Below are positions 1-63,835 of a stretch of DNA of 63,835 nucleotides, piece by piece. Source of the stretch: a virus; IMG/VR virus record IMGVR_UViG_3300042922_000736, positions 1-63,835 of that record; one strand, 5' to 3'. The first letter of the stretch is position 1, and each line of letters begins with the position of its first letter. The notes below the pieces were generated by a model. The model did no database searches. It saw only the letters and a program-made list of their open reading frames with translations, and was not told where the DNA came from. The position numbers were made by a program, and so were the translations under genes.

Positions 1-51
1 TCCTTTGCTAGGTTCCGCCCGCCCCACCGGCGCCTCGTCGCGCCCCGGCAA

Positions 52-127
52 GGGCCTGTAGCTCAATGGTTAGAGCCGGCCGCTCATAACGGTCTGGTTG
101 CAGGTTCGAGTCCTGCCGGGCCCACCA
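52..127 (+). tRNA. tRNA with CAT anticodon (elongator Met or Ile2), phage attachment gene
   Basis: A complete 76-nt cloverleaf. The 7-bp acceptor stem pairs GGGCCTG with CGGGCCC (one T-G pair), the anticodon loop is CTCATAA (anticodon CAT), the T-loop is TTCGAGT and the 3' CCA is encoded. CAT can be elongator Met or lysidine-modified Ile2; sequence alone does not separate them. The phage integrated into its 3' half, and because attL restores that half the gene remains functional. Confidence 0.96.
80..127 (+). repeat. attL: attL: 48-bp core direct repeat
   Basis: The segment from the anticodon stem to the 3' CCA of the tRNA is repeated without a mismatch at 63709-63756. The match ends sharply on both sides (G versus A at the left, A versus G at the right). 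This is the classical result of site-specific integration at the 3' end of a tRNA. Confidence 0.95.
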
Positions 128-230
128 ACGTTTTCAAGTGGTTATCTACTTGTTGAGTTGGCACCGCCAATGAAATCGCCAACGAAACCCATCTGTCGCA
201 ACCCCACGCCACCTCCCGCGTTCTCTCCCC

Positions 231-551
231 ATGATCCCGATGCGTCCGGTTCATGTGTGGGAGAGCGGCGGCGTTCGGCGCACGCTGACGACGATCGAAG
301 GCGCGGCCGAGTTCCTGGTCGAGAAGTGGCCGGACGAATTCCGCAGCGAGCCGCTGTACCTCATCGCGCAGCAGACCGCGCTCGACATCCTTGAGGGGCG
401 GCGTCGGCCGAACGAGATGCCCGCGCTTATGAACGCCGCAGCCGACGCTGCTGGCATCCTCGTGCTGCGCGACATTCTGGCCGAACCGGATCCGGTCTTG
501 CCTGGCCACATTGCCCAGCCGTGGCGCTTCCGCAGGAAGCGGCGGCGTTAG
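231..551 (+). CDS. DUF982-like protein
   Basis: 106 residues from ATG 231; ATG 240 is equally possible. It resembles the small DUF982 proteins common in rhizobia: an N-terminal V-x-V-W strand, an E/A-A-E-F-L-x-x-x-W-P helix, and a C-terminal A-A-x-A-A-G-I-L-V segment. Their function is unknown. It sits just inside attL on the plus strand, opposite to the whole left half of the phage, so it is probably a lysogen-expressed accessory gene. The arginine-rich tail is just before the stop. Confidence 0.6.
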   Translation: MIPMRPVHVWESGGVRRTLTTIEGAAEFLVEKWPDEFRSEPLYLIAQQTALDILEGRRRPNEMPALMNAAADAAGILVLRDILAEPDPVLPGHIAQPWRFRRKRRR

Positions 552-772
552 CGGGCGGCCTCTGCCAGCCACGCATCGTCCTCGCCCAGCGGAATCTGCG
601 TCGCCACGACACCCTTGTGACCGCAATGAGCGCACCGCATCCGGCGGGCCATGTAGTCCAGCCCGGCCATCTCCCCGACATTGCTGAGCTCGATTAGCTG
701 CCGCGCCGTGAAGACGGCGCGATGCCGGCATGACGCGCACTCGACGCCGAGCACGTGGTTGGAGTGCATCAT
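548..772 (-). CDS. small zinc-ribbon protein
   Basis: 74 residues with two CxxC knuckles (C-A-S-C near residue 12 and C-A-H-C near 47), as in a small zinc ribbon. Function unknown; nucleic-acid or protein binding is possible. The frame stays open upstream to 844, but a possible promoter at 813-841 would start transcription near 806, which favours ATG 772. It is the last minus-strand gene before attL and lies beyond a terminator, so it may be transcribed separately from the late operon. Confidence 0.5.
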   Translation of the reverse strand: MMHSNHVLGVECASCRHRAVFTARQLIELSNVGEMAGLDYMARRMRCAHCGHKGVVATQIPLGEDDAWLAEAAR

Positions 773-812
773 GCGATAAACGTTCGGACCTGGCTGGTAG
801 ATCATGTGGAAC

Positions 813-841
813 AAAATAGGAACGTGTTGAGCATGGCGCAA
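813..841 (-). promoter_or_regulatory. possible promoter for the zinc-ribbon gene
   Basis: On the minus strand a TTGCGC -35 (836-841) and a TATTTT -10 (813-818) are separated by 17 bp. Each matches the sigma-70 consensus at four of six positions. It lies just downstream of the terminator that closes the neighbouring operon. Confidence 0.3.
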
Positions 842-844
842 CAC

Positions 845-879
845 AAAAAAGAACCCCGCCGCCGGTTAGGGCGACGGGG
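845..879 (-). terminator. Rho-independent terminator after the left-end operon
   Basis: On the minus strand a 10-bp GC stem (870-879 with 854-863, one G-T pair) has a 6-nt loop and is followed by TTCTTTTTT. It comes right after the stop of the gene at 902-1135. Confidence 0.85.
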
Positions 880-901
880 TGGGCTATGCGTTGGCGGCGA
901 G

Positions 902-1135
902 CTATTCGGCGTTCAGTGCGAGCAACTGCCACGACGTCATTGGCCGCTTGCCGGTGGGTGATACCATGAGAGCCATCCGCTCCTCTGGGTGCCCAGCCGA
1001 CGGCTCGACGATGATGCCGTATTCCGTCGGGTCTGATATCAGATATTCGACCGTCTTGCCGTCTGGCAACGTCACTACGACCTCACACGCGCCGTTGCGG
1101 CGCCACCGGACCCGAAGTCCGCTCGCATCTGTCAT
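902..1135 (-). CDS. hypothetical protein
   Basis: 77 residues, no recognised domain. The sequence alternates short beta-like stretches (VEYLISDPTEYGIIVEP). It is the last gene before the terminator at 845-879. Confidence 0.5.
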   Translation of the reverse strand: MTDASGLRVRWRRNGACEVVVTLPDGKTVEYLISDPTEYGIIVEPSAGHPEERMALMVSPTGKRPMTSWQLLALNAE

Positions 1136-1191
1136 GGGCGCTCCTCAATGCACATGACGTGAAGCATAGCACGTCGCGTCGATTTCGCCCA

Positions 1192-1539
1192 TCACGCCGC
1201 CTCCAGTGCAATGGCTACATCGACCATATCTCGGAGCCTGAGTAGGTCGTCGCGCTCATAGATGAGGAAGAGCGCACCGTCCTCGTACAGGCCGTCGCGG
1301 GCGACGGCGTCTTGCATCGGGTAGGAAGCCCCGGCCCGCTCCATCTCCTCCAGTCGATCCAGCCACTCGCCTGTGTCGTCGCTGGCAATGCCGGCTGGAT
1401 CGAGCTCGTACCAGTCGTTGTCGCCGGCGTTATCGTCTTTGATGCACAGGCCGCCGAACGCCCAGCGACTACCGGCCTTCACGAAAAAGGTTCCGGCCGG
1501 CAGTGCCAGGAACCCAGCGCGATCGACCATCCGCATCAC
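1192..1539 (-). CDS. hypothetical acidic protein
   Basis: 115 residues, acidic, no domain recognised. The start overlaps the stop of the dNMP-kinase gene by 4 bp, suggesting translational coupling. The C-terminal third (LLRLRDMVDVAIALEAA) looks helical. Confidence 0.6.
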   Translation of the reverse strand: MMRMVDRAGFLALPAGTFFVKAGSRWAFGGLCIKDDNAGDNDWYELDPAGIASDDTGEWLDRLEEMERAGASYPMQDAVARDGLYEDGALFLIYERDDLLRLRDMVDVAIALEAA

Positions 1540-2261
1540 GCCGCCTCCTCAACCTGCACCACGCCCCGCGCCATCTCATCATAGGCGGCGAGCGCATAGT
1601 CGATCTGCCGGTGCAGCGCGTCCACGCCCTGCGTGTTCATGAGCAGCGTGTCGGCGGCGGGTCGGTACCCTTCCGACGAATGCCCGCCGGCGATGCCGCC
1701 GCGGCCCTGCAGTTCAAAGATGCGCCCGCCGAGCTCGCGCACCCTCGCCGCCTCGTTCTCGTAGCGGCAGTCGTCGGTGACGACGCGCCCGCCTTGGTCC
1801 AGAACGTCGGCCACGGTCTCATACCAAGCATTGACCCACAGATCCGGGCCGATGAGGTCTCGAGCCCATTCCTTACCGAGGCTCTGCATAGCCCAGCGTG
1901 GCGTCTTCCCGCACAGCAGCTTGGACGGCACCTCTTTTAGGCTGCCCTCGATATGCTCGTCGGTCATGCCGATGGCGCGGAGCATCTGCTTCAGCGGACC
2001 AGCGAACTTCACCAGCACGTAGCCGTGCCGCTCAATGAGGTGCCGTGCCGCGGTGGACTTGCCGGAGCCCGCTGGTCCGGCAAGCGCGATGACGTCGGGA
2101 TAGGTGGGAAGCCCCTGGAAAGCCCGTAGGCCGTTGGACGTTCGTGCGTCCTCGTTGTCGTTGGCCGGGCTGGAGCCCATGGTGAGCCGCATGCCGGCGG
2201 GCACTGCGAACCCAGGCTGCTCGCCGCCGACAGCGGCGTGGAAGTCCTCAACAATGCCCAT
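1536..2261 (-). CDS. deoxynucleoside monophosphate kinase-like protein
   Basis: 241 residues. A P-loop AGPAGSGKST is at residues 61-70, then a conserved F-A-x-P-L-K-x-M-L and a later D-D-x-R-Y-x-N-E-A segment, the pattern of phage dNMP kinases (T4 gp1-like). These phosphorylate deoxynucleoside monophosphates in the cytoplasm to feed phage DNA synthesis. The first 50 residues are low-complexity and include the A-N-D-N peptide seen in many proteins of this phage. Start ATG overlaps the upstream stop (TGATG). The family is clear; the substrate range is not. Confidence 0.8.
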   Translation of the reverse strand: MGIVEDFHAAVGGEQPGFAVPAGMRLTMGSSPANDNEDARTSNGLRAFQGLPTYPDVIALAGPAGSGKSTAARHLIERHGYVLVKFAGPLKQMLRAIGMTDEHIEGSLKEVPSKLLCGKTPRWAMQSLGKEWARDLIGPDLWVNAWYETVADVLDQGGRVVTDDCRYENEAARVRELGGRIFELQGRGGIAGGHSSEGYRPAADTLLMNTQGVDALHRQIDYALAAYDEMARGVVQVEEAA

Positions 2262-2470
2262 CAGCGTTTCCTCGGCAATTCATTGATAAGGTCGTCAACC
2301 AGCACGATCGCCTGCCGCAGCCCGTCGGAACCAGGTACGCCCCCAAGATGCCCGCCCCTGCCGGCCTCATAGCCCGACACCCAGCAGCGCACCTTGGTTA
2401 GCTCACGACGTATCGTGCCGATGTCGGTCAGCGTACGGTTGCCAGGCAGCAACGTCCTGCTTTTCCCCAT
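2261..2470 (-). CDS. hypothetical protein
   Basis: 69 residues. The second in-frame ATG is chosen because it overlaps the upstream stop as TGATG. No domain recognised; the C-terminus is a helix (LRQAIVLVDDLINELPRKR). Confidence 0.5.
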   Translation of the reverse strand: MGKSRTLLPGNRTLTDIGTIRRELTKVRCWVSGYEAGRGGHLGGVPGSDGLRQAIVLVDDLINELPRKR

Positions 2471-2760
2471 CACACCACCTCCTCAATTTCCCGCGCCTGC
2501 TCCCCGCTCACCAGCGGCCGGAACCGCCACGCGGCGAACGGCTTCTCGAAGTCCCGAATTTCCCCGCCGACGGTGTACGGGGCGACCTCGTTGCGGATCT
2601 CCTCGAGCAACACGCCCTCCTCGCCGAAGTGGTCCACGACGATGTCGCGGATGGTATATGTCTCGCCTACCCGCACGGACACGTTCTCGTCGCCGTAGCC
2701 CAGGATGCCGAGGCGATCGGTGCTGATGCAGGTGACGCGTTGCCCGCGATGGAGGGTCAT
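2470..2760 (-). CDS. hypothetical protein
   Basis: 96 residues. Start ATG 2760 overlaps the stop of the upstream gene (ATGA). It contains a small beta-rich SH3-like pattern (LHRGQRVTCI ... VRVGETYTIRDIV) seen in many phage accessory proteins. Function unknown. Confidence 0.55.
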   Translation of the reverse strand: MTLHRGQRVTCISTDRLGILGYGDENVSVRVGETYTIRDIVVDHFGEEGVLLEEIRNEVAPYTVGGEIRDFEKPFAAWRFRPLVSGEQAREIEEVV

Positions 2761-2972
2761 TTGACCCTCGCAATGCTGGTGACGCGGCGCGACCAAGCAC
2801 GGGGCATATGGCAGGACATGGCCACACGCTCCGCATCATTCCAATCCCGCGCCGGGACGGTGAGTGTGATGTCACGCGTCTCGTAATCGAGCTCTGTGGA
2901 GTCGAGATAGGGGTGCCGTCCGTCCAGATGCACGCCCACCACGAAAGTCGACTTCGGCCTACTCCAGAACAT
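2757..2972 (-). CDS. hypothetical protein
   Basis: 71 residues from ATG 2972, which shares its A with the upstream stop. It is coupled on both sides within a run of small genes. No family recognised. Confidence 0.5.
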   Translation of the reverse strand: MFWSRPKSTFVVGVHLDGRHPYLDSTELDYETRDITLTVPARDWNDAERVAMSCHMPRAWSRRVTSIARVK

Positions 2973-3526
2973 CACCCCATCCCCCAATCCAGATACACCA
3001 CCGGCTTGCCGGCAGCGGTGAACTCCGCAATTTCGTGCTGCACGCCGGCGCTCTCTTCCCAGCCCGGCATTTTGACGACGACGCAGGCTTCGGCGACGCG
3101 TACCCACGGTGCGTCGACGCGCTGCCAGAGCTCGCCGTCCACCTTATCGAGCCGGCCGACGGTCGCCACGGCATGACTGTGTGCGATAGGGCTGAGCGGG
3201 CTAAGGCCGTAGTCGATGAGCCGGGCCGTCACCTCCGCCGCGTCATAGGCCGCAGCGGCGTGCCCGTGGCCGTACTTCGTGTAGGGCGTGGCGACATAGA
3301 CGGCCTTGCCGATGAGGTCGTCGAGGGCCCAGGTGCGGTTGTCGTTGGCATATGACACCGCCTCATCCCACGTCGGCGTAGGCTGCGCCCACCTCGGCAT
3401 CTCCGCCATGCCGTACTTGCGCGGCACGTCCACCACCTCCTTGCCCACATCGTTTCCCCAGGCCACCTCTCGGCTCGGCGCCTCGTCATACCCCCGCGCG
3501 ATGCGGGCTGCGGTTGGGCAGGTCAT
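2972..3526 (-). CDS. DUF1937-like (nucleoside 2-deoxyribosyltransferase-like fold) protein
   Basis: 184 residues. The C-terminal 110 residues match the DUF1937 pattern: a first strand V-Y-V-A-T-P-Y-T, a helix with A-A-x-V-T-A-x-L-I, S-P-I-A-H-S-H, W-x-R-V-D-x-P-W, then A-C-V-V-V-K-M-P-G-W-x-x-S-x-G-V-x-x-E. That order fits a nucleoside 2-deoxyribosyltransferase-like fold. A role in nucleotide salvage or modification is inference. Residues 1-70 include an A-N-D-N peptide and look like a phage-specific extension. Confidence 0.65.
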   Translation of the reverse strand: MTCPTAARIARGYDEAPSREVAWGNDVGKEVVDVPRKYGMAEMPRWAQPTPTWDEAVSYANDNRTWALDDLIGKAVYVATPYTKYGHGHAAAAYDAAEVTARLIDYGLSPLSPIAHSHAVATVGRLDKVDGELWQRVDAPWVRVAEACVVVKMPGWEESAGVQHEIAEFTAAGKPVVYLDWGMG

Positions 3527-3738
3527 TTCAGCGGCTCCGCCCCCATCTCCAAGGCGCAAGCCTCGATGGCTCGCGCGAGATGCATCGCGAGTTGCGGGGC
3601 GGCGCATATCCGGCCGCCGTACTCCTCCAGCCCGTCGATTTCGACGAGGCCGAGCCCATCCACGTCCGGCTGCACCCGGACGTGCGCGCCCAGGTCGTTG
3701 TCGAACACCTTGCGTGTCACCTCAATTTCGTAGCTCAC
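3523..3738 (-). CDS. hypothetical protein
   Basis: 71 residues from GTG 3738, chosen because it overlaps the upstream stop as GTGA. The product starts S-Y-E-I-E-V-T-R. No domain recognised. Confidence 0.5.
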   Translation of the reverse strand: MSYEIEVTRKVFDNDLGAHVRVQPDVDGLGLVEIDGLEEYGGRICAAPQLAMHLARAIEACALEMGAEPLK

Positions 3739-3938
3739 GACAATCCCCCAAACAGCCAGAGCAGCCCGACGACGGGTAGGAAAACCTGCCACGCCAGCAC
3801 GCTCACCACACCGAGCGCGACCATGGCGCCGACTATCACCGAGGCTATGGCGTCGTTGCGCCGGGCCTTGCGGCGGATCTTTTCGCGCGCCTCTTCAATC
3901 GTGAGGCGGCCGGACTTGACGTCGTCCAGGATGGTCAT
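3735..3938 (-). CDS. small membrane protein
   Basis: 67 residues. A charged N-terminal helix (TIEEAREKIRRKARR) is followed by one long or two short hydrophobic segments (about residues 31-66). It is coupled by ATGA overlaps to both neighbours. Function unknown. Confidence 0.6.
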   Translation of the reverse strand: MTILDDVKSGRLTIEEAREKIRRKARRNDAIASVIVGAMVALGVVSVLAWQVFLPVVGLLWLFGGLS

Positions 3939-4273
3939 GCGGGCCTCCGCAGGCTATCGATCGCCGCCCTATCCGGGTGGCGATAGTTACAGAGCACCTC
4001 GGGAAGCTCGGCATACCGCCCGCGCTCTTTGGCGTTCACATAAAGCTGCTGCTGGCACCATCTCGGGAACTCGTCGTCGAATTCCTCGAGCAGTCGCGCC
4101 ATCTTGCCCTGCCACTCCTCTGGCATCGCGTGCATGAGCGAGCGCGGCATGGTCAGCCAAGAGGCTCGCGACAGACCAAACCAGCGCCATAGGCGCTCGT
4201 CACCCGGCAGGGCCTCGTGCTCGGCGTGGATCTGGTCAATCAACGCCTGATCTTCGGGGCTGTATTCGCTCAC
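3935..4273 (-). CDS. hypothetical protein
   Basis: 112 residues, helical and rich in W, E and R. It overlaps the phosphoesterase gene start by 4 bp. No domain recognised. Confidence 0.5.
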   Translation of the reverse strand: MSEYSPEDQALIDQIHAEHEALPGDERLWRWFGLSRASWLTMPRSLMHAMPEEWQGKMARLLEEFDDEFPRWCQQQLYVNAKERGRYAELPEVLCNYRHPDRAAIDSLRRPA

Positions 4274-5541
4274 CCCGCCCTCCTCATCTGCGGTTCATTG
4301 TCGTTCGCGGCTTCCGGAGCGCTCCACCCGCTCACCATCTCCGGCGTGAGCACGATGCGGGACACCTCGCCGAACTTGCGGTGATACGTGATGACCTTCG
4401 CGCTGCGGCCCGACAGCCAACCGCCATTCGCGGCGTAGGCGTCAGCAGCGGCCAGCGTCTCGTGCCGCTCCACCTTCATCAGGTTAGTCGACTTGAGCTC
4501 GTCGCTGTGCAGGTGGCCGAGGTGCGCGTAGCTGAAGCGCGTCCGGCCGTAGGCTTCGCGGAACCTGCCGGCGAACACGCTGTCGACGTTGCCGATCTTC
4601 CGCCGATGGCCGTGATGGAAGAACAGCGACACGTCGCCGTGCTCATAGGCGTAGTAGGTGCCGGCCGTGCTATCGACCGTGATGCGCGGCTCGTCTTCGT
4701 AGAACGCGGCGAACATCTCGCGCAGCCACGCCTCGGAGGCCGGGTCGTGGTTGGCGTCCGCCATGATGACGTGCACCTTGCGGTGCTTCTGCAGCAGCAT
4801 GGCGATGATGCGACGCAGGCACCGGATGGCCACCCGCACCACCTTCTGCAGGCGGCTGTCGGAATCCAGGATGTGCCCGCTCGTGGGCGTCTTGGACTCC
4901 CATCCGTCGTAGTGCAACAGGTCGCCGATCTGCGCCAGCACCGCCGTCTCTGCCGCCGGCGACATCTCGATTGCCGCGGCGAACCAGTCGATGATCAGCC
5001 GCTCCCCGATGTCGAGGTCCCAGTCCGCGCCGGTTTCCTCGCGCCAGGACAGCATGCCGAGGTGTAGGTCGGTGATGGCGAACATGTTGAGCAGGTCACC
5101 ATGCACGCGCTTGATGCTGATAGGCTCAGGAGCGGCCCGCGGAATCTCCTCCTTGAACGCCGCAACTGCGGCGCGCATGGCCTCGGCTTGGGCTTGCTGG
5201 TCGACTTCGTATCGCGTCCAGTCCTGGATGACCCGACCATCCGCGTCGCGGTTCACCGTGATCTTGCCGAGGACGTGGGTCGGCGGCTGGACGAACACCT
5301 CCCCGTGCTCGCGGACCTGCCGCACCCATGCGTCGCCTTGCTTGCTGGCGATGCTGGCGATTTCAAAGCCGGGCACGACGGGCGACGTGCCAAGCATGCC
5401 GAGATTGCCGGCCGCCTTCAGCCGACGCCGCATCGAGTCGCGCTTCATGCCCATGGCGTCGGCCGCGGCCTGCTTGTTACGCCCGTTGGCGAGGTACGCC
5501 GCGACGCATTCGGCGAGGTGCTCTTCGGTGTGGGTGGTCAC
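4270..5541 (-). CDS. HTH plus calcineurin-like metallophosphoesterase
   Basis: 423 residues. Residues 10-45 form a helix-turn-helix (KQAAADAMGMKRDSMRRRL). From residue 155 a metallophosphoesterase core carries all the usual metal ligands: D-L-H (158-160), G-D (206-207), N-H-D (264-266), H-H-G-H (309-312) and G-H-L-H (342-345). The family includes SbcD/Mre11-like nucleases, so DNA processing is likely; substrate and timing are inferred. The protein ends in A-A-N-D-N plus eight residues, a tmRNA-tag-like tail. Confidence 0.75.
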   Translation of the reverse strand: MTTHTEEHLAECVAAYLANGRNKQAAADAMGMKRDSMRRRLKAAGNLGMLGTSPVVPGFEIASIASKQGDAWVRQVREHGEVFVQPPTHVLGKITVNRDADGRVIQDWTRYEVDQQAQAEAMRAAVAAFKEEIPRAAPEPISIKRVHGDLLNMFAITDLHLGMLSWREETGADWDLDIGERLIIDWFAAAIEMSPAAETAVLAQIGDLLHYDGWESKTPTSGHILDSDSRLQKVVRVAIRCLRRIIAMLLQKHRKVHVIMADANHDPASEAWLREMFAAFYEDEPRITVDSTAGTYYAYEHGDVSLFFHHGHRRKIGNVDSVFAGRFREAYGRTRFSYAHLGHLHSDELKSTNLMKVERHETLAAADAYAANGGWLSGRSAKVITYHRKFGEVSRIVLTPEMVSGWSAPEAANDNEPQMRRAG

Positions 5542-5780
5542 GCGGAGGCGCCTCCAGAAAGCAGAGCAAGCCCGGCCTCGGTGGGCTCGAACATGCGCTT
5601 GGTGACGTCGAAGTGGGACGGGCGGTAAACGTCGAGCACACCAACCTCCGGCGGGATGGTGATGCTAGCCTTGGCGCCACGAAGGTAGAGCCCGCCCCCT
5701 ACGGCGGCTCCATAGTGGTGTTCGTTGTCGAGCAGCCACTGCACCACCTCTGCCGCAGTCGGCTTCTTGCCTCTGGCCAT
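5538..5780 (-). CDS. hypothetical protein
   Basis: 80 residues from ATG 5780, which has a strong ribosome site (GGAGGGG, 4-5 nt away). No family recognised. A terminator lies just upstream, so it may need readthrough or its own promoter. Confidence 0.6.
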   Translation of the reverse strand: MARGKKPTAAEVVQWLLDNEHHYGAAVGGGLYLRGAKASITIPPEVGVLDVYRPSHFDVTKRMFEPTEAGLALLSGGASA

Positions 5781-5797
5781 ATTCCCCTCCTGAAACG

Positions 5798-5831
5798 AAA
5801 AAAGGCGCCGCCACCCCTTCGGGCAGCGGCG
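5798..5831 (-). terminator. Rho-independent terminator after the serine protease gene
   Basis: On the minus strand an 11-bp stem (5821-5831 with 5806-5816, two G-T pairs) with a GAAG loop is followed by CC and six T. It is just past the stop at 5836. Confidence 0.85.
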
Positions 5832-5835
5832 GATA

Positions 5836-6468
5836 TCAGCGGGCCATGAGCCCACAAACGGCGGAACCGGGCACGACGAAGCCGAAGCCGGTGAAGGACA
5901 CAGAATCCTCGCCCATGCGATGCAGCATGGTCCCGACGGAAATTCCGACCAGGCGTCCGTTGGCGACGACACCGCCACCGGACATGCCGTTGATCATGGA
6001 TCCGTTGACGGTAAAAACGCTGGCCCAATGACCGCGCCGCACAGCCGCGCCGACCACCTCACCGGAGGCCGAAACAAAGTCGATGGCGCTAGGATTGCCG
6101 TAGGCCGTATAGTGAGTGCCGACTGGCGGCTCGTCGCATGACAAAGGGACCGATGCCACGTCGCCGTAATCTGCAATGCGCAGCAACGCGATGTCGTAGT
6201 TGTCGTTGGCCCAGAGGACTTCTGTGTTCTTCTCGACGCCGGTGCTAATCAGCACCTTGGGAGATCCCTGCGCCACCACATGTTGGGCGGTCAGCACGTA
6301 GCCGCCCCCAACATGAACACCCGACCCATGGCCGGTAGGCAGTACGATCTTCACCGCGAAGGAGGCGACGGGGGCGGCAGGCCGAGCAAGGCCGGGCGCC
6401 CCCAGGGAGCAGTAAAGGCCGATGGCGCAGATAATCACCAGCGCCGCGCCAAACAGTCGACCGAACAT
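5836..6468 (-). CDS. trypsin-like serine protease with N-terminal membrane or signal segment
   Basis: 210 residues from ATG 6468, which has GGAGGG 7 nt upstream. Residues 4-27 are a hydrophobic signal or anchor. The S1 triad is visible: H63 in Y-V-L-T-A-Q-H, D92 in Y-D-I-A-L-L, and S163 in G-M-S-G-G-G. It is probably exported to the periplasm or held at the membrane. A serine protease in a phage late or accessory region is unusual; it could process an envelope target or be a lysogenic conversion factor. It sits between the dispersed element at 6518-6588 and a terminator, so it may be its own transcription unit. Confidence 0.85.
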   Translation of the reverse strand: MFGRLFGAALVIICAIGLYCSLGAPGLARPAAPVASFAVKIVLPTGHGSGVHVGGGYVLTAQHVVAQGSPKVLISTGVEKNTEVLWANDNYDIALLRIADYGDVASVPLSCDEPPVGTHYTAYGNPSAIDFVSASGEVVGAAVRRGHWASVFTVNGSMINGMSGGGVVANGRLVGISVGTMLHRMGEDSVSFTGFGFVVPGSAVCGLMAR

Positions 6469-6517
6469 GCCAAGCCCTCCAGCCCAGCAGCCGCAACCCC
6501 GCGTCGCGACTTTCTGA

Positions 6518-6588
6518 CCTGTAAGTGTTGTTTTCGCGGGAAAACGCCGGTCGATTTCGTGCAGATGTCCGCCGGACTCCACAGGTTT
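6518..6588 (-). repeat. dispersed intergenic element, copy A
   Basis: One of three similar stretches of about 70 bp (also 33374-33448 and 49526-49593), all in the same orientation upstream of minus-strand genes. Shared minus-strand blocks are CCTGTG near the start, GACATCT, a GC-rich hairpin around CGCG-TTTTC, and AACACT-A at the end. See the finding. Confidence 0.55.
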
Positions 6589-6896
6589 CAGCGAGGCAGC
6601 GCCATGAGCAGCGCGGAGAGCTTCTCCCAGATGTACGCTCCTGCTGCGGCCAGCCCGCCGATCCAGCCAGCGCCCTTGGCGAAAGCGCCCCAGCCGAAGC
6701 GCATGACGCGCAAGCCGCCGCGGGCCTGTGTCAGGAGTTCCTTGATCTCGGCCACGTCGTCGCGCACCGAAGCGAAGTCCGCCTTTACGCTGCGGAACTC
6801 TCCGCGCACCTCGTCCCGGAATTCTTCGTGGCGCTCCGTCAGGTGCTTGATGTCGCGCTCAACCACGGCGAGTCTTTCAAGTTCGGTGCGGGTCAT
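6588..6896 (-). CDS. XhlA-like coiled-coil membrane protein, probable lysis accessory
   Basis: 102 residues. The first 60 are a charged coiled coil (ERLAVVERDIKHLTERHEEF...), followed near residue 72 by one hydrophobic segment. This is the layout of hemolysin XhlA-type proteins that act with holins. It follows the lysis genes with ATGA overlaps, which supports a role at the inner membrane during lysis. Confidence 0.6.
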   Translation of the reverse strand: MTRTELERLAVVERDIKHLTERHEEFRDEVRGEFRSVKADFASVRDDVAEIKELLTQARGGLRVMRFGWGAFAKGAGWIGGLAAAGAYIWEKLSALLMALPR

Positions 6897-7291
6897 TTGC
6901 GCAGCCTCCGCCCAACAAGCGCTGTGGCGTCGCCAATGATGATCGCGGGTATAAGGATCAGCGCCATGTCGTTGACGGCGGTCGGCACGGCCTGGATGAC
7001 GAAGTTCGTGCCGAGGTTCGGGTTGAGGATGCTGACGGCATAGATCAGCGCCCAATGCACGCCCCACGGCATGACAATGAGCCACCGCCCGATGCGGGTC
7101 GCGGACCAGCGGTCCTGCGCCTCGGCGAGTGCGATATCGCGCGCCGTCTCAATCCGCTTGATGGTGAGGTCGGCTTCGATGCGCTCAGCGTCGTTCTTGG
7201 CCGCCTCGCGGACCTTGTACGCCTCGAGCAGCGGGCCGGTGAACTGCTTGATCACGCCGCCGCCGAGCCAGGAGAGGATGGTGGCCAGCAT
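6893..7291 (-). CDS. membrane protein of the lysis cassette (holin-like)
   Basis: 132 residues from ATG 7291, just past the upstream stop. An amphipathic N-terminus and a charged helical part (residues 20-65) precede two hydrophobic segments (about 75-90 and 105-125). Its place between endolysin/holin and XhlA-like genes suggests a holin or holin partner. Confidence 0.6.
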   Translation of the reverse strand: MLATILSWLGGGVIKQFTGPLLEAYKVREAAKNDAERIEADLTIKRIETARDIALAEAQDRWSATRIGRWLIVMPWGVHWALIYAVSILNPNLGTNFVIQAVPTAVNDMALILIPAIIIGDATALVGRRLRK

Positions 7292-7292
7292 C

Positions 7293-7379
7293 TCAGTGGC
7301 CCCCCATGCCTTCATTGGGCGGCGGCGAGATGGCCACCACCAGAAGCAGCAGGAAGATGACCGTGGCGAGCGCGATCAC
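7293..7379 (-). CDS. single-pass membrane micropeptide
   Basis: 28 residues from GTG 7379, which overlaps the upstream stop as GTGA; GTG 7388 would give 31. Almost the whole peptide is one hydrophobic helix (IALATVIFLLLLVVAI) followed by a P/G/H tail. Position in the lysis cassette suggests a holin regulator. Small size limits certainty. Confidence 0.5.
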   Translation of the reverse strand: MIALATVIFLLLLVVAISPPPNEGMGGH

Positions 7380-7579
7380 GTCGGCCACCCGAAGCGCTTG
7401 GCGAGCCAGTACCAGCCCTCGACTGCAGCACCGAGCGCGAGGCCGGCGCCAGCCTCCACCAACATCATGATGTCGGGGTCGTTGACGATGAAGTCGCTGT
7501 CTGCCGCGGACAGCAACCCCTTGGCCAGCAGCAGGCCGGCGAGGTAGCGCAGAGCGATACGAGCGAAGGCTCCGGTCAT
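7376..7579 (-). CDS. Pam3-gp28-like putative holin
   Basis: 67 residues from ATG 7579, overlapping the endolysin stop (ATGA). The pattern A-L-R-Y-L-A-G-L-L-L-x-x-G-L-L ... E-G-W-Y-W-L-A-K-R-F-G-W matches small putative phage holins of the Pam3 gp28 type. Two hydrophobic stretches flank an acidic centre. It would form the membrane hole that releases the endolysin. Confidence 0.65.
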   Translation of the reverse strand: MTGAFARIALRYLAGLLLAKGLLSAADSDFIVNDPDIMMLVEAGAGLALGAAVEGWYWLAKRFGWPT

Positions 7580-8316
7580 TTCGCGCTCCTCTTGATGATG
7601 CCGATGATGAAAGCGATGAGCGCCGCCCATCCCGTTGGGGCGGGCGCGGCGGGCGCCTTGACATCGTCCGGGGTGTAATAGTCGCGACCGGGCCGCGGCC
7701 CGCTTACGGTCACGACGGGGTCGGCGGGCTTGTCGCCCGGCTGCGGGGCGGCGGCAGCACCCCAGCCCGCGGCTTTGAGCGCGGCCAGGAAGTCCCGGTG
7801 ATATCCGGCGATCGTCGCGGCCTTGTCCGTGCCGTTGATGATCTTGCGCGCGTTGACGGGGTCGTCAATCTGCGCTGAGAAGTAGTGCACCAGCTTGCGG
7901 CCCGTGAACCACCCCCCGACCATGCCGCGGAACATGATGGCCGCCGCGATGCCGGGATCGAGCGCGAGGTCGAAGTTCTTCAGGAGCTTGCCGCCGAGCC
8001 CAAGTTCCTTGTCGGCGCGCTCGTAGTTGTCGTCCCAGGTAAGCTGCACGTAGCCGCGGCCATACGGAACCTGCCCGTACTTGCCCTTGACACCGTACTT
8101 GCGGCCCTTCCCTCGCCCATACTCGGCGATAGGCTGCATGGTGCAAGCGGTCTCCCAATAGGCGGTCGCCAGCGCATAGGCGACGTGACGCACGTCAGAG
8201 ATGCCGTATTTGGCCGCCCCGTCGAGGATGGCATTGAGGCCATCCACCTGATCTTGCGAGAGCGAGCCGCCAAACGGCTTCGCGCGCACGCGGTCGAAGA
8301 AGACCGTGCGGTCCAT
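7576..8316 (-). CDS. endolysin, glycoside hydrolase family 19-like
   Basis: 246 residues. The lysozyme/chitinase-19 type domain spans about 1-185, with likely catalytic glutamates E55 in A-Y-W-E-T and E65 in I-A-E-Y, then Y-G-R-G-Y-V-Q-L-T-W. It cuts the glycan backbone of peptidoglycan. A proline/alanine linker (about 190-230) leads to a hydrophobic C-terminal helix (GWAALIAFIIGIIKRSAK), unusual for this family; it could tether the enzyme to the membrane. Directly upstream of the holin-like genes. Confidence 0.88.
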   Translation of the reverse strand: MDRTVFFDRVRAKPFGGSLSQDQVDGLNAILDGAAKYGISDVRHVAYALATAYWETACTMQPIAEYGRGKGRKYGVKGKYGQVPYGRGYVQLTWDDNYERADKELGLGGKLLKNFDLALDPGIAAAIMFRGMVGGWFTGRKLVHYFSAQIDDPVNARKIINGTDKAATIAGYHRDFLAALKAAGWGAAAAPQPGDKPADPVVTVSGPRPGRDYYTPDDVKAPAAPAPTGWAALIAFIIGIIKRSAK

Positions 8317-8370
8317 GTTGGATTCCGGGTTGTGTGTGGGGTGGTGGGCGCTAGCGCTGCTGCGCCTGCG

Positions 8371-8766
8371 TCACGGCTCGTCGTGGATGATCTGGAGGTG
8401 GAGCCCGCTCATGATCGACATGAAGAAGTCGTAGGGCTCGATTGGCGGGTCGAAGTTCGTGTTGAGCGACATCGCATTGCCAAACGCCAGCACATCGGCA
8501 TCAGTGGTGCCGTACTCGGTGAGGTCAACGCCCCCGGCCAGCGTGTCCAGAGCGCCCACCTTTAGGTGAGCCAGCGTCGTCCAGACCGGATCCGATGCCA
8601 TGGTGTGGCACGCCCAATGCGTCGGCGGCTCCTGCCCGTTAGCAGACAGCTTAATCGACAGCGTGGTGCCTGGCAGTCCGCCCCGGTCTTCGCCGATGGC
8701 GCAGAAAAAGCGGTTGCCGGCGTCGCGGTGTTCATTCGCCACGACGATCGCAGTGGATGTCAGCAT
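8371..8766 (-). CDS. hypothetical protein of the tail-fibre region
   Basis: 131 residues, no domain recognised. It lies between the lectin-fold fibre gene (1-bp overlap) and the endolysin, so it may be a fibre-associated or assembly protein. Confidence 0.5.
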   Translation of the reverse strand: MLTSTAIVVANEHRDAGNRFFCAIGEDRGGLPGTTLSIKLSANGQEPPTHWACHTMASDPVWTTLAHLKVGALDTLAGGVDLTEYGTTDADVLAFGNAMSLNTNFDPPIEPYDFFMSIMSGLHLQIIHDEP

Positions 8767-9599
8767 CAGAAGGCTCCGGTCTTAGCGTTTACCCACGCCT
8801 CAGCCATGGCGAGCGTGGATGGTGTCGTCGCAGCGCCACGAACGATAAGGGAATAAAGCCGGCCGGTGATTGGCGCGGAGGTTCCGGCACGGCGACCGAT
8901 ATAAAGGGGGTAGTTGCCGTAAGGTCCGGTCCCCTGGTCGCCCGTGGCAGCCGCACCTGCCACGCCATTGATGCGAACAAGGTTGGTATCGCCGGCAACA
9001 TCGGCCTGACAGGTGATCACGGCGGTGACGGGCGCCGCCCCAACGGATCGTGATGCGCTTACGTTCGTCGTGCCCCGACTGAAGAAGGTGGCGTTGGTGT
9101 TGGAGGCCGCCGGAGGGATCGCTAGCAGGAAGGCGCCGTTGTTGGATGTCGCGACGGCTGACAACTCGACCACGGCGCCGAACGCCGAGTCACTCAGTTT
9201 GCGATAGCCGACGAACACAGACATCTGCGACGTCGATGTAAAGTTGATGGCGCTGGTGACAAGGAAATCATCCAGCCCGTCAAACGCGAGATAGTACCGA
9301 CCGCTGCCGTCCTGCTGCAGCGTTGGCTTGAACGACGCGTTCGATTGCGCGGCGTGATGCCCGCGCCCCGATTTATCGAGGATGCGTCCGACCGCCTGTC
9401 CAACTGCAGTGACGGGCATCGTGCCGGCGTCGTCCTGGAACAGGGTAGAAAAGTCTGAGGGGTCGTACCAGGCGCCCTGCTGCCCAGATGCGAACAGCAC
9501 CGACGGCGTCCACCAGATGGTGCGTCCGGCACATCGCATCTCGAGCACGCTGAGGCCCGCGAGGCGGATTTCGTGCCCTACAGTAAGATCAACCTGCAT
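8766..9599 (-). CDS. tail protein with LamG/concanavalin-like lectin fold
   Basis: 277 residues. The stretch G-A-W-Y-D-P-S-D-x-S-T-L-F-Q-D, followed by [19 protein letters not shown], is typical of phage tail proteins that carry a C-terminal concanavalin/LamG beta-sandwich. Such proteins bind sugars on the cell surface. It follows the collagen-like fibre gene and is probably a receptor-binding component. Confidence 0.7.
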
Positions 9600-10254
9600 T
9601 CGCCACTCTCACATAGACGTGGAGCGGGTTGCTGTCCGGCGCAGGCGGCCAGCTTGCGTTTTCGACTAGGAATACTTCGATGCTTGCGCCGTTGGCGCCG
9701 TTAGCGCCCGCAGGCCCTTGGGCGCCGTCAGCACCGGCGGGCCCCTGCTCGCCTTGAGGGCCCTGTTCGCCGTCTGCACCCGCTGGGCCAGTCTCGCCCT
9801 GTATACCCTGGATGCCCTGAATGCCCTGCGGTCCCTGCTCACCCTGGATACCTTGCTCGCCCTGCGCGCCGGTAGCGCCAGTCGCTCCGGGCGGACCCTG
9901 AATGCCAGGCACCTCGACCGTCACGGCGACGTCGCCGTCGTACTCGCCCGCACCGCCGACATCGACCCAGCCGGCGCCGATCTTCTCCCGACTCTCGCCG
10001 AGGATGCGGAAAGCGTCGAACTTGGTGCGCCTGCCGAGTTTGAGCGACAGCGCCAGGGCTTCGTCGTAGGTCCACACCACGCCATCGGGCAGCGCGAGCG
10101 CGAGCTCGCCAGTCTCGGTCGACAGTGTCACCGGCGCACCGGCGCCTGACAGCACGATCTCGACTTCAGAGCCCGTCAGATCCACGTCGGCGAACGTGAT
10201 GGGCACCGGCGGGGCATTGGTGTCGCGATAGATGCGGATCACGGTCGTGGACAC
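9589..10254 (-). CDS. tail fibre with collagen-like repeats
   Basis: 221 residues from GTG 10254, preceded by CTGGAG. The first 120 residues form a beta-rich head-binding part. About 25 G-x-y triplets follow ([15 protein letters not shown]...) which fold as a trimeric collagen-like shaft, then a short C-terminal beta part. Tandem terminators lie just upstream, so it probably depends on readthrough or a local promoter. Confidence 0.8.
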
Positions 10255-10271
10255 GGCAGGCTCCAGAAATG

Positions 10272-10331
10272 AAAAAAGCCGCCCGGAGGCGGCTTGTGGA
10301 AGGCGCAAAGAAAAAGCCGCCCGAAGGCGGC
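10272..10331 (-). terminator. two tandem Rho-independent terminators
   Basis: On the minus strand two near-identical hairpins (stems around GCCGCC/GGCGGC with TTCG and TCCG tetraloops) are each followed by T-runs: 10311-10331 first, then 10272-10295. They separate the sulfotransferase from the collagen-like fibre gene. Confidence 0.85.
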
Positions 10332-10372
10332 CTATTGGAGACGGCGTGATGCAGGCCGGGGAGCGCTGGAGG

Positions 10373-11215
10373 CTAGGCGCCCATCAGTAGGCTGTGGCGC
10401 GCTATGCTCTGCGCAAGCGATGCATCGCGGATGTTGTCTGCCGCGCCTCCGAGGTTGCGGCGAGCCACATGCAGCCAAAGAGCATTGTCGAGGCGCGTGC
10501 GACGCGATAGCGCCATGAAGGCTCGCGGTGATAGCTCTCGCGCCAGCGAAGTTTTCATATCCGGCGGGATTGGTGCGGTCTCGTTGTGCCTGTCGATCGT
10601 CAGCGGCTTCCCCAGCCACTCAGCAAGACCGCGCTCGAAGCCGGCGTGCTCGATGACGTCAACGAAGTCCATGCCGTCAATCTTGGCCATTGCCTCAAAG
10701 AGCAGCGCATCGTCATCGGCTTCGTCAATGAACCCATCCACCGGGACGGAGCGATGTGGCCAAAGCAAAAACCGCAGGGCGACGTTGTCGACCTGCGCCG
10801 CAATGGCTTCATCCTCAAGGAAGTCGACAAATGACGTGTGGGCCTTGGCCACGTAATCGGCCCAACCGCCCCACCCGGCCAAGTCGACACGCTGGTAGCC
10901 GCGCCAGAACATCCAGTGCGACAGCACACGCGACCGCGGCTCGCGAAGCACGGTCATGTGTCGCGCCAGCGGGTAGCGAGCCCTTGTAGTGCTGAGACCA
11001 TAATGTCCAGCCACGAGCGCGGCGTCGGCCGGAAGGTCCCCCGGCGCGTCCACAATCTTGCTGCGTATGGCCGGAGCCAGTTCGTGGAATCGATCGAATC
11101 CACCGAACAACAGATGGTCAAACCCATCCACTTCCAGCGGCACGCCTGCCGCCCTCGCCAGCGCAATGCGCAGGGATGTGCCGGCCGACTTTGGGATGTG
11201 ATTGAAGACGATCAT
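10373..11215 (-). CDS. sulfotransferase-family protein (accessory gene)
   Basis: 280 residues from ATG 11215 (AAGGGCGG upstream). The PAPS-binding signature is clear: H-I-P-K-S-A-G-T-S at residues 6-14 (5'-phosphosulfate loop) and [11 protein letters not shown] around 91-101 (3'-phosphate site). The family moves sulfate from PAPS to sugars or proteins in the cytoplasm. It lies among tail-fibre genes, before two terminators. Sulfation of host surface glycans to alter phage adsorption is a reasonable inference. The acceptor is unknown. Confidence 0.8.
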
Positions 11216-11280
11216 TGCCGCCCTTTGGGTGCCCGCATTGCGCGGTTCTACACCCAACCAGCGCTGGCAACAATACTGCG

Positions 11281-12810
11281 TTACAGCTCGGCCGTTGCGT
11301 CGATCGACTGGCCAGCATCAAAGATGACGGCGGCGGTTGCATTCGCCCCAGAGGAGTTGAAAGCAATCAGGCGGCACCCGTCAACCGTTGGAGTGTCGAC
11401 TTGGACGTTGGCATAGCCAGTCAACGTCGGCGTTCCGCCAACCAATCCAACAGTCGGAATGGTCCGCATCGTATGAGGGAACTTGATCGGCCAAGAAGTC
11501 GCCTGGCTGGCGGCGGTTGTGAACTGGCTGAAATTCCGGCCCGGCGTCCCGCGCCAGTAATACCTCTGGCACATGGCTAGAGTTTGAGAAATGTGACGCG
11601 GCTCCATCCGTCCGGTAGAGAGGGTAAAATCTCCAGAGACCAGCGAAACGTCGGCAATATCTATCGTGCCGGAATTTGTACCGAGCGCGCCGCCGGATAG
11701 GTAAAACAGCGCCTCAAGATAATGGCCCGCCCCGATGGTCTTGCTTACGATGCTCGCCAGCGTCAGCTTGACGGAGAAGCGCTGCCACGCTGTCGTCAGG
11801 CTAAATACTGGTGTAGCAACTACGACTTGAGTGCTGCCGCCACTGCCAAAGTTCTGGTTCAGCGACGCAGAGATGTTCAACGCAGTTGATGCCTTGGCGC
11901 GGAACGTCAGAGTGACGTCTCCGACGAGAGCATCAACGCCCTCTATCTTCTGCCCAAGCCCAAGAATGCTCGTGCCGGACCCCGTAACGGCTGCAGAGAT
12001 GTAGAACAGAAACGCGTCGCGTTCCGGCGCACTGGCGGAAACTGCGCCCTGCGAGATATTCATTGAGCCGCCGCCGACAAAGGCGTACCAGCGATCAAGG
12101 GTATACTGGCCGTTGGTTACCGAGGTGAACGACGTGCCGCGCTGTGCAATGCGGAACTCGCCGTTGATGATTTTGTTTCGATAGCCGGAAAAGGCCCCAC
12201 CAAAGACGTCGTCTCTGGCGGCTTCGGCATCATCGCGCGCCGCTTCAGCAGCTGCGGCGGCAACAGAGCCGGAAACCGCCCATGCGCTGTCGTCGTAGAT
12301 GTAGAGACTGTCGTCAGCGGCATTGAATGCCATCCACCCGCCCTCGGGAGCGGTGAATTGCCATGCCGAATTTATCCACTGCGCGAGGTTCTTGCCCCGT
12401 CCGGCCCACGCCCCTGTCGGCACCGTGCCGACGACGTACATGTCGCCAGTAACCGGCGAGCCCGGCGGGCTGTTGGCGCCGACAGTCTGCACCTGATAGA
12501 GCGGCGCCGTCGCCTCAAGGATGCCGGCGCGGGCGATCATGCCCCGAACCTGCTCGGCGAGATATCCGGAGGTGAAGCGCTGCGGGGCGTCGAAGCGCAC
12601 AAGGTAGCTGGCGCCGCTTTGCGTAGCGCCGGACCAGGCCGTAGCGAGCTCGAAATGCGTGGCGTCGGTCACCGAGGCGATCGTCACGCGCTGTCCGGCG
12701 AGCTCCAGCGTGTCGCCGGCGAGCAAGTCGCTCCAGAGCACGCTCGAGCCGGTGACGGTCGTAGCGCCATTGTTCACCGAAACCGTTCCGGTGTTGTAGT
12801 AGTTGGGCAT
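11281..12810 (-). CDS. tail fibre / minor tail protein with DUF2793-like segment
   Basis: 509 residues. The N-terminal beta domain (1-90) looks like a virion-attachment part. Residues about 110-185 carry the DUF2793 pattern (P-x-G-x-W-x-G-x-x ... P-E-G-G-W-M-A-F-N-A-A-D-D-S-L-Y-I-Y). A short alanine-rich coiled coil precedes a C-terminal carbohydrate-binding-like sandwich (I-I-N-G-E-F-R-I-A-Q-R-G) also seen in fibre tips. Probably a receptor-binding fibre. Confidence 0.75.
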   Translation of the reverse strand: MPNYYNTGTVSVNNGATTVTGSSVLWSDLLAGDTLELAGQRVTIASVTDATHFELATAWSGATQSGASYLVRFDAPQRFTSGYLAEQVRGMIARAGILEATAPLYQVQTVGANSPPGSPVTGDMYVVGTVPTGAWAGRGKNLAQWINSAWQFTAPEGGWMAFNAADDSLYIYDDSAWAVSGSVAAAAAEAARDDAEAARDDVFGGAFSGYRNKIINGEFRIAQRGTSFTSVTNGQYTLDRWYAFVGGGSMNISQGAVSASAPERDAFLFYISAAVTGSGTSILGLGQKIEGVDALVGDVTLTFRAKASTALNISASLNQNFGSGGSTQVVVATPVFSLTTAWQRFSVKLTLASIVSKTIGAGHYLEALFYLSGGALGTNSGTIDIADVSLVSGDFTLSTGRMEPRHISQTLAMCQRYYWRGTPGRNFSQFTTAASQATSWPIKFPHTMRTIPTVGLVGGTPTLTGYANVQVDTPTVDGCRLIAFNSSGANATAAVIFDAGQSIDATAEL

Positions 12811-12838
12811 GTGGGAGTCCTTGGCGCCACTAGGGGCG

Positions 12839-14218
12839 CTAGAAGTCAGAGATGTTCATCGCCGCCACCCAACCGAACGGGGCGGCTGTCCAGCCGGACG
12901 CCTTTTCCCACAGGTACTGAGTGCGGCTGGTGATCGTGGCGCGAAAGATGTTCTGATACTGACCGCCCACAGTGTCGACGATGTCTTGCGACTGCGCCTT
13001 GCCGCAACCGCACCACCATCCCGATGTGCCGTCCGCCACCAAGATGAAGCCGAAAGGTGTTCCCGCCCCGACTGGCGGCACGCCTGCCGCCGGCAGGCTG
13101 TACCAGTTGGTGTTCTGTGCCGTCGTGATCGACCCAAAGTCGGGGAAGTATGGCGTTAGCCGATCGGAGCGGAAAAGAAAGTCATTGGCGCCGGCGCTAT
13201 AGAAGCTGACGTCCTTCTTCGTGATGAAGAGTCCGCCGGGCTCCATATGCACGCGGCACACCGATGAACTATCCGTGCCCGGCACGTAAGCCGGATCGCT
13301 GCCGACCACGGCATAGCGGATCGGGGTCGGGTCGCTCGGCATGCCCGCCAAAAGGATCTGCGTCGAGCTCAGCCAGAAGATGCTGACGAGTTCCTGGTTG
13401 CCGCCGTCGGCGGAGTAGGCGATGACCGGCGGATAATGCGGATACGCCTTGCTCAGCGTGGCAATGGCGTAGCGCCTAGCGCTGGCCGGCCCGTAAGTGA
13501 GTGGGAACGGGTCGCCGTCGACCCGATCAGAACTCCAGTTCGCTCCACCCCCGCCGTAGAGGTTGCACGTGACGGTGCCGGTCTCCTCGATCTGGAAGTG
13601 GTTATTCCGCGTCGACAACATCATGTCATCGAGGCCGCAAGTCAGATGATCGAAGCCCGGACGCGAGATGAACGCGCCCATGCCGTAGAGCGGGTGCAGA
13701 CCGAGGCGGCCGCCATTACCGCCGGACGTTTCCGCCGACGTCGGATTGGTTCCGAAAACGAAGTAGGCGTATTCCATCCCCGCCCTACTGGGCGAGAAAC
13801 AGATTTCGTCATCCTCCAGCGTGACGGCGCAGGTGCCGTATCCGCGGACGTAACTCGTGGAGATGCCAGAGCCAGACACCGGGGTGCCGGCGAGATATCG
13901 CGTCAGCGTCCCGCCGCCATCCCTCATCCACGCCAGCGTCGGGCGCGTTGGGCCGTTGGCTCCTGCAAGCGAAAGCCGCCGCACCGTGCGCGTGCCCGCG
14001 ATGCCACCGAACGTAGATGGGTAATTGATGGCCTTCGTGGGCAGGGCGCCTGCCGCGGCCACTCCGTTGGTAAGCAGGCGCATGACATTCCTGCGCCCGC
14101 TATCGAAGGTGACGACCCGCTCGTCCAATGACATATTCTTCGGGTCGTAAGGAGCAAGACACGCGCGTAGTCGCACCACCCCGCCGAGCTCGGCAAAGGT
14201 CACGTTGCTATTCGCCAA
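12839..14218 (-). CDS. tail-associated hypothetical protein
   Basis: 459 residues, no family recognised. G/S/T-rich, with W and C in the last 80 residues (SGWWCGCGKAQ). It lies 2 bp downstream of the tail-tip gene and upstream of the fibre gene, so it is probably a virion tip or fibre component. Confidence 0.6.
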   Translation of the reverse strand: MANSNVTFAELGGVVRLRACLAPYDPKNMSLDERVVTFDSGRRNVMRLLTNGVAAAGALPTKAINYPSTFGGIAGTRTVRRLSLAGANGPTRPTLAWMRDGGGTLTRYLAGTPVSGSGISTSYVRGYGTCAVTLEDDEICFSPSRAGMEYAYFVFGTNPTSAETSGGNGGRLGLHPLYGMGAFISRPGFDHLTCGLDDMMLSTRNNHFQIEETGTVTCNLYGGGGANWSSDRVDGDPFPLTYGPASARRYAIATLSKAYPHYPPVIAYSADGGNQELVSIFWLSSTQILLAGMPSDPTPIRYAVVGSDPAYVPGTDSSSVCRVHMEPGGLFITKKDVSFYSAGANDFLFRSDRLTPYFPDFGSITTAQNTNWYSLPAAGVPPVGAGTPFGFILVADGTSGWWCGCGKAQSQDIVDTVGGQYQNIFRATITSRTQYLWEKASGWTAAPFGWVAAMNISDF

Positions 14219-14220
14219 CG

Positions 14221-16740
14221 TTAGCTCCAGAAGTCTAGTGATTTCGCGGTCAAGTTGAAGTCGACCTTTCCGTCGGTCGACATGATGCGGCCCGCCGTCA
14301 GCGTTCCCATATTTGCAGTAAAAGCCGACAACGTGCCCGCAACAACCTTCGCAGCCGTAATCGACCCATCCAGGAACATATTGCCCTGGATATAGATCGC
14401 GCCACCTGAAATGGTGAACGGTGACTTCGTGGAGTCGTTGGCGTAGTTTACAACAATGAAGTTGTCGGCGTCGAAGCGAACAACAGACTTGGTGCTTGCG
14501 CCGTCCGTATATGCCGCGATCATCATCGCAGCGCGCGCGGAATAGACCCCGTCGCTTACCTGTGCCGCAACCTCATATGCCGCCAAAGCCCCAGCAGGCA
14601 GCGACGCCGCCGTGACCCACTTCACCGTCAAGTTGGCGTCGAAGTTGTCGACCTCGGCCTGCAGTGTGTCGACTCGCGACGCGATCGCCGCAACATCGCT
14701 CGCCACCACCGTTATGGCTTCGGTGTAGGACGCCGTGACGCGCCCCGCGGTCGCGGTTAGCTGGAAGCCCCATTCCTGCTTGTCGAGCCAGTTCTGCGAA
14801 TCCTGCTCGGCGATGAGTTGCCCCATCTGCTCGCGCAGGTCGTCCGTGGCGTCGATGACAGCGCCAACCTGCCGCCCCACCTCTCCGGTGAGCCAGTTGA
14901 CGAAATCCTCAAGGTCGGCCGTCGTCTCGTCCGTCGTGACCGTATCGCCGGCGCTCCATGCCGTGGGGCGCGGAGGCGTGGTGCGAATGCGGGTCTTCAC
15001 CGTGTACTCGGTGTTGGACACCAAGCCCTCGGCGATGATGACGACGTTCTGGCTCGCGGGGACGGTCTTGTAGATGATCGCGGTCGGCTGGGCCGTGGGG
15101 TAGTACTGAATGTCGACCGACGTCACAGTCACATCGGTGATGGCGTCCCACGCCGCCCGAATGCCGGGCAGAAGGCGCCCGTCATATCCCTGCAGCGAGA
15201 CAGCCGTCAGCGTGAACGACTGCACCTCGGCGAGGTAGGCCGGCGCGCCAGGCGGGTACGGCACGACAATCGGCGGCGCGGTGATGCCGTCATAGATCGC
15301 GCCATCGACTTCCTGCAGCGTCACCGAGACGTTGCGCGGCCCGTCAGCGTCGAGCGACGCCAGCGACGTGCCCGTGACCATGTAGGTGCGATTGCCGTAG
15401 CGCGCGCTGTCCCAGACGATCCAGTCGCCGGGCTCTAGCACCTGCCAGCGGGGGCGGAGCGTGATTTCCGCCGTCGCCTCGTAGCGGTTTTCCTCGAGAT
15501 AGATGCCGGCGAGTTGCGCCGCCTGATCCTTGGACCGCACCATCGGAAAGTCGATGGCGATGTCGCGGGTGCGGCGATCGACCGTCACCAGCGCGCCGCT
15601 GGTCTGCGTCTCGTAGCCGATGAGCGACCAAAGCTGGTCCGGGTCCGGGAAGTTGCCCGCCACCGAATTCACAAGGTCGCTCATGGACCGGCGAGCTCGC
15701 CAGCGACACGGCGCCGTCGAAATCAGGTCGTCATCGGTGATAGTGGCAACGGCAGCCTGATCGTGCCCGACAAGCGGCCAAGAGCCATCCACGCCGTCCA
15801 CGGTCTTGGCGCCGCACGAAAGCTGCAGAGCCGCGATGTTCTCGCCGTGCTGCGCTTCGCAGTCCAGCATGATGGAGCAGCGATAGCGGGCGCCGTAGTC
15901 CGTGGTCTCGTCGCAGATGGCCGCCGCGACGGTGTACTTCGCCAGCGGCAGGTCAGACGCCGGCATGCCCATGCCGCAGAACAAGTCGTCGTTCCACGAC
16001 AGGCCGCGGCGATAGTTGTATTCGATGACGACGGGGTTTTCGGTGTATTCGTGGGTGGAATAGTCCCCCCAGCGATGAGCACCTGAGCCGCCGACGGTAG
16101 AATCCTTGCGCCAGTCGTAGAGTCGAGCGCCGTAAAACTCGAAGAAGAAGTCGGGAAAGCTGTTCAGCTTCTCCGCTTCATAGACCATGCCCACGAATAC
16201 GTAGGTGACGCCATGACCGACATGCGCCGAGGTCCAGCGATCGGCGGGGTTGGCCTGCGCCACAAGTCCGGCCTGCGCCGTGGTCTGCGTGCCGTTAACG
16301 AAGCGGACGAAGATCAGCCCGGCGAAGTCGCCACTGGTGACCTCCTGTGCGCCGGTTTCGTCCGGAGCGCCGAGCGTGACCCACTTGCCGTTAATGGCGA
16401 CGCGCGACAGGCCGTGGCAGGGATAGTCCGAAAGCGCATAGACCTGCTGTAGCGCGCCGTTCGACTCGCCGAAGGTGTTGACGTAGCAATCGTGGCCGGC
16501 AATGCCGACGAGGCCGCACGCAACCTGCCGCGGCACGGCGCCGCCGTACTGGCGCTCAAACTGTACGCCGCCGGGCTGCTTCTCGGGCTTCCCGGCCATC
16601 TCCTTCTGGATGTAGCCGGCGGCCACGCTGAGGCCGATTCCGACCAGCGCCTGCCCGACAATGCCAAGCCCGGTAATGAACGAGCCGACGGCGCCAATGG
16701 CCGCGCCAATGGCACCGATGATAGGAGCAATGAAGGGCAT
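14221..16740 (-). CDS. tail tip / host-specificity protein (gpJ-like)
   Basis: 839 residues. The N-terminus is hydrophobic and glycine/alanine-rich (about 1-48). A large beta-rich central hub follows, with fibronectin-III-like segments near 500-600 (P-P-A-Y-L-A-E-V-Q-S-F-T ... V-S-N-T-E-Y-T-V-K-T-R-I). The C-terminal 200 residues resemble the DUF1983 end of lambda gpJ-type proteins. It forms the tail tip that contacts the cell. It follows the NlpC/P60-like gene, the usual order for siphovirus tails. Confidence 0.75.
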   Translation of the reverse strand: MPFIAPIIGAIGAAIGAVGSFITGLGIVGQALVGIGLSVAAGYIQKEMAGKPEKQPGGVQFERQYGGAVPRQVACGLVGIAGHDCYVNTFGESNGALQQVYALSDYPCHGLSRVAINGKWVTLGAPDETGAQEVTSGDFAGLIFVRFVNGTQTTAQAGLVAQANPADRWTSAHVGHGVTYVFVGMVYEAEKLNSFPDFFFEFYGARLYDWRKDSTVGGSGAHRWGDYSTHEYTENPVVIEYNYRRGLSWNDDLFCGMGMPASDLPLAKYTVAAAICDETTDYGARYRCSIMLDCEAQHGENIAALQLSCGAKTVDGVDGSWPLVGHDQAAVATITDDDLISTAPCRWRARRSMSDLVNSVAGNFPDPDQLWSLIGYETQTSGALVTVDRRTRDIAIDFPMVRSKDQAAQLAGIYLEENRYEATAEITLRPRWQVLEPGDWIVWDSARYGNRTYMVTGTSLASLDADGPRNVSVTLQEVDGAIYDGITAPPIVVPYPPGAPAYLAEVQSFTLTAVSLQGYDGRLLPGIRAAWDAITDVTVTSVDIQYYPTAQPTAIIYKTVPASQNVVIIAEGLVSNTEYTVKTRIRTTPPRPTAWSAGDTVTTDETTADLEDFVNWLTGEVGRQVGAVIDATDDLREQMGQLIAEQDSQNWLDKQEWGFQLTATAGRVTASYTEAITVVASDVAAIASRVDTLQAEVDNFDANLTVKWVTAASLPAGALAAYEVAAQVSDGVYSARAAMMIAAYTDGASTKSVVRFDADNFIVVNYANDSTKSPFTISGGAIYIQGNMFLDGSITAAKVVAGTLSAFTANMGTLTAGRIMSTDGKVDFNLTAKSLDFWS

Positions 16741-17145
16741 TTATTCGACCCGGAAGGCCCGCGCGACGTCGGTGCAGGGAAGGAAGACGGCGCGGTCGCC
16801 GGAGCGGGTGAAGAAGCCGGCGCCAGTGAAGACACCGCCCGTCACGTCACCGTTTGGCTGATGGATGACGCCGACGTCGCCGCGCTGGGCGGCCATCACG
16901 GGGATCTCCGCGAAGCGGGCCACGAAGGCGTCCGCGACGGTCTCGAAGCCGTGCTGTCGGAGCTTGCGCGCCGCCCCCAGGGGCGTGGTGTAGCCCCGCG
17001 CGTCGGCGTACATCCGCTCGCCCGTGACGGCCTCGACGGCGTCGTCAGCGACGATGTAGCAATCGGAGACGCCGTATTCGGACGGCAGCGCCATGTGGCG
17101 CTCGACAACGAGCCGCAGGGCTCGCTCCCAGCCCTTGATGCGCAT
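16741..17145 (-). CDS. NlpC/P60-like tail protein (DUF6950 type)
   Basis: 134 residues. The start W-E-R-A-L, then Y-G-V-S-D-C-Y-I-V-A-D-D-A-V with a candidate catalytic cysteine near residue 29, matches short papain-like proteins beside phage tail-tip genes. A peptidoglycan-cutting role during entry is likely. An end-to-end join with the tail-tip gene supports co-assembly. Confidence 0.65.
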   Translation of the reverse strand: MRIKGWERALRLVVERHMALPSEYGVSDCYIVADDAVEAVTGERMYADARGYTTPLGAARKLRQHGFETVADAFVARFAEIPVMAAQRGDVGVIHQPNGDVTGGVFTGAGFFTRSGDRAVFLPCTDVARAFRVE

Positions 17146-17154
17146 GCGCCGGCC

Positions 17155-17376
17155 TTACTGGTTGTCGGTGGGGGTGGGCTCTGGGGGCTGGTCCGGTGGT
17201 GTGTCGGCCGGGAGCGTCGGGTCGGAGTCGGCCTCGACGATCTCGTTGCCTTCGAACAGGCTAAACACGCCGTCGGCGATGCGGCCCCAGCCCTGCTTGA
17301 CGGCGATTTCCTCACACTCCTCCCGCGTGTCGCGGGTGCGGACGCGCTCGCCGTAGACGATGATGTGGTGGGGCAT
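17155..17376 (-). CDS. hypothetical protein with proline-rich tail
   Basis: 73 residues: a compact N-terminal part, then an acidic/proline-rich tail ending in D-N-Q. Start overlaps the upstream stop (TAATG). Function unknown. Confidence 0.5.
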   Translation of the reverse strand: MPHHIIVYGERVRTRDTREECEEIAVKQGWGRIADGVFSLFEGNEIVEADSDPTLPADTPPDQPPEPTPTDNQ

Positions 17377-17672
17377 TAGGAGCGATAGTTGCGCCGCTTG
17401 GCGTCCTGCATGGCCTTGATCGCCATGGACGGCACGTCAGCCTGGAGCTTGTCGATCTGCGCCTGCAACTTGGCCAAATCGCCAGCGACGGCGTCCCGGA
17501 TCGCCAGCGTGTAACCCGCCGTCACGTCTCCCATGTTGGCATCGATGGCGGAGAGGCCGGCGACGTTCACGGGGCTCGTGCCAGCCGCTGCCGGCACCCC
17601 CACCGCAGCCGCCACAACAGCAGCCGGCGCGCCAAAGCCAAGGGCGCGCAAAATCGTTCGACGCGAAAGCAT
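17376..17672 (-). CDS. small protein with Tat-like N-terminus in tail operon
   Basis: 98 residues. The start L-S-R-R-T-I-L-R-A-L-G-F plus a hydrophobic alanine-rich stretch (to about residue 30) looks like a twin-arginine or Sec signal. The rest is a helix repeating I-D-A-N-M-G-D-V-T-A-G, similar to segments in DUF1983 tail proteins. Either a secreted peptide or a small tail component. Confidence 0.45.
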   Translation of the reverse strand: MLSRRTILRALGFGAPAAVVAAAVGVPAAAGTSPVNVAGLSAIDANMGDVTAGYTLAIRDAVAGDLAKLQAQIDKLQADVPSMAIKAMQDAKRRNYRS

Positions 17673-17698
17673 CGCTAACTCCTCATGTTTTCAGTGGG

Positions 17699-18334
17699 TC
17701 AGCGCCCCCGCACGCCCTTGGACGGCTGCGGACGCGGCACTTGCGCCGGCGGGGCGACGGACTTCTCGCGGCCCCAGAAAATCTCTTCGCGGCCACGCAT
17801 CGCGGCGTGCTCGAAGAACAGGTCGCCCGGCGCGCGACGGGCCTGATCGACGACGGTGCGCCGGCGGCTATTGGTGCGGGTGTAGTCCAGCGCCCTGCTT
17901 TCGCAGTTCGCCACCAGCGTGTAGCCAGTCTCCGGATCGTCGATGTGGTCGATCGTGTCGATGTAACCGCGCTTGAGCGCCTGGACGTGGAGCAAGGCGC
18001 CGGTGTCGGGGTGGAAGAACGCGTCGTAGACCGTCACCGGCCTGTCGCGATAATCCTCGGCCTCGATGGTCTGCAGCACTTCTGGCGTCAGACCGTCATC
18101 GGGCGAAGCGGCAAGCGTAACGGTGAATGCCTGCGCCGAGCGGTCAAGCGCGCCGGGTAGATCCGATACCGTAATCAGCCCGCCGGGCTGGTACGTCACT
18201 CCCTCATGGTCCAGCGGCTGCAGCGAGCGGATGAACCCATAAGTGCCCGTGCCGAGCACAAACAGGATCATGCCACGCACGTTCTCCCGGCCCTCGTCTA
18301 GGAGGTCCAGGACGTCAGAAGGTAGGTTGATCAT
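17699..18334 (-). CDS. DUF2163 / GTA-type distal tail hub protein
   Basis: 211 residues. The pattern (S-L-Q-P-L-D-H-E-G-V-T-Y-Q-P ... V-T-V-Y-D-A-F-F ... F-F-E-H-A-A) resembles DUF2163-type proteins, found next to tape-measure and NlpC/P60 genes in gene transfer agents and alphaproteobacterial siphoviruses. Likely part of the baseplate hub. Confidence 0.65.
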   Translation of the reverse strand: MINLPSDVLDLLDEGRENVRGMILFVLGTGTYGFIRSLQPLDHEGVTYQPGGLITVSDLPGALDRSAQAFTVTLAASPDDGLTPEVLQTIEAEDYRDRPVTVYDAFFHPDTGALLHVQALKRGYIDTIDHIDDPETGYTLVANCESRALDYTRTNSRRRTVVDQARRAPGDLFFEHAAMRGREEIFWGREKSVAPPAQVPRPQPSKGVRGR

Positions 18335-18391
18335 GGGTGTCCTGCGCAGGCGCGCTACGGCGCCGCGGCTGGCCGCCGGGCAGTGCAGCCG

Positions 18392-19042
18392 TTAAAGCTT
18401 CTGCCACGCCTCAAACGAGATCGCGGCGAACGTCGGGATGTCGCCCTCGGTCTCGGTCCACGACTGCCAGTCGATGACGAGCTCGCACGTCGGCCGCCAA
18501 ATGCGGGCCGTGGCGGAGGTGGTGAAAATCCCGGTGTGCAGGAACGGCGCGACCGTCACGGTGGCGGCGCCACCCGATGCTGTCACGTCCTCCAGCACCT
18601 CGTAGTAGCCTCGGCGCAGCGGGGAGCCCTGCTCGAGCCCGATGCGGTCGCCCGCTTTGAACTGGTACGCCGTCGGCAGGCCGGACAGCCCAAGCGCGCC
18701 GCCACTGCCGACCGACGTCACCGTGGCCGTGCCGCTCCAGCCCGAAGATACGTCGCCGGGCGCCGTTGCCGTCGGATAGGCCAGCGGCGCCGGGCGACGC
18801 GAGTCAGACGCTACGAACGTCCGCAGGCCGCCGCGAAGGCTATTCTTCCAGGAGATCCACTCAGCGGCGTCGCTCTGGTGCATCATCGCCGTGGACAGGG
18901 ACAGCCGCCACACCGGGTCGTTGACCTGCGAGCGATTGATGACGAGGCCCTTGCCACTCGGCGAGGGCACGACGTTCTCGACCAGCGTGAGCGTGGCCAG
19001 CCGCACGCAGCCGGGCAGCGTGCGGGGGTAGGTTATTGCCAT
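18392..19042 (-). CDS. distal tail / minor tail protein
   Basis: 216 residues, 3 bp downstream of the tape measure gene. A beta-rich sandwich with a conserved A-E-W-I-S-W-K-N-S-L-R-G-G pattern (near residues 60-72), as in DUF2460/minor tail proteins that follow the tape measure. Family placement rests mainly on position and pattern. Confidence 0.55.
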   Translation of the reverse strand: MAITYPRTLPGCVRLATLTLVENVVPSPSGKGLVINRSQVNDPVWRLSLSTAMMHQSDAAEWISWKNSLRGGLRTFVASDSRRPAPLAYPTATAPGDVSSGWSGTATVTSVGSGGALGLSGLPTAYQFKAGDRIGLEQGSPLRRGYYEVLEDVTASGGAATVTVAPFLHTGIFTTSATARIWRPTCELVIDWQSWTETEGDIPTFAAISFEAWQKL

Positions 19043-19045
19043 GCC

Positions 19046-20908
19046 CTATATCCCCTGCACGTTCCGTCTTTTGGCGTTTGCGACGCTGGTCACGACCATG
19101 CGCGGAATCTCGCCGCGCAACTGCGCCAGCTGCTGTTGCACACGCGCGAGGCCGGCTTCGTCGGCGCCACGCGCGTCGATGCTGATTGGCATGGACACGG
19201 TGACGCTGCCCTTGCCGCTGCCCGCCATGGCGTGGTTCGGCACGATGCGGCCCGCCACGTCCGGCACGAACATTTCCGGGCCGCGCTCGCCGACGCGATA
19301 GATCTGGCCTGCATTGACCGGGCCGCCGACGGCCTTGGAGCCGCCGAAGGAGCCCAGGAGCGAACCCAACAGCCCACCAGGACCGCTGCCGACGGGATTG
19401 AACAGGCTATCCAGCGCCATGCCGAGCAGCTTGTCGCCGACCTTGGCCAGCGCATTGGACAGCGCCTCTGCCGCCGACACGCCGTTCTGCATGTCGGTGA
19501 TGAAGCCGCCGAGCACGTCCTTGCCCAAGTCGTTCAAGTCGGCGAGTTGGCCGACGAGGTATTCCTGCTGCTCGCGCAGCCGCTCTGCCTCAACCGTGGC
19601 TTCGGCATAGGCCGTCGCCAGCGCATCGATGTTCTGCCGGACTTCCGGCGTGATCTCGATCTTGGCGCGCTCAGCGGCGTTGAGCAGGTCCGCCTCAGCG
19701 CGGGCCTTCTCCATCGCGAAGCCGTAGTCATTCACCAGCGGATTGAGCGTGGCCTGGACCGACGTCTCGTACTGGAGCGCTTGCGTGCGCTCCTGAATCA
19801 TCCGCGTCATGCGCTCGTAGGCGTCGAGCTTATCCTTGCCCGGCGCCGGCTGGAACGCCGGCTTGCCGGGATTGACCGTCACCTTGGTGGGGGCGCCGCC
19901 CGACATGCCGAAGGCTTTGTCCCACTCCGCAGACTGAGCGTCGCTAAGCGATGCGCCTTGGCCGAGGCGGAGCTTAAGGTCTGCAACGCCGCGCTGGTCC
20001 ACGGCGAAGGCGTCGCCGAACCGGCCATTCGCGATCAGGTTGTAGTAGACGCTCAGTTCCTTGACGATATCGCGAAGCTGCGTCGCTGCCCCGACCATGG
20101 CGCTGATCGCGCCGGTGTCGGCCATCGTCTTGTAGAGCTCGGTGATAGAGTTATTCAGGCGGTTGATTTCCGCCGTCAGTGTGCTTTTGCGATCGGTGCC
20201 GTAAAGCTCGACCAGCTTATCAGTCAGGCGAGGAATGAGCTCCGTCGCGGGGACGACGCCCTTCTCAAGCAGCTTGCCGAGTTCTTGCTCGGTGACGCCA
20301 AGGGCCTGAGCCGCAAGCCTGAACGCCCCAGGAAGGCGCTCGCCTAGCTGCCCGCGGAGCTCTTCCGAGCTTACCGTGCCCTTCGATATCATCTGCTGGA
20401 TAGCCAGCAGCGCGCCTTGCGTGTCCTCTGAGCTTTTGCCCAGAGACGCCATCGCGGACGACACCGCTTCAAATACGCGGCGGGTCTCCTCGCCCTCCAG
20501 CGCCGTGCCCTTGGTAGCAGCCAGCAGCGACACGTAAGCCTGCCCGGCCGACACAACCTCCAAGCCCAGCCGTTCGCTGGTCTCGGTCAGAAACTTCATC
20601 TCGCGTGCGGCAGCGTCGGAGTCGCCAGTGATAGCCTTCAGGCTACTGCCGAGGCTGTCGACGCTTTGCACCGTCTTTAGGAAATCCTGCGCCGCGAAGC
20701 CAACGCCGAGACCGGCCAACAGCCCCCGCCCCATGCCGGACACAGACGCCGCGAAGGCATCCATGCTGCGCTTGGCGCCAGCGAACCTGCGCTCGATATT
20801 GCGCGTGCTGCGGTTTACGTCGCTGTCGAGCCTGTCTAGGGCGCGCTTTATTTGCCGGGTGTCGGCGCTTATGGTAAGTACCAGCGCCTCAAGATCATTG
20901 TTCGCCAT
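19046..20908 (-). CDS. tail tape measure protein
   Basis: 620 residues, short for the family, predicting a tail of about 90 nm if the usual 1.5 angstrom per residue holds. Residues 60-235 carry the tape-measure N-terminal domain (S-V-D-S-L-G-S-S-L-K-A-I-T ... S-S-E-E-L-R-G-Q-L-G-E-R-L-P-G-A). Coiled-coil regions follow, and a glycine-rich part (V-G-G-P-V-N-A-G-Q-I-Y-R-V-G-E-R-G-P-E-M-F) is near the C-terminus. It is followed by hub genes and preceded by tail chaperones. Confidence 0.9.
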   Translation of the reverse strand: MANNDLEALVLTISADTRQIKRALDRLDSDVNRSTRNIERRFAGAKRSMDAFAASVSGMGRGLLAGLGVGFAAQDFLKTVQSVDSLGSSLKAITGDSDAAAREMKFLTETSERLGLEVVSAGQAYVSLLAATKGTALEGEETRRVFEAVSSAMASLGKSSEDTQGALLAIQQMISKGTVSSEELRGQLGERLPGAFRLAAQALGVTEQELGKLLEKGVVPATELIPRLTDKLVELYGTDRKSTLTAEINRLNNSITELYKTMADTGAISAMVGAATQLRDIVKELSVYYNLIANGRFGDAFAVDQRGVADLKLRLGQGASLSDAQSAEWDKAFGMSGGAPTKVTVNPGKPAFQPAPGKDKLDAYERMTRMIQERTQALQYETSVQATLNPLVNDYGFAMEKARAEADLLNAAERAKIEITPEVRQNIDALATAYAEATVEAERLREQQEYLVGQLADLNDLGKDVLGGFITDMQNGVSAAEALSNALAKVGDKLLGMALDSLFNPVGSGPGGLLGSLLGSFGGSKAVGGPVNAGQIYRVGERGPEMFVPDVAGRIVPNHAMAGSGKGSVTVSMPISIDARGADEAGLARVQQQLAQLRGEIPRMVVTSVANAKRRNVQGI

Positions 20909-20924
20909 TCAACCCGCCACGCGC

Positions 20925-21131
20925 ATGGGCTTCGAAGATTTAACCGCCGGGCAAGTCGCAATGCTGGTGCTGTACTTCGCGCCGGCATGTGTTGCCGCGC
21001 TGCGGAAGCACCATCAGCAGAACGCCATTTTCGTGCTGAACTTCTTGCTGGGCTGGACGGTGCTCGGGTGGATCGGCGCAATGGTGTGGGCCGCGACGGC
21101 AACTCAAGGTCGCCGCCGCTTCGTGCCGTAA
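20925..21131 (+). CDS. superinfection-immunity-like membrane protein
   Basis: 68 residues from ATG 20925. Two hydrophobic helices flank a charged turn, with the family motif F-V-L-N-F-L-L-G-W-T-V-L-G-W-I-G-A-M-V-W-A, as in T4 Imm-like superinfection immunity proteins. Those sit in the inner membrane and block DNA entry of related phages. It is on the plus strand inside the minus-strand tail operon, filling the gap between tape measure (start 20908) and chaperone extension (stop 21132). This suggests independent expression in the lysogen. No clear promoter was found and the ribosome site is weak. Confidence 0.75.
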   Translation: MGFEDLTAGQVAMLVLYFAPACVAALRKHHQQNAIFVLNFLLGWTVLGWIGAMVWAATATQGRRRFVP

Positions 21132-21317
21132 TTACCCATACCGCCGCTTCAGTTCCTCAACCCGCTCCCGCGTCGGCGCCTCGCCCTTCTTCTTGACGCC
21201 ATTGGCTTCGCACCAACCGTCATAGGCTTCGAAGAGCTCGGTGAGCGTGGCGCGCCAGAACTGGTCCGGCGACCAGCCTAGGTTCCCGAAGGCGAATTGC
21301 TGCCAGAGCCGCCAGGG
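21132..21317 (-). CDS. tail assembly chaperone, frameshifted C-terminal extension
   Basis: A second reading frame overlaps the end of the chaperone gene and encodes P-W-R-L-W-Q-Q-F-A-F-G-N-L-G-W-S-P-D-Q-F-W and about 40 more residues. This is the pattern of the GTA-type second chaperone (P-W ... G-L-S-P-x-x-F-W). It has no start codon of its own. A -1 slip at the C4 run (plus positions 21315-21318; CCT to CCC) would fuse it to the upstream product. Confidence 0.7.
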   Translation of the reverse strand, partial: PWRLWQQFAFGNLGWSPDQFWRATLTELFEAYDGWCEANGVKKKGEAPTRERVEELKRRYG

Positions 21318-21655
21318 GACTCCTTCGTCGCGTCCTCGGCGGCCTCCGCGTTTCCCTCCGAGCGCTTCGCGCTATGCGCCAACGCTGTCAGAAACGCGTC
21401 ACGGCAGGCCGGAAGGTCAGACAGTGTCAGCGCCCTCATGGCCTTGCCGACGTCGCCCTTGATGGCCAGCCCCTCGACGCCGGCGATAACCGCGGCGATC
21501 TCGACATTGACCAGCTTGCCGTAGAGCTCGGAAAAGCTCGTGCACCGAAGCTTGCCGGAGACCTGCGCAAGGCCCTGCATCGTGGCGGCGATGACCAGAT
21601 CCACGCCGCCGATGCTGAGCGGGACTTCGCCCCGCTCGCTATTGTAGGTCACCAT
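21278..21655 (-). CDS. tail assembly chaperone, upstream frame
   Basis: 125 residues from ATG 21655. The N-terminus (Y-N-S-E-R-G-E-V-P-L-S-I-G-G-V-D-L-V-I) is that of the GTA-type tail chaperone family. The C-terminal 25 residues are low-complexity and enter the overlap with the frameshifted extension. Chaperones of this kind coat the tape measure during tail assembly. Just downstream of the tail tube gene. Confidence 0.8.
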   Translation of the reverse strand: MVTYNSERGEVPLSIGGVDLVIAATMQGLAQVSGKLRCTSFSELYGKLVNVEIAAVIAGVEGLAIKGDVGKAMRALTLSDLPACRDAFLTALAHSAKRSEGNAEAAEDATKESPGGSGSNSPSGT

Positions 21656-21657
21656 GT

Positions 21658-22080
21658 TCAAGCTTCAGCGGTGAACACCAGCGAGCCGGCGTCGGTCGGG
21701 ACCCAGGTCGCCGAGAACGCAAGCTGATCTTCCATGTCGCCGGAGAACTCAAAGTCCGCCACCATGAAAGGACCTTCCCACTGACCATAGCCGGGGACGA
21801 TGATCTGGTAGGTGGTCTCGCTCTGCAGGCGCGCGTCGTTAGCGACATCCTTGCCCACGTCGGCGTTGTCGAACAGGCCGTCGCCGCTGAACGACAGCGT
21901 CTGTCGGCCGGGCTTAGCCGTGGCGACGATCGGGTTGGACGGGTCGGCGCAATCCGGCACCGTGGTGTCGATCTGAGCGTTCGACATGGTCCAGGAGCGG
22001 GTGCGAAGACCGCACACGAAATCGTAGGTCGACCCGTTGTAACGCTTGATGACAAGCTCGCGGGCGTTCTGCTGACTCAT
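21658..22080 (-). CDS. major tail tube protein
   Basis: 140 residues: a compact beta sandwich with the tail-tube pattern (typical features W-T-M-S-N-A-Q-I-D-T-T, G-R-Q-T-L-S-F-S-G-D-G, M-V-A-D-F-E-F-S-G-D-M-E-D). It corresponds to the TP901-1/GTA-type major tail protein, lying between the DUF3168 gene and the chaperones as expected. Confidence 0.85.
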   Translation of the reverse strand: MSQQNARELVIKRYNGSTYDFVCGLRTRSWTMSNAQIDTTVPDCADPSNPIVATAKPGRQTLSFSGDGLFDNADVGKDVANDARLQSETTYQIIVPGYGQWEGPFMVADFEFSGDMEDQLAFSATWVPTDAGSLVFTAEA

Positions 22081-22095
22081 AGCAAAAGGCCCTCC

Positions 22096-22470
22096 TTACG
22101 GGCCGAAATGTGTGACGCGAAGGGAAACGACGCCGTGCAAGCTCGAGTTGTCGGCATCAGGGAAAAGGCGGGTGCTGGTTACCGCGGCCATGGCCGCCGA
22201 CCGTCCAGCCACGGTTAAATTCTGCAGATGCGTGGCATCGCGGATAGCCTGGATGATGTCCTTGGCCTCCCGCTGGCTGCCGTACTTGGTCCAGACGTGA
22301 ATCGTGATGGTCTCTTCGACGCCGTCACGGCACTGCACGTCGGCCGGGATGCTGTCCGCCTCGCCCATGTCGACGTAGGGCATCGCCGCTTCCTGCGGCG
22401 CGCTGGCGTAGACCGGCACGTCAAGCGTATCGGTCAGCAGCGCATAGACCGCCTGCTGTAGTTCCCACAT
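22096..22470 (-). CDS. DUF3168 tail completion protein
   Basis: 124 residues. The start L-Q-Q-A-V-Y-A-L-L-T-D-T, then V-Y-A-S-A-P-Q-E-A-A-M-P-Y-V-D-M-G and I-T-I-H-V-W-T-K-Y-G, is the DUF3168 signature. These close the head-distal end of the tail or the tail terminator ring. Confidence 0.85.
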   Translation of the reverse strand: MWELQQAVYALLTDTLDVPVYASAPQEAAMPYVDMGEADSIPADVQCRDGVEETITIHVWTKYGSQREAKDIIQAIRDATHLQNLTVAGRSAAMAAVTSTRLFPDADNSSLHGVVSLRVTHFGP

Positions 22471-22973
22471 TAGGCGCCTCCGCCTGCCGCCACCTTGCGG
22501 ACGGCCTTGTTTACGGCCCGCGCCACGCGCGAGCGGATGCGCTTCCGCATTGCCCGGTAAGTCGGGAAGATGTGCGGCCTAGGATTTGATCCTGGGTGCT
22601 TGACCTGCTTAGCAGTTACAAGCTTTCCACCTCTAAAGAATGACAGAAAGTCAAGCTTTCTAGGCCGGATAATGTGCGCCTTGGTGCCGAACTCTATAAA
22701 TCGCCAAATGTAGCTAGCATACACGCCCCACGCATGTGGGTCTTTGGTCTGAGTAATACCGACGGCGGCCAGCTTATTCCGACCAGATACCTTGATGGCC
22801 TCGATGGACGATTTATACTCGCCGCTCACCTCGGGTGCCGCTGCCCTGATGGCGTTGGCAAGCTCTTTGGCACTCTTCTCAATCGCTGCTGCGTATTCCT
22901 TCTCGGCCTCTGGCACCAACTTCTGCAGCTTCTTGGTCAGCGCTTCGCGGCCCAGGAACTTGCCTTTGGCCAT
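22470..22973 (-). CDS. HK97 gp10-like tail-component protein
   Basis: 167 residues. A helical N-terminal half (about 10-50), then Y-A-S-Y-I-W-R-F-I-E-F-G-T-K-A-H, the hallmark of the HK97-gp10 family, and a basic C-terminus. It acts in head-tail joining. It overlaps the DUF3168 start by one base. Confidence 0.85.
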   Translation of the reverse strand: MAKGKFLGREALTKKLQKLVPEAEKEYAAAIEKSAKELANAIRAAAPEVSGEYKSSIEAIKVSGRNKLAAVGITQTKDPHAWGVYASYIWRFIEFGTKAHIIRPRKLDFLSFFRGGKLVTAKQVKHPGSNPRPHIFPTYRAMRKRIRSRVARAVNKAVRKVAAGGGA

Positions 22974-22993
22974 CGCACACTCCTGCCTGGGGC

Positions 22994-23320
22994 CTACCCC
23001 GCCACCTCGACGCTGAATTCCAGCATGTCGTTGCGCTGGTCAGGATTGGCGTTGGACCGGATGTTGTAGGTCACCCCATCCACCACCACGCGGTGCTTTT
23101 GCGTGATCTGCCGCGCAGCAGTCGATGACCGTATGCGCAACACGCCGGCGAAGGCCGACTCCAGGCGCCCGGCCTGCACGCGCTCTCTGGCGCGCTCCGG
23201 CGTGAAGCTGGCCCACACCGTCAACGCCGGCGCCCAATCCCTGGTGTAGCCGCCGGCACCGTCCGAAACTTCGACCAGCGCCTCGAAACGCGCCCGCTTG
23301 TTCAGGGTGCCGGCGCGCAT
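22994..23320 (-). CDS. head-tail adaptor / stopper protein
   Basis: 108 residues with the SPP1 gp16-like pattern: A-G-T-L-N-K-R-A-R-F-E at the start, D-G-A-G-G-Y-T-R-D-W, W-A-S-F-T-P and H-R-V-V-V-D-G-V-T-Y-N-I near the end. Closes the connector below the portal. Confidence 0.8.
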   Translation of the reverse strand: MRAGTLNKRARFEALVEVSDGAGGYTRDWAPALTVWASFTPERARERVQAGRLESAFAGVLRIRSSTAARQITQKHRVVVDGVTYNIRSNANPDQRNDMLEFSVEVAG

Positions 23321-23321
23321 A

Positions 23322-23732
23322 TCAGATCGTCACGCCGGGAGCGACGATGTCGACCGCAAGCACGCTGGTCGACTTGGCGATGCCGAGCAGGCACACGTTC
23401 TCGCCGGAGCTCAAATCAGCAGCCGGCGCGATGCCACCCGCGGTGTCGCTCAGGTAATACGCCGCGCCAAGCGTCAGCGTCGCGCCGGCCGTCAGGTCGC
23501 CGCGCTTCTGAACCACGACGGGCTGGTTGGCCGCAGAGCCGGTCAGAGCAATGCCGTCGGCCGTCTTGGCCTCGGCGGTCGCGCTATTCGAGTCCGCCTT
23601 CATCCACTTCGCAGTGGTGGAACTGCGGTACACCGCCTGCCCGGCGGTAAGCGCCTCGCCGGCAAAGCCGGTCTCGAGCACGGCGTTGGAGCCGGGAACG
23701 ACGTTCGCGGCGGTAATGGTTAGATCGGCCAT
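23322..23732 (-). CDS. capsid decoration-like protein
   Basis: 136 residues, beta-rich with A/G/T bias (A-A-N-V-V-P-G ... G-E-A-L-T-A-G-Q-A-V-Y). It resembles small DUF2190-type or decoration proteins among head-completion genes. Assignment rests on composition and position. Confidence 0.5.
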   Translation of the reverse strand: MADLTITAANVVPGSNAVLETGFAGEALTAGQAVYRSSTTAKWMKADSNSATAEAKTADGIALTGSAANQPVVVQKRGDLTAGATLTLGAAYYLSDTAGGIAPAADLSSGENVCLLGIAKSTSVLAVDIVAPGVTI

Positions 23733-23735
23733 AGG

Positions 23736-24281
23736 TCACCCAAATCGGCGGAAATTGGAAAGGGGCGAGTCGAACGCCGACCACTTGTCGTCTGGGGCGT
23801 TCTCGCGCTGCTCGAAACTCTTGGCGACCCACAGCCGCATGGCGTTGCGTATGGCCGGGGGCAATTCGTCGAACCCCGCCACCGCGGTCACAACAATGCG
23901 TGAGCCTGGCTGGATCGATGGCCAAGCCTTGCCGTACCGAAGCACAATCGACGGCACCAAACCCTCGGCCCTGAGCTCGTACACGTCAGTCGCGAGCGCG
24001 GTCTCGATGCCGTCGGGGGCGATATACTCAATCGATGTAATAGACTGCACCGGCCCGTCGGGGAGAACCGCCATATCAGCGAAGGCGTCGCACCTCATCT
24101 CCAGCGTCTGCACCGGCAGGCGGAGCCCGCAGTATCGCTCAGTGTGATCGGTCACCTCTTCAATGAGGTCGCCAATCAAGGCGTCTTCGTCGTCGCCATC
24201 AATGCGGGACTGTCGCTTCACCTGCTCGATCGACAGCACTTCCGCCGTCGGCGGTTCAACGACAACGGACGGATACCACAT
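23736..24281 (-). CDS. head-tail connector protein (gp6-like)
   Basis: 181 residues. The pattern L-S-I-E-Q-V-K-R-Q-S-R-I-D-G-D-D-E-D-A-L-I-x-x-L-I-E-E-V-T-D-H-T-E, then Y-C-G-L-R-L, is that of HK97 gp6-like adaptor proteins that ring the bottom of the portal. C-terminal helix P-P-A-I-R-N-A-M-R-L-W-V-A is also typical. Confidence 0.8.
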   Translation of the reverse strand: MWYPSVVVEPPTAEVLSIEQVKRQSRIDGDDEDALIGDLIEEVTDHTERYCGLRLPVQTLEMRCDAFADMAVLPDGPVQSITSIEYIAPDGIETALATDVYELRAEGLVPSIVLRYGKAWPSIQPGSRIVVTAVAGFDELPPAIRNAMRLWVAKSFEQRENAPDDKWSAFDSPLSNFRRFG

Positions 24282-24289
24282 CGTGGCCT

Positions 24290-24490
24290 CTACCTCTTCG
24301 ACGGCTTCCTGCCGCGGCGGCGTTCAATCGGCGGCTCAATCGTGGCCGTCTCGATGACGTGCTCGCCGAGCGGGACGGCATAGCCGGCCTCAATGAAGCG
24401 GATTGCCTCGGCGTCGGGGAACTCGCGCTCATCGCCGGGATAGAGCGCGAATCCGGGACCAGCGATGCTGGTCGTAAGGCGGACGAGCAT
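24290..24490 (-). CDS. small hypothetical protein of the head module
   Basis: 66 residues: short beta part (Y-P-G-D-E-R-E-F) and basic tail R-R-R-G-R-K-P-S-K-R. Similar small proteins occur between capsid and connector genes in siphoviruses. Overlaps the upstream stop by one base. Confidence 0.5.
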   Translation of the reverse strand: MLVRLTTSIAGPGFALYPGDEREFPDAEAIRFIEAGYAVPLGEHVIETATIEPPIERRRGRKPSKR

Positions 24491-24717
24491 CAGGTCGCGA
24501 TGATCCCGACACCACGCAGCGCCGCCAGAATGGCGTTCACAGCGGTGCGGGCTTCCGCGTCAACCGTCGAGCCGCCGGTGACGTTAGCAACGGCGCCGGC
24601 CTGCGTGCCGGAATTCGGGACGACCTGGCCGCCGGTCTTGACCTGCAGCTTGCCGCCGCTCTCAACGGTAAGCTGATTGCCGCCGAGCTCGTTGTGGACC
24701 TTGGTATTGAAAGACAT
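24490..24717 (-). CDS. head-fibre-like small protein
   Basis: 75 residues. A beta-repeat part (L-T-V-E-S-G-G-K-L-Q-V-K-T-G-G-Q-V) and a C-terminal helix N-A-I-L-A-A-L-R-G-V-G-I-I-A resemble phage head-fibre proteins (phi29 gp8.5-like). It directly follows the major capsid gene. Confidence 0.5.
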   Translation of the reverse strand: MSFNTKVHNELGGNQLTVESGGKLQVKTGGQVVPNSGTQAGAVANVTGGSTVDAEARTAVNAILAALRGVGIIAT

Positions 24718-24738
24718 GGAACACCTCCAGAAATGAGA

Positions 24739-24760
24739 GGGGCGGCCCGAAAGCCGCCCC
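24739..24760 (-). terminator. GC hairpin downstream of the capsid gene
   Basis: An 8-bp perfect stem (GGGGCGGC / GCCGCCCC) with a 6-nt loop but no T-run after it. It may slow transcription or protect the capsid mRNA 3' end rather than terminate. Confidence 0.45.
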
Positions 24761-24766
24761 CTATGA

Positions 24767-26047
24767 TCACGCCTGGATCAGGTGCTTGACGGCGGCGGTG
24801 TCGCCGAGCTCGCCGTCGAAGTAGATCAGGCCGGCAATGCCGAGATCCGGCCAGAAGCGCTCGCGCATCACGCCGATGGTCGGAGCGCCGACCTTGCGGA
24901 CAAAGTACTTGCCGAAGTCGCCGAACAGCATGGTCTTGTTGCCGGTGGCGATGTTCGCCATGGCCTGGTTGATGCTGTAGCGGTAGCCCAGGATGTTGCC
25001 CGGCACGCCGTTCTGCACGTCGCCCATGGTCCAGATGTAGCGGCCGTCACCGTCCTTCAGCTTGCGCAGCGCGGCAAGCGTCAGGTCGTTGAACATAAAC
25101 CGCACCTTCGGGGACTGGCGGTAGGCCGGGTCGACCGAATGAACGAGGTCGATGATCTCGTCGTAGGTAACAGCAGTGGCCGACGCGGCGGTCTTGCCGA
25201 GGCTGGACGCAGTCACAACGCCGTTCGGATCGCCGGAGCCGTCGGCCGTGGTGAGCTCGGTGTTGGCGATGCGTCCGAGGCGCTCGCCCAGGAGCTCGCC
25301 GAGCAGCTGCTCGATGTTGAAGATCGAGTCGCGCGCGAGTTCCAGCGAGAAGCGGACGAACTCGGTGTCATAGCCGTAGGAGTCGAGCGACTTCTGGCCG
25401 AAGGTGACGTCCTTGCCGCCGTCGTCGGTCAGGGCAACGCCTTCGCCGGCCTTCTTCTCGGCGGTGACGGCGGTGTCGTCAACGGTCGGGATCTTGATCG
25501 GGTGGCCGCTCGAGGTGTTGATGACGGTGCAGATGTCCTCGTCATACATCGGGCCCCACGCCTTCATCGACTTGACGATGAAGTTCGCGAGCTCGGTCGG
25601 GACGGTGTAGCCGCCGGCGGTCGCAGAGGTGGTCTGCGCGCGGAACTGGCCGTTCTGCAGCTTCACCGCGCCATCGCGCAGAACCTTGCGCTCTTCAGCG
25701 GAAAGCTCGCCAAGGTCGGCGCCGCGGGCGAGGTAGGTGTAGAACACGGTGCGGTAATCGAGAGCGTCGCCATCGTCCTGGCCGCGGGTGTCGACGTCTT
25801 CACCCTTCGGGCGCTGCTTCTTGCGCTCTTCCTCGGCGCGGGCCGCAAAGCGAGCCTCGGCGTCGGCGACCTTCTGCTCGCGCTCGATGGTCTTCTCGAT
25901 CTTGTCGAACTCCGCCATGATCGCGTCGTGGCGGGCTTCAAGCTCGGCCGAGCGGGCCTCGTCGGTGTTCTTCTTGATCTCTTCGATCGCTTCGCGGGCC
26001 TGGGCAACCAGCTTGCCGCGCTTCTCGTTCAGTTCGATGAAGGTCAT
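24767..26047 (-). CDS. major capsid protein, HK97 fold
   Basis: 426 residues from ATG 26047 (ATTGGAGATGAGG just upstream). Residues 1-100 are a charged coiled coil, the scaffold-like delta domain normally removed by the prohead protease. The mature part starts near the Q-F-R-A-Q-T-T-S-A-T-A-G-G segment and has HK97 features (E-L-A-N-F-I-V, S-L-E-L-A-R-D-S, D-P-N-G-V-V, and late L-F-G-D-F-G-K-Y). It builds the icosahedral shell. A strong terminator lies directly before the gene. Confidence 0.92.
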   Translation of the reverse strand: MTFIELNEKRGKLVAQAREAIEEIKKNTDEARSAELEARHDAIMAEFDKIEKTIEREQKVADAEARFAARAEEERKKQRPKGEDVDTRGQDDGDALDYRTVFYTYLARGADLGELSAEERKVLRDGAVKLQNGQFRAQTTSATAGGYTVPTELANFIVKSMKAWGPMYDEDICTVINTSSGHPIKIPTVDDTAVTAEKKAGEGVALTDDGGKDVTFGQKSLDSYGYDTEFVRFSLELARDSIFNIEQLLGELLGERLGRIANTELTTADGSGDPNGVVTASSLGKTAASATAVTYDEIIDLVHSVDPAYRQSPKVRFMFNDLTLAALRKLKDGDGRYIWTMGDVQNGVPGNILGYRYSINQAMANIATGNKTMLFGDFGKYFVRKVGAPTIGVMRERFWPDLGIAGLIYFDGELGDTAAVKHLIQA

Positions 26048-26060
26048 CCTCATCTCCAAT

Positions 26061-26085
26061 AAAAAAGCCCGCCATCGAGGCGGGC
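26061..26085 (-). terminator. Rho-independent terminator between protease and capsid genes
   Basis: On the minus strand a 7-bp stem GCCCGCC/GGCGGGC with a 5-nt loop is followed by six T. It stands 14 bp before the capsid start, so it would reduce transcription into the capsid gene unless read through. Confidence 0.8.
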
Positions 26086-26157
26086 CGTGTGTGGAAAATG
26101 GCAGGACTACCGTCCGGCCCTCCGGCTGCGCCGGGTGACTTCTGCCGATAGCGGCAG

Positions 26158-26778
26158 TTACGAAGCGTCCTGCCGGATGCCCCGAATTTGCTGTTCCATG
26201 CGGGCCTTGCGCTCGGCTATGCGCCGGGCGGCAGCAGCTGCGTCGCGCTTCCTGCGCTCGGCCTCGCCCTCTTGCTCGCTGCGCGCCGCTTCACGGTCGC
26301 GCAGGGCAAGCTCGGTGTCTTCGTAAGCCGGGAACGCCACCGCACTAACCTCGAAAAGCTCTACCTCGAGGATGGTGCGGATCGGAATCTCGCCGGTCTT
26401 CTCCTGCCACTCCTGCTTCGTCACGCGGAAGCCGAAGGACATGCCGCTAATGTCGCCGCGCTCCACCAGTGTGAGCAGATCCTGCCCATCGCGGGTGTCG
26501 GGCACATCGATCTCGACCTTGAGGCCATGCGCATCGACCGAAAGCCGGAGCGTCCCGGACTTGGTGCGACCGATCACGCGCCCCGTGTCGTGGTCGATCA
26601 GGGCGCGGATGTCGTCGCCGATCGTCTTATCGAACGCGCCGGGGGCGATGCGCTCAATGAAGAAGTCGCCGATGCTGGTGTCGGAATTGAAGACCGCGGC
26701 GTAGCCCGTCAGCGTGCGCTTGTCGCCATCGGCGCGCGCCTCAACGCCCGCAAGGCCGCGCTTTTCAAACTTGGTCAT
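26158..26778 (-). CDS. HK97 family prohead protease
   Basis: 206 residues. The herpes-like serine protease signature is present: L-T-G-Y-A-A-V-F-N-S, H63 in I-D-H-D-T-G and S114 in I-S-G-M-S-F-G-F, with E-L-F-E-V-S-A-V-A-F-P-A-Y after it. It matures the prohead by cutting the capsid delta domain. The C-terminal 50 residues are a charged coiled coil. End-to-end with the portal gene. Confidence 0.92.
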   Translation of the reverse strand: MTKFEKRGLAGVEARADGDKRTLTGYAAVFNSDTSIGDFFIERIAPGAFDKTIGDDIRALIDHDTGRVIGRTKSGTLRLSVDAHGLKVEIDVPDTRDGQDLLTLVERGDISGMSFGFRVTKQEWQEKTGEIPIRTILEVELFEVSAVAFPAYEDTELALRDREAARSEQEGEAERRKRDAAAAARRIAERKARMEQQIRGIRQDAS

Positions 26779-28046
26779 CAGGCTGCCGCCTCGTCTTCGC
26801 TTTGCTGGTCGTTGTCATTGGCGGTCGGCGCTGCCGGCTCGCCCTGCTGTGGTTGCGTCCCCAGCGGCACCGTGGCGCCCTGGATATACAGTTTTTCGGC
26901 CGGCCCGCCCTTGGGTGGCAGGTTCTCCAGACCGCGGACCTCATCCGGAGTCCGAATGCCGTTTTGAATCGCGACGCCATACCCGTCCATGCGGCTCTTG
27001 AAGTCGCCGCGGAGCAGGCCATCAAGATTGTGCTCGACGTAGCGGCTGGTGTTGCCGCGGCCGAACAGCTTCAAGTTCACTTCGCCCTCAAACGCCTCGG
27101 CCCACTGGCCGATGAGGTGCTTGACGAGGTGCAGATCCTGCTGCTCGGCATTCGAGAACGTCGCCCGGCTCAGATCCTGGAGAAACACAGGCGGCAACTG
27201 CCACGCGCGGGCGATCTCTTCGATCTGGAACCGCCGCGCATCGGTCATCTGCCCCTTTTCGGGATCAAAACCGACAGGCGCCAATGTGTAGCCCGGCGGG
27301 ATGGAAAATACCTGCTCGTCTCGGGACTTGGCGCCTTCGATCGCGCGCTTGATTTCGCTCTTAGCGCGAGCAAGGGCCTCCGGGCCCACAGGAAGCGGGC
27401 CGGTCAGTGCGAGTGGCGGGACACCGCCACCGGCAAAGAAGTGGCTGGCGTAGTCGTTCATGGCGAGGGCAAGCTGGATGGCCTTGGCGGCCATCTGCAC
27501 CGGCCCCTTATGGTCGATGCCGTTCGACTTGAGCATGAACGGCAAGTCGATCACGTCGCGCGCCGGGTACTCCCTACCCTCTGTGCGGTAAGTTACCACC
27601 CCGCCAATGCGGGAGACCGTGACCTTGGCCGGATCCAGGGGCCAAAGAGCCTCGATGCCCTGCGGTGTGCGCTCAATCCACGCCAGTCCGCGCCCGCCAG
27701 TGAACACCTGCTGCCAGAAATACTGGCGGAACTTGAAGCTATCCTGCAGGTCGTTTGGTGCGTCGTGGACCACCGCCTCCAGCTTGCCGCCGACGCGCTC
27801 CGAACCGCTCTTGGTCTTGCGATAGGCGTGTAGCGGCAGGGCAGCCATGGTCCGCGACAGGAACGTCACCGCAGCGGCGACAGCCGGCACCTGCAGCGCA
27901 CTGTCTATCGTGACGTGCGGAATATTGGCGCCGCCGACGCCGAAGAACTCCAGAAAGTTCTCGTGGCTTACCGGGATTGTGGGGTTTTCAATCGTTGCCG
28001 CACGTTTCTCCCCCGTTCGGCGGATATCGTAACCGAATATCTTCAT
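26778..28046 (-). CDS. portal protein, HK97 family
   Basis: 422 residues. Portal features: V-P-A-V-A-A-A-V-T-F-L-S-R-T-M-A, E-A-L-W-P-L-D-P-A-K-V, and E-I-A-R-A-W-Q-L-P-P-V-F-L. Twelve copies form the DNA entry ring. The C-terminus ends T-A-N-D-N plus ten residues (D-Q-Q-S-E-D-E-A-A-A), again like a tmRNA-tag. Confidence 0.92.
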   Translation of the reverse strand: MKIFGYDIRRTGEKRAATIENPTIPVSHENFLEFFGVGGANIPHVTIDSALQVPAVAAAVTFLSRTMAALPLHAYRKTKSGSERVGGKLEAVVHDAPNDLQDSFKFRQYFWQQVFTGGRGLAWIERTPQGIEALWPLDPAKVTVSRIGGVVTYRTEGREYPARDVIDLPFMLKSNGIDHKGPVQMAAKAIQLALAMNDYASHFFAGGGVPPLALTGPLPVGPEALARAKSEIKRAIEGAKSRDEQVFSIPPGYTLAPVGFDPEKGQMTDARRFQIEEIARAWQLPPVFLQDLSRATFSNAEQQDLHLVKHLIGQWAEAFEGEVNLKLFGRGNTSRYVEHNLDGLLRGDFKSRMDGYGVAIQNGIRTPDEVRGLENLPPKGGPAEKLYIQGATVPLGTQPQQGEPAAPTANDNDQQSEDEAAA

Positions 28047-28056
28047 TTTTCCGCCG

Positions 28057-29676
28057 TTACAGGGAGAGAATCGAGAACTCTGGGTCGTCCCAGGGGGAGG
28101 TGGTCGCTGGGTTGGCCGCCACTTCCCGCGCCTTCAGCCCCAGCGCCATGGCCGTGGCCACCGCGCCATCGATGCGGAACCGCGTCTTGGACTTGTCGAG
28201 CTTGCGATTGCCGGACGGATCCTGCACCACAATTGCGTTGGCGAAGCAGAAGCCGAGCACCGGGTTGCCGTTGTGCCCCAGCCGCCGGTGAACCACCGAC
28301 GCCTCAAGCGCCTCGACGGCCGGCGACATGTCGCGGAAGCCCTGCCCCCACGGAATGAGCCGGATGCCCTCACCAGCAGCGTCCTTGCCGTCGATGTAGG
28401 CGCCTATGCCGAGCCGCTGGAACTCGACGAGCAACTGCTCGATGCGCCAGCGGTCATAGGCCAGGCCAAGGATGTTGTACTCGTCGCGCAGTTCGCCGAT
28501 GCGGCGCGCTACGTAGGAGTAATCCACAGCGCGACCTGGCGGCGTCTCGAGCCAACCGTCGGAGGCCCATACATCATACGGCGCGCGGTCGCGGCGGGCG
28601 TGGTCGTTCAGGAACTCTTTCGGCTTCCAGAACCACGCGCCGATGCGCTCCTCGCCCGGCTCCGCTGACGTGCCCACCAGGGCCGTCAGATCGTGCACGC
28701 CGGACAGGTCGAGCGCGAGATAGATGCCCTCGCCGGGCACCAGCGTCTTGCCGGTCTGGCACGCCTTCCATTCCGAGCGTGCAATGAGCGGCGTCTGCTG
28801 GTCGACGCGCTGATTCAGGTACAGGTTGCGGAACGCCGCTTCCTTCGACTTCTGGCGATCGGCCTCGTCGGCGAGCGCGGCTAGGTCTTCCAACGAGCGG
28901 AAATCGCCCAGCGCCGGGTTCGCCGCGGCCCAGGCATCCTTGTCCAGGATGTCGGCCTCGTCGTCGGCGCAATACAGATGCACCAGGATGCGGTCGTCGT
29001 TCGCCACCAGCCCGTCGTCGATCAGCTTCGACAGCGGATGCTCCGGGTCTGGTGACTGCGTCGAGATAACCAGCCCCAGCGGTTCCTGCCGCGCGCCCTG
29101 GGACGTGTTGAGCACATCGTAGAGCTCGGAATTGCGCGACTGCGCGAGCTCGTCGTAGATCCACACCGACGGGTTCAGGCCGTGCTTTGTGCCGGCGTCG
29201 GCCGACAGGGCGCGGTAGAACGAGCCGTTCGACTTGCACACCACCGTCTTAGTCGATGGCACGATGGTCAGGATCTGCGCCAGTTCCTCGTCGGCCTCAA
29301 CCAGCTGCCGGATGAACTTGAACACCTGGCCGGCCTGCTCGCGGTCGTTCGCCGCGGAGTAAATTTCGCCGTTCAGGATGGCTTCCGGGCCAATTAGGTG
29401 CGCCAGCGCGATGGCCGCGATTATCGCGGTCTTCCCGTTCTTACGAGCCACCGACAGGATGGCCCGCCGCACTTTTCGGTTTGCGCCCTTGTGCGGTGCG
29501 TACAGGTCGATGATGAACTGCTTCTGCCAAGGGCGAAGCTTCAGCAGGCCGCCCTGCCCCTCGCCGGACGGCACCTTCAGCAGTTCGATGAAGTCGATGA
29601 CACGCTGAGCGCGAGCCAAACCGGCTTTGGTGACGCCGTCTCCCCGGCGCGCCCATTCGGGCCGTTGCACGGCCAT
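28057..29676 (-). CDS. terminase large subunit
   Basis: 539 residues. ATPase Walker A-like S-V-A-R-K-N-G-K-T (75-83) and Walker B V-W-I-Y-D-E (171-176); nuclease acidic sites in L-A-L-D-L-S-G-V-H-D (about 315) and the late D-G-A-V-A-T-A-M-A. It cuts and pumps DNA into the prohead. It is HK97/P27-partner type and 9 bp from the small subunit. Confidence 0.93.
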   Translation of the reverse strand: MAVQRPEWARRGDGVTKAGLARAQRVIDFIELLKVPSGEGQGGLLKLRPWQKQFIIDLYAPHKGANRKVRRAILSVARKNGKTAIIAAIALAHLIGPEAILNGEIYSAANDREQAGQVFKFIRQLVEADEELAQILTIVPSTKTVVCKSNGSFYRALSADAGTKHGLNPSVWIYDELAQSRNSELYDVLNTSQGARQEPLGLVISTQSPDPEHPLSKLIDDGLVANDDRILVHLYCADDEADILDKDAWAAANPALGDFRSLEDLAALADEADRQKSKEAAFRNLYLNQRVDQQTPLIARSEWKACQTGKTLVPGEGIYLALDLSGVHDLTALVGTSAEPGEERIGAWFWKPKEFLNDHARRDRAPYDVWASDGWLETPPGRAVDYSYVARRIGELRDEYNILGLAYDRWRIEQLLVEFQRLGIGAYIDGKDAAGEGIRLIPWGQGFRDMSPAVEALEASVVHRRLGHNGNPVLGFCFANAIVVQDPSGNRKLDKSKTRFRIDGAVATAMALGLKAREVAANPATTSPWDDPEFSILSL

Positions 29677-29685
29677 ACGCTAATC

Positions 29686-30144
29686 CTACTTGCCGCCGAT
29701 GAGGCCGGCGAACTTGCTCTTTGGCTTTTCCGCCTTCGGCGTCAGCGCCGATCGCGCCTTCGGGTCCAGCCCAAGGCGATCGCCCATCGACATCATGATG
29801 CGGGCCGCCTCGTTGCGGATCTTGAACCAGGGGTTCGGCACCAGATTCCCGGTCGCGCCAGGCACCAGCGGCGGCTCAACCTTCAGCGCCTCAGTCGCGC
29901 GCTTGTGGTCCGCCCAGGCCACGGCGTAAATCGAGATGCCACCCGCGTCGGTCGAGGCGTAGGTCTGCGGCGGCATCGCCGAGACAATCATCTCGAAGCA
30001 ATCGCGCGCGTCGCCCTCAAGATAGTTCGGAATATACACGTCGCCGGCGGGCCGTGTTGACGGCGCTCGCTGCTTTCGCTTTCCGGGATTGCCCTTTAGC
30101 GCCTGCATTTCCGGCGTTTCGGGGCGCGGACCTCTTGCGCCCAT
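29686..30144 (-). CDS. terminase small subunit, P27 family
   Basis: 152 residues. Start G-A-R-G-P-R-P, then L-K-G-N-P-G-K-R, and a helical centre (Y-A-V-A-W-A-D-H-K-R-A-T-E) match P27-type small terminases. It recognises the phage packaging site. Its likely target is the symmetrical DNA just upstream (30303-30382). Confidence 0.85.
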   Translation of the reverse strand: MGARGPRPETPEMQALKGNPGKRKQRAPSTRPAGDVYIPNYLEGDARDCFEMIVSAMPPQTYASTDAGGISIYAVAWADHKRATEALKVEPPLVPGATGNLVPNPWFKIRNEAARIMMSMGDRLGLDPKARSALTPKAEKPKSKFAGLIGGK

Positions 30145-30469
30145 AAGTGATTCCTGCTAGTATTCAAAAATCGGCGTTGAGCGTTGCTCCGCCGCAAAAC
30201 TTAGCGCCAAAAAATAAATCTCGAAACCTGCGGGATTTAATACACGACTGGGGCCGCCGGTAGTAGGGTCAAACGCCCTAGAAAATCGACCCACCCCCTC
30301 CTGTTGCAAAAATGTCACGTGATATTTCTGCAACACGAAAGAATGTTGCTTAAAACGACCTCGAAACGCAATATTCTTTCGTCTGGCGTGTGGCATGTGG
30401 TATACCACCGATCCCCTGCCCGACACGCGCGAAATCTTATATAACTATCAATGACTTATATGGTTGGCC
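30145..30469. promoter_or_regulatory. AT-richer noncoding region before the terminase operon with two symmetric elements
   Basis: No convincing gene. It holds a 32-bp imperfect palindrome at 30303-30334 (14 of 16 pairs, centre CACGTG) and, next to it, 13-nt inverted arms at 30335-30347 and 30370-30382 (12 of 13). The base composition is clearly richer in A/T than the neighbours. Candidates are a late promoter/operator or the cos packaging site. Confidence 0.6.
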
Positions 30470-30622
30470 TTACTTTGTTGCCTTGTGATCGGCAACCTTC
30501 GCCTTGACGCTCTCGAAGACGTCTTTGACCGCAGCCTTCGCCACCTCAGTGTCGCCTTTGACTGCCGCCTTGGCAGCCTGCACCACTGCACGCCTTGCCT
30601 TGCCGCAGTGGTGACAGGCCAT
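30470..30622 (-). CDS. small basic helical protein
   Basis: 50 residues, starting 1 bp after the HNH stop (TGACATG). An N-terminal C-H-H-C-G-K-A-R motif is followed by a long A/K/V helix (about residues 12-45). Function unknown. The clean start and position suggest a real gene. Confidence 0.55.
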   Translation of the reverse strand: MACHHCGKARRAVVQAAKAAVKGDTEVAKAAVKDVFESVKAKVADHKATK

Positions 30623-30623
30623 G

Positions 30624-30953
30624 TCAGTCTCCTATGGGCCATCCATCAGGGCCGAACTGCACGAACGTGCCCCGCTCCATCGCGCTCTTGTCCCTGTCGT
30701 GGTGCGTCTTGCACAACGACTGCAGGTTGCCAGCGTCGAAGAACAGCGCCTCCGCCCCGCGATGCGGGCGCACATGGTCCACCACCGTGGCCTCGGTAAC
30801 GATGTCATCGGCTAGGCACATGCAGCACAGGGGCTGCTCTGCTAGCGCCATGCTGCGCAGGCGCTTCCACCGTGCCGTGTCGTACAGCTTGCGGTACTGG
30901 CCAGCCTCTGCGCTGCGTTGGTCAGTGCAGCGTCTCGCCGTCTTCGTTGGCAT
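30624..30953 (-). CDS. HNH endonuclease next to terminase
   Basis: 109 residues from ATG 30953. The HNH core is complete: C-C-M-C, V-V-D-H-V-R-P-H-R-G, N-L-Q-S-L-C-K-T-H-H. Phages with HK97/P27-type packaging often keep an HNH protein near the terminase for efficient cos cutting. It overlaps the YodC-like gene by 32 nt. Confidence 0.8.
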   Translation of the reverse strand: MPTKTARRCTDQRSAEAGQYRKLYDTARWKRLRSMALAEQPLCCMCLADDIVTEATVVDHVRPHRGAEALFFDAGNLQSLCKTHHDRDKSAMERGTFVQFGPDGWPIGD

Positions 30954-31176
30954 ACAGCACGTCGTCCTCTTCCTCGTCGAGGCAGAACAGCGCCTCAACC
31001 GGGAACAGCGCCTGCTGTAGCTGCTCGCCGATGAACCACGCCACGAGCGAATAGCCGTCCTTGCCGCCAATCACGGTCATGGCCGGGCCACCGGAGACCA
31101 GAGCAACCTGGGTGCCGTTGTCGTAGCTGGCGACGTCCGGGAACATGCCCCAGTGCGAGAGGGATTCTTCGCTCAA
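30922..31176 (-). CDS. YodC/DUF2158-like protein
   Basis: 84 residues. V-A-L-V-S-G-G-P-A-M-T-V and V-A-W-F-I are the DUF2158 signature. The start is judged to be TTG 31176 because AGGAG stands 6 nt before it and it overlaps the previous stop (TTGA). Function of the family is unknown. Confidence 0.65.
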   Translation of the reverse strand: MSEESLSHWGMFPDVASYDNGTQVALVSGGPAMTVIGGKDGYSLVAWFIGEQLQQALFPVEALFCLDEEEDDVLYANEDGETLH

Positions 31177-31256
31177 GTCTTGCTCCTCTTGAGAACGCTG
31201 CGGACGGCGCACCAGATCATGATGCAGCCCAGGGCTACGAAGGCGTTGAACCACAT
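31173..31256 (-). CDS. membrane micropeptide
   Basis: 27 residues: one hydrophobic helix (F-V-A-L-G-C-I-M-I-W-C-A-V) and a basic tail. Its stop overlaps the start of the next gene, indicating coupling. Confidence 0.45.
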   Translation of the reverse strand: MWFNAFVALGCIMIWCAVRSVLKRSKT

Positions 31257-31265
31257 CGCTGGCGC

Positions 31266-31412
31266 CTACATGCCAGCCGGAACGGCATCATCCGGCGGGA
31301 TGGGCCAAGCCCAGCTGCCGGAAGGCGTCACCACCGTGACGAACTTGCGCGAGCCGAAGATCGGGTTGCTGGTCAGGAAGCGCCCGATGGTAGCGCTACA
31401 GCGTAGGACCAT
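31266..31412 (-). CDS. small hypothetical protein
   Basis: 48 residues, beta-like (F-G-S-R-K-F-V-T-V-V-T-P-S-G-S-W-A-W-P). It overlaps the neighbouring membrane micropeptide in another frame. No family recognised. Confidence 0.4.
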   Translation of the reverse strand: MVLRCSATIGRFLTSNPIFGSRKFVTVVTPSGSWAWPIPPDDAVPAGM

Positions 31413-31485
31413 GAGGCACCTGCAGCGTGACGGCGCCATAGCCGACGGCCATGAGCCAGAACCAGAGGGCGAAGGCGGGGAGCAT
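31396..31485 (-). CDS. membrane micropeptide
   Basis: 29 residues with one hydrophobic helix (F-A-L-W-F-W-L-M-A-V-G-Y-G-A-V). One of several very small membrane peptides in this accessory segment. Confidence 0.4.
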   Translation of the reverse strand: MLPAFALWFWLMAVGYGAVTLQVPHGPTL

Positions 31486-31495
31486 GTCGGGCGGC

Positions 31496-31816
31496 CTAAG
31501 AGAAAACATAGCCCGCCCTGACGGCCTCGCTAGCAGCCTTCATGCGAGGTTCATCAAAGTATCGATGTGTAGATTCTCCAGTTGCCAACTTGGCCGAATG
31601 CCAATTGGCGGGAGGAACACCAAGCCGCTTTTGCCTGGCTTTATTGAACTCAAAAGACGACCCGAACCAGGCATTTATCTCCCGCAGCAGAAGATCTCGA
31701 TTTTCCCGCTCGGCGACTTCTTCCGCTTCCATGAAGCGCGACATGCGAACGTCGTATCGATGCTGCTTGTCGCGCGCCAGGGCTATGGCGCGCTGTAAAT
31801 CGTTGAGTCCACCCAT
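31496..31816 (-). CDS. hypothetical helical protein
   Basis: 106 residues, charged and helical (R-F-M-E-A-E-E-V-A-E-R-E-N-R-D). No domain recognised. Confidence 0.5.
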   Translation of the reverse strand: MGGLNDLQRAIALARDKQHRYDVRMSRFMEAEEVAERENRDLLLREINAWFGSSFEFNKARQKRLGVPPANWHSAKLATGESTHRYFDEPRMKAASEAVRAGYVFS

Positions 31817-31820
31817 CGCC

Positions 31821-31889
31821 CTACTTCGCCCCGGCAGCCCTAAGCATGGCTTCGGCGGTGCGAATGACGGCGTTCCAGAAGTAGGTCAT
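31821..31889 (-). CDS. possible micropeptide
   Basis: 22 residues (T-Y-F-W-N-A-V-I-R-T-A-E-A-M) with AGGA 7 nt before ATG. Plausible but unproven. Confidence 0.3.
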   Translation of the reverse strand: MTYFWNAVIRTAEAMLRAAGAK

Positions 31890-31921
31890 GGGTGGATCCT
31901 CGTTTGGATGGGGTGACGAAC

Positions 31922-31993
31922 TGGAGCGGCCACCCGGAATCGAACCGGGCTTCGCAGGTTGGAAGCCTGTTGCCTCGCCATGAGGACAGCCGC
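31922..31993 (-). tRNA. phage tRNA-Gly (TCC), short D-loop
   Basis: 72 nt with encoded CCA. Acceptor stem GCGGCTG with TGGCCGC (two G-T pairs), anticodon loop CTTCCAA (anticodon TCC, glycine), a 5-bp T-stem CCCGG/CCGGG with loop TTCGATT. The D-arm is reduced to a 3-bp stem and 5-nt loop, and the anticodon stem to four good pairs. It could help decode GGA codons or be a degenerate relic. Confidence 0.85.
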
Positions 31994-32527
31994 GAAATGC
32001 TTCGACGTGGGCTCCCATGCGGTGAGCCTATGACCAGCAAGAGCCGAAGCTCCGGTGCTGCACGTCGATCGAAGAGTGGAACAGGTGAACGTTGTCCGGC
32101 GAAGCCGTCGTCCATACCCCTGTACGCCACTCGCTCGCTGGCCTAGGACCCCAGCGGCCCGGTTTATACCCGGTGACTTCGTTGCCCCCGCTGGGCAATC
32201 CAAACGCGCCGGGACCCGCACCCGCCTCAGCAGGGGATCCCGGCGCAGTCATCGCGGCGGAGGAGAGCGCCAGCGATGATGGGTAGACGCAGCCGGCTTA
32301 TTCCGTTCGGCGTGCCTACTAGGGGCCAGCGCTGGACACTGCGTCTATAGGAATGGGGCGGCTCCAGAGGTGGCCCTTAGTCAGCGGCGCACTGGACGGC
32401 ATTCACCCCAAGCGGTAGGAGCATCAAGCTCCAATTTCATACCTTCACTTTAACCGCTTGGTCGTGTGTTCGAATTGTGGCAGTCGCTAATTCTGCTTTA
32501 TCTGCAATTACTTGGGTATAGCTCCAA
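31994..32527. other. 534-bp noncoding region rich in inverted repeats
   Basis: No credible gene. Inverted repeats: 32150-32157 with 32188-32195 (8 bp, loop 30 nt), 32206-32214 with 32238-32246 (9 bp), 32249-32255 with 32273-32279 (7 bp), 32285-32292 with 32339-32346 (8 bp), and 32408-32416 with 32453-32461 (9 bp, enclosing a second hairpin GGAGC/GCTCC). Placement beside a tRNA gene suggests one or more structured RNAs. Confidence 0.5.
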
Positions 32528-33322
32528 TCACGCTGCTTTTGGCACGTCTTCGTATTTCAGGTGCCCAAGCTGCGTTGCGATGGTGTAGAGCGCCATGATA
32601 GCGACCGCTTTTGCCGTCGCTTCGGCTCGCGCCTTGCCGTTTGAACCGAGCTCGCGTCCGACCACCTCGAGCGTCGCGCCGTCGATGCACAGCCGCTCGA
32701 AGGGCTCGACAACGGGGCCGAGCGCCGCCTTGATCCGTGCCAGCCGTCGCTGGTTGTCGATCATGGCATTCACCCGCTCGTCGCCGCGCCACGGCTTCGG
32801 AACCGGAGCCGCGGGCCGCATCGTGGTTTCCGTGGTGCTGGTCTTCTGCACCGGCGGCATCTCGCTGGCATAGCCCGCCGCGGTAATCTTGCGCTCGCCC
32901 TTGTACACCAGCGCCCCATCGGGACGGACCCAGGTGCGCTGGTCGATCTGCACCGGCTCGAAGCCGAGCGAGGAGCCGCCCAGCAGGGCCTGGCTATTCG
33001 CGCTCGACTCGATCCGACGATAGGCCATGGCGTACTTCAGCAAGTGGCGCTTGTCGTCGTCGAGCAGGGCACGGGCCAGGGGCCACCCATTGTCGTTGTC
33101 AGGCTTGCCGTCCCAGTCCTCGCCGAGGATCTGGCGGTGGCGCGCTCGCGCCCCGGCCCTGCGGCAGGACTTGGCCTCGGCCTTCTCCACCGCGGCCTTC
33201 TCCTTGCGATGACGGTTGGCCAACTCCGCAGATGCCGCAGCAAGCTCGGGATTGGCCTCGCGCCACTTGGGTTTGGCGGGGGTGGCATCGGTAGGCACGT
33301 TGTCGTTGTCAGCGTCGCACAC
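32528..33322 (-). CDS. hypothetical protein with possible C-terminal HTH
   Basis: 264 residues from GTG 33322, with AGGAG 7 nt upstream. An N-terminal low-complexity part with D-N-D-N, a basic charged coiled coil, and a C-terminal helical part (L-C-I-D-G-A-T-L-E-V-V-G-R-E-L-G) that may be a helix-turn-helix. Function unknown; perhaps a late regulator, since it precedes the packaging genes. Confidence 0.5.
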   Translation of the reverse strand: MCDADNDNVPTDATPAKPKWREANPELAAASAELANRHRKEKAAVEKAEAKSCRRAGARARHRQILGEDWDGKPDNDNGWPLARALLDDDKRHLLKYAMAYRRIESSANSQALLGGSSLGFEPVQIDQRTWVRPDGALVYKGERKITAAGYASEMPPVQKTSTTETTMRPAAPVPKPWRGDERVNAMIDNQRRLARIKAALGPVVEPFERLCIDGATLEVVGRELGSNGKARAEATAKAVAIMALYTIATQLGHLKYEDVPKAA

Positions 33323-33373
33323 GGCGGGCTCCTGTGGGGATTGCGGGGTATGCGCGCTGTCGTGTTTCTGACG

Positions 33374-33448
33374 GATAGGTAGTGTTTTGACCGCTATGGC
33401 GCTAGGAAAGCGCGCCGGTATCTGCAGATGTCGCGAGCTATGCACAGG
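33374..33448 (-). repeat. dispersed intergenic element, copy B
   Basis: Same orientation and block order as the copies at 6518-6588 and 49526-49593 (CCTGTGCA, GACATCT, a GCGCG hairpin, AACACTAC), with about 10 extra bases in the hairpin part. Confidence 0.55.
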
Positions 33449-33947
33449 CTGCTAGCGGGGCGTTATCGTTGGCAGCCCCACCAACGCCCGCCGCCAGCCA
33501 CTCCTCCACCGTCGCCTCGACGAGGTCGGCGCACTCCTCCGGCGTTGTGGCGTGGATCGTCACCACCACGTAGCCCAGGCCGATGAGGAGGGCGTGCCGG
33601 TCAATCTGCTCCTCACTCACCTTGCCCTTCTCGGCCTTGAGCTCAATCATCAGTAGCCGGCCGTGGCTGGCATAGATCCGCAAGTCCGGGTCGCCCGCCG
33701 CAATCCCGGTGGCCTTGGCGATGGTCGCCTCCCGCGGGCTGCGGCGAGCCGCGTTGAAATCGCCGGCCAGAGTGAACGCGCCGGGCATGACGGCAGAGGC
33801 GGCATAGTCCGGCCTAGCGCGCAAGCGGCGCACAGCCTCGGCCTGCAGTCGCCACTCCAGGTCCGGCGCCGAGGCCGTGCTGGTCGTCACGACCTTCGTG
33901 CCGTTCGCCGTGGTGCGGGTGCGCTTGCGGGTGACGGTGCGGGGCAT
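33438..33947 (-). CDS. VRR-NUC-type nuclease
   Basis: 169 residues. The PD-(D/E)xK core is visible: G-D-P-D-L-R-I, then L-M-I-E-L-K-A-E-K-G, S-E-E-Q and a late hydrophobic strand (Y-V-V-V-T-I). VRR-NUC proteins cut branched DNA, useful in replication or packaging. The C-terminus ends A-A-N-D-N plus A-P-L-A-A-C-A. Confidence 0.75.
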   Translation of the reverse strand: MPRTVTRKRTRTTANGTKVVTTSTASAPDLEWRLQAEAVRRLRARPDYAASAVMPGAFTLAGDFNAARRSPREATIAKATGIAAGDPDLRIYASHGRLLMIELKAEKGKVSEEQIDRHALLIGLGYVVVTIHATTPEECADLVEATVEEWLAAGVGGAANDNAPLAACA

Positions 33948-33957
33948 GGGGAGAGTC

Positions 33958-34212
33958 CTCGGTTGCGCTGCTCGGCATATTGCAACCGAGCTACCAAAAA
34001 ACCGAGCGTGTAAATATATACTCCCTCCCCGGATTCATCACCCAAATAGGAAGAAATATATATGTATTGTGTTTTTACACGCTCTATATATATGTTATTG
34101 ATATTGTTGAAGAAATGGCGTGCAAATTTTTTGCACGCTCGTTGCACGCTCCGCACGCTCGCCGACGAGAGCGTGCAAAACAGGCCGAGCGTGCAAAATG
34201 AAATGCACGCTC
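33958..34212. repeat. iteron array and AT-rich segment: putative replication origin
   Basis: Repeats of the element TTGCACGCTC in both orientations at 34004-34014, 34073-34084, 34118-34126, 34127-34140, 34141-34151, 34152-34160, 34169-34180, 34187-34198 and 34203-34212. Between the first two and just after lies A/T-rich DNA with TATATA runs (34015-34117). A 9-bp inverted repeat (33958-33966 with 33981-33989) flanks one side. It stands directly beside the primase-helicase gene. Confidence 0.7.
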
Positions 34213-36579
34213 TTACGCGGCCTGTTTTAGGCGTATTCTGACACCGTTGGCCGACGCCTCCGGCGCGTGGATATCGCCCGCCAGCGTGAGACGCTCCAGG
34301 GCGGATTTCACCATCCTGTCGTCGGCCTTTGAGATGCCCTTGCGGCGCACGAGATGGGACAGCCGCATGGTGCCGTCCTCGGCCCGCCGCAGATTGGCGA
34401 CGATAGCCTTGCATAGCTCTTCGAACTGCGAGCCGGCCATATAGTCCGCGATGCCCGCGTCGATGCAGTCTATGGAGCGCTGTACGATGCCATAGCCCCA
34501 CTCCACATCGTCAACATCCACCGACGGCTTAGACGGGTCTCGCGACAGTGCGCGTATCGTCGCCAACTTGATGACGTGCTCTGCCGTTCGGCCCATCAGC
34601 CCCTCGTGGGCGCCATGGTCCTCAATTTGGGATATCTGCCAGTCTTCAATGGACAGCCAGCGCCGCTCTGCCTCGGTACTGGCCCACGGCACCGTGTAGA
34701 GCGTCGGACGCATCACCGCGTTGCGCCAGTTCACCTTGGCCACCGTACCGCCTGGCAATGCCTCGTGAGCCTTGCTGATGGCATCGATAAGCGAGGGCGG
34801 CGTTATCTGCTGCGGGGGTGCGTCCTGCCGTTCTGGGCGCTGCTTGACCTCCACGACGATGAGGCGGGCAATGAAGCCGTCCGACAGGGTCTCCTCGGTC
34901 AGGCCGCGATAGAACGTGGTTGGCGTCGACATGCCAAGGAGGGACACCGTAGGGCAATGAATCGGCTCAGTTGACGACATGCGCTGAGGATCCGCGTGCT
35001 CCTTCCCAGACCATACGCCGTTGGACTTCGAGAACACCTCGAGGAGCACCTTGCGGATGGTCTTGGCCCACGCCGAGGATCCATTGCCAGTGACGGACTG
35101 GAGCACGACGCCCATTTCGTCCCACGGCATCACGAAGACCGGATTGGAGCGGCACACCTTCTCGATCGCGCTGCCGGATGTCACCTCGCCGGGACCGATT
35201 AGGTATTGCTTGCGCGTGTCCATGGCTAGGGTGTGGAGCGACTTCTGGGGGTGCTCCTTGCCAAAGCCTGGGCCGGCAATGCCGACCATGTACGTGTTCA
35301 GCCCAGCACCAGTCGGCCCTATGGCCTGCCTTCCGAACATCGTGCCGACGAATGAGGCCGCGGCCATCACCGCAAATTCCGGCACGGGCCGACGGCCGGT
35401 GTCCATGATCCACTGCGAAATCAGTTCGATGAGTCCGCCGGCGACCTCCGGGGAGAACGGATCAAGCTTTGCCCGCGGCGCGCGCACCGGGGCGATTTCT
35501 ACCACGTCGTCGTCGGGCGCTGCCGGGACGATTTGCTGCGGCTGCACAACCGCGATGTCGGCGCGGGCTGCGTTGGCCTTGGCGCTCAAGATGGCGGCGC
35601 TACGCATAGCCCCAAGGGTCCACTTGTCCTCCTTCGGGGCGAACCCTGTTCGCTCGATAAGCCACTTATAGGCAACCTCGTGATACGAGGTGCAGTTGGC
35701 CGCCATGACCAGGTCGATGGGAGTGTAGGGGCGGCTCGCGCCCCAATCCGTGATGCCGTCGGGGTGAATGCCGACGTTGAAATTCTCCACCCCTCGCCAG
35801 AAGGCTCGCGCTCTGTAAGTGCCATCGCGCTGGCGCTTGGCCTCCCGCCCGAAAAGATCAGGTACCCACATGTCGAGGTGCTCGAGCGCGTGGCTGTTCG
35901 CTTCGCGCCAGATGGTGTCGCCGAATATCTCCTCACCAGACCGCCTAGCCTGGCGATGCTCCTGCACCGTTCCGAACGGGCGCAGCGCATCCGCCAGCCT
36001 GTCGGCGATATCGTCCGGCAGCTCCGGCAATTTGTCGATGGGCGTATCCATCAACGTGTCGTCGGTCAGCCACTCGTAAGGCTTACCCGTGTCGGGGTGC
36101 AGCGTCGGCGGGAGGACCGTTTGGCGGCCGTGGGCGAGCAGGTCGATGACGCGGCTCTCAAAGCCGCCCGGCAATATGAGATTGAACGGCCTGTTGACGA
36201 TGGCCTCAGAGCCGCGGAAAAACGCGCTATATCCCTTGTTGCCGCGCTTCTTCACGGTGTCTGTCGTCGGCAGCACAGCTTCGATCGCCGCACGCAATTC
36301 AGCGTCGTCGGTATCCAGGTCGATGACCTTCAGTGCCTTGTCGATGGCCACGCAGACGCCGGCGTCCTCCCATCGGGACCAAATGTTGGTCTCTATTTCG
36401 GTCGGCAGACGGTCGCAGAACCGGCTCCAGTCCATGTCGCCGTACCACTGGCCATTCGACATAGATCCTGGGCGCTTGCTGCCGGGCATCACGGGGATGG
36501 CGGCATAACCCATGTCTACGAGCTCGGCGCCGCAGCGGGAATAGGGGGAGTTGGTCATGGTGGCATTGCCGCCGAGCAT
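34213..36579 (-). CDS. primase-polymerase / DUF3987-type helicase fusion
   Basis: 788 residues from ATG 36579, overlapping the upstream stop (TAATG). The N-terminal primase-polymerase part has paired aspartates at D88 and D90 in V-I-D-L-D-T-D-D. A central region resembles primase C-terminal domains. From about 400 a DUF3987-like ATPase has a P-loop-like G-I-A-G-P-G-F-G-K (near 430) and W-D-E-M-G. It would prime and unwind phage DNA at the origin just downstream. Confidence 0.8.
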   Translation of the reverse strand: MLGGNATMTNSPYSRCGAELVDMGYAAIPVMPGSKRPGSMSNGQWYGDMDWSRFCDRLPTEIETNIWSRWEDAGVCVAIDKALKVIDLDTDDAELRAAIEAVLPTTDTVKKRGNKGYSAFFRGSEAIVNRPFNLILPGGFESRVIDLLAHGRQTVLPPTLHPDTGKPYEWLTDDTLMDTPIDKLPELPDDIADRLADALRPFGTVQEHRQARRSGEEIFGDTIWREANSHALEHLDMWVPDLFGREAKRQRDGTYRARAFWRGVENFNVGIHPDGITDWGASRPYTPIDLVMAANCTSYHEVAYKWLIERTGFAPKEDKWTLGAMRSAAILSAKANAARADIAVVQPQQIVPAAPDDDVVEIAPVRAPRAKLDPFSPEVAGGLIELISQWIMDTGRRPVPEFAVMAAASFVGTMFGRQAIGPTGAGLNTYMVGIAGPGFGKEHPQKSLHTLAMDTRKQYLIGPGEVTSGSAIEKVCRSNPVFVMPWDEMGVVLQSVTGNGSSAWAKTIRKVLLEVFSKSNGVWSGKEHADPQRMSSTEPIHCPTVSLLGMSTPTTFYRGLTEETLSDGFIARLIVVEVKQRPERQDAPPQQITPPSLIDAISKAHEALPGGTVAKVNWRNAVMRPTLYTVPWASTEAERRWLSIEDWQISQIEDHGAHEGLMGRTAEHVIKLATIRALSRDPSKPSVDVDDVEWGYGIVQRSIDCIDAGIADYMAGSQFEELCKAIVANLRRAEDGTMRLSHLVRRKGISKADDRMVKSALERLTLAGDIHAPEASANGVRIRLKQAA

Positions 36580-36992
36580 TACGCGGCCCTCTTGGCTGAC
36601 ATATTCGGGGTAACGATGCGATGCCACTCGGCGTGGCACTTGCGGCACAAATGACTAGTCGGCCATTCGTTAGAGTCCTCGAATAGGTGAGAGGGCGCCC
36701 AATGGTGTACTTCTGACCCTTCCATTGAGCCGCATCTCTCACATGGCGTGATTTGGTGTGCCCTTAGAACGGGAATTAGTTCGTCATCGAGGCCGATTAT
36801 CTGCTCGTACGGCAAGTCCGTCCCCTTGCCGCCGCACTCTGGGCAAAAGGCTTTGTATTGAACAGACCCGCTCGAACAGATGATCTTCCCCAGGTGGGCA
36901 TACTTCATTGAACCGCTGCACCGCGCCCGATGCATTGGCCTCTTGTTCCACGGAAGATCATCTAAGTTGGCGGTGTACGCGGATTCCATCAA
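36579..36992 (-). CDS. HNH-type endonuclease
   Basis: 137 residues. Two zinc pairs (C-P-E-C and C-E-R-C) precede the core E-V-H-H-W-A-P-S-H-L-F and C-R-K-C-H-A-E-W-H. It may be a homing-type or packaging-related nuclease; it sits between methylase and primase genes with overlaps on both sides. Confidence 0.7.
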   Translation of the reverse strand: MMESAYTANLDDLPWNKRPMHRARCSGSMKYAHLGKIICSSGSVQYKAFCPECGGKGTDLPYEQIIGLDDELIPVLRAHQITPCERCGSMEGSEVHHWAPSHLFEDSNEWPTSHLCRKCHAEWHRIVTPNMSAKRAA

Positions 36993-37360
36993 AACGGACT
37001 TTCATGCTTCAGCGTCGTCACCAGCGCCTCGCGGCGCCCGGCCTCGACACGCTCCAGGAATTCGAACCACTCGTCCTCCGTCAGGCTGGCGAGGTCCGTC
37101 TTTCCGATCTCGTCGAGATACGCCCCGCCGGCTTCGCCGCCCTCGTGGACGGCCAGGCGCTCGATGCGGGTAAGCTTGGGCTGAGGCATGCGATACGTGT
37201 CCCTTGCGAGTGGGATGCAGTCGGTGTCGTCACAGAGCCAGGCGACGGGGTCTGGCGGGTGGTATGGCCACGCTGGTGGCGGAGCCCAACCAAGACCAAC
37301 GCCGGGTCGGCCACAGACGGCGCAGATGAGGTAGTTGTTGAGGCGCTGGGGGGCGGTCAT
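36989..37360 (-). CDS. zinc-binding hypothetical protein (DUF6511-like)
   Basis: 123 residues. C-A-V-C-G-R-P-G-V-G-L-G-W near the start and W-L-C-D-D-T-D-C form a two-knuckle zinc site as in DUF6511-type phage proteins. The rest is helical. Function unknown. Confidence 0.55.
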   Translation of the reverse strand: MTAPQRLNNYLICAVCGRPGVGLGWAPPPAWPYHPPDPVAWLCDDTDCIPLARDTYRMPQPKLTRIERLAVHEGGEAGGAYLDEIGKTDLASLTEDEWFEFLERVEAGRREALVTTLKHESPF

Positions 37361-38052
37361 GCGGCGTCACCAAAGAGCGATGCGGTGACGGTGTTGTCGT
37401 TGGCGGGTGCGGCGGCGACGAACATGTCGGGCTGCTTGTAGGCGTCCGCAATGCGGCGGCAAGCGACTTCGAAGTATGTCGGCTCGCGCTCTATGCCTAT
37501 GAACTTGCGGCCAGCCTTGACGCATGCAACGCCCGTGGTTCCTGAGCCCATGAAGGGGTCTAGGATGGTGGTGGCGCCCTTAACGAAACCGAGGCACCAC
37601 GCCATCAACTCTATAGGCTTTTGCGTTGGGTGTTCTTTTCCGTCGTTTTTTGCCTTCGCTCTAGCATAGGTGAATATGCGGGCCGCCTTCTGCTGCGAAG
37701 ACCATGCAAACTCACAGTCCGCAAGAGAAAAGTTTCTCTGCCCTTTATCCCAGACCAGCCACTGCATGGTGGGGGCAAGATAGTCTGTAAAATAATTACC
37801 GCCCCATATTATCTGATGCTTAGAGGCCGAGATAATAGCATCGAATACTTCCTTTGAGGGGCGCTCGGCATCCCATGATACGTTCTCCCGCCACGGCCCC
37901 CACCCGTGGCTCGCGCTGAAGCCGCCCGATCGGCCGTAGTCGATCCCATACGGCGGGTCCGTCACAACCGCATCAACACGACCAAGCGTCGGCATCACTT
38001 CCATGCAGTCGCCGAGATACAGCGTGCAATCACCAATCTGCTCTACGCGCAT
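37357..38052 (-). CDS. DNA adenine/cytosine-N4 methyltransferase
   Basis: 231 residues. Catalytic motif D-P-P-Y (32-35) comes before the SAM-binding D-P-F-M-G-S-G-T-T-G (about 165-174), the beta-class order. It methylates an exocyclic amino group. It probably protects phage DNA from restriction or marks it; no cognate nuclease is adjacent, though HNH proteins are close. It ends P-A-N-D-N plus eleven residues. Confidence 0.88.
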   Translation of the reverse strand: MRVEQIGDCTLYLGDCMEVMPTLGRVDAVVTDPPYGIDYGRSGGFSASHGWGPWRENVSWDAERPSKEVFDAIISASKHQIIWGGNYFTDYLAPTMQWLVWDKGQRNFSLADCEFAWSSQQKAARIFTYARAKAKNDGKEHPTQKPIELMAWCLGFVKGATTILDPFMGSGTTGVACVKAGRKFIGIEREPTYFEVACRRIADAYKQPDMFVAAAPANDNTVTASLFGDAA

Positions 38053-38624
38053 GCCCGCACCTCAGCGTTGTCATTCGCCGCCTCAAACTTCGTCGTCTCC
38101 AGCCCCCACGCCGTCCATCCCGGCCACGCTTGACGAGCGAACATCTCGAGATACGGCCCGGCCACCAGGCGCTCTATGCGCTCGTACTGCTCGTCCGGCT
38201 TGCGGCTGTGCTCACGGCGGAGTGCCCGGATGATCTGCCGCACTCCCTTGCCCAGCCGCTTGGGCTTGCCGCGCTTGAACAGGTGGCAGACCTCAGCCTC
38301 CTGCCGCGTCCAGTAGCCCATACCCATGCGCCCCTTGTCCCAGATGAAGGCGAGCGAGACCGGCTTGAAGCCCCACGCCGCGGCGACATCCATGGCCTCG
38401 CGCTGCAGGTGCGAAACGGTCCACATAAACAGCAGGCAATCGCGCGCCGACACCTCGGCGACGGGCAGCGCCTTGAGGTCGTCGAGCGACATCGTGCTGT
38501 AGGGCTGCACGCCCTGCGTCGGGGCCAGATGCGCGCCGCCATAGCTGGTGAATCGCCAGGGCGGATCCGCGAGCAGGCAGCCAAAGGGGCCTTGCGGCAA
38601 CGGCTCGTGCATGTTGCGCTCCAT
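38043..38624 (-). CDS. MT-A70 family methyltransferase
   Basis: 193 residues. D-P-P-W at 20-23 in L-L-A-D-P-P-W-R-F, then F-M-W-T-V, G-F-K-P-V-S-L-A-F-I-W-D-K and late E-M-F-A-R are the MT-A70 pattern (N6-adenine). It overlaps the neighbouring methylase by 10 bp, and ends A-A-N-D-N plus A-E-V-R-A-C-A. Confidence 0.85.
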   Translation of the reverse strand: MERNMHEPLPQGPFGCLLADPPWRFTSYGGAHLAPTQGVQPYSTMSLDDLKALPVAEVSARDCLLFMWTVSHLQREAMDVAAAWGFKPVSLAFIWDKGRMGMGYWTRQEAEVCHLFKRGKPKRLGKGVRQIIRALRREHSRKPDEQYERIERLVAGPYLEMFARQAWPGWTAWGLETTKFEAANDNAEVRACA

Positions 38625-40354
38625 CAGAAGGGTATCTCGTCGTCCAAGTCCGCCACTCGCGACGGACCACCCACAGCCCGCGCCAACTTCGGCGCCGGCT
38701 CGTAATTGTCGTTGGCGCCGCCGGGCTTCCAGTCAATGACGTCCTGGTACTTGCCGGCCGGCTTGAGCCGTACCTCCATGGTCGGCGCGAGCTCGTCCGC
38801 CCTACGCAGCCATTCCTCAACGCTGGCCGGGAACGGCCGGTCTCCGCCGTGCTTCGCCCAGTACCTATCTGCCTTCGACTTGGCGTAGCCGGTGTGCTGG
38901 GGGCACAACCATTCCCGTTGTGTCGACAGCCCAAGCCTGTAGTCCACCCTCACGCTCGGCGGCTTGGCGGGATCCTTGTTGATGTGCTCCCGGAACGTGC
39001 GGCCAACGACAGTGCGCCAGTCCTCCTGCGTGGAGATGATCACCGCCTCGCTGGGCTTGGCGGAATACTTCGGCGTGGTGTCGAATTCGAATTCGTGGCC
39101 GCAGCAGGTACAGATACGTGCCGCGGCATGGACGATTTCCTCGCAGGTCGGGCAGAGCTTAATCGGTGCTTGTCCGTCACCCTTCCCCGGAGTCCGCGGG
39201 GAAATCATGTCTACCGGGCCGTGCTCATCGATGTTGCCGGCGAAGTCCATGTAGCGGCAGTTGGGCTTGATCGACGACGCGATGGCCGCGCGCCTTGCTT
39301 CGGCCTCGACTGCATCCGGGTCGAACCCCGGCGGGTAAATGACACGCGTTCCGCGGCCGACGCGCTGGACGTAGCGGCTCGCCGAAAGGGTCTTGTAGAG
39401 ATCCACGATAAGGTCGACGCCGACGATATTGGTGCCGGTGGACAAGACGTTGTCATTGCTGAGCGCCCACAGCTTGCCAGCCTTCAGGGCCTCAATGAGG
39501 TTGCGGCGCTCGCCCTTCGGCGTCCTGCCGCTCACCACTTCGCAGCTTCGACCAGCCGCCCGGATAGCGTCGCGGATATGTGTGGCGTGCTCAATGCCGC
39601 GGCAGAAGAACAGTGCCTTGCGGCGATGCCCTTCGACGTCCAACACCTCCTCCACGATGCGCCGGTTCAACTCGTCGGTGTCGACGGCCTTGGTGTACTC
39701 GCCGAGCTTGTACTCGCCCATGGCGCGCCCAACGCCGGACAGGTCGTACTTCGTGCCGGTGGGCTTCGACGTGATGGGGCAGAGAAAGCCGTCGTCGATG
39801 CCACGCCGGATGCCGTATTCGTAGACGACCTTGTCAAATAGCCGGTCGTCGCCCTCATCCAGGCGGCCAGATGTGAGGCGGTACAGCGTGGCGCTGAACC
39901 CGGCGATCTTCATATCCGGGTTGATGGCTAGCAGATCGCTGATGAGCGACCTGTACATCGTGTTGCCGTCTTCCGGGACGGTGTGCACCTCGTCGATCTG
40001 CAGCAGGTCGACGCCGCCGATTTCCTTGGCCTTGTTCCATACGGTCTGCAGCTGGCCGTACAGCACTTGGGCGCGCGTGTTGCGCTGCCCAAGCGAAGCG
40101 GCATACACCCCCGCCGGCGCGAAAGGGGCGAGGCCGAGCATCTCCTTATAGTTGCCCTCGACGAGCTCCTGGACATGGGCGCAGTTCATGATACGCAGGT
40201 CTTTGTAGTCGTTGATAAGCTCAACGGCCTGCGTCGCCATGGTCATGGACTTCCCGGTCCCGGTCGCCATGTCGATGAGCGGATTCCCGCTTTCGCCGGA
40301 CCAGTAATCCAGCGTCGCGTCGATCGCCTCTCTTTGGTAGTAGCGCAGCGCCAT
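38624..40354 (-). CDS. DEAD/DEAH-type helicase (superfamily 2)
   Basis: 576 residues. Q-motif-like start, Walker A A-T-G-T-G-K-S (30-36), Walker B D-E-V-H (121-124), S-A-T near 156, and motif VI Q-R-V-G-R-G-T-R. A zinc ribbon (C-P-T-C ... C-T-C-C-G) is near residue 410. It would remodel DNA during replication or recombination. G-A-N-D-N lies near the C-terminus. Confidence 0.88.
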   Translation of the reverse strand: MALRYYQREAIDATLDYWSGESGNPLIDMATGTGKSMTMATQAVELINDYKDLRIMNCAHVQELVEGNYKEMLGLAPFAPAGVYAASLGQRNTRAQVLYGQLQTVWNKAKEIGGVDLLQIDEVHTVPEDGNTMYRSLISDLLAINPDMKIAGFSATLYRLTSGRLDEGDDRLFDKVVYEYGIRRGIDDGFLCPITSKPTGTKYDLSGVGRAMGEYKLGEYTKAVDTDELNRRIVEEVLDVEGHRRKALFFCRGIEHATHIRDAIRAAGRSCEVVSGRTPKGERRNLIEALKAGKLWALSNDNVLSTGTNIVGVDLIVDLYKTLSASRYVQRVGRGTRVIYPPGFDPDAVEAEARRAAIASSIKPNCRYMDFAGNIDEHGPVDMISPRTPGKGDGQAPIKLCPTCEEIVHAAARICTCCGHEFEFDTTPKYSAKPSEAVIISTQEDWRTVVGRTFREHINKDPAKPPSVRVDYRLGLSTQREWLCPQHTGYAKSKADRYWAKHGGDRPFPASVEEWLRRADELAPTMEVRLKPAGKYQDVIDWKPGGANDNYEPAPKLARAVGGPSRVADLDDEIPF

Positions 40355-40764
40355 TAGGCAGCCTCGCGTGCGACGTGGTTATCATTCGCCCCGCGCCGCT
40401 CATGCCGGTAGCGCTGAGGCTTGGGCGCCTCGTACCAGAACGCCACCCGCGGAGGCTCGTGGTAGCAGGCCACGACGATAGGGTCGGCGTCGCGATATCG
40501 GCGCTCCGCCTTGCGCAGCGTGGCGCCGCTTTCCATGGCGGTGTCGATGATGAGCAACCGGCCAAGATGCGTCGGAACGACCGCGCCGTACGGGATGAAC
40601 GGCACGTGCAGGATGTGGCTGGCATAGACCGCTGCCACAGCGCCGCTGCGGCCGGGGCCGGTGACGCTGCCGACGTCGCCGTATGCCGTCGCGGGCTTGC
40701 CGTCATCGCCCGTCAGCAAGCCGCGGATACGGTCGGCGAACTCGGCTTCGCTCACGATCCTCAC
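40354..40764 (-). CDS. phosphoribosyltransferase-like protein
   Basis: 136 residues. G-P-G-R-S-G-A-V-A-A and the PRPP-type loop L-L-I-I-D-T-A-M-E-S-G-A-T-L resemble PRTases, though D-D is replaced by D-T. A role in nucleotide salvage is possible. Ends G-A-N-D-N plus H-V-A-R-E-A-A, one of the closest matches here to a tmRNA tag. Confidence 0.65.
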   Translation of the reverse strand: MRIVSEAEFADRIRGLLTGDDGKPATAYGDVGSVTGPGRSGAVAAVYASHILHVPFIPYGAVVPTHLGRLLIIDTAMESGATLRKAERRYRDADPIVVACYHEPPRVAFWYEAPKPQRYRHERRGANDNHVAREAA

Positions 40765-41294
40765 GCCGCGGCCCTCCGCTCCGCGCCCATGCCCGCCACC
40801 AGCCGCTGCCGGGCCTCGCGCTCAAGCTGCTGTGCCCGCTGCCGCGAGATGCCCATGCTCTTGCCGACCTCCGTGAAGGTCTCGCCCACGGCCACCCTGG
40901 CAAGGATGGCGCCGCCACGGCCATTCAGGCGGCGGGCTATGAGGCTAAGGTCTGTGGACTGCTCCTGCGTGGCTGGCGTGCCGGTCATCGGTATGTCGTT
41001 GCGGGTCACGAACATGCGCTTGCGTTGTTCCTGCGTGCGATACGACTTGCAGATGTTGAGCATCTGCCACCGCAGGTACTCCCACGGCGCCGCGCCTCTG
41101 TAGTCCTGCCAATTCTTCAGGCAGTGGATGATGGTGTCGGTGACCAGGTCCTCACGTTCCTCGCCGCGGAAGCCGAGCCGGTAGGCAAGGCTCGACAGAC
41201 CGGGCCGGTACTGCATCAGCATCGCGTCGAAGGCCGCGGGGCGGGTGGCGGCGATGGAAGAAGGCGTAGGGGTGTTGTCGTTGTGTGCGTGCAT
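40761..41294 (-). CDS. sigma-70-like RNA polymerase sigma factor
   Basis: 177 residues. Region 2 pattern L-S-S-L-A-Y-R-L-G-F-R-G-E-E-R-E-D-L-V-T-D (about 35-55) and a region 4 HTH V-G-E-T-F-T-E-V-G-K-S-M-G-I-S-R-Q-R-A-Q-Q-L-E (about 138-160). It may steer host polymerase to late promoters. It lies mid-way in the early operon, fitting an early-to-late switch. Confidence 0.75.
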   Translation of the reverse strand: MHAHNDNTPTPSSIAATRPAAFDAMLMQYRPGLSSLAYRLGFRGEEREDLVTDTIIHCLKNWQDYRGAAPWEYLRWQMLNICKSYRTQEQRKRMFVTRNDIPMTGTPATQEQSTDLSLIARRLNGRGGAILARVAVGETFTEVGKSMGISRQRAQQLEREARQRLVAGMGAERRAAA

Positions 41295-41342
41295 CGGGGT
41301 GTCCTGCGTGGAGGGGGTGGCGGACTGGGCTGGTGCTGGATG

Positions 41343-41873
41343 TCAGGCGGCTTCCGCCGCCCAGCTACGACGCGCGATCTCGGCGCGGATGTCGTCTAGG
41401 TGCACCGGCGTGTAATTGGTCCGCTCGACGCAAACGCAGATGTGCCGCGGCGATGGCTCAGGCTTCTCGTGGATATGGCCGTGCACATTGAACCCCGTGC
41501 GCATCTGGTCCGACGCAAGCGGGATGTGGCTGCAGGTGAAGTCGTATTCCTTGAACACGCGCCATAGCTGCACGCGCTTGAAATGGGCGGACAGGTCGAA
41601 GCGCTTGATGTCGTCGTGGTTGCCAAGCACGAGGCGCTTCGAGCCGCGCAAGCGGGCCGCGATAACCGGCCAGCGTGACTTGTCGAAGGACACGTCGCCA
41701 AGGTGATAGACCTTGTCGCCGTCGCGCACGACGCTGTTCCATCGCTCAATCATGGTCTCGTCCATCTCCTCAACGGAGGCGAACGGACGGATGACACTGC
41801 CGGCCACGTCGCGGAACGTGAGGAAGTTGGCGTGGCTGAAATGCGTGTCGCTGGTGAAGAAGATGTTACCCAC
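41343..41873 (-). CDS. calcineurin-like phosphoesterase
   Basis: 176 residues from GTG 41873, overlapping the upstream stop (TAGTG). Metal ligands: S-D-T-H-F-S-H, L-G-D-V, L-G-N-H-D, C-S-H-I-P, N-V-H-G-H-I-H. A short single-domain enzyme of the YfcE-like type; the substrate is unknown. Confidence 0.85.
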   Translation of the reverse strand: MGNIFFTSDTHFSHANFLTFRDVAGSVIRPFASVEEMDETMIERWNSVVRDGDKVYHLGDVSFDKSRWPVIAARLRGSKRLVLGNHDDIKRFDLSAHFKRVQLWRVFKEYDFTCSHIPLASDQMRTGFNVHGHIHEKPEPSPRHICVCVERTNYTPVHLDDIRAEIARRSWAAEAA

Positions 41874-42835
41874 TACGCAGCCTCCTCTGCCGCCTCGTTG
41901 TCGTTGTCGTTGCTGGCGCCGTCGGTCCAAAGCGTCCCATCGGCGAGCTCGTAGGTGATAGATTCCAGATCCGGGTCGCAATCGACCTGGCGGCCCGGCA
42001 CAAAGCCCGGATTAAAGAGATGCGCTGGGCACGATTCCCGCTGCTCGTCGAGCGAGAGCGGCTTTGACCAGCGAGCGCAAGACCACTGACAATCGCCGCC
42101 CCGCTCCGGCTGGACGTGGATGCATGAGCGGCACGTCACCCGCGGCATCTCGCGTTCATGGCAAACCGCGTGGTGCTTGCAGAGCAGGCACTTGTAGAAT
42201 TCAGGATCCTCCGAAAGCCGCGACGGCGGCGTGTCGGTGAATACGATGCGTTCGGCGCGCGCCAGAGTTCGCAGGCAATAATCGGCGTCGTAGTTGATGC
42301 GCTCGGCGTATCTGGCGTCGTCGTTCTTGTTCACAACGACGTATAGCGCACGGGACAGACCGAACATATGCATCCCAAGCTGCACCTGGGCGTAGTGCAA
42401 AGGTTTTGCGTCCTTGCACTTTTTGGCGACGATATCCCTGAAGTTCTTATCGTTGCTGCTCTTGAACTCGCAAAGGTGCTCCGTGACGGGCGCTTCCGGC
42501 ACGCCAATGGCCTTGCCGTCACACTTACCGCGGACGAACCCATGCACTAGCCGGATACGGTCCTGCTGCCCCCACACCTCAACCCCGATCGACTGCAGGT
42601 CGGCAACAAGCCGCTCTTCCCACATGTCGCCGGTGCGGAAGATGGAAATCTTCTGGCCGGTCAGTTCTTCCGGCTGGCTTGCCCACCTGAGCGAATAGAA
42701 CAGCGCCCGGTCGCACTCGTTGCCGATCTCGCCGACGCTGATGCCGAGCGAGTCATAGTGCTCGTTAGCGGCGACATACGCGGCATAGATCGCCTCGACC
42801 GTGGCGCTGGTGGTGGGTTGGGGTAGTGGGGCCAT
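41873..42835 (-). CDS. PD-(D/E)xK nuclease, Cas4/RecB-like
   Basis: 320 residues from ATG 42835 (TAATG overlap). The core H-G-F-V-R-G-K-C-D-G and L-C-E-F-K-S-S provides the D and E-x-K ligands, followed by Q-V-Q-L-G-M-H-M. Cysteines C-L-L-C-K-H-H-A-V-C and further pairs may bind an Fe-S cluster, as in Cas4/AddB-type enzymes. Likely recombination exonuclease. Ends S-N-D-N-D-N plus E-A-A-E-E-A-A. Confidence 0.78.
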   Translation of the reverse strand: MAPLPQPTTSATVEAIYAAYVAANEHYDSLGISVGEIGNECDRALFYSLRWASQPEELTGQKISIFRTGDMWEERLVADLQSIGVEVWGQQDRIRLVHGFVRGKCDGKAIGVPEAPVTEHLCEFKSSNDKNFRDIVAKKCKDAKPLHYAQVQLGMHMFGLSRALYVVVNKNDDARYAERINYDADYCLRTLARAERIVFTDTPPSRLSEDPEFYKCLLCKHHAVCHEREMPRVTCRSCIHVQPERGGDCQWSCARWSKPLSLDEQRESCPAHLFNPGFVPGRQVDCDPDLESITYELADGTLWTDGASNDNDNEAAEEAA

Positions 42836-43080
42836 TAGGCGGGAAGCCCAGGCAAGGCTATGGGGCGCGCCCAATGTGTCGGGAAGTAGCTAAAGTCAGA
42901 CAACGCGTCATTCTGCACAGATAGCCAGCGGATAGGCCCACCGCGCGAGGGGCGATATTCCTCGTCATAGTAAGCGAGCTCTAGGAACTGCTTGTGCGTG
43001 ACATAGCCGCTTGGCCCGGTAACCATGACCAACTCGCGCTCTGGCGGGGCCATGTCTTCGATGCGATGCCAGTTCACCAT
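42835..43080 (-). CDS. hypothetical protein (DUF551-like)
   Basis: 81 residues from ATG 43080 (TGATG). W-H-R-I-E-D-M-A-P-P-E-R-E-L-V-M-V is the DUF551 pattern, a short domain frequent in phages, function unknown. Confidence 0.55.
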   Translation of the reverse strand: MVNWHRIEDMAPPERELVMVTGPSGYVTHKQFLELAYYDEEYRPSRGGPIRWLSVQNDALSDFSYFPTHWARPIALPGLPA

Positions 43081-43493
43081 CACGCCGCCCTCCGTGCTTC
43101 TTCCGGCTCCGGCAACGTGACGGTGAAGCTGACGCTGGGGTACGTGGGCCTGCCGCCCTGCAGCAGCATCTCCAGCTTGTACTGGCGCTGGCATTCGGCG
43201 CTGTCGGCCCACTTCGGAAAGAACTCGCGCTCGAGCGCGGCAATGCCGTCGTCGATGCGGCCGGTCTTGAGCATGATGAGCGCGTCGAGGACGGCCTCCC
43301 GATTGGTATCGACGACATGCTCATAGATGTCGTCTTCCTCGTCGCCGATGATTTCAGCCTCAAGCCCGCGACGCTCCACCTCGTCAAGGATTTCGTCATC
43401 GGTAGCCTTGCGGATGGCGGCCCGCACCTCTTGGGTGCTCGCCGCGCTTCCTGCCGTCGAGCGCCAAGGCTCAATCGTGTTGGTGTCACACAT
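43080..43493 (-). CDS. hypothetical protein
   Basis: 137 residues from ATG 43493 with GAGGG upstream. Acidic helical centre (E-I-I-G-D-E-E-D-D-I-Y-E-H) and a short beta C-terminus. No family recognised. Confidence 0.5.
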   Translation of the reverse strand: MCDTNTIEPWRSTAGSAASTQEVRAAIRKATDDEILDEVERRGLEAEIIGDEEDDIYEHVVDTNREAVLDALIMLKTGRIDDGIAALEREFFPKWADSAECQRQYKLEMLLQGGRPTYPSVSFTVTLPEPEEARRAA

Positions 43494-43504
43494 GGCTTTT
43501 TCCC

Positions 43505-44557
43505 TCAAACCCGCATCGGCATTGCGACGGCGGTCAGATCCCCGCCCGCTGTGAACAGGATTGGCGAAAGCGGATCACCGAACCGCATCTCGACTTCCGC
43601 CGCACCGAACGCGGCCAGCGTCTCGACGAGGTAGGCGCCGTTGATCCCAACGCTGAACGGCTCGCCGCTGTACTCGGCCTCGATGTCTTCGCCGGCCTCG
43701 CCGCCAGCACCGCGGGCCGTGACCGTGATGGCGCCCGGCGCAATGTCGAGCCGCACCGACTTCGACAGCGTGTCCTGCACCGTCATGGCGAGCTCGGTGG
43801 CCTTGGTAAGCCGCACCTTGTCCACCCGCACCGCCAGCGGATTGCCTTCCGGCACGACGCGGGCATAGTCCGGAAACACCCCGTCCACGAGCTTCGACGT
43901 GAGCACGACGTCGCCTGCAGAAACGCGGATCTTGGAACCCGACAGCGCCACCGTGGCCGGGCCCTTGGGCAGCGCGGCAATGGCTTTCTTGGGCACGATC
44001 GACGCCGGCACGTAAACCGACACGTCGGTCTGGCGCTTGGCCAGCTTGTGGCCGTCGGTGGCGACGGCGACCAGCCCATCGCTGGTGTGATGCAGGTACA
44101 CGCCCCGCAGATAATACCGGGTCTCCTCGTCCGACTGCGCATAGGCAACCGGCGCGACGAGCGCGGCGAAGTCCGTCTCGAATTCGGCGGTGAACTCGCC
44201 GGCGTTGAGCGCCGGATAGTCGTCGGGGCTGACCGTGGCCAGCTTGGATCTGGACCGACCGGACTTCACGACAAGCGTGTCGCCGTCGACCTGCAGCGCG
44301 ACGCTGTCGCCGCTGAGGCGCTTGACGACGTCGCCGAGGCGGATGGCGTCAACTGCGGTGCAGCCTGGCAGCATGACCTCAGCCGGAGCCTTGACGGACA
44401 TTTCCATGTCCAGGTCGGTGGCGCGCACCGTGAGCGTGTCGCCGTCGGCGGACAGGTGCACGCAAGCGAGGATCGGGATGGTGTTGCGCCGCTCGACGAC
44501 ACGCGAGACAGCCGCAAGGGCTCGCGCCAGATCGGCGCGCTGAACTGTGATGTGCAT
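43505..44557 (-). CDS. dnaN: DNA polymerase III beta-type sliding clamp
   Basis: 350 residues, close to the bacterial clamp length (about 370). Domain starts are visible: N-terminal L-A-R-A-L-A-A-V-S-R-V-V-E-R-R-N-T-I-P-I-L, the middle D-G-H-K-L-A-K, and the C-terminal V-A-M-P-M-R-V. It rings DNA and tethers the polymerase. No phage replicative polymerase was seen in the window, so it may load host Pol III onto phage DNA in place of the host clamp. Confidence 0.92.
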   Translation of the reverse strand: MHITVQRADLARALAAVSRVVERRNTIPILACVHLSADGDTLTVRATDLDMEMSVKAPAEVMLPGCTAVDAIRLGDVVKRLSGDSVALQVDGDTLVVKSGRSRSKLATVSPDDYPALNAGEFTAEFETDFAALVAPVAYAQSDEETRYYLRGVYLHHTSDGLVAVATDGHKLAKRQTDVSVYVPASIVPKKAIAALPKGPATVALSGSKIRVSAGDVVLTSKLVDGVFPDYARVVPEGNPLAVRVDKVRLTKATELAMTVQDTLSKSVRLDIAPGAITVTARGAGGEAGEDIEAEYSGEPFSVGINGAYLVETLAAFGAAEVEMRFGDPLSPILFTAGGDLTAVAMPMRV

Positions 44558-44580
44558 GGTGTGGGTCCTGTGCTGGTGGG

Positions 44581-44742
44581 CTAGCCGAAGAAATGGCCCG
44601 CGGCGGCAACAGCAACGGCGCCAACCAGCGAGAAGTAAGCGCCGATGATGACGGCAACGCCGAGCGACATCTTCATCTCGAAGAAGATCGCCGCGGCTGC
44701 GCCCATGATGATGATTGGTGCTGCTATGAGTAGTTCGCTCAT
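44581..44742 (-). CDS. small membrane protein
   Basis: 53 residues with two hydrophobic helices (L-L-I-A-A-P-I-I-I-M-G-A-A-A-A-I and G-V-A-V-I-I-G-A-Y-F). Start overlaps the previous stop by 4 bp. Function unknown. Confidence 0.5.
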   Translation of the reverse strand: MSELLIAAPIIIMGAAAAIFFEMKMSLGVAVIIGAYFSLVGAVAVAAAGHFFG

Positions 44743-45071
44743 TTCGGCTGCCCTTCCCGTACAGCGGCGAGGGTGGCGCGGGCTTTGCGGACCATGCCGG
44801 CCGTCAGCCACCATCCGTCATAGCCGACCAGCTTGTGGTCGTCGGGCCATGGCTCGTGCTCTTCTGCCCAAGCGGTTGACCGCTCTACGCGACATGCGGC
44901 AATCGCCTCCAGCGCCTCCACGAGGTTGTCGTGATTGTTGGCGGCGACGGCAGCGAACTCGAGATCCTGTTCGGATGCGGAGTTCTTGACGACGAACGGC
45001 CCCAAGCGCGCATGCATGTGTGCAGATGCGTGTCGGACATTCCACGGCGTAGGAGTGTGTTGCGGGCCCAC
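44739..45071 (-). CDS. H-T-P-x-P-W phage protein
   Basis: 110 residues. The N-terminal H-T-P-T-P-W-N-V and D-L-E-F-A-A-V-A-A-N-N-H-D-N-L-V-E-A-L-E match a very common phage protein of unknown role. A relative lies at 51926-52249 on the other arm. Confidence 0.65.
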   Translation of the reverse strand: MGPQHTPTPWNVRHASAHMHARLGPFVVKNSASEQDLEFAAVAANNHDNLVEALEAIAACRVERSTAWAEEHEPWPDDHKLVGYDGWWLTAGMVRKARATLAAVREGQPK

Positions 45072-45074
45072 CTC

Positions 45075-45389
45075 TCACCCCTCCTGCTCGGTGCTGCGGG
45101 TGCGGGCGGCGCGCTCTGCGATGAACGCTTCGGCGAACATGTACCGGGCCTTGGCGGCGGCACGTGCGGCGAGACACAGGAGCGTGTCTGTGTCGTGAGT
45201 GACCGAAAGCGGGTCGACGCCGACGAAGGTAGCCAGGGTATAAACGTTGCCGAACTCGAGGCTAGATATGTCGGCATGTACGGCGGCATAGTCCAGAAGG
45301 CTCATTCCTTCGCGTCGAGGATTGACAGGGCCGCAGCTATTGGCCGTCATGTTGGCGAACGCCGGCCCGCCGTCTTCTCTCGTGCTCAT
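45075..45389 (-). CDS. hypothetical protein
   Basis: 104 residues from ATG 45389. The start T-R-E-D-G-G-P-A-F-A and M-S-L-L-D-Y-A-A are shared with short phage proteins of unknown function. Helical alanine-rich end. Confidence 0.55.
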   Translation of the reverse strand: MSTREDGGPAFANMTANSCGPVNPRREGMSLLDYAAVHADISSLEFGNVYTLATFVGVDPLSVTHDTDTLLCLAARAAAKARYMFAEAFIAERAARTRSTEQEG

Positions 45390-45399
45390 ATCTCTCGTC

Positions 45400-45639
45400 C
45401 TACTCAGCCGCAGGAAGCGCGGCGATGAAGTTGACTGCGGCGTCCAGCGCCTCTTGCGCCGTTGCGGCTGGGAACCAGCGATAGGTGCTGGACGGCCCCC
45501 GCCGCCATTCGAGCGACACGCCCGGCACAGCACCGGCCCGAAACTCCAGGGCGGCCCTCGGCACCCGCAGTCCCTTGTCGCTCATGCGCGCTGGCAGGGC
45601 GTCGATGAGCGTCTGGATATCGGTGGCGGTTAGGGTCAC
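45400..45639 (-). CDS. hypothetical protein
   Basis: 79 residues from GTG 45639. The upstream frame is open but the GTG start overlaps the previous gene (45636-45767). No family recognised. Confidence 0.45.
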   Translation of the reverse strand: MTLTATDIQTLIDALPARMSDKGLRVPRAALEFRAGAVPGVSLEWRRGPSSTYRWFPAATAQEALDAAVNFIAALPAAE

Positions 45640-45767
45640 GGTGTGGTGGCCTTGGTGCCGGGCACGTTGCGCCCGAACCACGACATGGTCTTCAGCGCAG
45701 GCCCCATGGCCCTAGCGCTCGCCAAGCAGGCCGCGTACAGCGCGGCACGCAGTTCTTCGTCACTCAT
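45636..45767 (-). CDS. small hypothetical protein
   Basis: 43 residues, overlapping both neighbours by 4 bp (ATGA at the start, GTGA at the end). The coupling supports it as a real gene. No function known. Confidence 0.45.
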   Translation of the reverse strand: MSDEELRAALYAACLASARAMGPALKTMSWFGRNVPGTKATTP

Positions 45768-46546
45768 CGCGCCACGCGCTCCTCTTCCACCTTGAACCCC
45801 GGCACCTTCCGCAGCCCGCCACGCACCGCCTCATCGGCAAGCTGCTGTGTCGCGGCCAGCAGGCGTTCCGGCGCATAGCCCCACGCCCAATCGAGAGCCG
45901 CTTCCTGATTCACCATCTCGGCCGTCCACACGCTGCGCAGGCCGGTCTTGGTCGTGGCGGCCTTGTCGGCACGCTTCGCGACGCGCTCGATGTCCTGCGC
46001 GGCCTGGTACAGTTCCTCGGCCTTCTCGCGTTCTTCGAGATTGCCGCGGCTGGCCTGCATCGCGGCCTGTGCCGCAGCAGCCGCGTCAGCCGCTTCCTTC
46101 GCCAGTCGCTTGGCTTCGGCCCGGCGCTCGGCCTCCAGCTTGTTGCGCCACGGCGTCAGCAGCCCCTGCAGCGCCTCCTTGGCCAGCACGGCGCGGCCCG
46201 TGAGCTTCGTGGTCTTGCCGATAAGCGCGTTGTACCTGGACTGGATCTCGGCCGCGGCCTCATCCAGCGGGCGCTTCTCCTCCTTGCGCGCCTCGTCGGC
46301 GCGCTTCATGGCGTCGTTCACCATGTCGAGCAGCGCCGTCACGGCATCGGCCTGTTTCTCGTTGGCGATCGGCTCGCCGTCGGCCCAGTTCTTGGCCTCG
46401 TCGAACAGGTCTTCGATCTCTTGGCGGATGGTGTCGTAGGGAGTCGGTTCGTCCGCCGTCGGGTTGTTATGGCCAACCGCTCCCCAAGTGTCGGGCACAT
46501 GGCTCAGCTTCGGCGCGTATTTGTCTGCCACTGTCGCAACGTTCAT
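45764..46546 (-). CDS. coiled-coil phage protein (G-H-N-N-P type)
   Basis: 260 residues. The start region G-H-N-N-P-T-A-D-E and a long charged coiled coil (about 55-190) are typical of a rhizobial phage protein found next to DUF669/ATPase recombination genes. Likely an early DNA-metabolism accessory; function unknown. Confidence 0.6.
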   Translation of the reverse strand: MNVATVADKYAPKLSHVPDTWGAVGHNNPTADEPTPYDTIRQEIEDLFDEAKNWADGEPIANEKQADAVTALLDMVNDAMKRADEARKEEKRPLDEAAAEIQSRYNALIGKTTKLTGRAVLAKEALQGLLTPWRNKLEAERRAEAKRLAKEAADAAAAAQAAMQASRGNLEEREKAEELYQAAQDIERVAKRADKAATTKTGLRSVWTAEMVNQEAALDWAWGYAPERLLAATQQLADEAVRGGLRKVPGFKVEEERVAR

Positions 46547-46600
46547 CTCATCCTCCGGCGTGTGCGGGGCGGCGCTCGGCCGCCCCTTCCCCGCTAAGCG

Positions 46601-47176
46601 TCACGCAGCGCGCTTGGCGCCCCACGGGCGGCTGCCGGCTGGCTTCGCCGCTGCCGCGGGCTGTGCCGCCGCAGGACGGGCCGCGGGGCGGTTATCGTTC
46701 GCGGCGGGCTTGGGGGCCTGAGCCGGCTGAGAGTCGTCGATGCCGGGAGCCGGGATGTCGTCGGAGTCCGGGAAGTAGTACCGCTTGATCTCGGCGCGGG
46801 CCGGGTACTGGCCGTCCTTCGACGGCTTACCGAGGCCGATCTTGGCGGTGTAGGATTTGAAGTGGAGGTCCTCACTTTCTTCGACGTCGTTGACGCCGAT
46901 GGCCCGGCAGAGCGAGGCGAACTGGCGCTGTCCGATTTCCTGCGCCTGCGGGCTCGGGTTCTCGAGGTTGAAGTTTGCGAACAGCTTGCGCCCCTCGTAT
47001 TCGACGGGCTCAATGACGCGGTTCGTCACCTTCAGGATGGTGCCTCTGCCGTCCTTGGTCGGCGAGACGTCGGACGCCTCGATTTCCAGGAGATAGACGC
47101 CGTTCGGGAGTTCGGAATAGTCGTTCTGCGTCGTGTCGTGGGCGGTCGCGTCAAAGCGCTGGCCGAGAGAAGCCAT
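46601..47176 (-). CDS. DUF669 protein (probable ssDNA-binding/recombination accessory)
   Basis: 191 residues from ATG 47176. The DUF669 core (about 20-125) has L-P-N-G-V-Y-L-L-E-I, T-K-D-G-R-G-T-I-L-K-V, G-R-K-L-F-A-N-F-N-L-E-N and A-Q-E-I-G-Q-R-Q-F-A-S-L-C-R-A-I-G. DUF669 genes sit next to Sak4-like ATPases, as here, and are suspected single-strand binders. The A/P-rich tail includes A-A-N-D-N. Confidence 0.75.
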   Translation of the reverse strand: MASLGQRFDATAHDTTQNDYSELPNGVYLLEIEASDVSPTKDGRGTILKVTNRVIEPVEYEGRKLFANFNLENPSPQAQEIGQRQFASLCRAIGVNDVEESEDLHFKSYTAKIGLGKPSKDGQYPARAEIKRYYFPDSDDIPAPGIDDSQPAQAPKPAANDNRPAARPAAAQPAAAAKPAGSRPWGAKRAA

Positions 47177-47214
47177 AGGGTGTCTCCTAAGTGCTGCTGC
47201 TGTTGAGTGAGGGA

Positions 47215-48051
47215 CTACGCCGCGCGCAGAGTGTCGGCGATGCGCTGGAACTGGTCGGAGAGGTCGCGAAACGACGCGCCTACGGATAGGGTGACGTTGA
47301 GCGTGGTGGGGGTGGGCCCGACGAGCTCGAGGTTGCTCAGCAGCGGCCCGCGCGGCCAGCCAATGCCGTCGTCCCATTCGGCCTCAATGCTGCCGTCAGC
47401 CTCAATCGCGGTGATGCGACCGACCGCGCCAATACGTGAAGTATCGTGGACGTCGGGGTCGGCTCCGGTGTAGCGCACCCTATCCCCCACCTTGAACTTC
47501 GGCTTGGTCTCCGCTGCGGGCTCCGCAGCCGGGACCGGGGCGGGCTCGACGATGCGATAGGCGACGAACTGGTCGCTCCACAAGAGGGCGTCTGACGTGG
47601 CCTCCATAGGGAAGAACTCGCGGTCTTTGCGCTCCTCCAGCAGTAGCCACTGGACCTTGGCGCCAGGAGCAGGATTCCCGCCGCCGCGGTATTCGATCCA
47701 GCCGCTGGTGCCTTCCGGCACCCACGCCTCCACCTTCTCCACCGCCTCGACGGGCAGCCACGAGCCGATCTTGAGCAGCACGATGTCGCCCTTGGTGGAA
47801 TCGACCTCGGCGGTGTAGCTGCCGTCGGTGAACGGCTCGCCGGACTTCAGGCGGACGGTGTCGTTGGGGGAGACGTCGTAGGCAAGGACGTATTCGCGCC
47901 CCCACAACGGATAGTATTCGTCTTTGTCGTCGTAGACCCACACGACATCATTGTTCTGCACCTCACGCACTACGTATGTCTTGTTGGAGCTCACGTCGTG
48001 TACGTTGGCGGTCGGGCGAATCACATCACCCACTTTCACTACACTCATCAT
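47215..48051 (-). CDS. hypothetical protein with SH3-like repeats
   Basis: 278 residues. Repeated beta patterns (V-K-V-G-D-V-I-R-P and F-K-V-G-D-R-V-R-Y-T-G) suggest two or more SH3/KOW-like barrels joined by linkers. Strong ribosome site (GGAGGGG). Function unknown. Confidence 0.5.
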   Translation of the reverse strand: MMSVVKVGDVIRPTANVHDVSSNKTYVVREVQNNDVVWVYDDKDEYYPLWGREYVLAYDVSPNDTVRLKSGEPFTDGSYTAEVDSTKGDIVLLKIGSWLPVEAVEKVEAWVPEGTSGWIEYRGGGNPAPGAKVQWLLLEERKDREFFPMEATSDALLWSDQFVAYRIVEPAPVPAAEPAAETKPKFKVGDRVRYTGADPDVHDTSRIGAVGRITAIEADGSIEAEWDDGIGWPRGPLLSNLELVGPTPTTLNVTLSVGASFRDLSDQFQRIADTLRAA

Positions 48052-48058
48052 CCCCTCC

Positions 48059-48853
48059 TCACGCCGCCTTTCGGCTCGTTGCAGCGGCGTTGTCGTTGGC
48101 CGCAGGGAAATACTTGGAAAGTTCGGCGAAGCCGGCGCCCTTCACGTAGCGCAGCGAGTCCGGCATGCTGAACCTGTTCTTGGCTACGAAGCCGGCGCCC
48201 TCCACGAGGTGGATCTGGCGCTCCTTGCCGCCCTCGGCGTGCGTGACGGTCTTCTTCGGCGCGACCTCTTTTTCCTTCAGCGTCACGCGGTAGTTCATGA
48301 ATGCCACCACGTCTGCCTGCTCGCGCACCAGGGCGTTTCCGCGCTTGTGCAGCTTGATCGTGTAACGGCTGTACGGGTCGGTCGTGGGCGAGTCGAAGCG
48401 CACGATTTCCGGGTGCGCCAGCTGCACCACGGCAATGCCGGCCTGCTGCAGTTCGCCCATGGCGGCAAGAAATTCCCGCCATTCGGCGTCGGCCTCGACA
48501 TAGCCGCGGCCATAGCCGGGCTCTTCGATCGACGACACGCCAAGCCGGGCACAGGTCGCCTTCCAGATCAGCCCCTCGAGTCCATCAAGCGAGTCGATGA
48601 TGACCGTCTTGAAGTCGTGCTGCTTATCGAGCAGTTCGCCTACGACGCTCCACAGGTCGTCTAGCGACTTGATCGTGCCGGGGGTCGGCATATCGACGGC
48701 CGACGGCGGGCGCTCGCCCTCGGTGGGCAGATAGACCGGGTCGGGCCATTCAGCGGCCAGGCTGGTCTTGCCGATGCCGTCGACGCCGTACAGCACGACG
48801 ATGGGCGGCTTGGTGCTCTTGCTGGATTTCAGCGAGGAAAGGGAGATTGCCAT
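48059..48853 (-). CDS. Sak4-like RecA-fold ATPase
   Basis: 264 residues. Walker A G-V-D-G-I-G-K-T-S (23-31), Walker B T-V-I-I-D-S (about 82-87), and Q-L-A-H in sensor position. This is the single-strand annealing/recombination ATPase type found with DUF669 and exonuclease genes. It ends A-A-N-D-N plus A-A-A-T-S-R-K-A-A. Confidence 0.82.
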   Translation of the reverse strand: MAISLSSLKSSKSTKPPIVVLYGVDGIGKTSLAAEWPDPVYLPTEGERPPSAVDMPTPGTIKSLDDLWSVVGELLDKQHDFKTVIIDSLDGLEGLIWKATCARLGVSSIEEPGYGRGYVEADAEWREFLAAMGELQQAGIAVVQLAHPEIVRFDSPTTDPYSRYTIKLHKRGNALVREQADVVAFMNYRVTLKEKEVAPKKTVTHAEGGKERQIHLVEGAGFVAKNRFSMPDSLRYVKGAGFAELSKYFPAANDNAAATSRKAA

Positions 48854-48857
48854 GGGC

Positions 48858-48953
48858 TCAGTCCTCCACGTCGCTAGACGGCGTGGTCCAGAGCAGCCAG
48901 AACCACAGTCCAAGCGCGCCAATGCAGACCAGGTTGAGTGCGACTTCCCACAT
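48858..48953 (-). CDS. membrane micropeptide
   Basis: 31 residues: one hydrophobic helix (L-N-L-V-C-I-G-A-L-G-L-W-F-W-L-L-W) and an acidic end. Start overlaps the upstream stop (TGATG). Confidence 0.45.
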   Translation of the reverse strand: MWEVALNLVCIGALGLWFWLLWTTPSSDVED

Positions 48954-49177
48954 CACTGCACCGCCGTGGACGGACTCAGGGGGAAGTGGATGACGTTGGT
49001 GCCGACCGCCGAGCTCCGCAGCGCGGTCTCTGGCAGCTCGAACTGCGCCCCGTCGTAGGCACGGCGGATGGTGTAGAAGTCGTCGTATTCGGTGCGGTGC
49101 TGCTTAAGCACCGTGGCGAGGTCGCCGGTTTTCGCGATGCGCACGGCTTCGCCGAGCGCGAATCTGAATCCGCTCAT
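48953..49177 (-). CDS. hypothetical protein
   Basis: 74 residues: a short SH3-like pattern (F-A-L-G-E-A-V-R-I-A-K-T-G-D-L-A-T-V) seen in DUF2158-like phage proteins, then a variable end. Function unknown. Confidence 0.5.
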   Translation of the reverse strand: MSGFRFALGEAVRIAKTGDLATVLKQHRTEYDDFYTIRRAYDGAQFELPETALRSSAVGTNVIHFPLSPSTAVQ

Positions 49178-49200
49178 CTCAATGTCCTGCGATGTCTGGT

Positions 49201-49452
49201 CTAGGCGGCTACGCTGGGCGCAGTGGCGCGCTGCAGCACGGCGGCGGGCAGCGGGATGTCGTTGTCGGGCGGTGTCGCCCGCGCCGGCAGCACGAAGCGC
49301 TCGTCTATGTACTTGTTGTATCGGTCGCCGGTCGGCTCGGTGCCGGTGATGCGGTAGGAGTAGCAGCCGTTGGCGTACTCGGTGACCGCGGTGACGCGCC
49401 CGCGGATCGCGGCGACGACCTCGTCGCCCATGTTGTACTTCGGTTCAGTCAT
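49201..49452 (-). CDS. hypothetical protein
   Basis: 83 residues from ATG 49452. Beta-rich (Y-N-M-G-D-E-V-V-A-A-I-R-G-R-V-T-A-V) with the common phage SH3-like pattern. P-D-N-D in the C-terminal part. The frame upstream contains element C. Confidence 0.5.
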   Translation of the reverse strand: MTEPKYNMGDEVVAAIRGRVTAVTEYANGCYSYRITGTEPTGDRYNKYIDERFVLPARATPPDNDIPLPAAVLQRATAPSVAA

Positions 49453-49525
49453 ATTGCCCCTATTCGCTGGGGTGAGCGGTGCCCGAAGGCGGCGTCGGCG
49501 CCGTCGTGCGGCACCCGGTAGTGCT

Positions 49526-49593
49526 GGGTAAGTAGTGTTCCGGCGCGAAAAACGCGCGTCGAAATCGTCGAGATGTGCCGCGCTGTGCACAGG
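49526..49593 (-). repeat. dispersed intergenic element, copy C
   Basis: Third copy of the element also at 6518-6588 and 33374-33448. It begins CCTGTGCACAG on the minus strand, then ACATCT, a GCGCG-TTTTT-CGCGC hairpin and AACACTACTTACC. Confidence 0.55.
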
Positions 49594-49599
49594 TTTGGG

Positions 49600-49863
49600 C
49601 TAAACGGTGAGCTCGCCAGCCTTATACGACGCGTAGGCAAGCCAGTTCATGGCGCCGCGCCCTTCGTTGCAGGAGCGGCATGACAGTGCAAGGTTGTGAA
49701 TGCCATCAGTGCCGCCATCGGCCTTGCGTTGCAGATGCTCGATGGTTTCGGCATTCGGCGCATTTGGCCTTACCATCTGTAGTTGGCAACCGCAGTAGCA
49801 GCACATACCGCCCTGGTGCTGGCGAAGGCGCCTCCTAACGCTGCTTCGGTATTTCCTATACAT
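49600..49863 (-). CDS. HNH endonuclease, first gene of the leftward early operon
   Basis: 87 residues from ATG 49863. C-C-Y-C-G-C-Q-L, E-T-I-E-H-L-Q-R-K-A-D-G-G and N-L-A-L-S-C-R-S-C-N make a compact HNH domain. Small HNH proteins at the head of early operons may be selfish or act on host DNA. Confidence 0.75.
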   Translation of the reverse strand: MYRKYRSSVRRRLRQHQGGMCCYCGCQLQMVRPNAPNAETIEHLQRKADGGTDGIHNLALSCRSCNEGRGAMNWLAYASYKAGELTV

Positions 49864-50039
49864 CGCTACACTGCTCCATTCGCCAAGCACAATAGCGCCG
49901 CACGCGTTTCAGCGTGCGACGTCCCTTGTTTCTACGGGGGCTGCGGTAGGCACGGACGGGCTAATCTTCTGGCGGCGGTCGGTGCGTGGTTGTTCGGCAT
50001 CTCGGGGGGGTCGTCCTTGATTCCGGTTTCGATGGAACC

Positions 50040-50068
50040 GATATGCCCGACTGGAATATTCTTGTCAA
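50040..50068 (-). promoter_or_regulatory. leftward early promoter
   Basis: On the minus strand a perfect TTGACA -35 (50063-50068) is followed after 17 bp by CATATC (50040-50045). It points to the HNH-led minus-strand operon. A GAATATTC palindrome (50054-50061) lies inside the spacer, a likely operator for the adjacent HTH protein. Confidence 0.65.
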
Positions 50069-50078
50069 GCGTTATAAT
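50055..50078 (+). promoter_or_regulatory. rightward promoter for the first HTH gene (-10 only clear)
   Basis: A perfect TATAAT at 50073-50078 lies 65 bp before ATG 50143. The -35 at 17 bp (ACTGGA) is weak, as in activated or autoregulated promoters. It overlaps the leftward promoter, so one protein bound at GAATATTC could control both. Confidence 0.5.
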
Positions 50079-50142
50079 CGCCACCGGATTAGGCGACCGC
50101 GCCAAAACGTGCGATACAGCGGTACATGAGTGACGAGACCTA

Positions 50143-50661
50143 ATGATGCCTGGGAAGAAGCGAACCGCTAAGCCCCTAGGCCAGCACTTCCTGCGGGAGT
50201 GGCGCCTATGGAAGAACGACCTTAGCCAGGCCGAGGTCGGGGCCGCTATTGGCATGACGCAGGGCGGATATCAGAAAATCGAGTCGAGTGAGAACCCCTA
50301 TAGCGAAATAGTTCTCGACGCGCTTGCGAGGTTCTACGGCTGCAGCCAAGGTGACTTGCTGTCTAGGAATCCCCTGAAGGGTGGCGAAACAGCAATCGAT
50401 TGGACGTCGGCCGGCAAGCGGCTCGAGATAATCCGGCGAGCTCTCTCGCCGGATCTAGCCTCGTACCTCATAGTCGACGACGGTGACTGGTTCTCCACTA
50501 TCAACAGCTATGGCGGAGACGTCCCATCCGGCGCGGCAATAAGGATTCACGCCGCAACCGGGCTGCCGATAAGGTTCATCATATCGGGAGCGACCGACGA
50601 ACTGTCCAAGGAGCAGATGGAATCCCTGTTGTCAGCCGCGCTCAATAGCAGGCCAGACTGA
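50143..50661 (+). CDS. XRE-type HTH regulator
   Basis: 172 residues. Residues 25-68 form an HTH (L-S-Q-A-E-V-G-A-A-I-G-M-T-Q-G-G-Y-Q-K-I-E). Residues about 85-150 look like a second, degenerate copy (G-K-R-L-E-I-I-R-R-A-L ... G-A-A-I-R-I-H-A-A-T-G). It diverges from the early leftward operon and so probably represses it. Its 3' end overlaps the convergent gene at 50547-50828. Confidence 0.75.
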   Translation: MMPGKKRTAKPLGQHFLREWRLWKNDLSQAEVGAAIGMTQGGYQKIESSENPYSEIVLDALARFYGCSQGDLLSRNPLKGGETAIDWTSAGKRLEIIRRALSPDLASYLIVDDGDWFSTINSYGGDVPSGAAIRIHAATGLPIRFIISGATDELSKEQMESLLSAALNSRPD

Positions 50662-50828
50662 CATGCGGCCTGGGACAGAAGCGCCTCATATAGGGCTGAC
50701 GTTGTCCGAAGGATTCTTCGGGCCGCCGCATCGTCCGGCGGCAACATCGCGCAGATCTTAGCGGCAACCTGCCGCTCCAGGCATTCTCTCACAGCCACAC
50801 CCGGCTGCATACCCGCACTAGCAACCAT
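50547..50828 (-). CDS. hypothetical protein between the two regulators
   Basis: 93 residues from ATG 50828, with GAGGG upstream and a promoter at 50855-50882. Helical, cysteine-containing, no domain recognised. It runs convergently into the first regulator gene with a 115-bp overlap. It could be an antirepressor or Cro-like factor; that is inference from position. Confidence 0.5.
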   Translation of the reverse strand: MVASAGMQPGVAVRECLERQVAAKICAMLPPDDAAARRILRTTSALYEALLSQAACQSGLLLSAADNRDSICSLDSSSVAPDMMNLIGSPVAA

Positions 50829-50854
50829 AGCACTTTCCCTCTTTGCGTGCTCTG

Positions 50855-50906
50855 ATAATACGCTGTGGCTGGAACAAAGCAAGAACATTTTCCTAACGTA
50901 GGGAAA
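50855..50906 (-). promoter_or_regulatory. minus-strand promoter with operator-like palindromes
   Basis: TATTAT -10 (50855-50860) and TTGCTT -35 (50877-50882) with 16-bp spacing on the minus strand. Just upstream, 50889-50906 is a symmetrical TTTCC-n8-GGAAA, overlapped by a second GGAAA/TTTCC pair to 50913. Likely operator for the nearby HTH proteins. Confidence 0.5.
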
Positions 50907-51046
50907 GTTTTCCGCAACCAGTGTGGGGCTGACGGGGCTTCCGTTCTTTGTGAGGTAATGTCCGCGCAATCGGACGCGCCTAGCATGTGAACGCTAGCGC
51001 ATAAAATTTTGTTTATCAACGTACGTATTTTGTCGGACTTAGAATA

Positions 51047-51547
51047 ATGACAGAGTCCAAGCAGCTGATGCAGCGCATAGAGCAACGTATTGCTGCGCTT
51101 GGCATTTCTCGTCGATCGGCGGCGGTTCGGGCCGGCCTTTCTGAGAATGCCCTCAACGTAATGCGGTCAAAAATAGACAGTGGCGGACATCACCGACCTC
51201 GCGTCGACACCATTCGCGCCCTAGCTCCGGTGTTGCACACTACCGTCGAGTGGCTTCTCGACGGAAAGGGACCGGAGGTCGTTATGCCAGATACACTTCC
51301 TGCCGCGCCTCAGCCAACAAAGCGGCCCAAGAATGCCAGGGGTGACATCGACGCCCATATGGATGCAATTGTGGGGGCCGTATTTGCGGTCGGTGTCGAG
51401 CTCGGCATGGAGATAACCCCAACACGGCTGGCCCGCGTGGTGCGAGATCCTCGAATATCGATCGATATCGAATCGGACGAGGAGATGGAAGCGGCAGTGA
51501 CCATCTTGAAGATGCGGATTCGCCGGCGTCTCACGGCAATGAAGTAG
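51047..51547 (+). CDS. HTH regulator, probable prophage repressor
   Basis: 166 residues. An HTH at about 18-40 (S-R-R-S-A-A-V-R-A-G-L-S-E-N-A-L-N-V-M-R), then R-V-D-T-I-R-A-L-A-P-V-L-H-T-T-V-E-W-L-L, the classic phage repressor pattern. The C-terminal half is helical and has no LexA-like protease, so induction would not be through RecA self-cleavage. Regulator for the rightward promoter at 51610. Confidence 0.75.
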   Translation: MTESKQLMQRIEQRIAALGISRRSAAVRAGLSENALNVMRSKIDSGGHHRPRVDTIRALAPVLHTTVEWLLDGKGPEVVMPDTLPAAPQPTKRPKNARGDIDAHMDAIVGAVFAVGVELGMEITPTRLARVVRDPRISIDIESDEEMEAAVTILKMRIRRRLTAMK

Positions 51548-51586
51548 GTCCGCGACGTCCATAGAAGCCCCGCCACGGCTGGAATG

Positions 51587-51638
51587 AATCTTGACCAGAT
51601 TCACCACTATTGACAGGAATAATCTTGACGGTCATTAT
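51587..51638 (+). promoter_or_regulatory. rightward early promoter with direct repeats
   Basis: TTGACA -35 (51610-51615), 17-bp spacer, CATTAT -10 (51633-51638). Direct repeats AATCTTGAC lie at 51587-51595 and 51621-51629, one upstream and one inside the spacer, as expected for repressor sites. Confidence 0.65.
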
Positions 51639-51680
51639 GCCCCTCAACACCGGCAGAGTCGCCGGCCAGAGGAGAGCAAG

Positions 51681-51926
51681 ATGCAGACCTCGAACGGAAA
51701 CGCAGGCAGACCGAGCAGTGCCGACATCGCCTACGGCCGGTCGCCCCTGGCGCCGGAAGCCGACCGCCTACGCGCCACGGCGCGCTGGAACGTCAAGGCC
51801 GCCGCCGAAGCCAGGCGCAAGCGCCGTCACGCCGATGAAGTCCGCTACCGCCTGAACGCCACTAAGTGCGACACCCGCCGTGCCGAGCTTCTGGCGATGC
51901 GCGAGCCGCTGCGGAGTGCAGCGTGA
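51681..51926 (+). CDS. hypothetical protein, first gene of rightward operon
   Basis: 81 residues from ATG 51681 (AGAGGAGAGC upstream). Charged helical, R/A-rich (A-A-E-A-R-R-K-R-R-H-A-D-E-V-R). Could bind nucleic acid. No family recognised. Confidence 0.55.
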   Translation: MQTSNGNAGRPSSADIAYGRSPLAPEADRLRATARWNVKAAAEARRKRRHADEVRYRLNATKCDTRRAELLAMREPLRSAA

Positions 51927-52249
51927 TGACCGCGCACAACGAGACGAAGGCGGGGCACACGCCGGGGCCGTGGTCGGTAAAGCGTGGCGAGGGTCGCTAT
52001 AGCGACCAACTCTATGTTGAGAGCAATATCCACTCCACACCGACCGTCATCAGCGGCAAAGATCAAATCGTCCAGCTTACGAGCTTTCGAGATGATCACG
52101 GGCGGGAGGTTGAAGCCAACGCTCGCCTGATCGCCGCCAGCCCTTCGCTGTTCGACTACGTGGCCCGCAAGGCCAGCGAAGGCGACCCAGAAGCAGTCAA
52201 GCTTGTGGAGGCGGTTACCGCCGCCCGCGCCACCTCGGAGGCCGTGTGA
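51926..52249 (+). CDS. H-T-P-G-P-W phage protein
   Basis: 107 residues (start overlaps stop as TGATG). G-H-T-P-G-P-W-S-V and A-N-A-R-L-I-A-A-S-P-S-L are the hallmark of a very common small phage protein, unknown function. A relative is at 44739-45071. Confidence 0.7.
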   Translation: MTAHNETKAGHTPGPWSVKRGEGRYSDQLYVESNIHSTPTVISGKDQIVQLTSFRDDHGREVEANARLIAASPSLFDYVARKASEGDPEAVKLVEAVTAARATSEAV

Positions 52250-52476
52250 TGGCCGGGTTCCTTGGGGCAAGTCTGGCCGCTGCTGCCGCTGAGATGGTCT
52301 TTCTCGGCCGCTGGATCGACGCTGCCGAATACGGGGCAATCCAGTCCCGCCAAGCGCGGAAGCGTCGTCGCGAAAAGATCGACCGCCGCATTCCGAACCA
52401 TCGGAAGAAGGGTCCCGGTCGCAAGCACCTGTCTGGCGACTTCACGGGCGAAACCAACACGCGGGGGTGGAAATGA
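52249..52476 (+). CDS. hypothetical basic protein
   Basis: 75 residues from ATG 52249 (TGATG). Hydrophobic helix first (A-S-L-A-A-A-A-A-E-M-V-F-L), then a basic tail (R-K-R-R-R-E-K-I-D-R-R). Function unknown. Confidence 0.5.
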   Translation: MAGFLGASLAAAAAEMVFLGRWIDAAEYGAIQSRQARKRRREKIDRRIPNHRKKGPGRKHLSGDFTGETNTRGWK

Positions 52477-52856
52477 CCTCCCCCACGACCACGACCGTTG
52501 AAGTCCTCCAGAAGGCAAGGGCGTTCCTCATCGTCGCTTCTGACGGCACAGAGATGGTGTTCACGAACGAGGAAGATGCGCAGCGAAAAGCTGATGCACT
52601 CGGCCTCGAATATCACGGGCTGTATTTGCGGGCTGCCGCCGGTCTGCTGGCTGACCACCGCGAAGCCCTAATAGACCATCTCTGTAGAGAATTTGTCTCT
52701 GTCTACGATTGCGTTCGTGTGTGGGAGGCCTGGTCTGTTGGCACCATGTCCAAGGACGACTTTAGGCCTTTGGAGGATCGCGTCGAGCAGATAGCGGATG
52801 ACATCCTCGACCTTATGGACCGCGCCATCGACCTCGCCAAGCGGGAGGCGGTGTGA
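52473..52856 (+). CDS. hypothetical acidic protein
   Basis: 127 residues from ATG 52473 (ATGA overlap). Helical, acidic. No domain recognised. Confidence 0.5.
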   Translation: MTSPTTTTVEVLQKARAFLIVASDGTEMVFTNEEDAQRKADALGLEYHGLYLRAAAGLLADHREALIDHLCREFVSVYDCVRVWEAWSVGTMSKDDFRPLEDRVEQIADDILDLMDRAIDLAKREAV

Positions 52857-52859
52857 GCC

Positions 52860-53153
52860 ATGTCGGATCTGGTTGATAAGCTGAACGCTGAGGCCGCCGC
52901 CATTGCAAAGGGTGGCCCACTCTGGAGTGGCGAAACGGAGCGGCTAATTCTGGAGGCCGCCGCCGAACTCACCCGCCTCCGCTCGCTGAATGCGGAGTTG
53001 GTGGAGGCGATCCAACTAGTCCGATCCATCATCGTCGATGGCGCCACGACTGGCTTCAATTGCCACGACGGGGATTGGGCTGAGCGCCTGTACACGTCAC
53101 AGGCCGTCACGCACCGCGCCCTCGCCCGCGCCAACGGAGGCGGCACGCCATGA
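52860..53153 (+). CDS. hypothetical protein
   Basis: 97 residues. A pattern of early phage proteins (E-A-A-A-E-L-T-R-L-R-S-L-N-A-E-L-V-E-A-I). Helical, unknown function. Confidence 0.5.
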   Translation: MSDLVDKLNAEAAAIAKGGPLWSGETERLILEAAAELTRLRSLNAELVEAIQLVRSIIVDGATTGFNCHDGDWAERLYTSQAVTHRALARANGGGTP

Positions 53154-53356
53154 CCGCGCACGCCAGGACCACCACACTCACCACTCGAGCACGCCGCGAA
53201 GCTGAACGGCTCGACGTCGAAACCAACGCCAGGTTCGAAGGCGTGTCCACCGAGGCGGCGACGCTCCTGCGCCAGCTTGCCAATGAGGTGGAGCGGCTGG
53301 AGGCGGAGATCGCCGCCGCCATGAACCAGCAAGCACTGCAACCCGTAGGGCTGTGA
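53150..53356 (+). CDS. hypothetical coiled-coil protein
   Basis: 68 residues with a short coiled coil (L-A-N-E-V-E-R-L-E-A-E-I). Start overlaps the previous stop by 4 bp. Confidence 0.45.
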   Translation: MTAHARTTTLTTRARREAERLDVETNARFEGVSTEAATLLRQLANEVERLEAEIAAAMNQQALQPVGL

Positions 53357-53358
53357 AG

Positions 53359-53487
53359 ATGACCTACACCCTCATCATCGACGGCGCGCCGCTTTCGCCC
53401 ACGTCGCTACTGCAGGCCGACGCCATATGGCAGGCCGCACTGGTCACGGGCCGCCGCGTATCGCTCATTGCCAAGCGCGAGAGATAG
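53359..53487 (+). CDS. small hypothetical protein
   Basis: 42 residues (T-Y-T-L-I-I-D-G-A-P-L-S-P-T), an open frame between two coupled genes with GAAG before its ATG. Function unknown. Confidence 0.45.
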   Translation: MTYTLIIDGAPLSPTSLLQADAIWQAALVTGRRVSLIAKRER

Positions 53488-53489
53488 CC

Positions 53490-53666
53490 ATGCACACGAT
53501 AAGGAAGCTGGCGAGCACGGCCAAGATCGTTGCCACGCTCACCATGGCACGGACGTTCGGGCAGTACGAACACACCGTGTGGAACGGCGATTTCACCTAC
53601 GCTCAATACCGCTGGCGCGGCCAGTCATGGGCGATCCCGACCTCCGCCATGGAGGATCTGCCATGA
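53490..53666 (+). CDS. small hypothetical protein
   Basis: 58 residues from ATG 53490 (2 bp after the previous stop). Aromatic-rich (Y-E-H-T-V-W-N-G-D-F-T-Y). No family recognised. Confidence 0.45.
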   Translation: MHTIRKLASTAKIVATLTMARTFGQYEHTVWNGDFTYAQYRWRGQSWAIPTSAMEDLP

Positions 53667-53842
53667 CCCTCATCATGCTCATCTGCCTAGCCGGCGCGCC
53701 GGACCAGTGCCGCACGGAACAGGTGCCGACCGAGGCAGTCATGCCGATGCAGTGCGCCATGGCCGCCCAGGAGTGGGCCGCAGAACATCCTCGCTACGTG
53801 CTGGCGAAGTTTCGCTGCGGCAGGCGTGTGGTGGAGATTTGA
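53663..53842 (+). CDS. small cysteine-containing, possibly exported protein
   Basis: 59 residues. Hydrophobic start (L-I-M-L-I-C-L-A-G-A) followed by four cysteines in total, a short signal or anchor. Start overlaps the previous stop. Confidence 0.45.
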   Translation: MTLIMLICLAGAPDQCRTEQVPTEAVMPMQCAMAAQEWAAEHPRYVLAKFRCGRRVVEI

Positions 53843-53845
53843 GCC

Positions 53846-54040
53846 ATGGGAAAGCACGAGATGGCCGTAACCACTGCCCGGCTGCTCGCCGCGCAACTCC
53901 GTAGTGCGGAGCGCCGGGCCGAGCGGTACGAGGCGGCGCTGCGGGCGATTGCGGTGATGCAGAACCCTACCGAGATGCGCCGCGTAGCGACCGACGCAGT
54001 GTCGGCGGACAGCCACAAGGCCGCCGCCTACCCCAATTAG
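53846..54040 (+). CDS. hypothetical helical protein
   Basis: 64 residues, helical, R/A-rich (L-L-A-A-Q-L-R-S-A-E-R-R-A-E-R-Y). It is the last small gene before the hairpin array. Confidence 0.45.
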   Translation: MGKHEMAVTTARLLAAQLRSAERRAERYEAALRAIAVMQNPTEMRRVATDAVSADSHKAAAYPN

Positions 54041-54079
54041 CCGGGGACTCCAAGCTGCTCCAACCGGCGAGTGGACTAG

Positions 54080-54171
54080 TCCGTGATCGCGACTGCAGAA
54101 GTCGTGGCGGCCCGGCGTAGAGCATTTGCCCGCCACTAATCACGGAAAGCCGGAATTACTACCCAACCGGA
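54080..54171. other. multi-branch inverted repeat before the hairpin array
   Basis: Outer stem 54080-54087 with 54139-54146 (8 bp, TCCGTGAT) encloses a small hairpin 54090-54104 and an inner stem 54104-54110 with 54130-54136 (7 bp). A short CCGG-loop-CCGG unit follows at 54151-54171. It does not share the 30-nt loop of the neighbouring array. Confidence 0.45.
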
Positions 54172-54186
54172 GTATCGCAACACCCA

Positions 54187-54498
54187 TTGACTGGTCGGTG
54201 CCGGAACGAGAGCGCACCCCATAAGCCGCCAGCCCGTCCAGTCAACCCTACGCGAAGGCGGCCAGAGCCAGTGTGCACCCCATGAGCACGACGCCGCCTT
54301 CGCAACTGCATTCAACCGGCCGGCCGGAGGGCAAACGCACCCCGATAGAGTACCGCCGGTCGGTTGAACCACTTCGAGAGACGCGGGCCAGTGAGAGCTC
54401 GCACCCCAGCGCAAGAACGCCCGCGTCTCTCGTCACCCCATCGGAAGGCCGGGCCATTCGAAATCCGAACGCCAAGTGCACAGCGCCCGTGCCTTCCG
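54187..54498. repeat. hairpin array, group 1: five units with 30-nt loops
   Basis: Stem pairs: H1 54187-54194/54238-54245, H2 54252-54262/54293-54303 (11 bp perfect), H3 54311-54324/54355-54368 (14 bp, one G-T), H4 54375-54388/54419-54432 (14 bp perfect), H5 54442-54454/54485-54498. Loops (H1 54202-54231, H2 54263-54292, H3 54325-54354, H4 54389-54418, H5 54455-54484) are all 30 nt. Loop positions 11-20 carry the core NCGCACCCCA; H5 has the divergent CCGAACGCCA. Cores are spaced 61-66 bp apart. Confidence 0.9.
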
Positions 54499-54520
54499 CC
54501 CCTAACCAGAGGAGAACATC

Positions 54521-55141
54521 ATGAGCCTCGCCCACGACTTCAACCCGCCCCGCAGACACACCCGATACGCCAAAGCCGAGACACTTATCGGCGTAGCGGA
54601 GCGCATGATGCGCGAAGCCAGCGGTGACGTCGACGCCGCCACTGAGAAGATGACGAACTACGTCCTGAACAAGAAGCGCCTCACGGAAGAGGCGGTGCGG
54701 ATGGCGTGCCGCAACATGCTCGGCGAGACCGTCCGCAGCGAACGCCGCACGATCGATACCCTCATGGCCGACCCCGGCGCTACCGGCCCGAAGGCGACGG
54801 CTAGCAAGTCGAAGTCCTACCAGGAGCGCGTCGCGCACATCTTCAGCGGCAGCGCGGAAGCAACCCGCCTGCGGCTGTCGAGCCTCGGCCAGCACGTCCG
54901 CGAGGCGCTGCTCGACAAGCCCTATGTCATCGACGGCATCCGTCGCCCGCTGCGAGACCACATCGGCGCGGACATCGTGAAGTACGCCGGCGAGCACCTG
55001 AGCAAGGGCCAGACCATGGTACGCGAAGCCAGGTTCCTCATCGCCATCGGCAACACGGCCGGAAACCGCAAGGTCGGTGACGCCGTGTCCGCCGAGGAAG
55101 CCATTCGCCTCCGTATTGAGGCCGACAAGACGCCGGTGTGA
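54521..55141 (+). CDS. unknown protein of the hairpin-array locus
   Basis: 206 residues; start has GAGGAG upstream, directly after H5. Helical, basic N-terminus (P-P-R-R-H-T-R-Y-A-K-A-E-T-L), a central K-S-K-S-Y-Q-E-R-V, and a hydrophobic/charged second half. No family recognised. It is transcribed together with the array and the IS110-like gene, so a shared role is likely. Confidence 0.6.
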   Translation: MSLAHDFNPPRRHTRYAKAETLIGVAERMMREASGDVDAATEKMTNYVLNKKRLTEEAVRMACRNMLGETVRSERRTIDTLMADPGATGPKATASKSKSYQERVAHIFSGSAEATRLRLSSLGQHVREALLDKPYVIDGIRRPLRDHIGADIVKYAGEHLSKGQTMVREARFLIAIGNTAGNRKVGDAVSAEEAIRLRIEADKTPV

Positions 55142-55148
55142 GCCGGCA

Positions 55149-55521
55149 GGGGCGGGCCAGCCGGGCTTCGTATCCCATGAAAGAAACGCCCGCCCCGAAC
55201 CTTTTGCATGTGGTGGCCAATAGAACTTCGCACCCCACGAGCGCTGTGCCGCTACATGCAACCCCACCCGCCGCAAGGCGGTGCCTGCCGGGCCAGCAGG
55301 CCGCCGCACCCCATCCACCAGACGCCCGGCAGGCAACCAATACCGAACGGCAGGGGCCAAGGGCACCGCGTATCCCAGGCTGGCACCGCCCCGCCGTTCG
55401 GTTCCTAACGTGAGTGGTGGCGGCCACTGTGCACACGCACCCCATCGGTCGCTCGCCGCCGCCACTCACAACCCATTCCGCCGGCCAAGCGAGACATGCA
55501 CCCCATTCCGTCCGCGCCGGC
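55149..55521. repeat. hairpin array, group 2: six units with 30-nt loops
   Basis: Stem pairs: H6 55149-55157/55188-55196, H7 55204-55217/55248-55261 (14 bp, two G-T), H8 55282-55293/55324-55335 (12 bp perfect), H9 55342-55357/55388-55402 (one bulge), H10 55410-55424/55455-55469 (15 bp, one G-T), H11 55480-55485/55516-55521 (short). Loops are all 30 nt. Cores: CGTATCCCA in H6 and H9; CGCACCCCA in H7, H8 and H10; TGCACCCCA in H11. A small CCGCC-GCAA-GGCGG hairpin (55268-55281) sits before H8. Confidence 0.9.
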
Positions 55522-55542
55522 ACGCAACCCAGGACAAACGCC

Positions 55543-56577
55543 ATGTACTCCGAAATTAGCAACAACCCCGCCGAGATTGCCGCCGCCACGACCCGGCGCC
55601 GGCCCCGTAAAGCTGACGGTGCGGCCACTTCTGCAGCGCGACCCATAAATAGGACGCCCGCCGTCAGCCCCCCTATCGACGAAACCGTGGCCGACGGTCA
55701 TGCGCACCCCTATGGAACAGCGCCCGGTTTCGTCGACCCCGATTGCACGCCGACCTACGTGCCGACCGAGGCCGTCACGGACCTAGTCGCGCAGATACGC
55801 AACATGCACAAGCTGCGGCAGGGGATGATACGGGCCAAGAACCGCATCGTGCTGCAGGGCATGGCGTGCGTTCGGCACGCGATCCACCAGCCCGAAGACT
55901 ACGAGAACGACGCCACCAAGAAGGCGCTGCGTGAGCGCGCCGACAAGATGTACCGCGAAGCTGCGGCCGACGAGGGCCATCAGTTCCACCCCAACATCAA
56001 GCCGTACTTGATGGCCGCTGCTCCGCTGGAAGAAGCCGCAGAGACCTACGCCAAGCGACTCGAGAAGCTGGCCAAGCAGTTGCCGGTCTTCGCATGGGTG
56101 CAGTCCGTCAAGGGGCTCGGCACGGTCAGCTTCGCGACCATCGTCGGCGAGGCTGGAGACATCGGCACCTACCGCGGGCCGGAGGGGCTGTGGAAGCGCA
56201 TGGGGCTAGCCGTCATCGGTGGCAAGGCGCAGGGCAGGCCCGGCGCGGGGGCCACGTCGGAAGACTGGATAGCCCACGGCTACAGCGGCGAGCGCCGTTC
56301 TGTGGCGTGGAACGCCCGCAACGGTCTCATCTTGGGCATGGGCCGCTGGCGCCCCGCGTTCGGTGAGGATGTCGACGCAAACCCTGAACTGACGCCGTAT
56401 CAGCGGCTGTTCGCGAAGCGCGCCAGGCTCGAGTGCGAGAAGCTCGGCAAGCCGGTGACTGAGGCGAAGACGGGCAAGGAGTCCTACAGCGCCCACGCCA
56501 TCGCACGGGCCATGAGGTTCGTCGAAAAAAGGATGCTCAAGGAGCTCTATCTGAATTGGCGCCGGGCTTCGGCCTGA
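55543..56577 (+). CDS. IS110-transposase-like C-terminal domain protein without RuvC domain
   Basis: 344 residues from ATG 55543 (AGGA 9 nt upstream). Residues 1-70 are low-complexity and overlap hairpins H12-H13; a later start near 55803 is possible. A helical part follows (about 75-175). Residues 178-260 carry a Transposase_20-like helix-hairpin-helix segment: F-A-W-V-Q-S-V-K-G-L-G-T-V-S-F-A-T-I-V, then E-A-G-D-I-G-T-Y and L-W-K-R-M-G-L. This domain contains the catalytic serine in IS110 enzymes; S near 246 in Y-S-G-E-R is a candidate. The DEDD RuvC domain is not seen. It may bind the hairpins around it. Confidence 0.7.
   Translation: MYSEISNNPAEIAAATTRRRPRKADGAATSAARPINRTPAVSPPIDETVADGHAHPYGTAPGFVDPDCTPTYVPTEAVTDLVAQIRNMHKLRQGMIRAKNRIVLQGMACVRHAIHQPEDYENDATKKALRERADKMYREAAADEGHQFHPNIKPYLMAAAPLEEAAETYAKRLEKLAKQLPVFAWVQSVKGLGTVSFATIVGEAGDIGTYRGPEGLWKRMGLAVIGGKAQGRPGAGATSEDWIAHGYSGERRSVAWNARNGLILGMGRWRPAFGEDVDANPELTPYQRLFAKRARLECEKLGKPVTEAKTGKESYSAHAIARAMRFVEKRMLKELYLNWRRASA
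55612..55736. repeat. hairpin array, group 3: two units inside the 5' end of the IS110-like gene
   Basis: H12 55612-55625/55656-55668 (8 bp plus 3 bp, loop 55626-55655, core GCGCGACCCA) and H13 55676-55691/55722-55736 (11 bp plus 3 bp, loop 55692-55721, core GCGCACCCCT). The loops are again 30 nt. Confidence 0.85.
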
Positions 56578-56585
56578 AGCCCGGC
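56561..56585 (+). terminator. strong hairpin at the end of the IS110-like gene
   Basis: A perfect 10-bp stem GCCGGGCTTC/GAAGCCCGGC with a 5-nt loop that spans the stop codon. No T-run follows, so it may pause rather than end transcription. Confidence 0.5.
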
Positions 56586-56754
56586 GGGGCCAGCGTAGAG
56601 CCGCACCCCAGAGGTAGCGCGCCCCGCCAACCCCCATTGCCTGCCGGGGCCGAAAAACGTCCGCACCCCATCCATGTTGCGTCACGGCAGGCAACCCTAA
56701 GCGACGACGGGCCACCGCTCTCGCGTATCCCACTCCCGGAGCGCCCGTCGTCGC
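56583..56754. repeat. hairpin array, group 4: three units with 30-nt loops
   Basis: H14 56583-56590/56621-56628, H15 56637-56650/56681-56694 (10 bp plus 4), H16 56701-56712/56743-56754 (12 bp perfect). Loops 56591-56620, 56651-56680 and 56713-56742 are 30 nt with cores CCGCACCCCA, CCGCACCCCA and GCGTATCCCA. Ends 25 bp before the DnaA-like gene. Confidence 0.9.
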
Positions 56755-56779
56755 CCACCCCATCCAGAGGTCACACACC

Positions 56780-57637
56780 ATGACCACCCTATCCCAAGTC
56801 ATCACTACCGCGCCCGACGGGCTCCGTCCCTTCCTGCAGTTCGTCGAGCGCCGCGGCAACAACGACAACGACATGCGCGCCTCGACGCCGCTGCTGTTCG
56901 CGACGTATGCCCCGCCTAATGCGCCTGCACTGAGAGTCAGAGTCGTCACCGCGTCCAAGCTCGGACGCATCGGCATCACGGAATGCCTGCACGAGGAAAC
57001 CACGCCGCAGATTTACGTGCCGGCGGCGCAGCTGTCGCAATTCCTCCCGACGCCGTACCCCATGCGCAAGAAGGTGCGCCGGCCTCGCGGAACGCCCACG
57101 CAGCGGATCCACGCCGAAGCGCGAGTCGATGCGGCGCAGAGGACAGCGGCTCTGATGGAGCAGTTTTCTGTGGACTGCGCCGAGGTAGCGCGTCGCATCG
57201 CTAGCGCTTCCGGCATCCCGATAACACATCTATTCGGGGCGTCGCGCGAGAGACTGCTTACCTGCGCCAGACGTTCCGCCTTGGGGGTGATCGCCTCCAG
57301 AAACCACGGCCTGTCGCTGCCAGTCTTGGGGCGCGCCATCGGCTGTCATCACACCACAACGCTGCACAGCCTTCGGGAAATAGGCCTGCACGCCTCCGTA
57401 ACTGGCGAGTTCGACCTGCCGTACCTGCGGGCGCTGTGGCTCAAGGGGCGAATGCCGATCGGCCATGAGCCGGGGCAGATGCCGGATGACGTAGCCGCCC
57501 GGCTTGGGCGGTTCGTCACGATCGACGGCGGCGAGCTCGAGCCGAGCAACTGGACAGAATTCCGGCGCTACCTCGGCCTCGCCATTGCGCGGGCCAGGAT
57601 CGTCGCCGAGCGGGAGAGACTGCAATGCGCAGCCTGA
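56780..57637 (+). CDS. protein with DnaA domain IV-like DNA-binding region
   Basis: 285 residues, ATG preceded by AGAGG. Residues about 130-205 match the C-terminal DNA-binding domain of DnaA: L-F-G-A-S-R-E-R-L, A-R-R-S-A-L-G-V-I-A, H-G-L-S-L-P-V-L-G-R-A-I-G, H-H-T-T-T-L-H-S-L. No AAA+ ATPase part is present. It may bind the repeated cores (GTATCCCA, GCACCCCA), loosely similar to DnaA boxes, as regulator or initiator. Directly after group 4. Confidence 0.7.
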   Translation: MTTLSQVITTAPDGLRPFLQFVERRGNNDNDMRASTPLLFATYAPPNAPALRVRVVTASKLGRIGITECLHEETTPQIYVPAAQLSQFLPTPYPMRKKVRRPRGTPTQRIHAEARVDAAQRTAALMEQFSVDCAEVARRIASASGIPITHLFGASRERLLTCARRSALGVIASRNHGLSLPVLGRAIGCHHTTTLHSLREIGLHASVTGEFDLPYLRALWLKGRMPIGHEPGQMPDDVAARLGRFVTIDGGELEPSNWTEFRRYLGLAIARARIVAERERLQCAA

Positions 57638-57765
57638 TGTCTGATTTGATGGAATGGCTGTACGCGCTGTGGCGCGCGGCTTGGCAGCGCCAGGCTGGAG
57701 AGTTCTACGGAGAGCTTGAGTACGACCCTGATGCGGGGCGGGAGGGGCTTCGCCATGGCTCGTGA
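57625..57765 (+). CDS. small hypothetical protein
   Basis: 46 residues starting inside the end of the DnaA-like gene and ending inside the start of the next (overlaps of 13 and 11 bp). W/R-rich N-terminus (M-E-W-L-Y-A-L-W-R-A-A-W). Coupled expression likely; function unknown. Confidence 0.45.
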   Translation: MRSLMSDLMEWLYALWRAAWQRQAGEFYGELEYDPDAGREGLRHGS

Positions 57766-58483
57766 AATTGTGCAGCCCGTCACCGTGCCGAGTGGTGAGG
57801 AATGGCGGAACGAGACCAAGACGACGCATCCGGCCTATGCGCAGGTGCGCGCCTCCCGTGTGTCCGGCAGCACCAATCTGTACGGCAGCGATTTCCGCCA
57901 CAACCACTTCATGACGATATCGATCCGCACCAGCGAGTTGCGGCGGACGCTAAGCCGCGACTGGCACTATGGCCGTGAAGAGCTAATCGAGATCGCCCTG
58001 AGCGAAAGCCAGTGGGCCACGTTTGTCTCGTCCCCCAACATGGGGGATGGCGTTCCCTGCACCTTGCAGCGACTTAACGGGCAGATGGTCCCCGGCCTTC
58101 CCGACCCCGAGAGCCGTGCTGACCAGTTCTCAGCAGAGATCAAATCCAAGCTCGACAAGACCGTAGCTCGAGTAAAGGAAACTCTCTCGCGCATCGACGA
58201 TATGGGCATGCCCAAGGGGAAGACGCGCGAGCTGAAGGAGGGCCTTGAACACCTGCTAACCGAACTTCGGTCGAACCTGCCGTTCGTCGCCAAGCAGTTC
58301 GAAGAGCATGTTGAGGACACTGTCGAGGCAGCCAAGCAGGAAGTGCACGGCTACATGACTGCCGTCTTGCAGCGTGCCGGCGTCGAAGCGCTTGCGGCGA
58401 ACATGCCACTCCAGATCGAGCACAAAGACTCCCCCGCCGGCCGTGAAGCCCTATCAGCAGCGGAGGGACGGGCCGATGCCTGA
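57755..58483 (+). CDS. hypothetical protein (common phage protein with S-x-x-Q-W-A-T-F-V motif)
   Basis: 242 residues. The central I-R-T-S-E-L-R-R-T-L-S-R-D-W and I-A-L-S-E-S-Q-W-A-T-F-V-S-S are shared by a widespread group of phage proteins of unknown function. The second half is a coiled coil. Confidence 0.6.
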   Translation: MAREIVQPVTVPSGEEWRNETKTTHPAYAQVRASRVSGSTNLYGSDFRHNHFMTISIRTSELRRTLSRDWHYGREELIEIALSESQWATFVSSPNMGDGVPCTLQRLNGQMVPGLPDPESRADQFSAEIKSKLDKTVARVKETLSRIDDMGMPKGKTRELKEGLEHLLTELRSNLPFVAKQFEEHVEDTVEAAKQEVHGYMTAVLQRAGVEALAANMPLQIEHKDSPAGREALSAAEGRADA

Positions 58484-59183
58484 CATCTCCGCCATGAAAG
58501 AAATGCTGGCGCGCGTCGAGAGCGCAACGGGGCCGGATCGGGAATTGGATGCACGACTTTCCGTTCTCTTCGGCGTCATCGTCATGAAGGACCGTGGGAA
58601 GGAAGGAATTTCCTTCTTCGAGGCTCCGATTGAACCGGGCCAGTGGGCTTTTCTTAGTGGCTGCAAGACCGGCGAGGCTGATGCCTACCGTGAGCTTGGA
58701 ACGTGCCTCGGCGTGCCCGGATACACGCGCAGCCTCGACGCCTGCGTCGCGCTGATCGAGAAGGTGCTGCCGGGGTGGAACGGTATGGTCGACTTCGGTG
58801 GTGGTTCCACATGCACCGCCGACCTAATCGGCCCTGTCGTGGAAGTCGGATCTGACGAGGAAGGGTATCCGTTCGATATCCGCGATGAGGCTCATGGCGA
58901 AGGCAAGACCCCGCCGCTCGCCCTTCTCGCAGCCACGCTCCGCGCCCTCCTCCAGATCGAAGAGCGCAAGGCGGGGGGGAGAGGGGCAATGAGCTATTCC
59001 TTCTTTAGCCGCTCCCTGCGCTTTATCTCGCGCTCGATAGCCTCGCGGATCATGTCCAAGCGCGGTTCACCATCCGCCAGCACGGCGTCGATGCGGGCCG
59101 TTGTGCCCTCCGCGAGCGGCAACCGAAGCTGCTCCGTCCATTCCTTTTTGCGCCCCATGCGGCGAGACGTAGCGTGTACATGA
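58476..59183 (+). CDS. hypothetical protein with antisense-overlapping C-terminal extension
   Basis: 235 residues from ATG 58476. The first 170 residues look like an early phage protein (P-P-L-A-L-L-A-A-T-L-R-A-L-L). The last 63 residues run through the antisense RHH repressor gene and have S/R-rich shadow composition, so the ancestral stop may have been lost near 58990. Confidence 0.5.
   Translation: MPDISAMKEMLARVESATGPDRELDARLSVLFGVIVMKDRGKEGISFFEAPIEPGQWAFLSGCKTGEADAYRELGTCLGVPGYTRSLDACVALIEKVLPGWNGMVDFGGGSTCTADLIGPVVEVGSDEEGYPFDIRDEAHGEGKTPPLALLAATLRALLQIEERKAGGRGAMSYSFFSRSLRFISRSIASRIMSKRGSPSASTASMRAVVPSASGNRSCSVHSFLRPMRRDVACT
58994..59158 (-). CDS. ribbon-helix-helix (CopG/Arc-like) repressor
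   Basis: 54 residues from ATG 59158; the frame continues upstream over operators but the shorter start fits an autoregulated leader. The RHH pattern is short: E-Q-L-R-L-P-L-A strand, then E-G-T-T-A-R-I-D-A-V-L and a second helix L-D-M-I-R-E-A-I-E-R-E-I. It probably binds the four operators at 59173-59266 and represses the plus-strand genes after them. Confidence 0.72.
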   Translation of the reverse strand: MGRKKEWTEQLRLPLAEGTTARIDAVLADGEPRLDMIREAIEREIKRRERLKKE

Positions 59184-59266
59184 ATTTCTGTCAAAACGGC
59201 ACCTTTTCGTGTACATGATATTGACACCGTATCAGGTACACGATAAAACTTCAATCAGGTACACGA
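59173..59266. promoter_or_regulatory. promoter with four inverted operators (CGTGTACATGA)
   Basis: CGTGTACATGA at 59173-59183 and 59208-59218, and the inverted form TCAGGTACACGA at 59232-59243 and 59255-59266. The rightward promoter TTGACA (59221-59226), 17-bp spacer, TAAAAC (59244-59249) is overlapped by the third copy. This is the layout of an RHH repressor target. Confidence 0.75.
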
Positions 59267-59280
59267 TTGGAGACGCAGAA

Positions 59281-59415
59281 ATGAGCACGCACCAAATCAC
59301 CTGCACGATCGCCGGCAAGAGCTTCAGCGTCAAGGAGAGCAACGGAAAGTTCTTCTACTGGTCGCCGAAAGCTCTCCGTTGGCTCCCTATCCGAAAAGAG
59401 AAGGTGGTGGCGTGA
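59281..59415 (+). CDS. small hypothetical protein, first gene after the RHH-controlled promoter
   Basis: 44 residues from ATG 59281 (GGAGACGCAG upstream). Beta/basic (H-Q-I-T-C-T-I-A-G-K-S-F-S-V-K). Unknown function. Its promoter is the operator-covered one, so it is probably under RHH control. Confidence 0.55.
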   Translation: MSTHQITCTIAGKSFSVKESNGKFFYWSPKALRWLPIRKEKVVA

Positions 59416-59672
59416 TGTACGTACTCGACACAGATCCCAACAAGCTCGGGAATGGTGACATTTGCATCAGAACCGACAAAGGCACGCTTGTGGCGCTCAT
59501 TTACTCAAGGTTCCCTCCGCACGAAAACACTCGCGTGGCCCAAATTATGGTTGATGCCCTCAACTCTACTTTCTTCCCCAGTCACACAGATCTGATGGTT
59601 TCACCGGAATCGATTGGCAAGTGGCTTGAGGAAAACCCGCTGCCCGAAGACAGGAGCCATGAGCAGCCTTGA
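59415..59672 (+). CDS. hypothetical protein
   Basis: 85 residues from ATG 59415 (TGATG overlap). Mixed alpha/beta, no family recognised. Confidence 0.5.
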   Translation: MYVLDTDPNKLGNGDICIRTDKGTLVALIYSRFPPHENTRVAQIMVDALNSTFFPSHTDLMVSPESIGKWLEENPLPEDRSHEQP

Positions 59673-59721
59673 TCGCATCCACCCCCGCCTCGCGCTTGCG
59701 CAGAAGGATTCCCAGGGGTGA
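59659..59721 (+). CDS. possible micropeptide
   Basis: 20 residues, overlapping the previous gene by 14 bp and the next by 4 bp (GTGA). AGGAG is 4 nt upstream. It may serve mainly in translational coupling. Confidence 0.35.
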   Translation: MSSLDRIHPRLALAQKDSQG

Positions 59722-59897
59722 CCAAGCTTTGCGAGTTCTGCGGCGCCTATTCCCCGCGCCAGTGCGAGTTGCGGAACGAAACGGACGGTGTCTGCCCGTG
59801 GGAAGAAATCCTCGAGGACGAGCCCGACCCCGATCTTTTGCGTGAGCAGCGCGACGACATGCGCCGGCTTTTCGGAGATGACCGCTATGACGACTGA
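59718..59897 (+). CDS. small zinc-finger-like protein
   Basis: 59 residues from GTG 59718. C-E-F-C-G-A-Y and later C-E-L and C-P-W give four cysteines; acidic second half. Likely zinc binding; function unknown. Confidence 0.5.
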   Translation: MTKLCEFCGAYSPRQCELRNETDGVCPWEEILEDEPDPDLLREQRDDMRRLFGDDRYDD

Positions 59898-60972
59898 AGA
59901 CACCCAGGAGGGGGGCCCATGCCCCGATCCGGCCGCCTATGACACTGGTAACTGCTGCTGCGGCAAGTGTTTCCCAGCCATGACCCAGACTGACGCGCAT
60001 GTCGATCCGGTGCGGGTGGCGCGCCGTTGGTACGCGGATAAGTTCGTCTGCAATGAAGAGGTGGTGATGTCCGGCAAGGAGGATCGCACCCCCTACCTTG
60101 CGGGAGCGATCGCAGGCGCCCGCGCCATGCAGGCCGCCACAGCCGGCGGGGCGGTGAAGGTCAAGGACTGGCTCCAAGTCGCTAGGTTGGCGGGCGAACA
60201 CGGTATCCGGTATCGGACCAACAGGGCGCTTGAGCGCTTCCTGTCCGATACCCTCTCCGCCCTCGAACCCGCCACCGCCACCGAGCAGGAGGGGGCGGCG
60301 TCTCCCGGCAAGTGGGATCACCGCTACCGGCCGCTGGCGACCGGTGAGATCATCGAAGCTGGCGACGAATGCCTTACCGACAGTCACCTAGGATGGCACC
60401 CCGCCAAGCACTGCATTGGCGAGCCGGCGCCTGATCCCGCGTACACCTCGCACCGCATGTATCGCCGGCTGAAGCAGCCCACCCCCGCGCCAGAGCCGGG
60501 GAGCGTCGAGGGGCCGGTGGCTCCCGACCTAGACAAGTTTTATGATCGTGAGGCCATCAGGGGGAAGCTCAACAAGCTGGCCAGTGATATTGCCCACAGC
60601 GCCTTGAAAATATCCTGGTGGAACACAGAGACAGCAGCTCGGCGCGTGGCAGAAGAAGCCGCTGAGTGGATATTTCACCTTTTCAAGGAGAACAAGGATC
60701 AATCCCTCGCCCTCACCACCCTACAGCAGCAGCTCGCCGCCAAGGATGCCGAGGCGTCTTTTTGGGAGCGTGCGTATAGCCGCCGGACGGGTCAAGCCAT
60801 CGAAGCCCGCGCCCGCGCCACCGCAGCCGAGGCCGAGTGCGCGAAGCTGAGGGAGGCGCTAGGCCTTGCTCGCCCGCATGTGGCCAATGCCGCAGCTCGT
60901 AACCAGTTTGCACGCGGCAGGCTTGAGCGCATTGACGCCCTCGCGGCCAAGAGCGCGGGAGGCGGGGAATGA
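59887..60972 (+). CDS. hypothetical multi-segment protein
   Basis: 361 residues from ATG 59887. A cysteine cluster at the start (G-N-C-C-C-G-K-C), a Y-R-P-L-A-T-G-E-I-I-E-A-G-D-E segment around 150 as in common early phage proteins, and a C-terminal coiled coil. Function unknown. Confidence 0.5.
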   Translation: MTTEDTQEGGPCPDPAAYDTGNCCCGKCFPAMTQTDAHVDPVRVARRWYADKFVCNEEVVMSGKEDRTPYLAGAIAGARAMQAATAGGAVKVKDWLQVARLAGEHGIRYRTNRALERFLSDTLSALEPATATEQEGAASPGKWDHRYRPLATGEIIEAGDECLTDSHLGWHPAKHCIGEPAPDPAYTSHRMYRRLKQPTPAPEPGSVEGPVAPDLDKFYDREAIRGKLNKLASDIAHSALKISWWNTETAARRVAEEAAEWIFHLFKENKDQSLALTTLQQQLAAKDAEASFWERAYSRRTGQAIEARARATAAEAECAKLREALGLARPHVANAAARNQFARGRLERIDALAAKSAGGGE

Positions 60973-61445
60973 CCTATGACAGCGAACGTTTCGCTAAGTG
61001 GTCAAATGCGGATATCGCCGCCCAATGCCGGGCACAGGCCCGCGATCAGCTTGACCCTGAATACTCTCTGTTCATGACCGAGGTGGCCAAACGGCTCGCC
61101 GCCTCCCCGCAGCCTCCCGCTCCTGGCGCGGAGGTGGTGGCGTGGATATCCACGTCTGCTAAGGGCGGCCAAATGATCAGAACCGCCAGCCTAAAGTGGA
61201 TGCTTATTGAAGAGTCAGAGAGCCTGTACTGCGATTGCGGATACACAATCTCTCCTCTCTACGCCACCCCACCCACCGCAGAGGAGATCGCGCGGCGGGC
61301 GAGGGAGGAGGCGCTGGAGGAAGCGGCGCGGGCCGTCGACGCCATTTGGAAGCGAGGAGAGCATTGCGGCTCCCTTGCGGCTGTTTCCAACACCATCCGC
61401 GCCCTCGCCAAGCCGCCGGGAGAGACGGGGGCGGCCCAGCTATGA
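60969..61445 (+). CDS. hypothetical protein
   Basis: 158 residues (ATGA overlap). The last 60 residues are a helical E/A/R-rich pattern (E-E-I-A-R-R-A-R-E-E-A-L-E-E-A-A-R) typical of early phage proteins that are otherwise variable. Confidence 0.5.
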   Translation: MTYDSERFAKWSNADIAAQCRAQARDQLDPEYSLFMTEVAKRLAASPQPPAPGAEVVAWISTSAKGGQMIRTASLKWMLIEESESLYCDCGYTISPLYATPPTAEEIARRAREEALEEAARAVDAIWKRGEHCGSLAAVSNTIRALAKPPGETGAAQL

Positions 61446-61720
61446 GCAGGTTCCCTGACATCCACGATGTTCGTCGGTTCGGCTGGACGCCCGGACAGTA
61501 TTACATCCGGTGCTGCACATGCTCAGGGCAAGCGACAGCCGACAAGCGCGCTACGAGCTGCCAGACGTGCGCCGAGCGCGAGATGGCCGCCTACAACCTC
61601 CTGTCGCAGGAGGAGCGGCTGGCTCGGTACGAACGCAACCTCGCGATCTTCGAGAGGGTCATGCAGGGGCAGGCCGTAACTGGCCGCGCCGCGCTATCCG
61701 CGCTTGAGGAGGGGAAGTGA
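61442..61720 (+). CDS. hypothetical protein with zinc-like CxxC pairs
   Basis: 92 residues from ATG 61442. C-C-T-C and C-Q-T-C likely bind one zinc; a helix follows. Function unknown. Confidence 0.5.
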   Translation: MSRFPDIHDVRRFGWTPGQYYIRCCTCSGQATADKRATSCQTCAEREMAAYNLLSQEERLARYERNLAIFERVMQGQAVTGRAALSALEEGK

Positions 61721-61936
61721 ATGACACGGTTCCTTGACCGTTGGCTAGACGCGCCGATGCCCTACCAGACGTGGGACGCATTCCCGCCAGAGGCCATCGT
61801 GCAGGTAAAGAACCGCATGGGCGATAGCCGCATCGGCCCGGCCTCGTCGTTCTGGTGGGGATACGAGCGTAGCAACCCGGAAGGCGTCATCGTCTACGCG
61901 CGCCGCATCGACACGCCGAAAGACGCCCGCCCATGA
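61721..61936 (+). CDS. hypothetical protein
   Basis: 71 residues, directly after the previous stop. W/P-rich (W-L-D-A-P-M-P-Y-Q-T-W-D-A-F-P). No domain recognised. Confidence 0.5.
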   Translation: MTRFLDRWLDAPMPYQTWDAFPPEAIVQVKNRMGDSRIGPASSFWWGYERSNPEGVIVYARRIDTPKDARP

Positions 61937-62220
61937 CCCACCTCACCCCACAGCAGCGCGAGGGAGTGGCGCGGGCGCTTTATCACGCCACGCCGCGGAA
62001 CAAGCCATTCGACAAGCTGCCGCTCAACGAAATCGACGATTGGCTGGACAGGGCCGACGCAGCGCTGCCGGTGATCTGGAGGGCGCAGTGGCTAGAGGCG
62101 GAACAGATCGCGCGTGGGATTGCTGCCGCATACGCACGAGCCGATAGAGAGCCTACACGTCAAGGATGCGCTCTCGAAACCGCCAAGGCCATCCGCGCCC
62201 TGGCAGAGGAGACGCGGTGA
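61933..62220 (+). CDS. hypothetical protein
   Basis: 95 residues (ATGA overlap), helical. Start T-P-Q-Q-R-E-G-V-A-R-A-L-Y is seen in short early phage proteins. Directly before the excisionase. Confidence 0.5.
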   Translation: MTHLTPQQREGVARALYHATPRNKPFDKLPLNEIDDWLDRADAALPVIWRAQWLEAEQIARGIAAAYARADREPTRQGCALETAKAIRALAEETR

Positions 62221-62576
62221 TGCGGCACGACAATGATAACATCGGGCCCGATACGCCGCTGCGACTGGAGGCTGCCGCGGCAATGGCGTTCCCCGGAGGC
62301 GGCATGACCGCCAAGGGCCTGAGACGAGAGCACCAGCGCGGCCGACTCGTGATAGAGCGGGTGGCCGGCAAGGACTACACCACGCTTCGCGCGATAGAGG
62401 AGATGCGAGAGCTATGCCGCGTCCAGCCAAGGGCACCCGAATCTGGCTTCGTCCCGCGCGGTACGACAAGGCCGGCAATGTCACCCACCACGCAACCTGG
62501 GTCATCCTCGACGCTGGTAAGCAGCATCCCACGGGATGCGTTGCTGGAGAAATTGAGGAAGCGCAAAGCGTCCTAG
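62220..62576 (+). CDS. excisionase-like protein
   Basis: 118 residues from ATG 62220 (TGATG). Residues 14-60 form a winged-HTH excisionase pattern ([24 protein letters not shown] ... G-R-L-V-I-E-R). It overlaps the integrase by 163 bp. It would bend att DNA to favour excision. The tail is low-complexity. Confidence 0.72.
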
Positions 62577-63649
62577 CCAACTACATTCTTGAGCGTCACA
62601 AGCCGAAGCGCAAAGAGCAGGATATTGAGTCTATCGATGTAGCTGACGTGCTCACCATCTACGACTCCGACTGCCGCGAGCGGCAGGCAAACAAGCGCAC
62701 ATTTGATGCCATGATGGAACGCCTCACCTTGTGGTGGGGCGGGAAGATGCTGTCCGACGTCACAGGCGAAACCTGCCGAGCCTATGTCGAATCGCGAAAG
62801 GCAGCCTATCGCGAGCGACATGCCAAGCGATCGTCAGAAAAGGCACCAAAGAAGACCGGCGGTGAGGGCGGCGCACGCCGCGACCTCGAGACGCTGCGCG
62901 CGGCTATTGAGCATCACGCCAAGGAGGGCCTGCACCGCGGCATCGTTCGTGTGGCTCTCCCGCGCTCCGGCGGCCCGAAGGATCGGTGGCTGACCCGCTC
63001 AGAAGCGGCCAGGCTGCTTTGGACGTGCTGGCGTGCACGCGAGATGCAGAAGCGGCATCGTGGCCCGGACAAAGGCAGGGTCGTCGCCACCAAGAAGCGC
63101 CCCCTGCGCCACCTCGCGCGGTTCATCCTCATCGGGCTCTACACCGGCACACGCGCCGCGGCTATCTCTGCCGCCTCGCCGCACCGCGGTGAGGGGCGGT
63201 CCTACGTGGATCTGGAGCGGGGCATCTTCTACCGGCTCGCGGAAGGTAAACGCGCCAGCAACAAGCGCCAGCCGCCCGTGCCGCTGCCGGACCACCTTCT
63301 GGCTCACATGCGGCGCTGGGCCGAGCTCGGCATCGCCAAGGAGCACTTCGTCGAGTACGACGGCAAGCCGGTGAAGTCGGTGAAGGTCGCATTTGCCTCT
63401 GCCGTCGAGAAGGCGGGCTTGGAGGGGAACGTGACACCGCACACGCTGCGTCACACCGCAGCGACGTGGCTGATGCAGAACGGCGCTGACATCTGGTCAG
63501 CCGCTGGCTTTCTCGGAATGTCGCCGGAACTGGTGGAGAAGACCTACGGACATCACCACCCGGACTACCTGCGAGCCGTGTCGAAAAAGTTCCGCAAAAG
63601 TTCTACCGCCAACGTTTCGCCAATGAAACCGGCGCAAAAGGCGGGATAG
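62414..63649 (+). CDS. int: tyrosine-family integrase
   Basis: 411 residues. Catalytic residues are visible: R247 in Y-T-G-T-R-A-A-A, H343-T-L-R346-H, and Y378 in V-E-K-T-Y-G-H. The usual LGH is LGM at 367-369. A core-binding SAM-like domain spans about 70-175. It recombines attP with the tRNA attB, giving the 48-bp repeat flanking the prophage. It starts inside the excisionase gene. Confidence 0.93.
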
Positions 63650-63708
63650 AACGAGAACAAACGGAACCGAGAGTCGTTGGAAATGCTTGGTTTCATAGGG
63701 GCACGCCA

Positions 63709-63756
63709 CCGCTCATAACGGTCTGGTTGCAGGTTCGAGTCCTGCCGGGCCCACCA
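63709..63756 (+). repeat. attR: attR: 48-bp core direct repeat
   Basis: Exact copy of 80-127 without the 5' half of the tRNA. The DNA after it (63757-63835) is host flank. No tRNA gene is formed here. Confidence 0.95.
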
Positions 63757-63835
63757 GTTTTCTCAAACCGCTGTTCGCGACACGCCTTAACGCATTGGCG
63801 GCCGCCCCACTGTGGGTGTACAAACTCACAGTCGA

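What the first reader, a model, noticed from the sequence alone, without database searches (positions are those of the whole stretch)
54187..56754. Array of sixteen hairpins with different stems but exactly 30-nt loops and a fixed core
Seen directly: sixteen inverted repeats (five, six, two and three units) within 2.6 kb. Every stem is different in sequence, yet pairs over 6 to 16 bp, often with G-T pairs where perfect pairing fails. The loop is 30 nt in all sixteen. Loop position 1 is always C, position 13 always G, positions 18-19 always CC, and positions 12-20 read CGCACCCCA (or CGTATCCCA in three) in most. Stem sequence is free while length and core are fixed. That is the mark of a structure recognised by its shape plus its core. 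Cores repeat about every 60-67 bp within groups. The units sit between and inside three co-directional genes. I know of no named element with this layout. Possible roles: processed small RNAs, ssDNA hairpins bound by the neighbouring HhH protein, or an initiator array. Which is inference.
Basis: seen in the sequence. Interest (0 to 1): 0.96.

Follow-up and report, generated by a model that had tools for sequence, protein, structure and literature searches.

The report
Phage guide-RNA hairpin array (TIGR-TasA)
The sixteen hairpins are a set of phage-encoded two-part guide RNAs of the recently discovered TIGR-Tas kind, read by a neighbouring nuclease-free protein, and comparison with about fifty related phage loci suggests that the guides are rapidly swapped, come from protein-coding DNA and overlap by one base on their target.

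Summary
All sixteen hairpins are present with 30-nt loops, far above chance, and about fifty related phage loci carry the same kind of array. Each unit is variable stem, box C (CCA), 9-nt spacer A, box D (YG), 4-nt linker, box C, 9-nt spacer B, box D. The gene at 55543-56577 is a nuclease-free Nop-domain Tas protein: it matches NCBIfam TIGR_Tas, and a family profile and model match TasR and TasH.

Three results appear new. (1) Between related phages, stems and flanks are conserved while the spacers have been replaced in place, down to random identity. (2) Spacer pairs carry a codon-phase signal, and the last bases of A and B are complementary, so the target is probably 17 bp of coding DNA with a shared central base pair. 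The published nuclease TasR reads 18 bp without overlap. (3) An unnamed gene directly upstream of TasA is conserved in most loci. No natural target was found. RNA processing and DNA binding are inferred from the published family, not shown here.

The parts
54187..54245 (+). stem-loop unit 1 (bulged stem); spacers GAACGAGAG / TAAGCCGCC
   Evidence: found by the core, missed by the strict detector
54252..54303 (+). stem-loop unit 2; spacers GAGCCAGTG / TGAGCACGA
54311..54368 (+). stem-loop unit 3; spacers GAGGGCAAA / ATAGAGTAC
54375..54432 (+). stem-loop unit 4; spacers GTGAGAGCT / GCGCAAGAA
54442..54498 (+). stem-loop unit 5; spacers TTCGAAATC / AGTGCACAG
54521..55141 (+). gene A (206 aa), unnamed conserved partner; homologs in 42 loci, nearly always directly upstream of TasA
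   Evidence: no Pfam family, no PDB fold match
55149..55196 (+). stem-loop unit 6; spacers GCCGGGCTT / TGAAAGAAA
55204..55261 (+). stem-loop unit 7; spacers ATAGAACTT / CGAGCGCTG
55282..55335 (+). stem-loop unit 8; spacers GCAGGCCGC / TCCACCAGA
55342..55402 (+). stem-loop unit 9; spacers AGGGCACCG / GGCTGGCAC
55410..55469 (+). stem-loop unit 10; spacers CTGTGCACA / TCGGTCGCT
55480..55521 (+). stem-loop unit 11 (short 6-bp stem); spacers AGCGAGACA / TTCCGTCCG
55543..56577 (+). TasA-like protein (344 aa): Nop/IS110-like RNA-binding domain, no nuclease domain detected; N-terminal part contains units 12-13
55612..55668 (+). stem-loop unit 12, inside the tasA reading frame; spacers CTTCTGCAG / TAAATAGGA
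55676..55736 (+). stem-loop unit 13, inside the tasA reading frame; spacers ACGGTCATG / ATGGAACAG
56583..56628 (+). stem-loop unit 14; spacers GCGTAGAGC / GAGGTAGCG
56637..56694 (+). stem-loop unit 15; spacers AAAAACGTC / TCCATGTTG
56701..56754 (+). stem-loop unit 16; spacers CCGCTCTCG / CTCCCGGAG

Best explanation
This is a phage-encoded TIGR-TasA system of the stem-loop-array type. The array and its two genes are probably transcribed together (inferred from shared strand and layout). Each hairpin is released as a small guide RNA: the variable stem closes it, and the two box C/box D pairs (CCA with YG, one at the stem mouth and one in the loop) anchor it on a TasA dimer. Spacer A (loop 3-11) pairs with one DNA strand and spacer B (loop 21-29) with the other strand of the same site. 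Shown here by sequence statistics: unit architecture, RNA-strand bias, protein family, in-place spacer turnover, coding phase, and covariation of the two spacer ends. Inferred from these: a 17-bp target whose central base pair is read by both spacers. Inferred from published TasR/TasH/TasA work: processing and RNA-guided DNA binding. Most likely role, by inference only: because TasA lacks a nuclease, it binds and bends coding DNA of rival mobile elements and blocks transcription or replication, with spacers changing as rivals change.
For: Published class: PMC12045711 describes stem-loop TIGR arrays with two 8-12 nt spacers, box C/D motifs and palindromes in place of edge repeats, next to a nuclease-free TasA, with RNA processing shown for one locus. 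Unit model CCN-N9-YG-linker-CCN-N9-YG plus stem: 419 forward against 29 reverse matches over 54 loci, at least 3 units in 48 of them. Box D covaries between edge and loop positions: C/C 168, T/T 131, mixed 81. Protein: NCBIfam TIGR_Tas E 6e-19 against IS110 7e-8; all 50 homologs match TIGR_Tas; family profile hits TasR 9mty E 8.6e-20 and TasH E 8e-5; model with mean pLDDT 95 has TasR and TasH as its best PDB folds, then IS621. RNA strand: G-U 92 against A-C 28. Spacer turnover: L014/L017 stems 94%, flanks 82%, spacers 25-32%; 39 stem-matched unit pairs have 26% spacer identity; L013/L016 arrays are collinear with genes 90-92% identical. Guide register: coding phase z 5.0 only in the register A..rc(B) offset -1 mod 3; A9 complementary to B9 in 164 of 371 against 100.6 expected, z 8.1.
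Against: No natural target was found: not in the phage's own genome, not in about 2.5 Mb of related phages, not by exact 17-mer scans of IMG/VR for two window units, and not above chance in 148 Rhizobium species genomes for three spacer pairs of a Rhizobium prophage. The TIGR_Tas score (68.9 bits) is below that model's curated equivalog cut-off of 100, as expected if the model is tuned to the nuclease members. Only 44% of pairs obey the A9/B9 rule, so either the base is often mismatched or the register is mixed. No expression or binding data could be examined.
Confidence: 0.88

Rival explanations
1. Same array and protein, but the guides act for the phage itself: TasA with its guides regulates host or phage genes, or aids integration or excision, instead of attacking rivals.
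For: TasA lacks a nuclease; the TIGR-Tas authors raise regulation and integrase assistance for TasA; in RHph_X2_25 and here the module lies beside the repressor region of a temperate phage.
Against: No site in the window matches any of its spacer pairs better than re-paired controls (run at gaps 0-2; one search covers the -1 register); three spacer pairs of the Rhizobium prophage have no match above chance in 148 Rhizobium genomes, its own host included; near-complete spacer replacement between close relatives is unexpected for fixed regulatory targets.
Confidence: 0.25
2. An IS110-type mobile element or its relic, the hairpins being bridge RNAs for recombination.
For: The protein shares the IS110 C-terminal region (phrog_4285 transposase E 9e-15; NCBIfam IS110 E 7e-8), and the model resembles IS621.
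Against: No DEDD/RuvC domain was found; TIGR_Tas scores far better; each unit has one two-guide loop, not separate target and donor loops; 16 units belong to one protein.
Confidence: 0.03
3. A DNA element: hairpins extruded as single strands or cruciforms, a replication initiator array linked to the DnaA-like gene.
For: The neighbouring 56780-57637 product has a DnaA domain-IV-like segment (PF08299 E 2e-5, below its cut-off).
Against: That gene has no relative in the other loci, whereas gene A and TasA recur; G-U over A-C 92:28 points to RNA of the coding strand.
Confidence: 0.02
4. The A9/B9 complementarity is a base pair inside the guide RNA and not a shared target base pair.
For: Complementarity between two bases of one RNA always allows this reading.
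Against: G-U is not enriched at A9:B9 (66 against 61 expected), and the codon-phase signal, which does not use these bases, independently gives the same -1 (mod 3) register.
Confidence: 0.25

Closest known systems
TIGR-Tas stem-loop arrays with TasA (Faure et al. 2025, PMC12045711; the Peromyscus leucopus gut contig)
   Same: Nuclease-free Nop protein beside clustered hairpins; variable palindromic stems; [quoted passage not shown] units in sub-arrays around the gene.
   Different: Here: a conserved unnamed gene upstream of tasA; units inside the tasA reading frame; evidence for in-place spacer turnover, coding-DNA origin and a one-base overlap of the two guides. The main text of the paper reports none of these; its supplements could not be read.
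TIGR-TasR / TasH dual-repeat systems (9mty, 9vzx)
   Same: Same protein superfamily by profile and fold; 9-nt spacers; box C/D anchoring; tandem targeting of both strands.
   Different: No nuclease domain here; stems in place of edge repeats; inferred 17-bp overlapping target against 18 bp with no spacer covariation reported for TasR.
IS110 / IS621 recombinases with bridge RNA (PMC11208158)
   Same: Shared RNA-binding region; hairpin with two guide segments reading opposite strands; guides that overlap at the centre (LTG pairs to bottom tT14-tA6 and RTG to top tC11-tC8, i.e. both cover positions 8-9).
   Different: No DEDD domain, no donor loop, arrayed guides.
Box C/D snoRNPs (Nop5)
   Same: Distant Nop-domain relation and box C/D naming, as argued in PMC12045711.
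   Different: No fibrillarin or K-turn protein partner seen; DNA targeting inferred, not RNA methylation.

Membership tests
TIGR-Tas, stem-loop array with TasA | Adjacent Nop-domain (Tas) protein | tested here: met
   TIGR_Tas E 6e-19 for the window protein, all 50 homologs match; TasR/TasH profile and fold hits. The window score is under the model's curated cut-off (68.9 against 100 bits).
TIGR-Tas, stem-loop array with TasA | Tandem units with two 8-12 nt spacers | tested here: met
   9-nt spacers in all 16 units and nearly all units of relatives
TIGR-Tas, stem-loop array with TasA | Spacers flanked by box C (CCA) and box D (UG-like) motifs that covary between edge and loop | tested here: met
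TIGR-Tas, stem-loop array with TasA | Variable but consistently palindromic sequence in place of edge repeats | tested here: met
   stems conserved or compensated between relatives
TIGR-Tas, stem-loop array with TasA | Transcription and processing into unit-length guide RNAs bound by Tas | not testable with these tools
   needs small-RNA sequencing
TIGR-Tas, stem-loop array with TasA | Guide-dependent DNA binding on both strands | tested here: inconclusive
   coding-phase and A9/B9 covariation support it; no natural target found
TasR / TasH nucleases | N-terminal RuvC or HNH nuclease domain | tested here: not met
   no nuclease family by Pfam or NCBIfam; the modelled core is Nop-like only
IS110 recombinase | DEDD/RuvC domain plus C-terminal transposase domain | tested here: not met
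   only weak PF02371-like similarity, no DEDD match
IS110 recombinase | Bridge RNA with separate target and donor loops | tested here: not met
   each unit has one loop
TasParB partner | ParB-like protein in operon with tasA | tested here: not met
   gene A has no Pfam match in five homologs and no PDB fold match

The most novel reading that the evidence does not exclude
Phage stem-loop TIGR-TasA is a two-protein, nuclease-free guide system whose spacer pairs are sampled from coding DNA, read a 17-bp site with a shared central base pair (between TasR and IS110 bridge RNA in design), and are replaced wholesale inside conserved hairpin frames by an unknown process that may involve the conserved partner protein.
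Probability: 0.5. Interest if true: 0.8.

Novelty: new member of a known kind. Interest (0 to 1): 0.66.

Why it matters
TIGR-Tas biology is open: its discoverers state that natural targets, the origin of spacers and the role of nuclease-free TasA are unknown. The set of about 50 phage loci gives handles on these questions: a target register to search with, evidence that spacers come from coding sequence, evidence of fast in-place spacer replacement inside conserved hairpin frames, and a candidate partner gene. RHph_X2_25, an isolated phage with a known Sinorhizobium host, carries the system and makes it testable at the bench.

Tried and rejected
Rfam: no family over the array. Self-targets in the window: none above re-paired controls. 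Targets among TasA phages at gaps 0-2 and at -2 to +7: no excess at any one gap; the slight rise every third gap reflects codon phase. A spacer pair shared by L015 and L017 gave 30 IMG/VR contigs, 25 with gap 0, many in one conserved portal-protein motif. I do not count this as a target: the arrangement was an early guess (gap 0), the motif is a conserved coding stretch, and a wrong-geometry control gave 9 hits. Window units at gap 0-2 gave 9 and 1 hits, about chance. Rhizobium genus scans gave none or chance-level hits (the first two also used the early gap 0-2 geometry). Gene A: no family, no fold. The DnaA-like gene was considered as part of the system and rejected. My first gap-0 geometry, derived from the TasR cleavage rule, was replaced by the -1 register.

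Full report
Observation. On dinucleotide-preserving shuffles of the region the count of 30-nt-loop hairpins is 10 against a mean of 0.44, and of strict box C/D units 15 against 0.01. Loop length 30 stands out against neighbouring lengths. Rfam has no family for it.

Neighbours. Gene A (54521-55141) has no Pfam match. The gene at 55543-56577 resembles IS110-type transposases in PHROGs (phrog_4285, E 9e-15). The gene at 56780-57637 has a weak DnaA domain-IV match. The window carries a tRNA-Met at its start, an integrase at 62414-63649 and repressor-like genes near 50-51.5 kb, as a temperate phage would.

Relatives. A single-protein search gave three viral loci, and the phage collection gave one record, Rhizobium phage RHph_X2_25; three of these four showed 30-nt-loop hairpin arrays around the homologous gene and L008 showed longer loops. 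With an alignment, 58 viral loci and one Rhizobium prophage were found. Loop length 30 is the commonest in most, with 34, 36 or 39 in others.

Identification. [quoted passage not shown] Written as a search model (CCN, 9 nt, YG, linker, CCN, 9 nt, YG, plus stem), it fits the window units and the longer-loop relatives; in L008 the extra loop length is a small hairpin in the linker. Over 54 loci it gives 419 forward and 29 reverse matches, and 48 loci have three or more. Box D covaries between its two places in a unit (C/C 168, T/T 131, mixed 81). In the published structure the G of box D pairs with the first C of box C; here that is the stem-closing C-G pair and the G13-C18 pair.

Protein. The window protein matches NCBIfam TIGR_Tas (E 6e-19) better than IS110 (E 7e-8), although under the curated equivalog cut-off. 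All 50 homologs match it, best E 1.6e-35. A profile of the family hits TasR (9mty, E 8.6e-20) and TasH (E 8e-5). A model of residues 66-344 (mean pLDDT 95) has TasR and TasH as its best folds, then IS621 and ISCro4. No nuclease domain was found, so the fitting name is TasA.

RNA or DNA. Among isolated non-Watson-Crick positions inside stems, G-U outnumbers A-C 92 to 28 on the coding strand. That favours RNA read from that strand.

Guide behaviour. Between related arrays the frame is kept and the guides are not: L014 and L017 share 94% of stem and 82% of flanking bases but 32% and 25% of spacer bases. L013 and L016 have genes 90-92% identical and collinear units with replaced spacers. Over 39 stem-matched unit pairs the spacers agree at 26%, the random level (a few of those pairs match a unit at a non-corresponding position). 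One spacer pair is shared by two phages. Replacement is thus in place and nearly complete. How it happens is unknown.

Guide register. Spacer pairs were scored under a codon-periodic model trained on phage genes. Only one phase relation between A and the reverse complement of B exceeds within-locus re-pairings: offset -1 modulo 3, z 5.0 (with context). Independently, base 9 of A is complementary to base 9 of B in 164 of 371 pairs against 100.6 expected, z 8.1, present in both box D classes; no other position pair exceeds z 2.7. G-U is not enriched there. Using only bases 1-8, the phase signal stays (z 3.4), in pairs that obey the rule and in those that do not. The simplest reading is a 17-bp coding-DNA target whose central base pair is read by both spacers. 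TasR was reported to have no spacer covariation and an 18-bp target. In IS621 the two target guides overlap by two bases (from the pairings given in PMC11208158).

Targets. None found. The window does not match its own spacers (the -1 register was covered). About 2.5 Mb of related phages give no excess at any one register, only the expected codon-phase ripple. Two 17-mer scans of IMG/VR gave no hit. Rhizobium genomes gave none or chance-level hits. An apparent portal-gene target for a shared spacer pair was set aside, for the reasons given under 'tried and rejected'.

Partner. Gene A homologs occur in 42 loci, nearly always directly upstream of tasA. The protein is mostly helical, has no family and no PDB fold match, and is not ParB-like by these tests. 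The DnaA-like gene is specific to this window among the loci examined.

Verdict. A new member of a known kind, with three properties of that kind that seem unreported in the main text of the discovery paper. The array, protein family, RNA-strand bias and spacer turnover rest on direct sequence tests. The 17-bp register is a strong statistical inference. Processing, DNA binding and the role against rival elements are carried over from the published family or inferred.

Noticed in passing
L009 (MW960032.1) 7738-8337 and 8749-9804: Rhizobium phage RHph_X2_25, an isolated phage with a known Sinorhizobium host, carries gene A and TasA as unannotated hypothetical proteins with a stem-loop array: a natural bench model.
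   Followed up: partly
window 56780-57637: DnaA domain-IV-like protein without an ATPase domain directly after the array; not found near the other TasA genes.
   Followed up: partly
L008 5487-6891; longer linkers also in L031, L032, L034, L037, L039, L066: Units whose loop linker is 7-13 nt; in L008 it forms its own small hairpin (for example CCCGCACGGG), which would extend the loop-side box C/D pair.
   Followed up: partly
L007 5513-6147, L014, L015, L022, L032: Units lie inside the apparent N-terminal reading frame of tasA, and in several relatives stop codons interrupt it; the true start codon and how units inside a gene are processed are unclear.
   Followed up: no
window 34129-34229: Cluster of perfect inverted repeats (AGCGTGCAAAA / TTTTGCACGCT, AAAACAGGCCG / CGGCCTGTTTT), unrelated to the array.
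   Followed up: no
window 20818-21285, - strand: ARAGORN reports a permuted tmRNA with an odd tag peptide, probably a false call; Rfam finds none.
   Followed up: no
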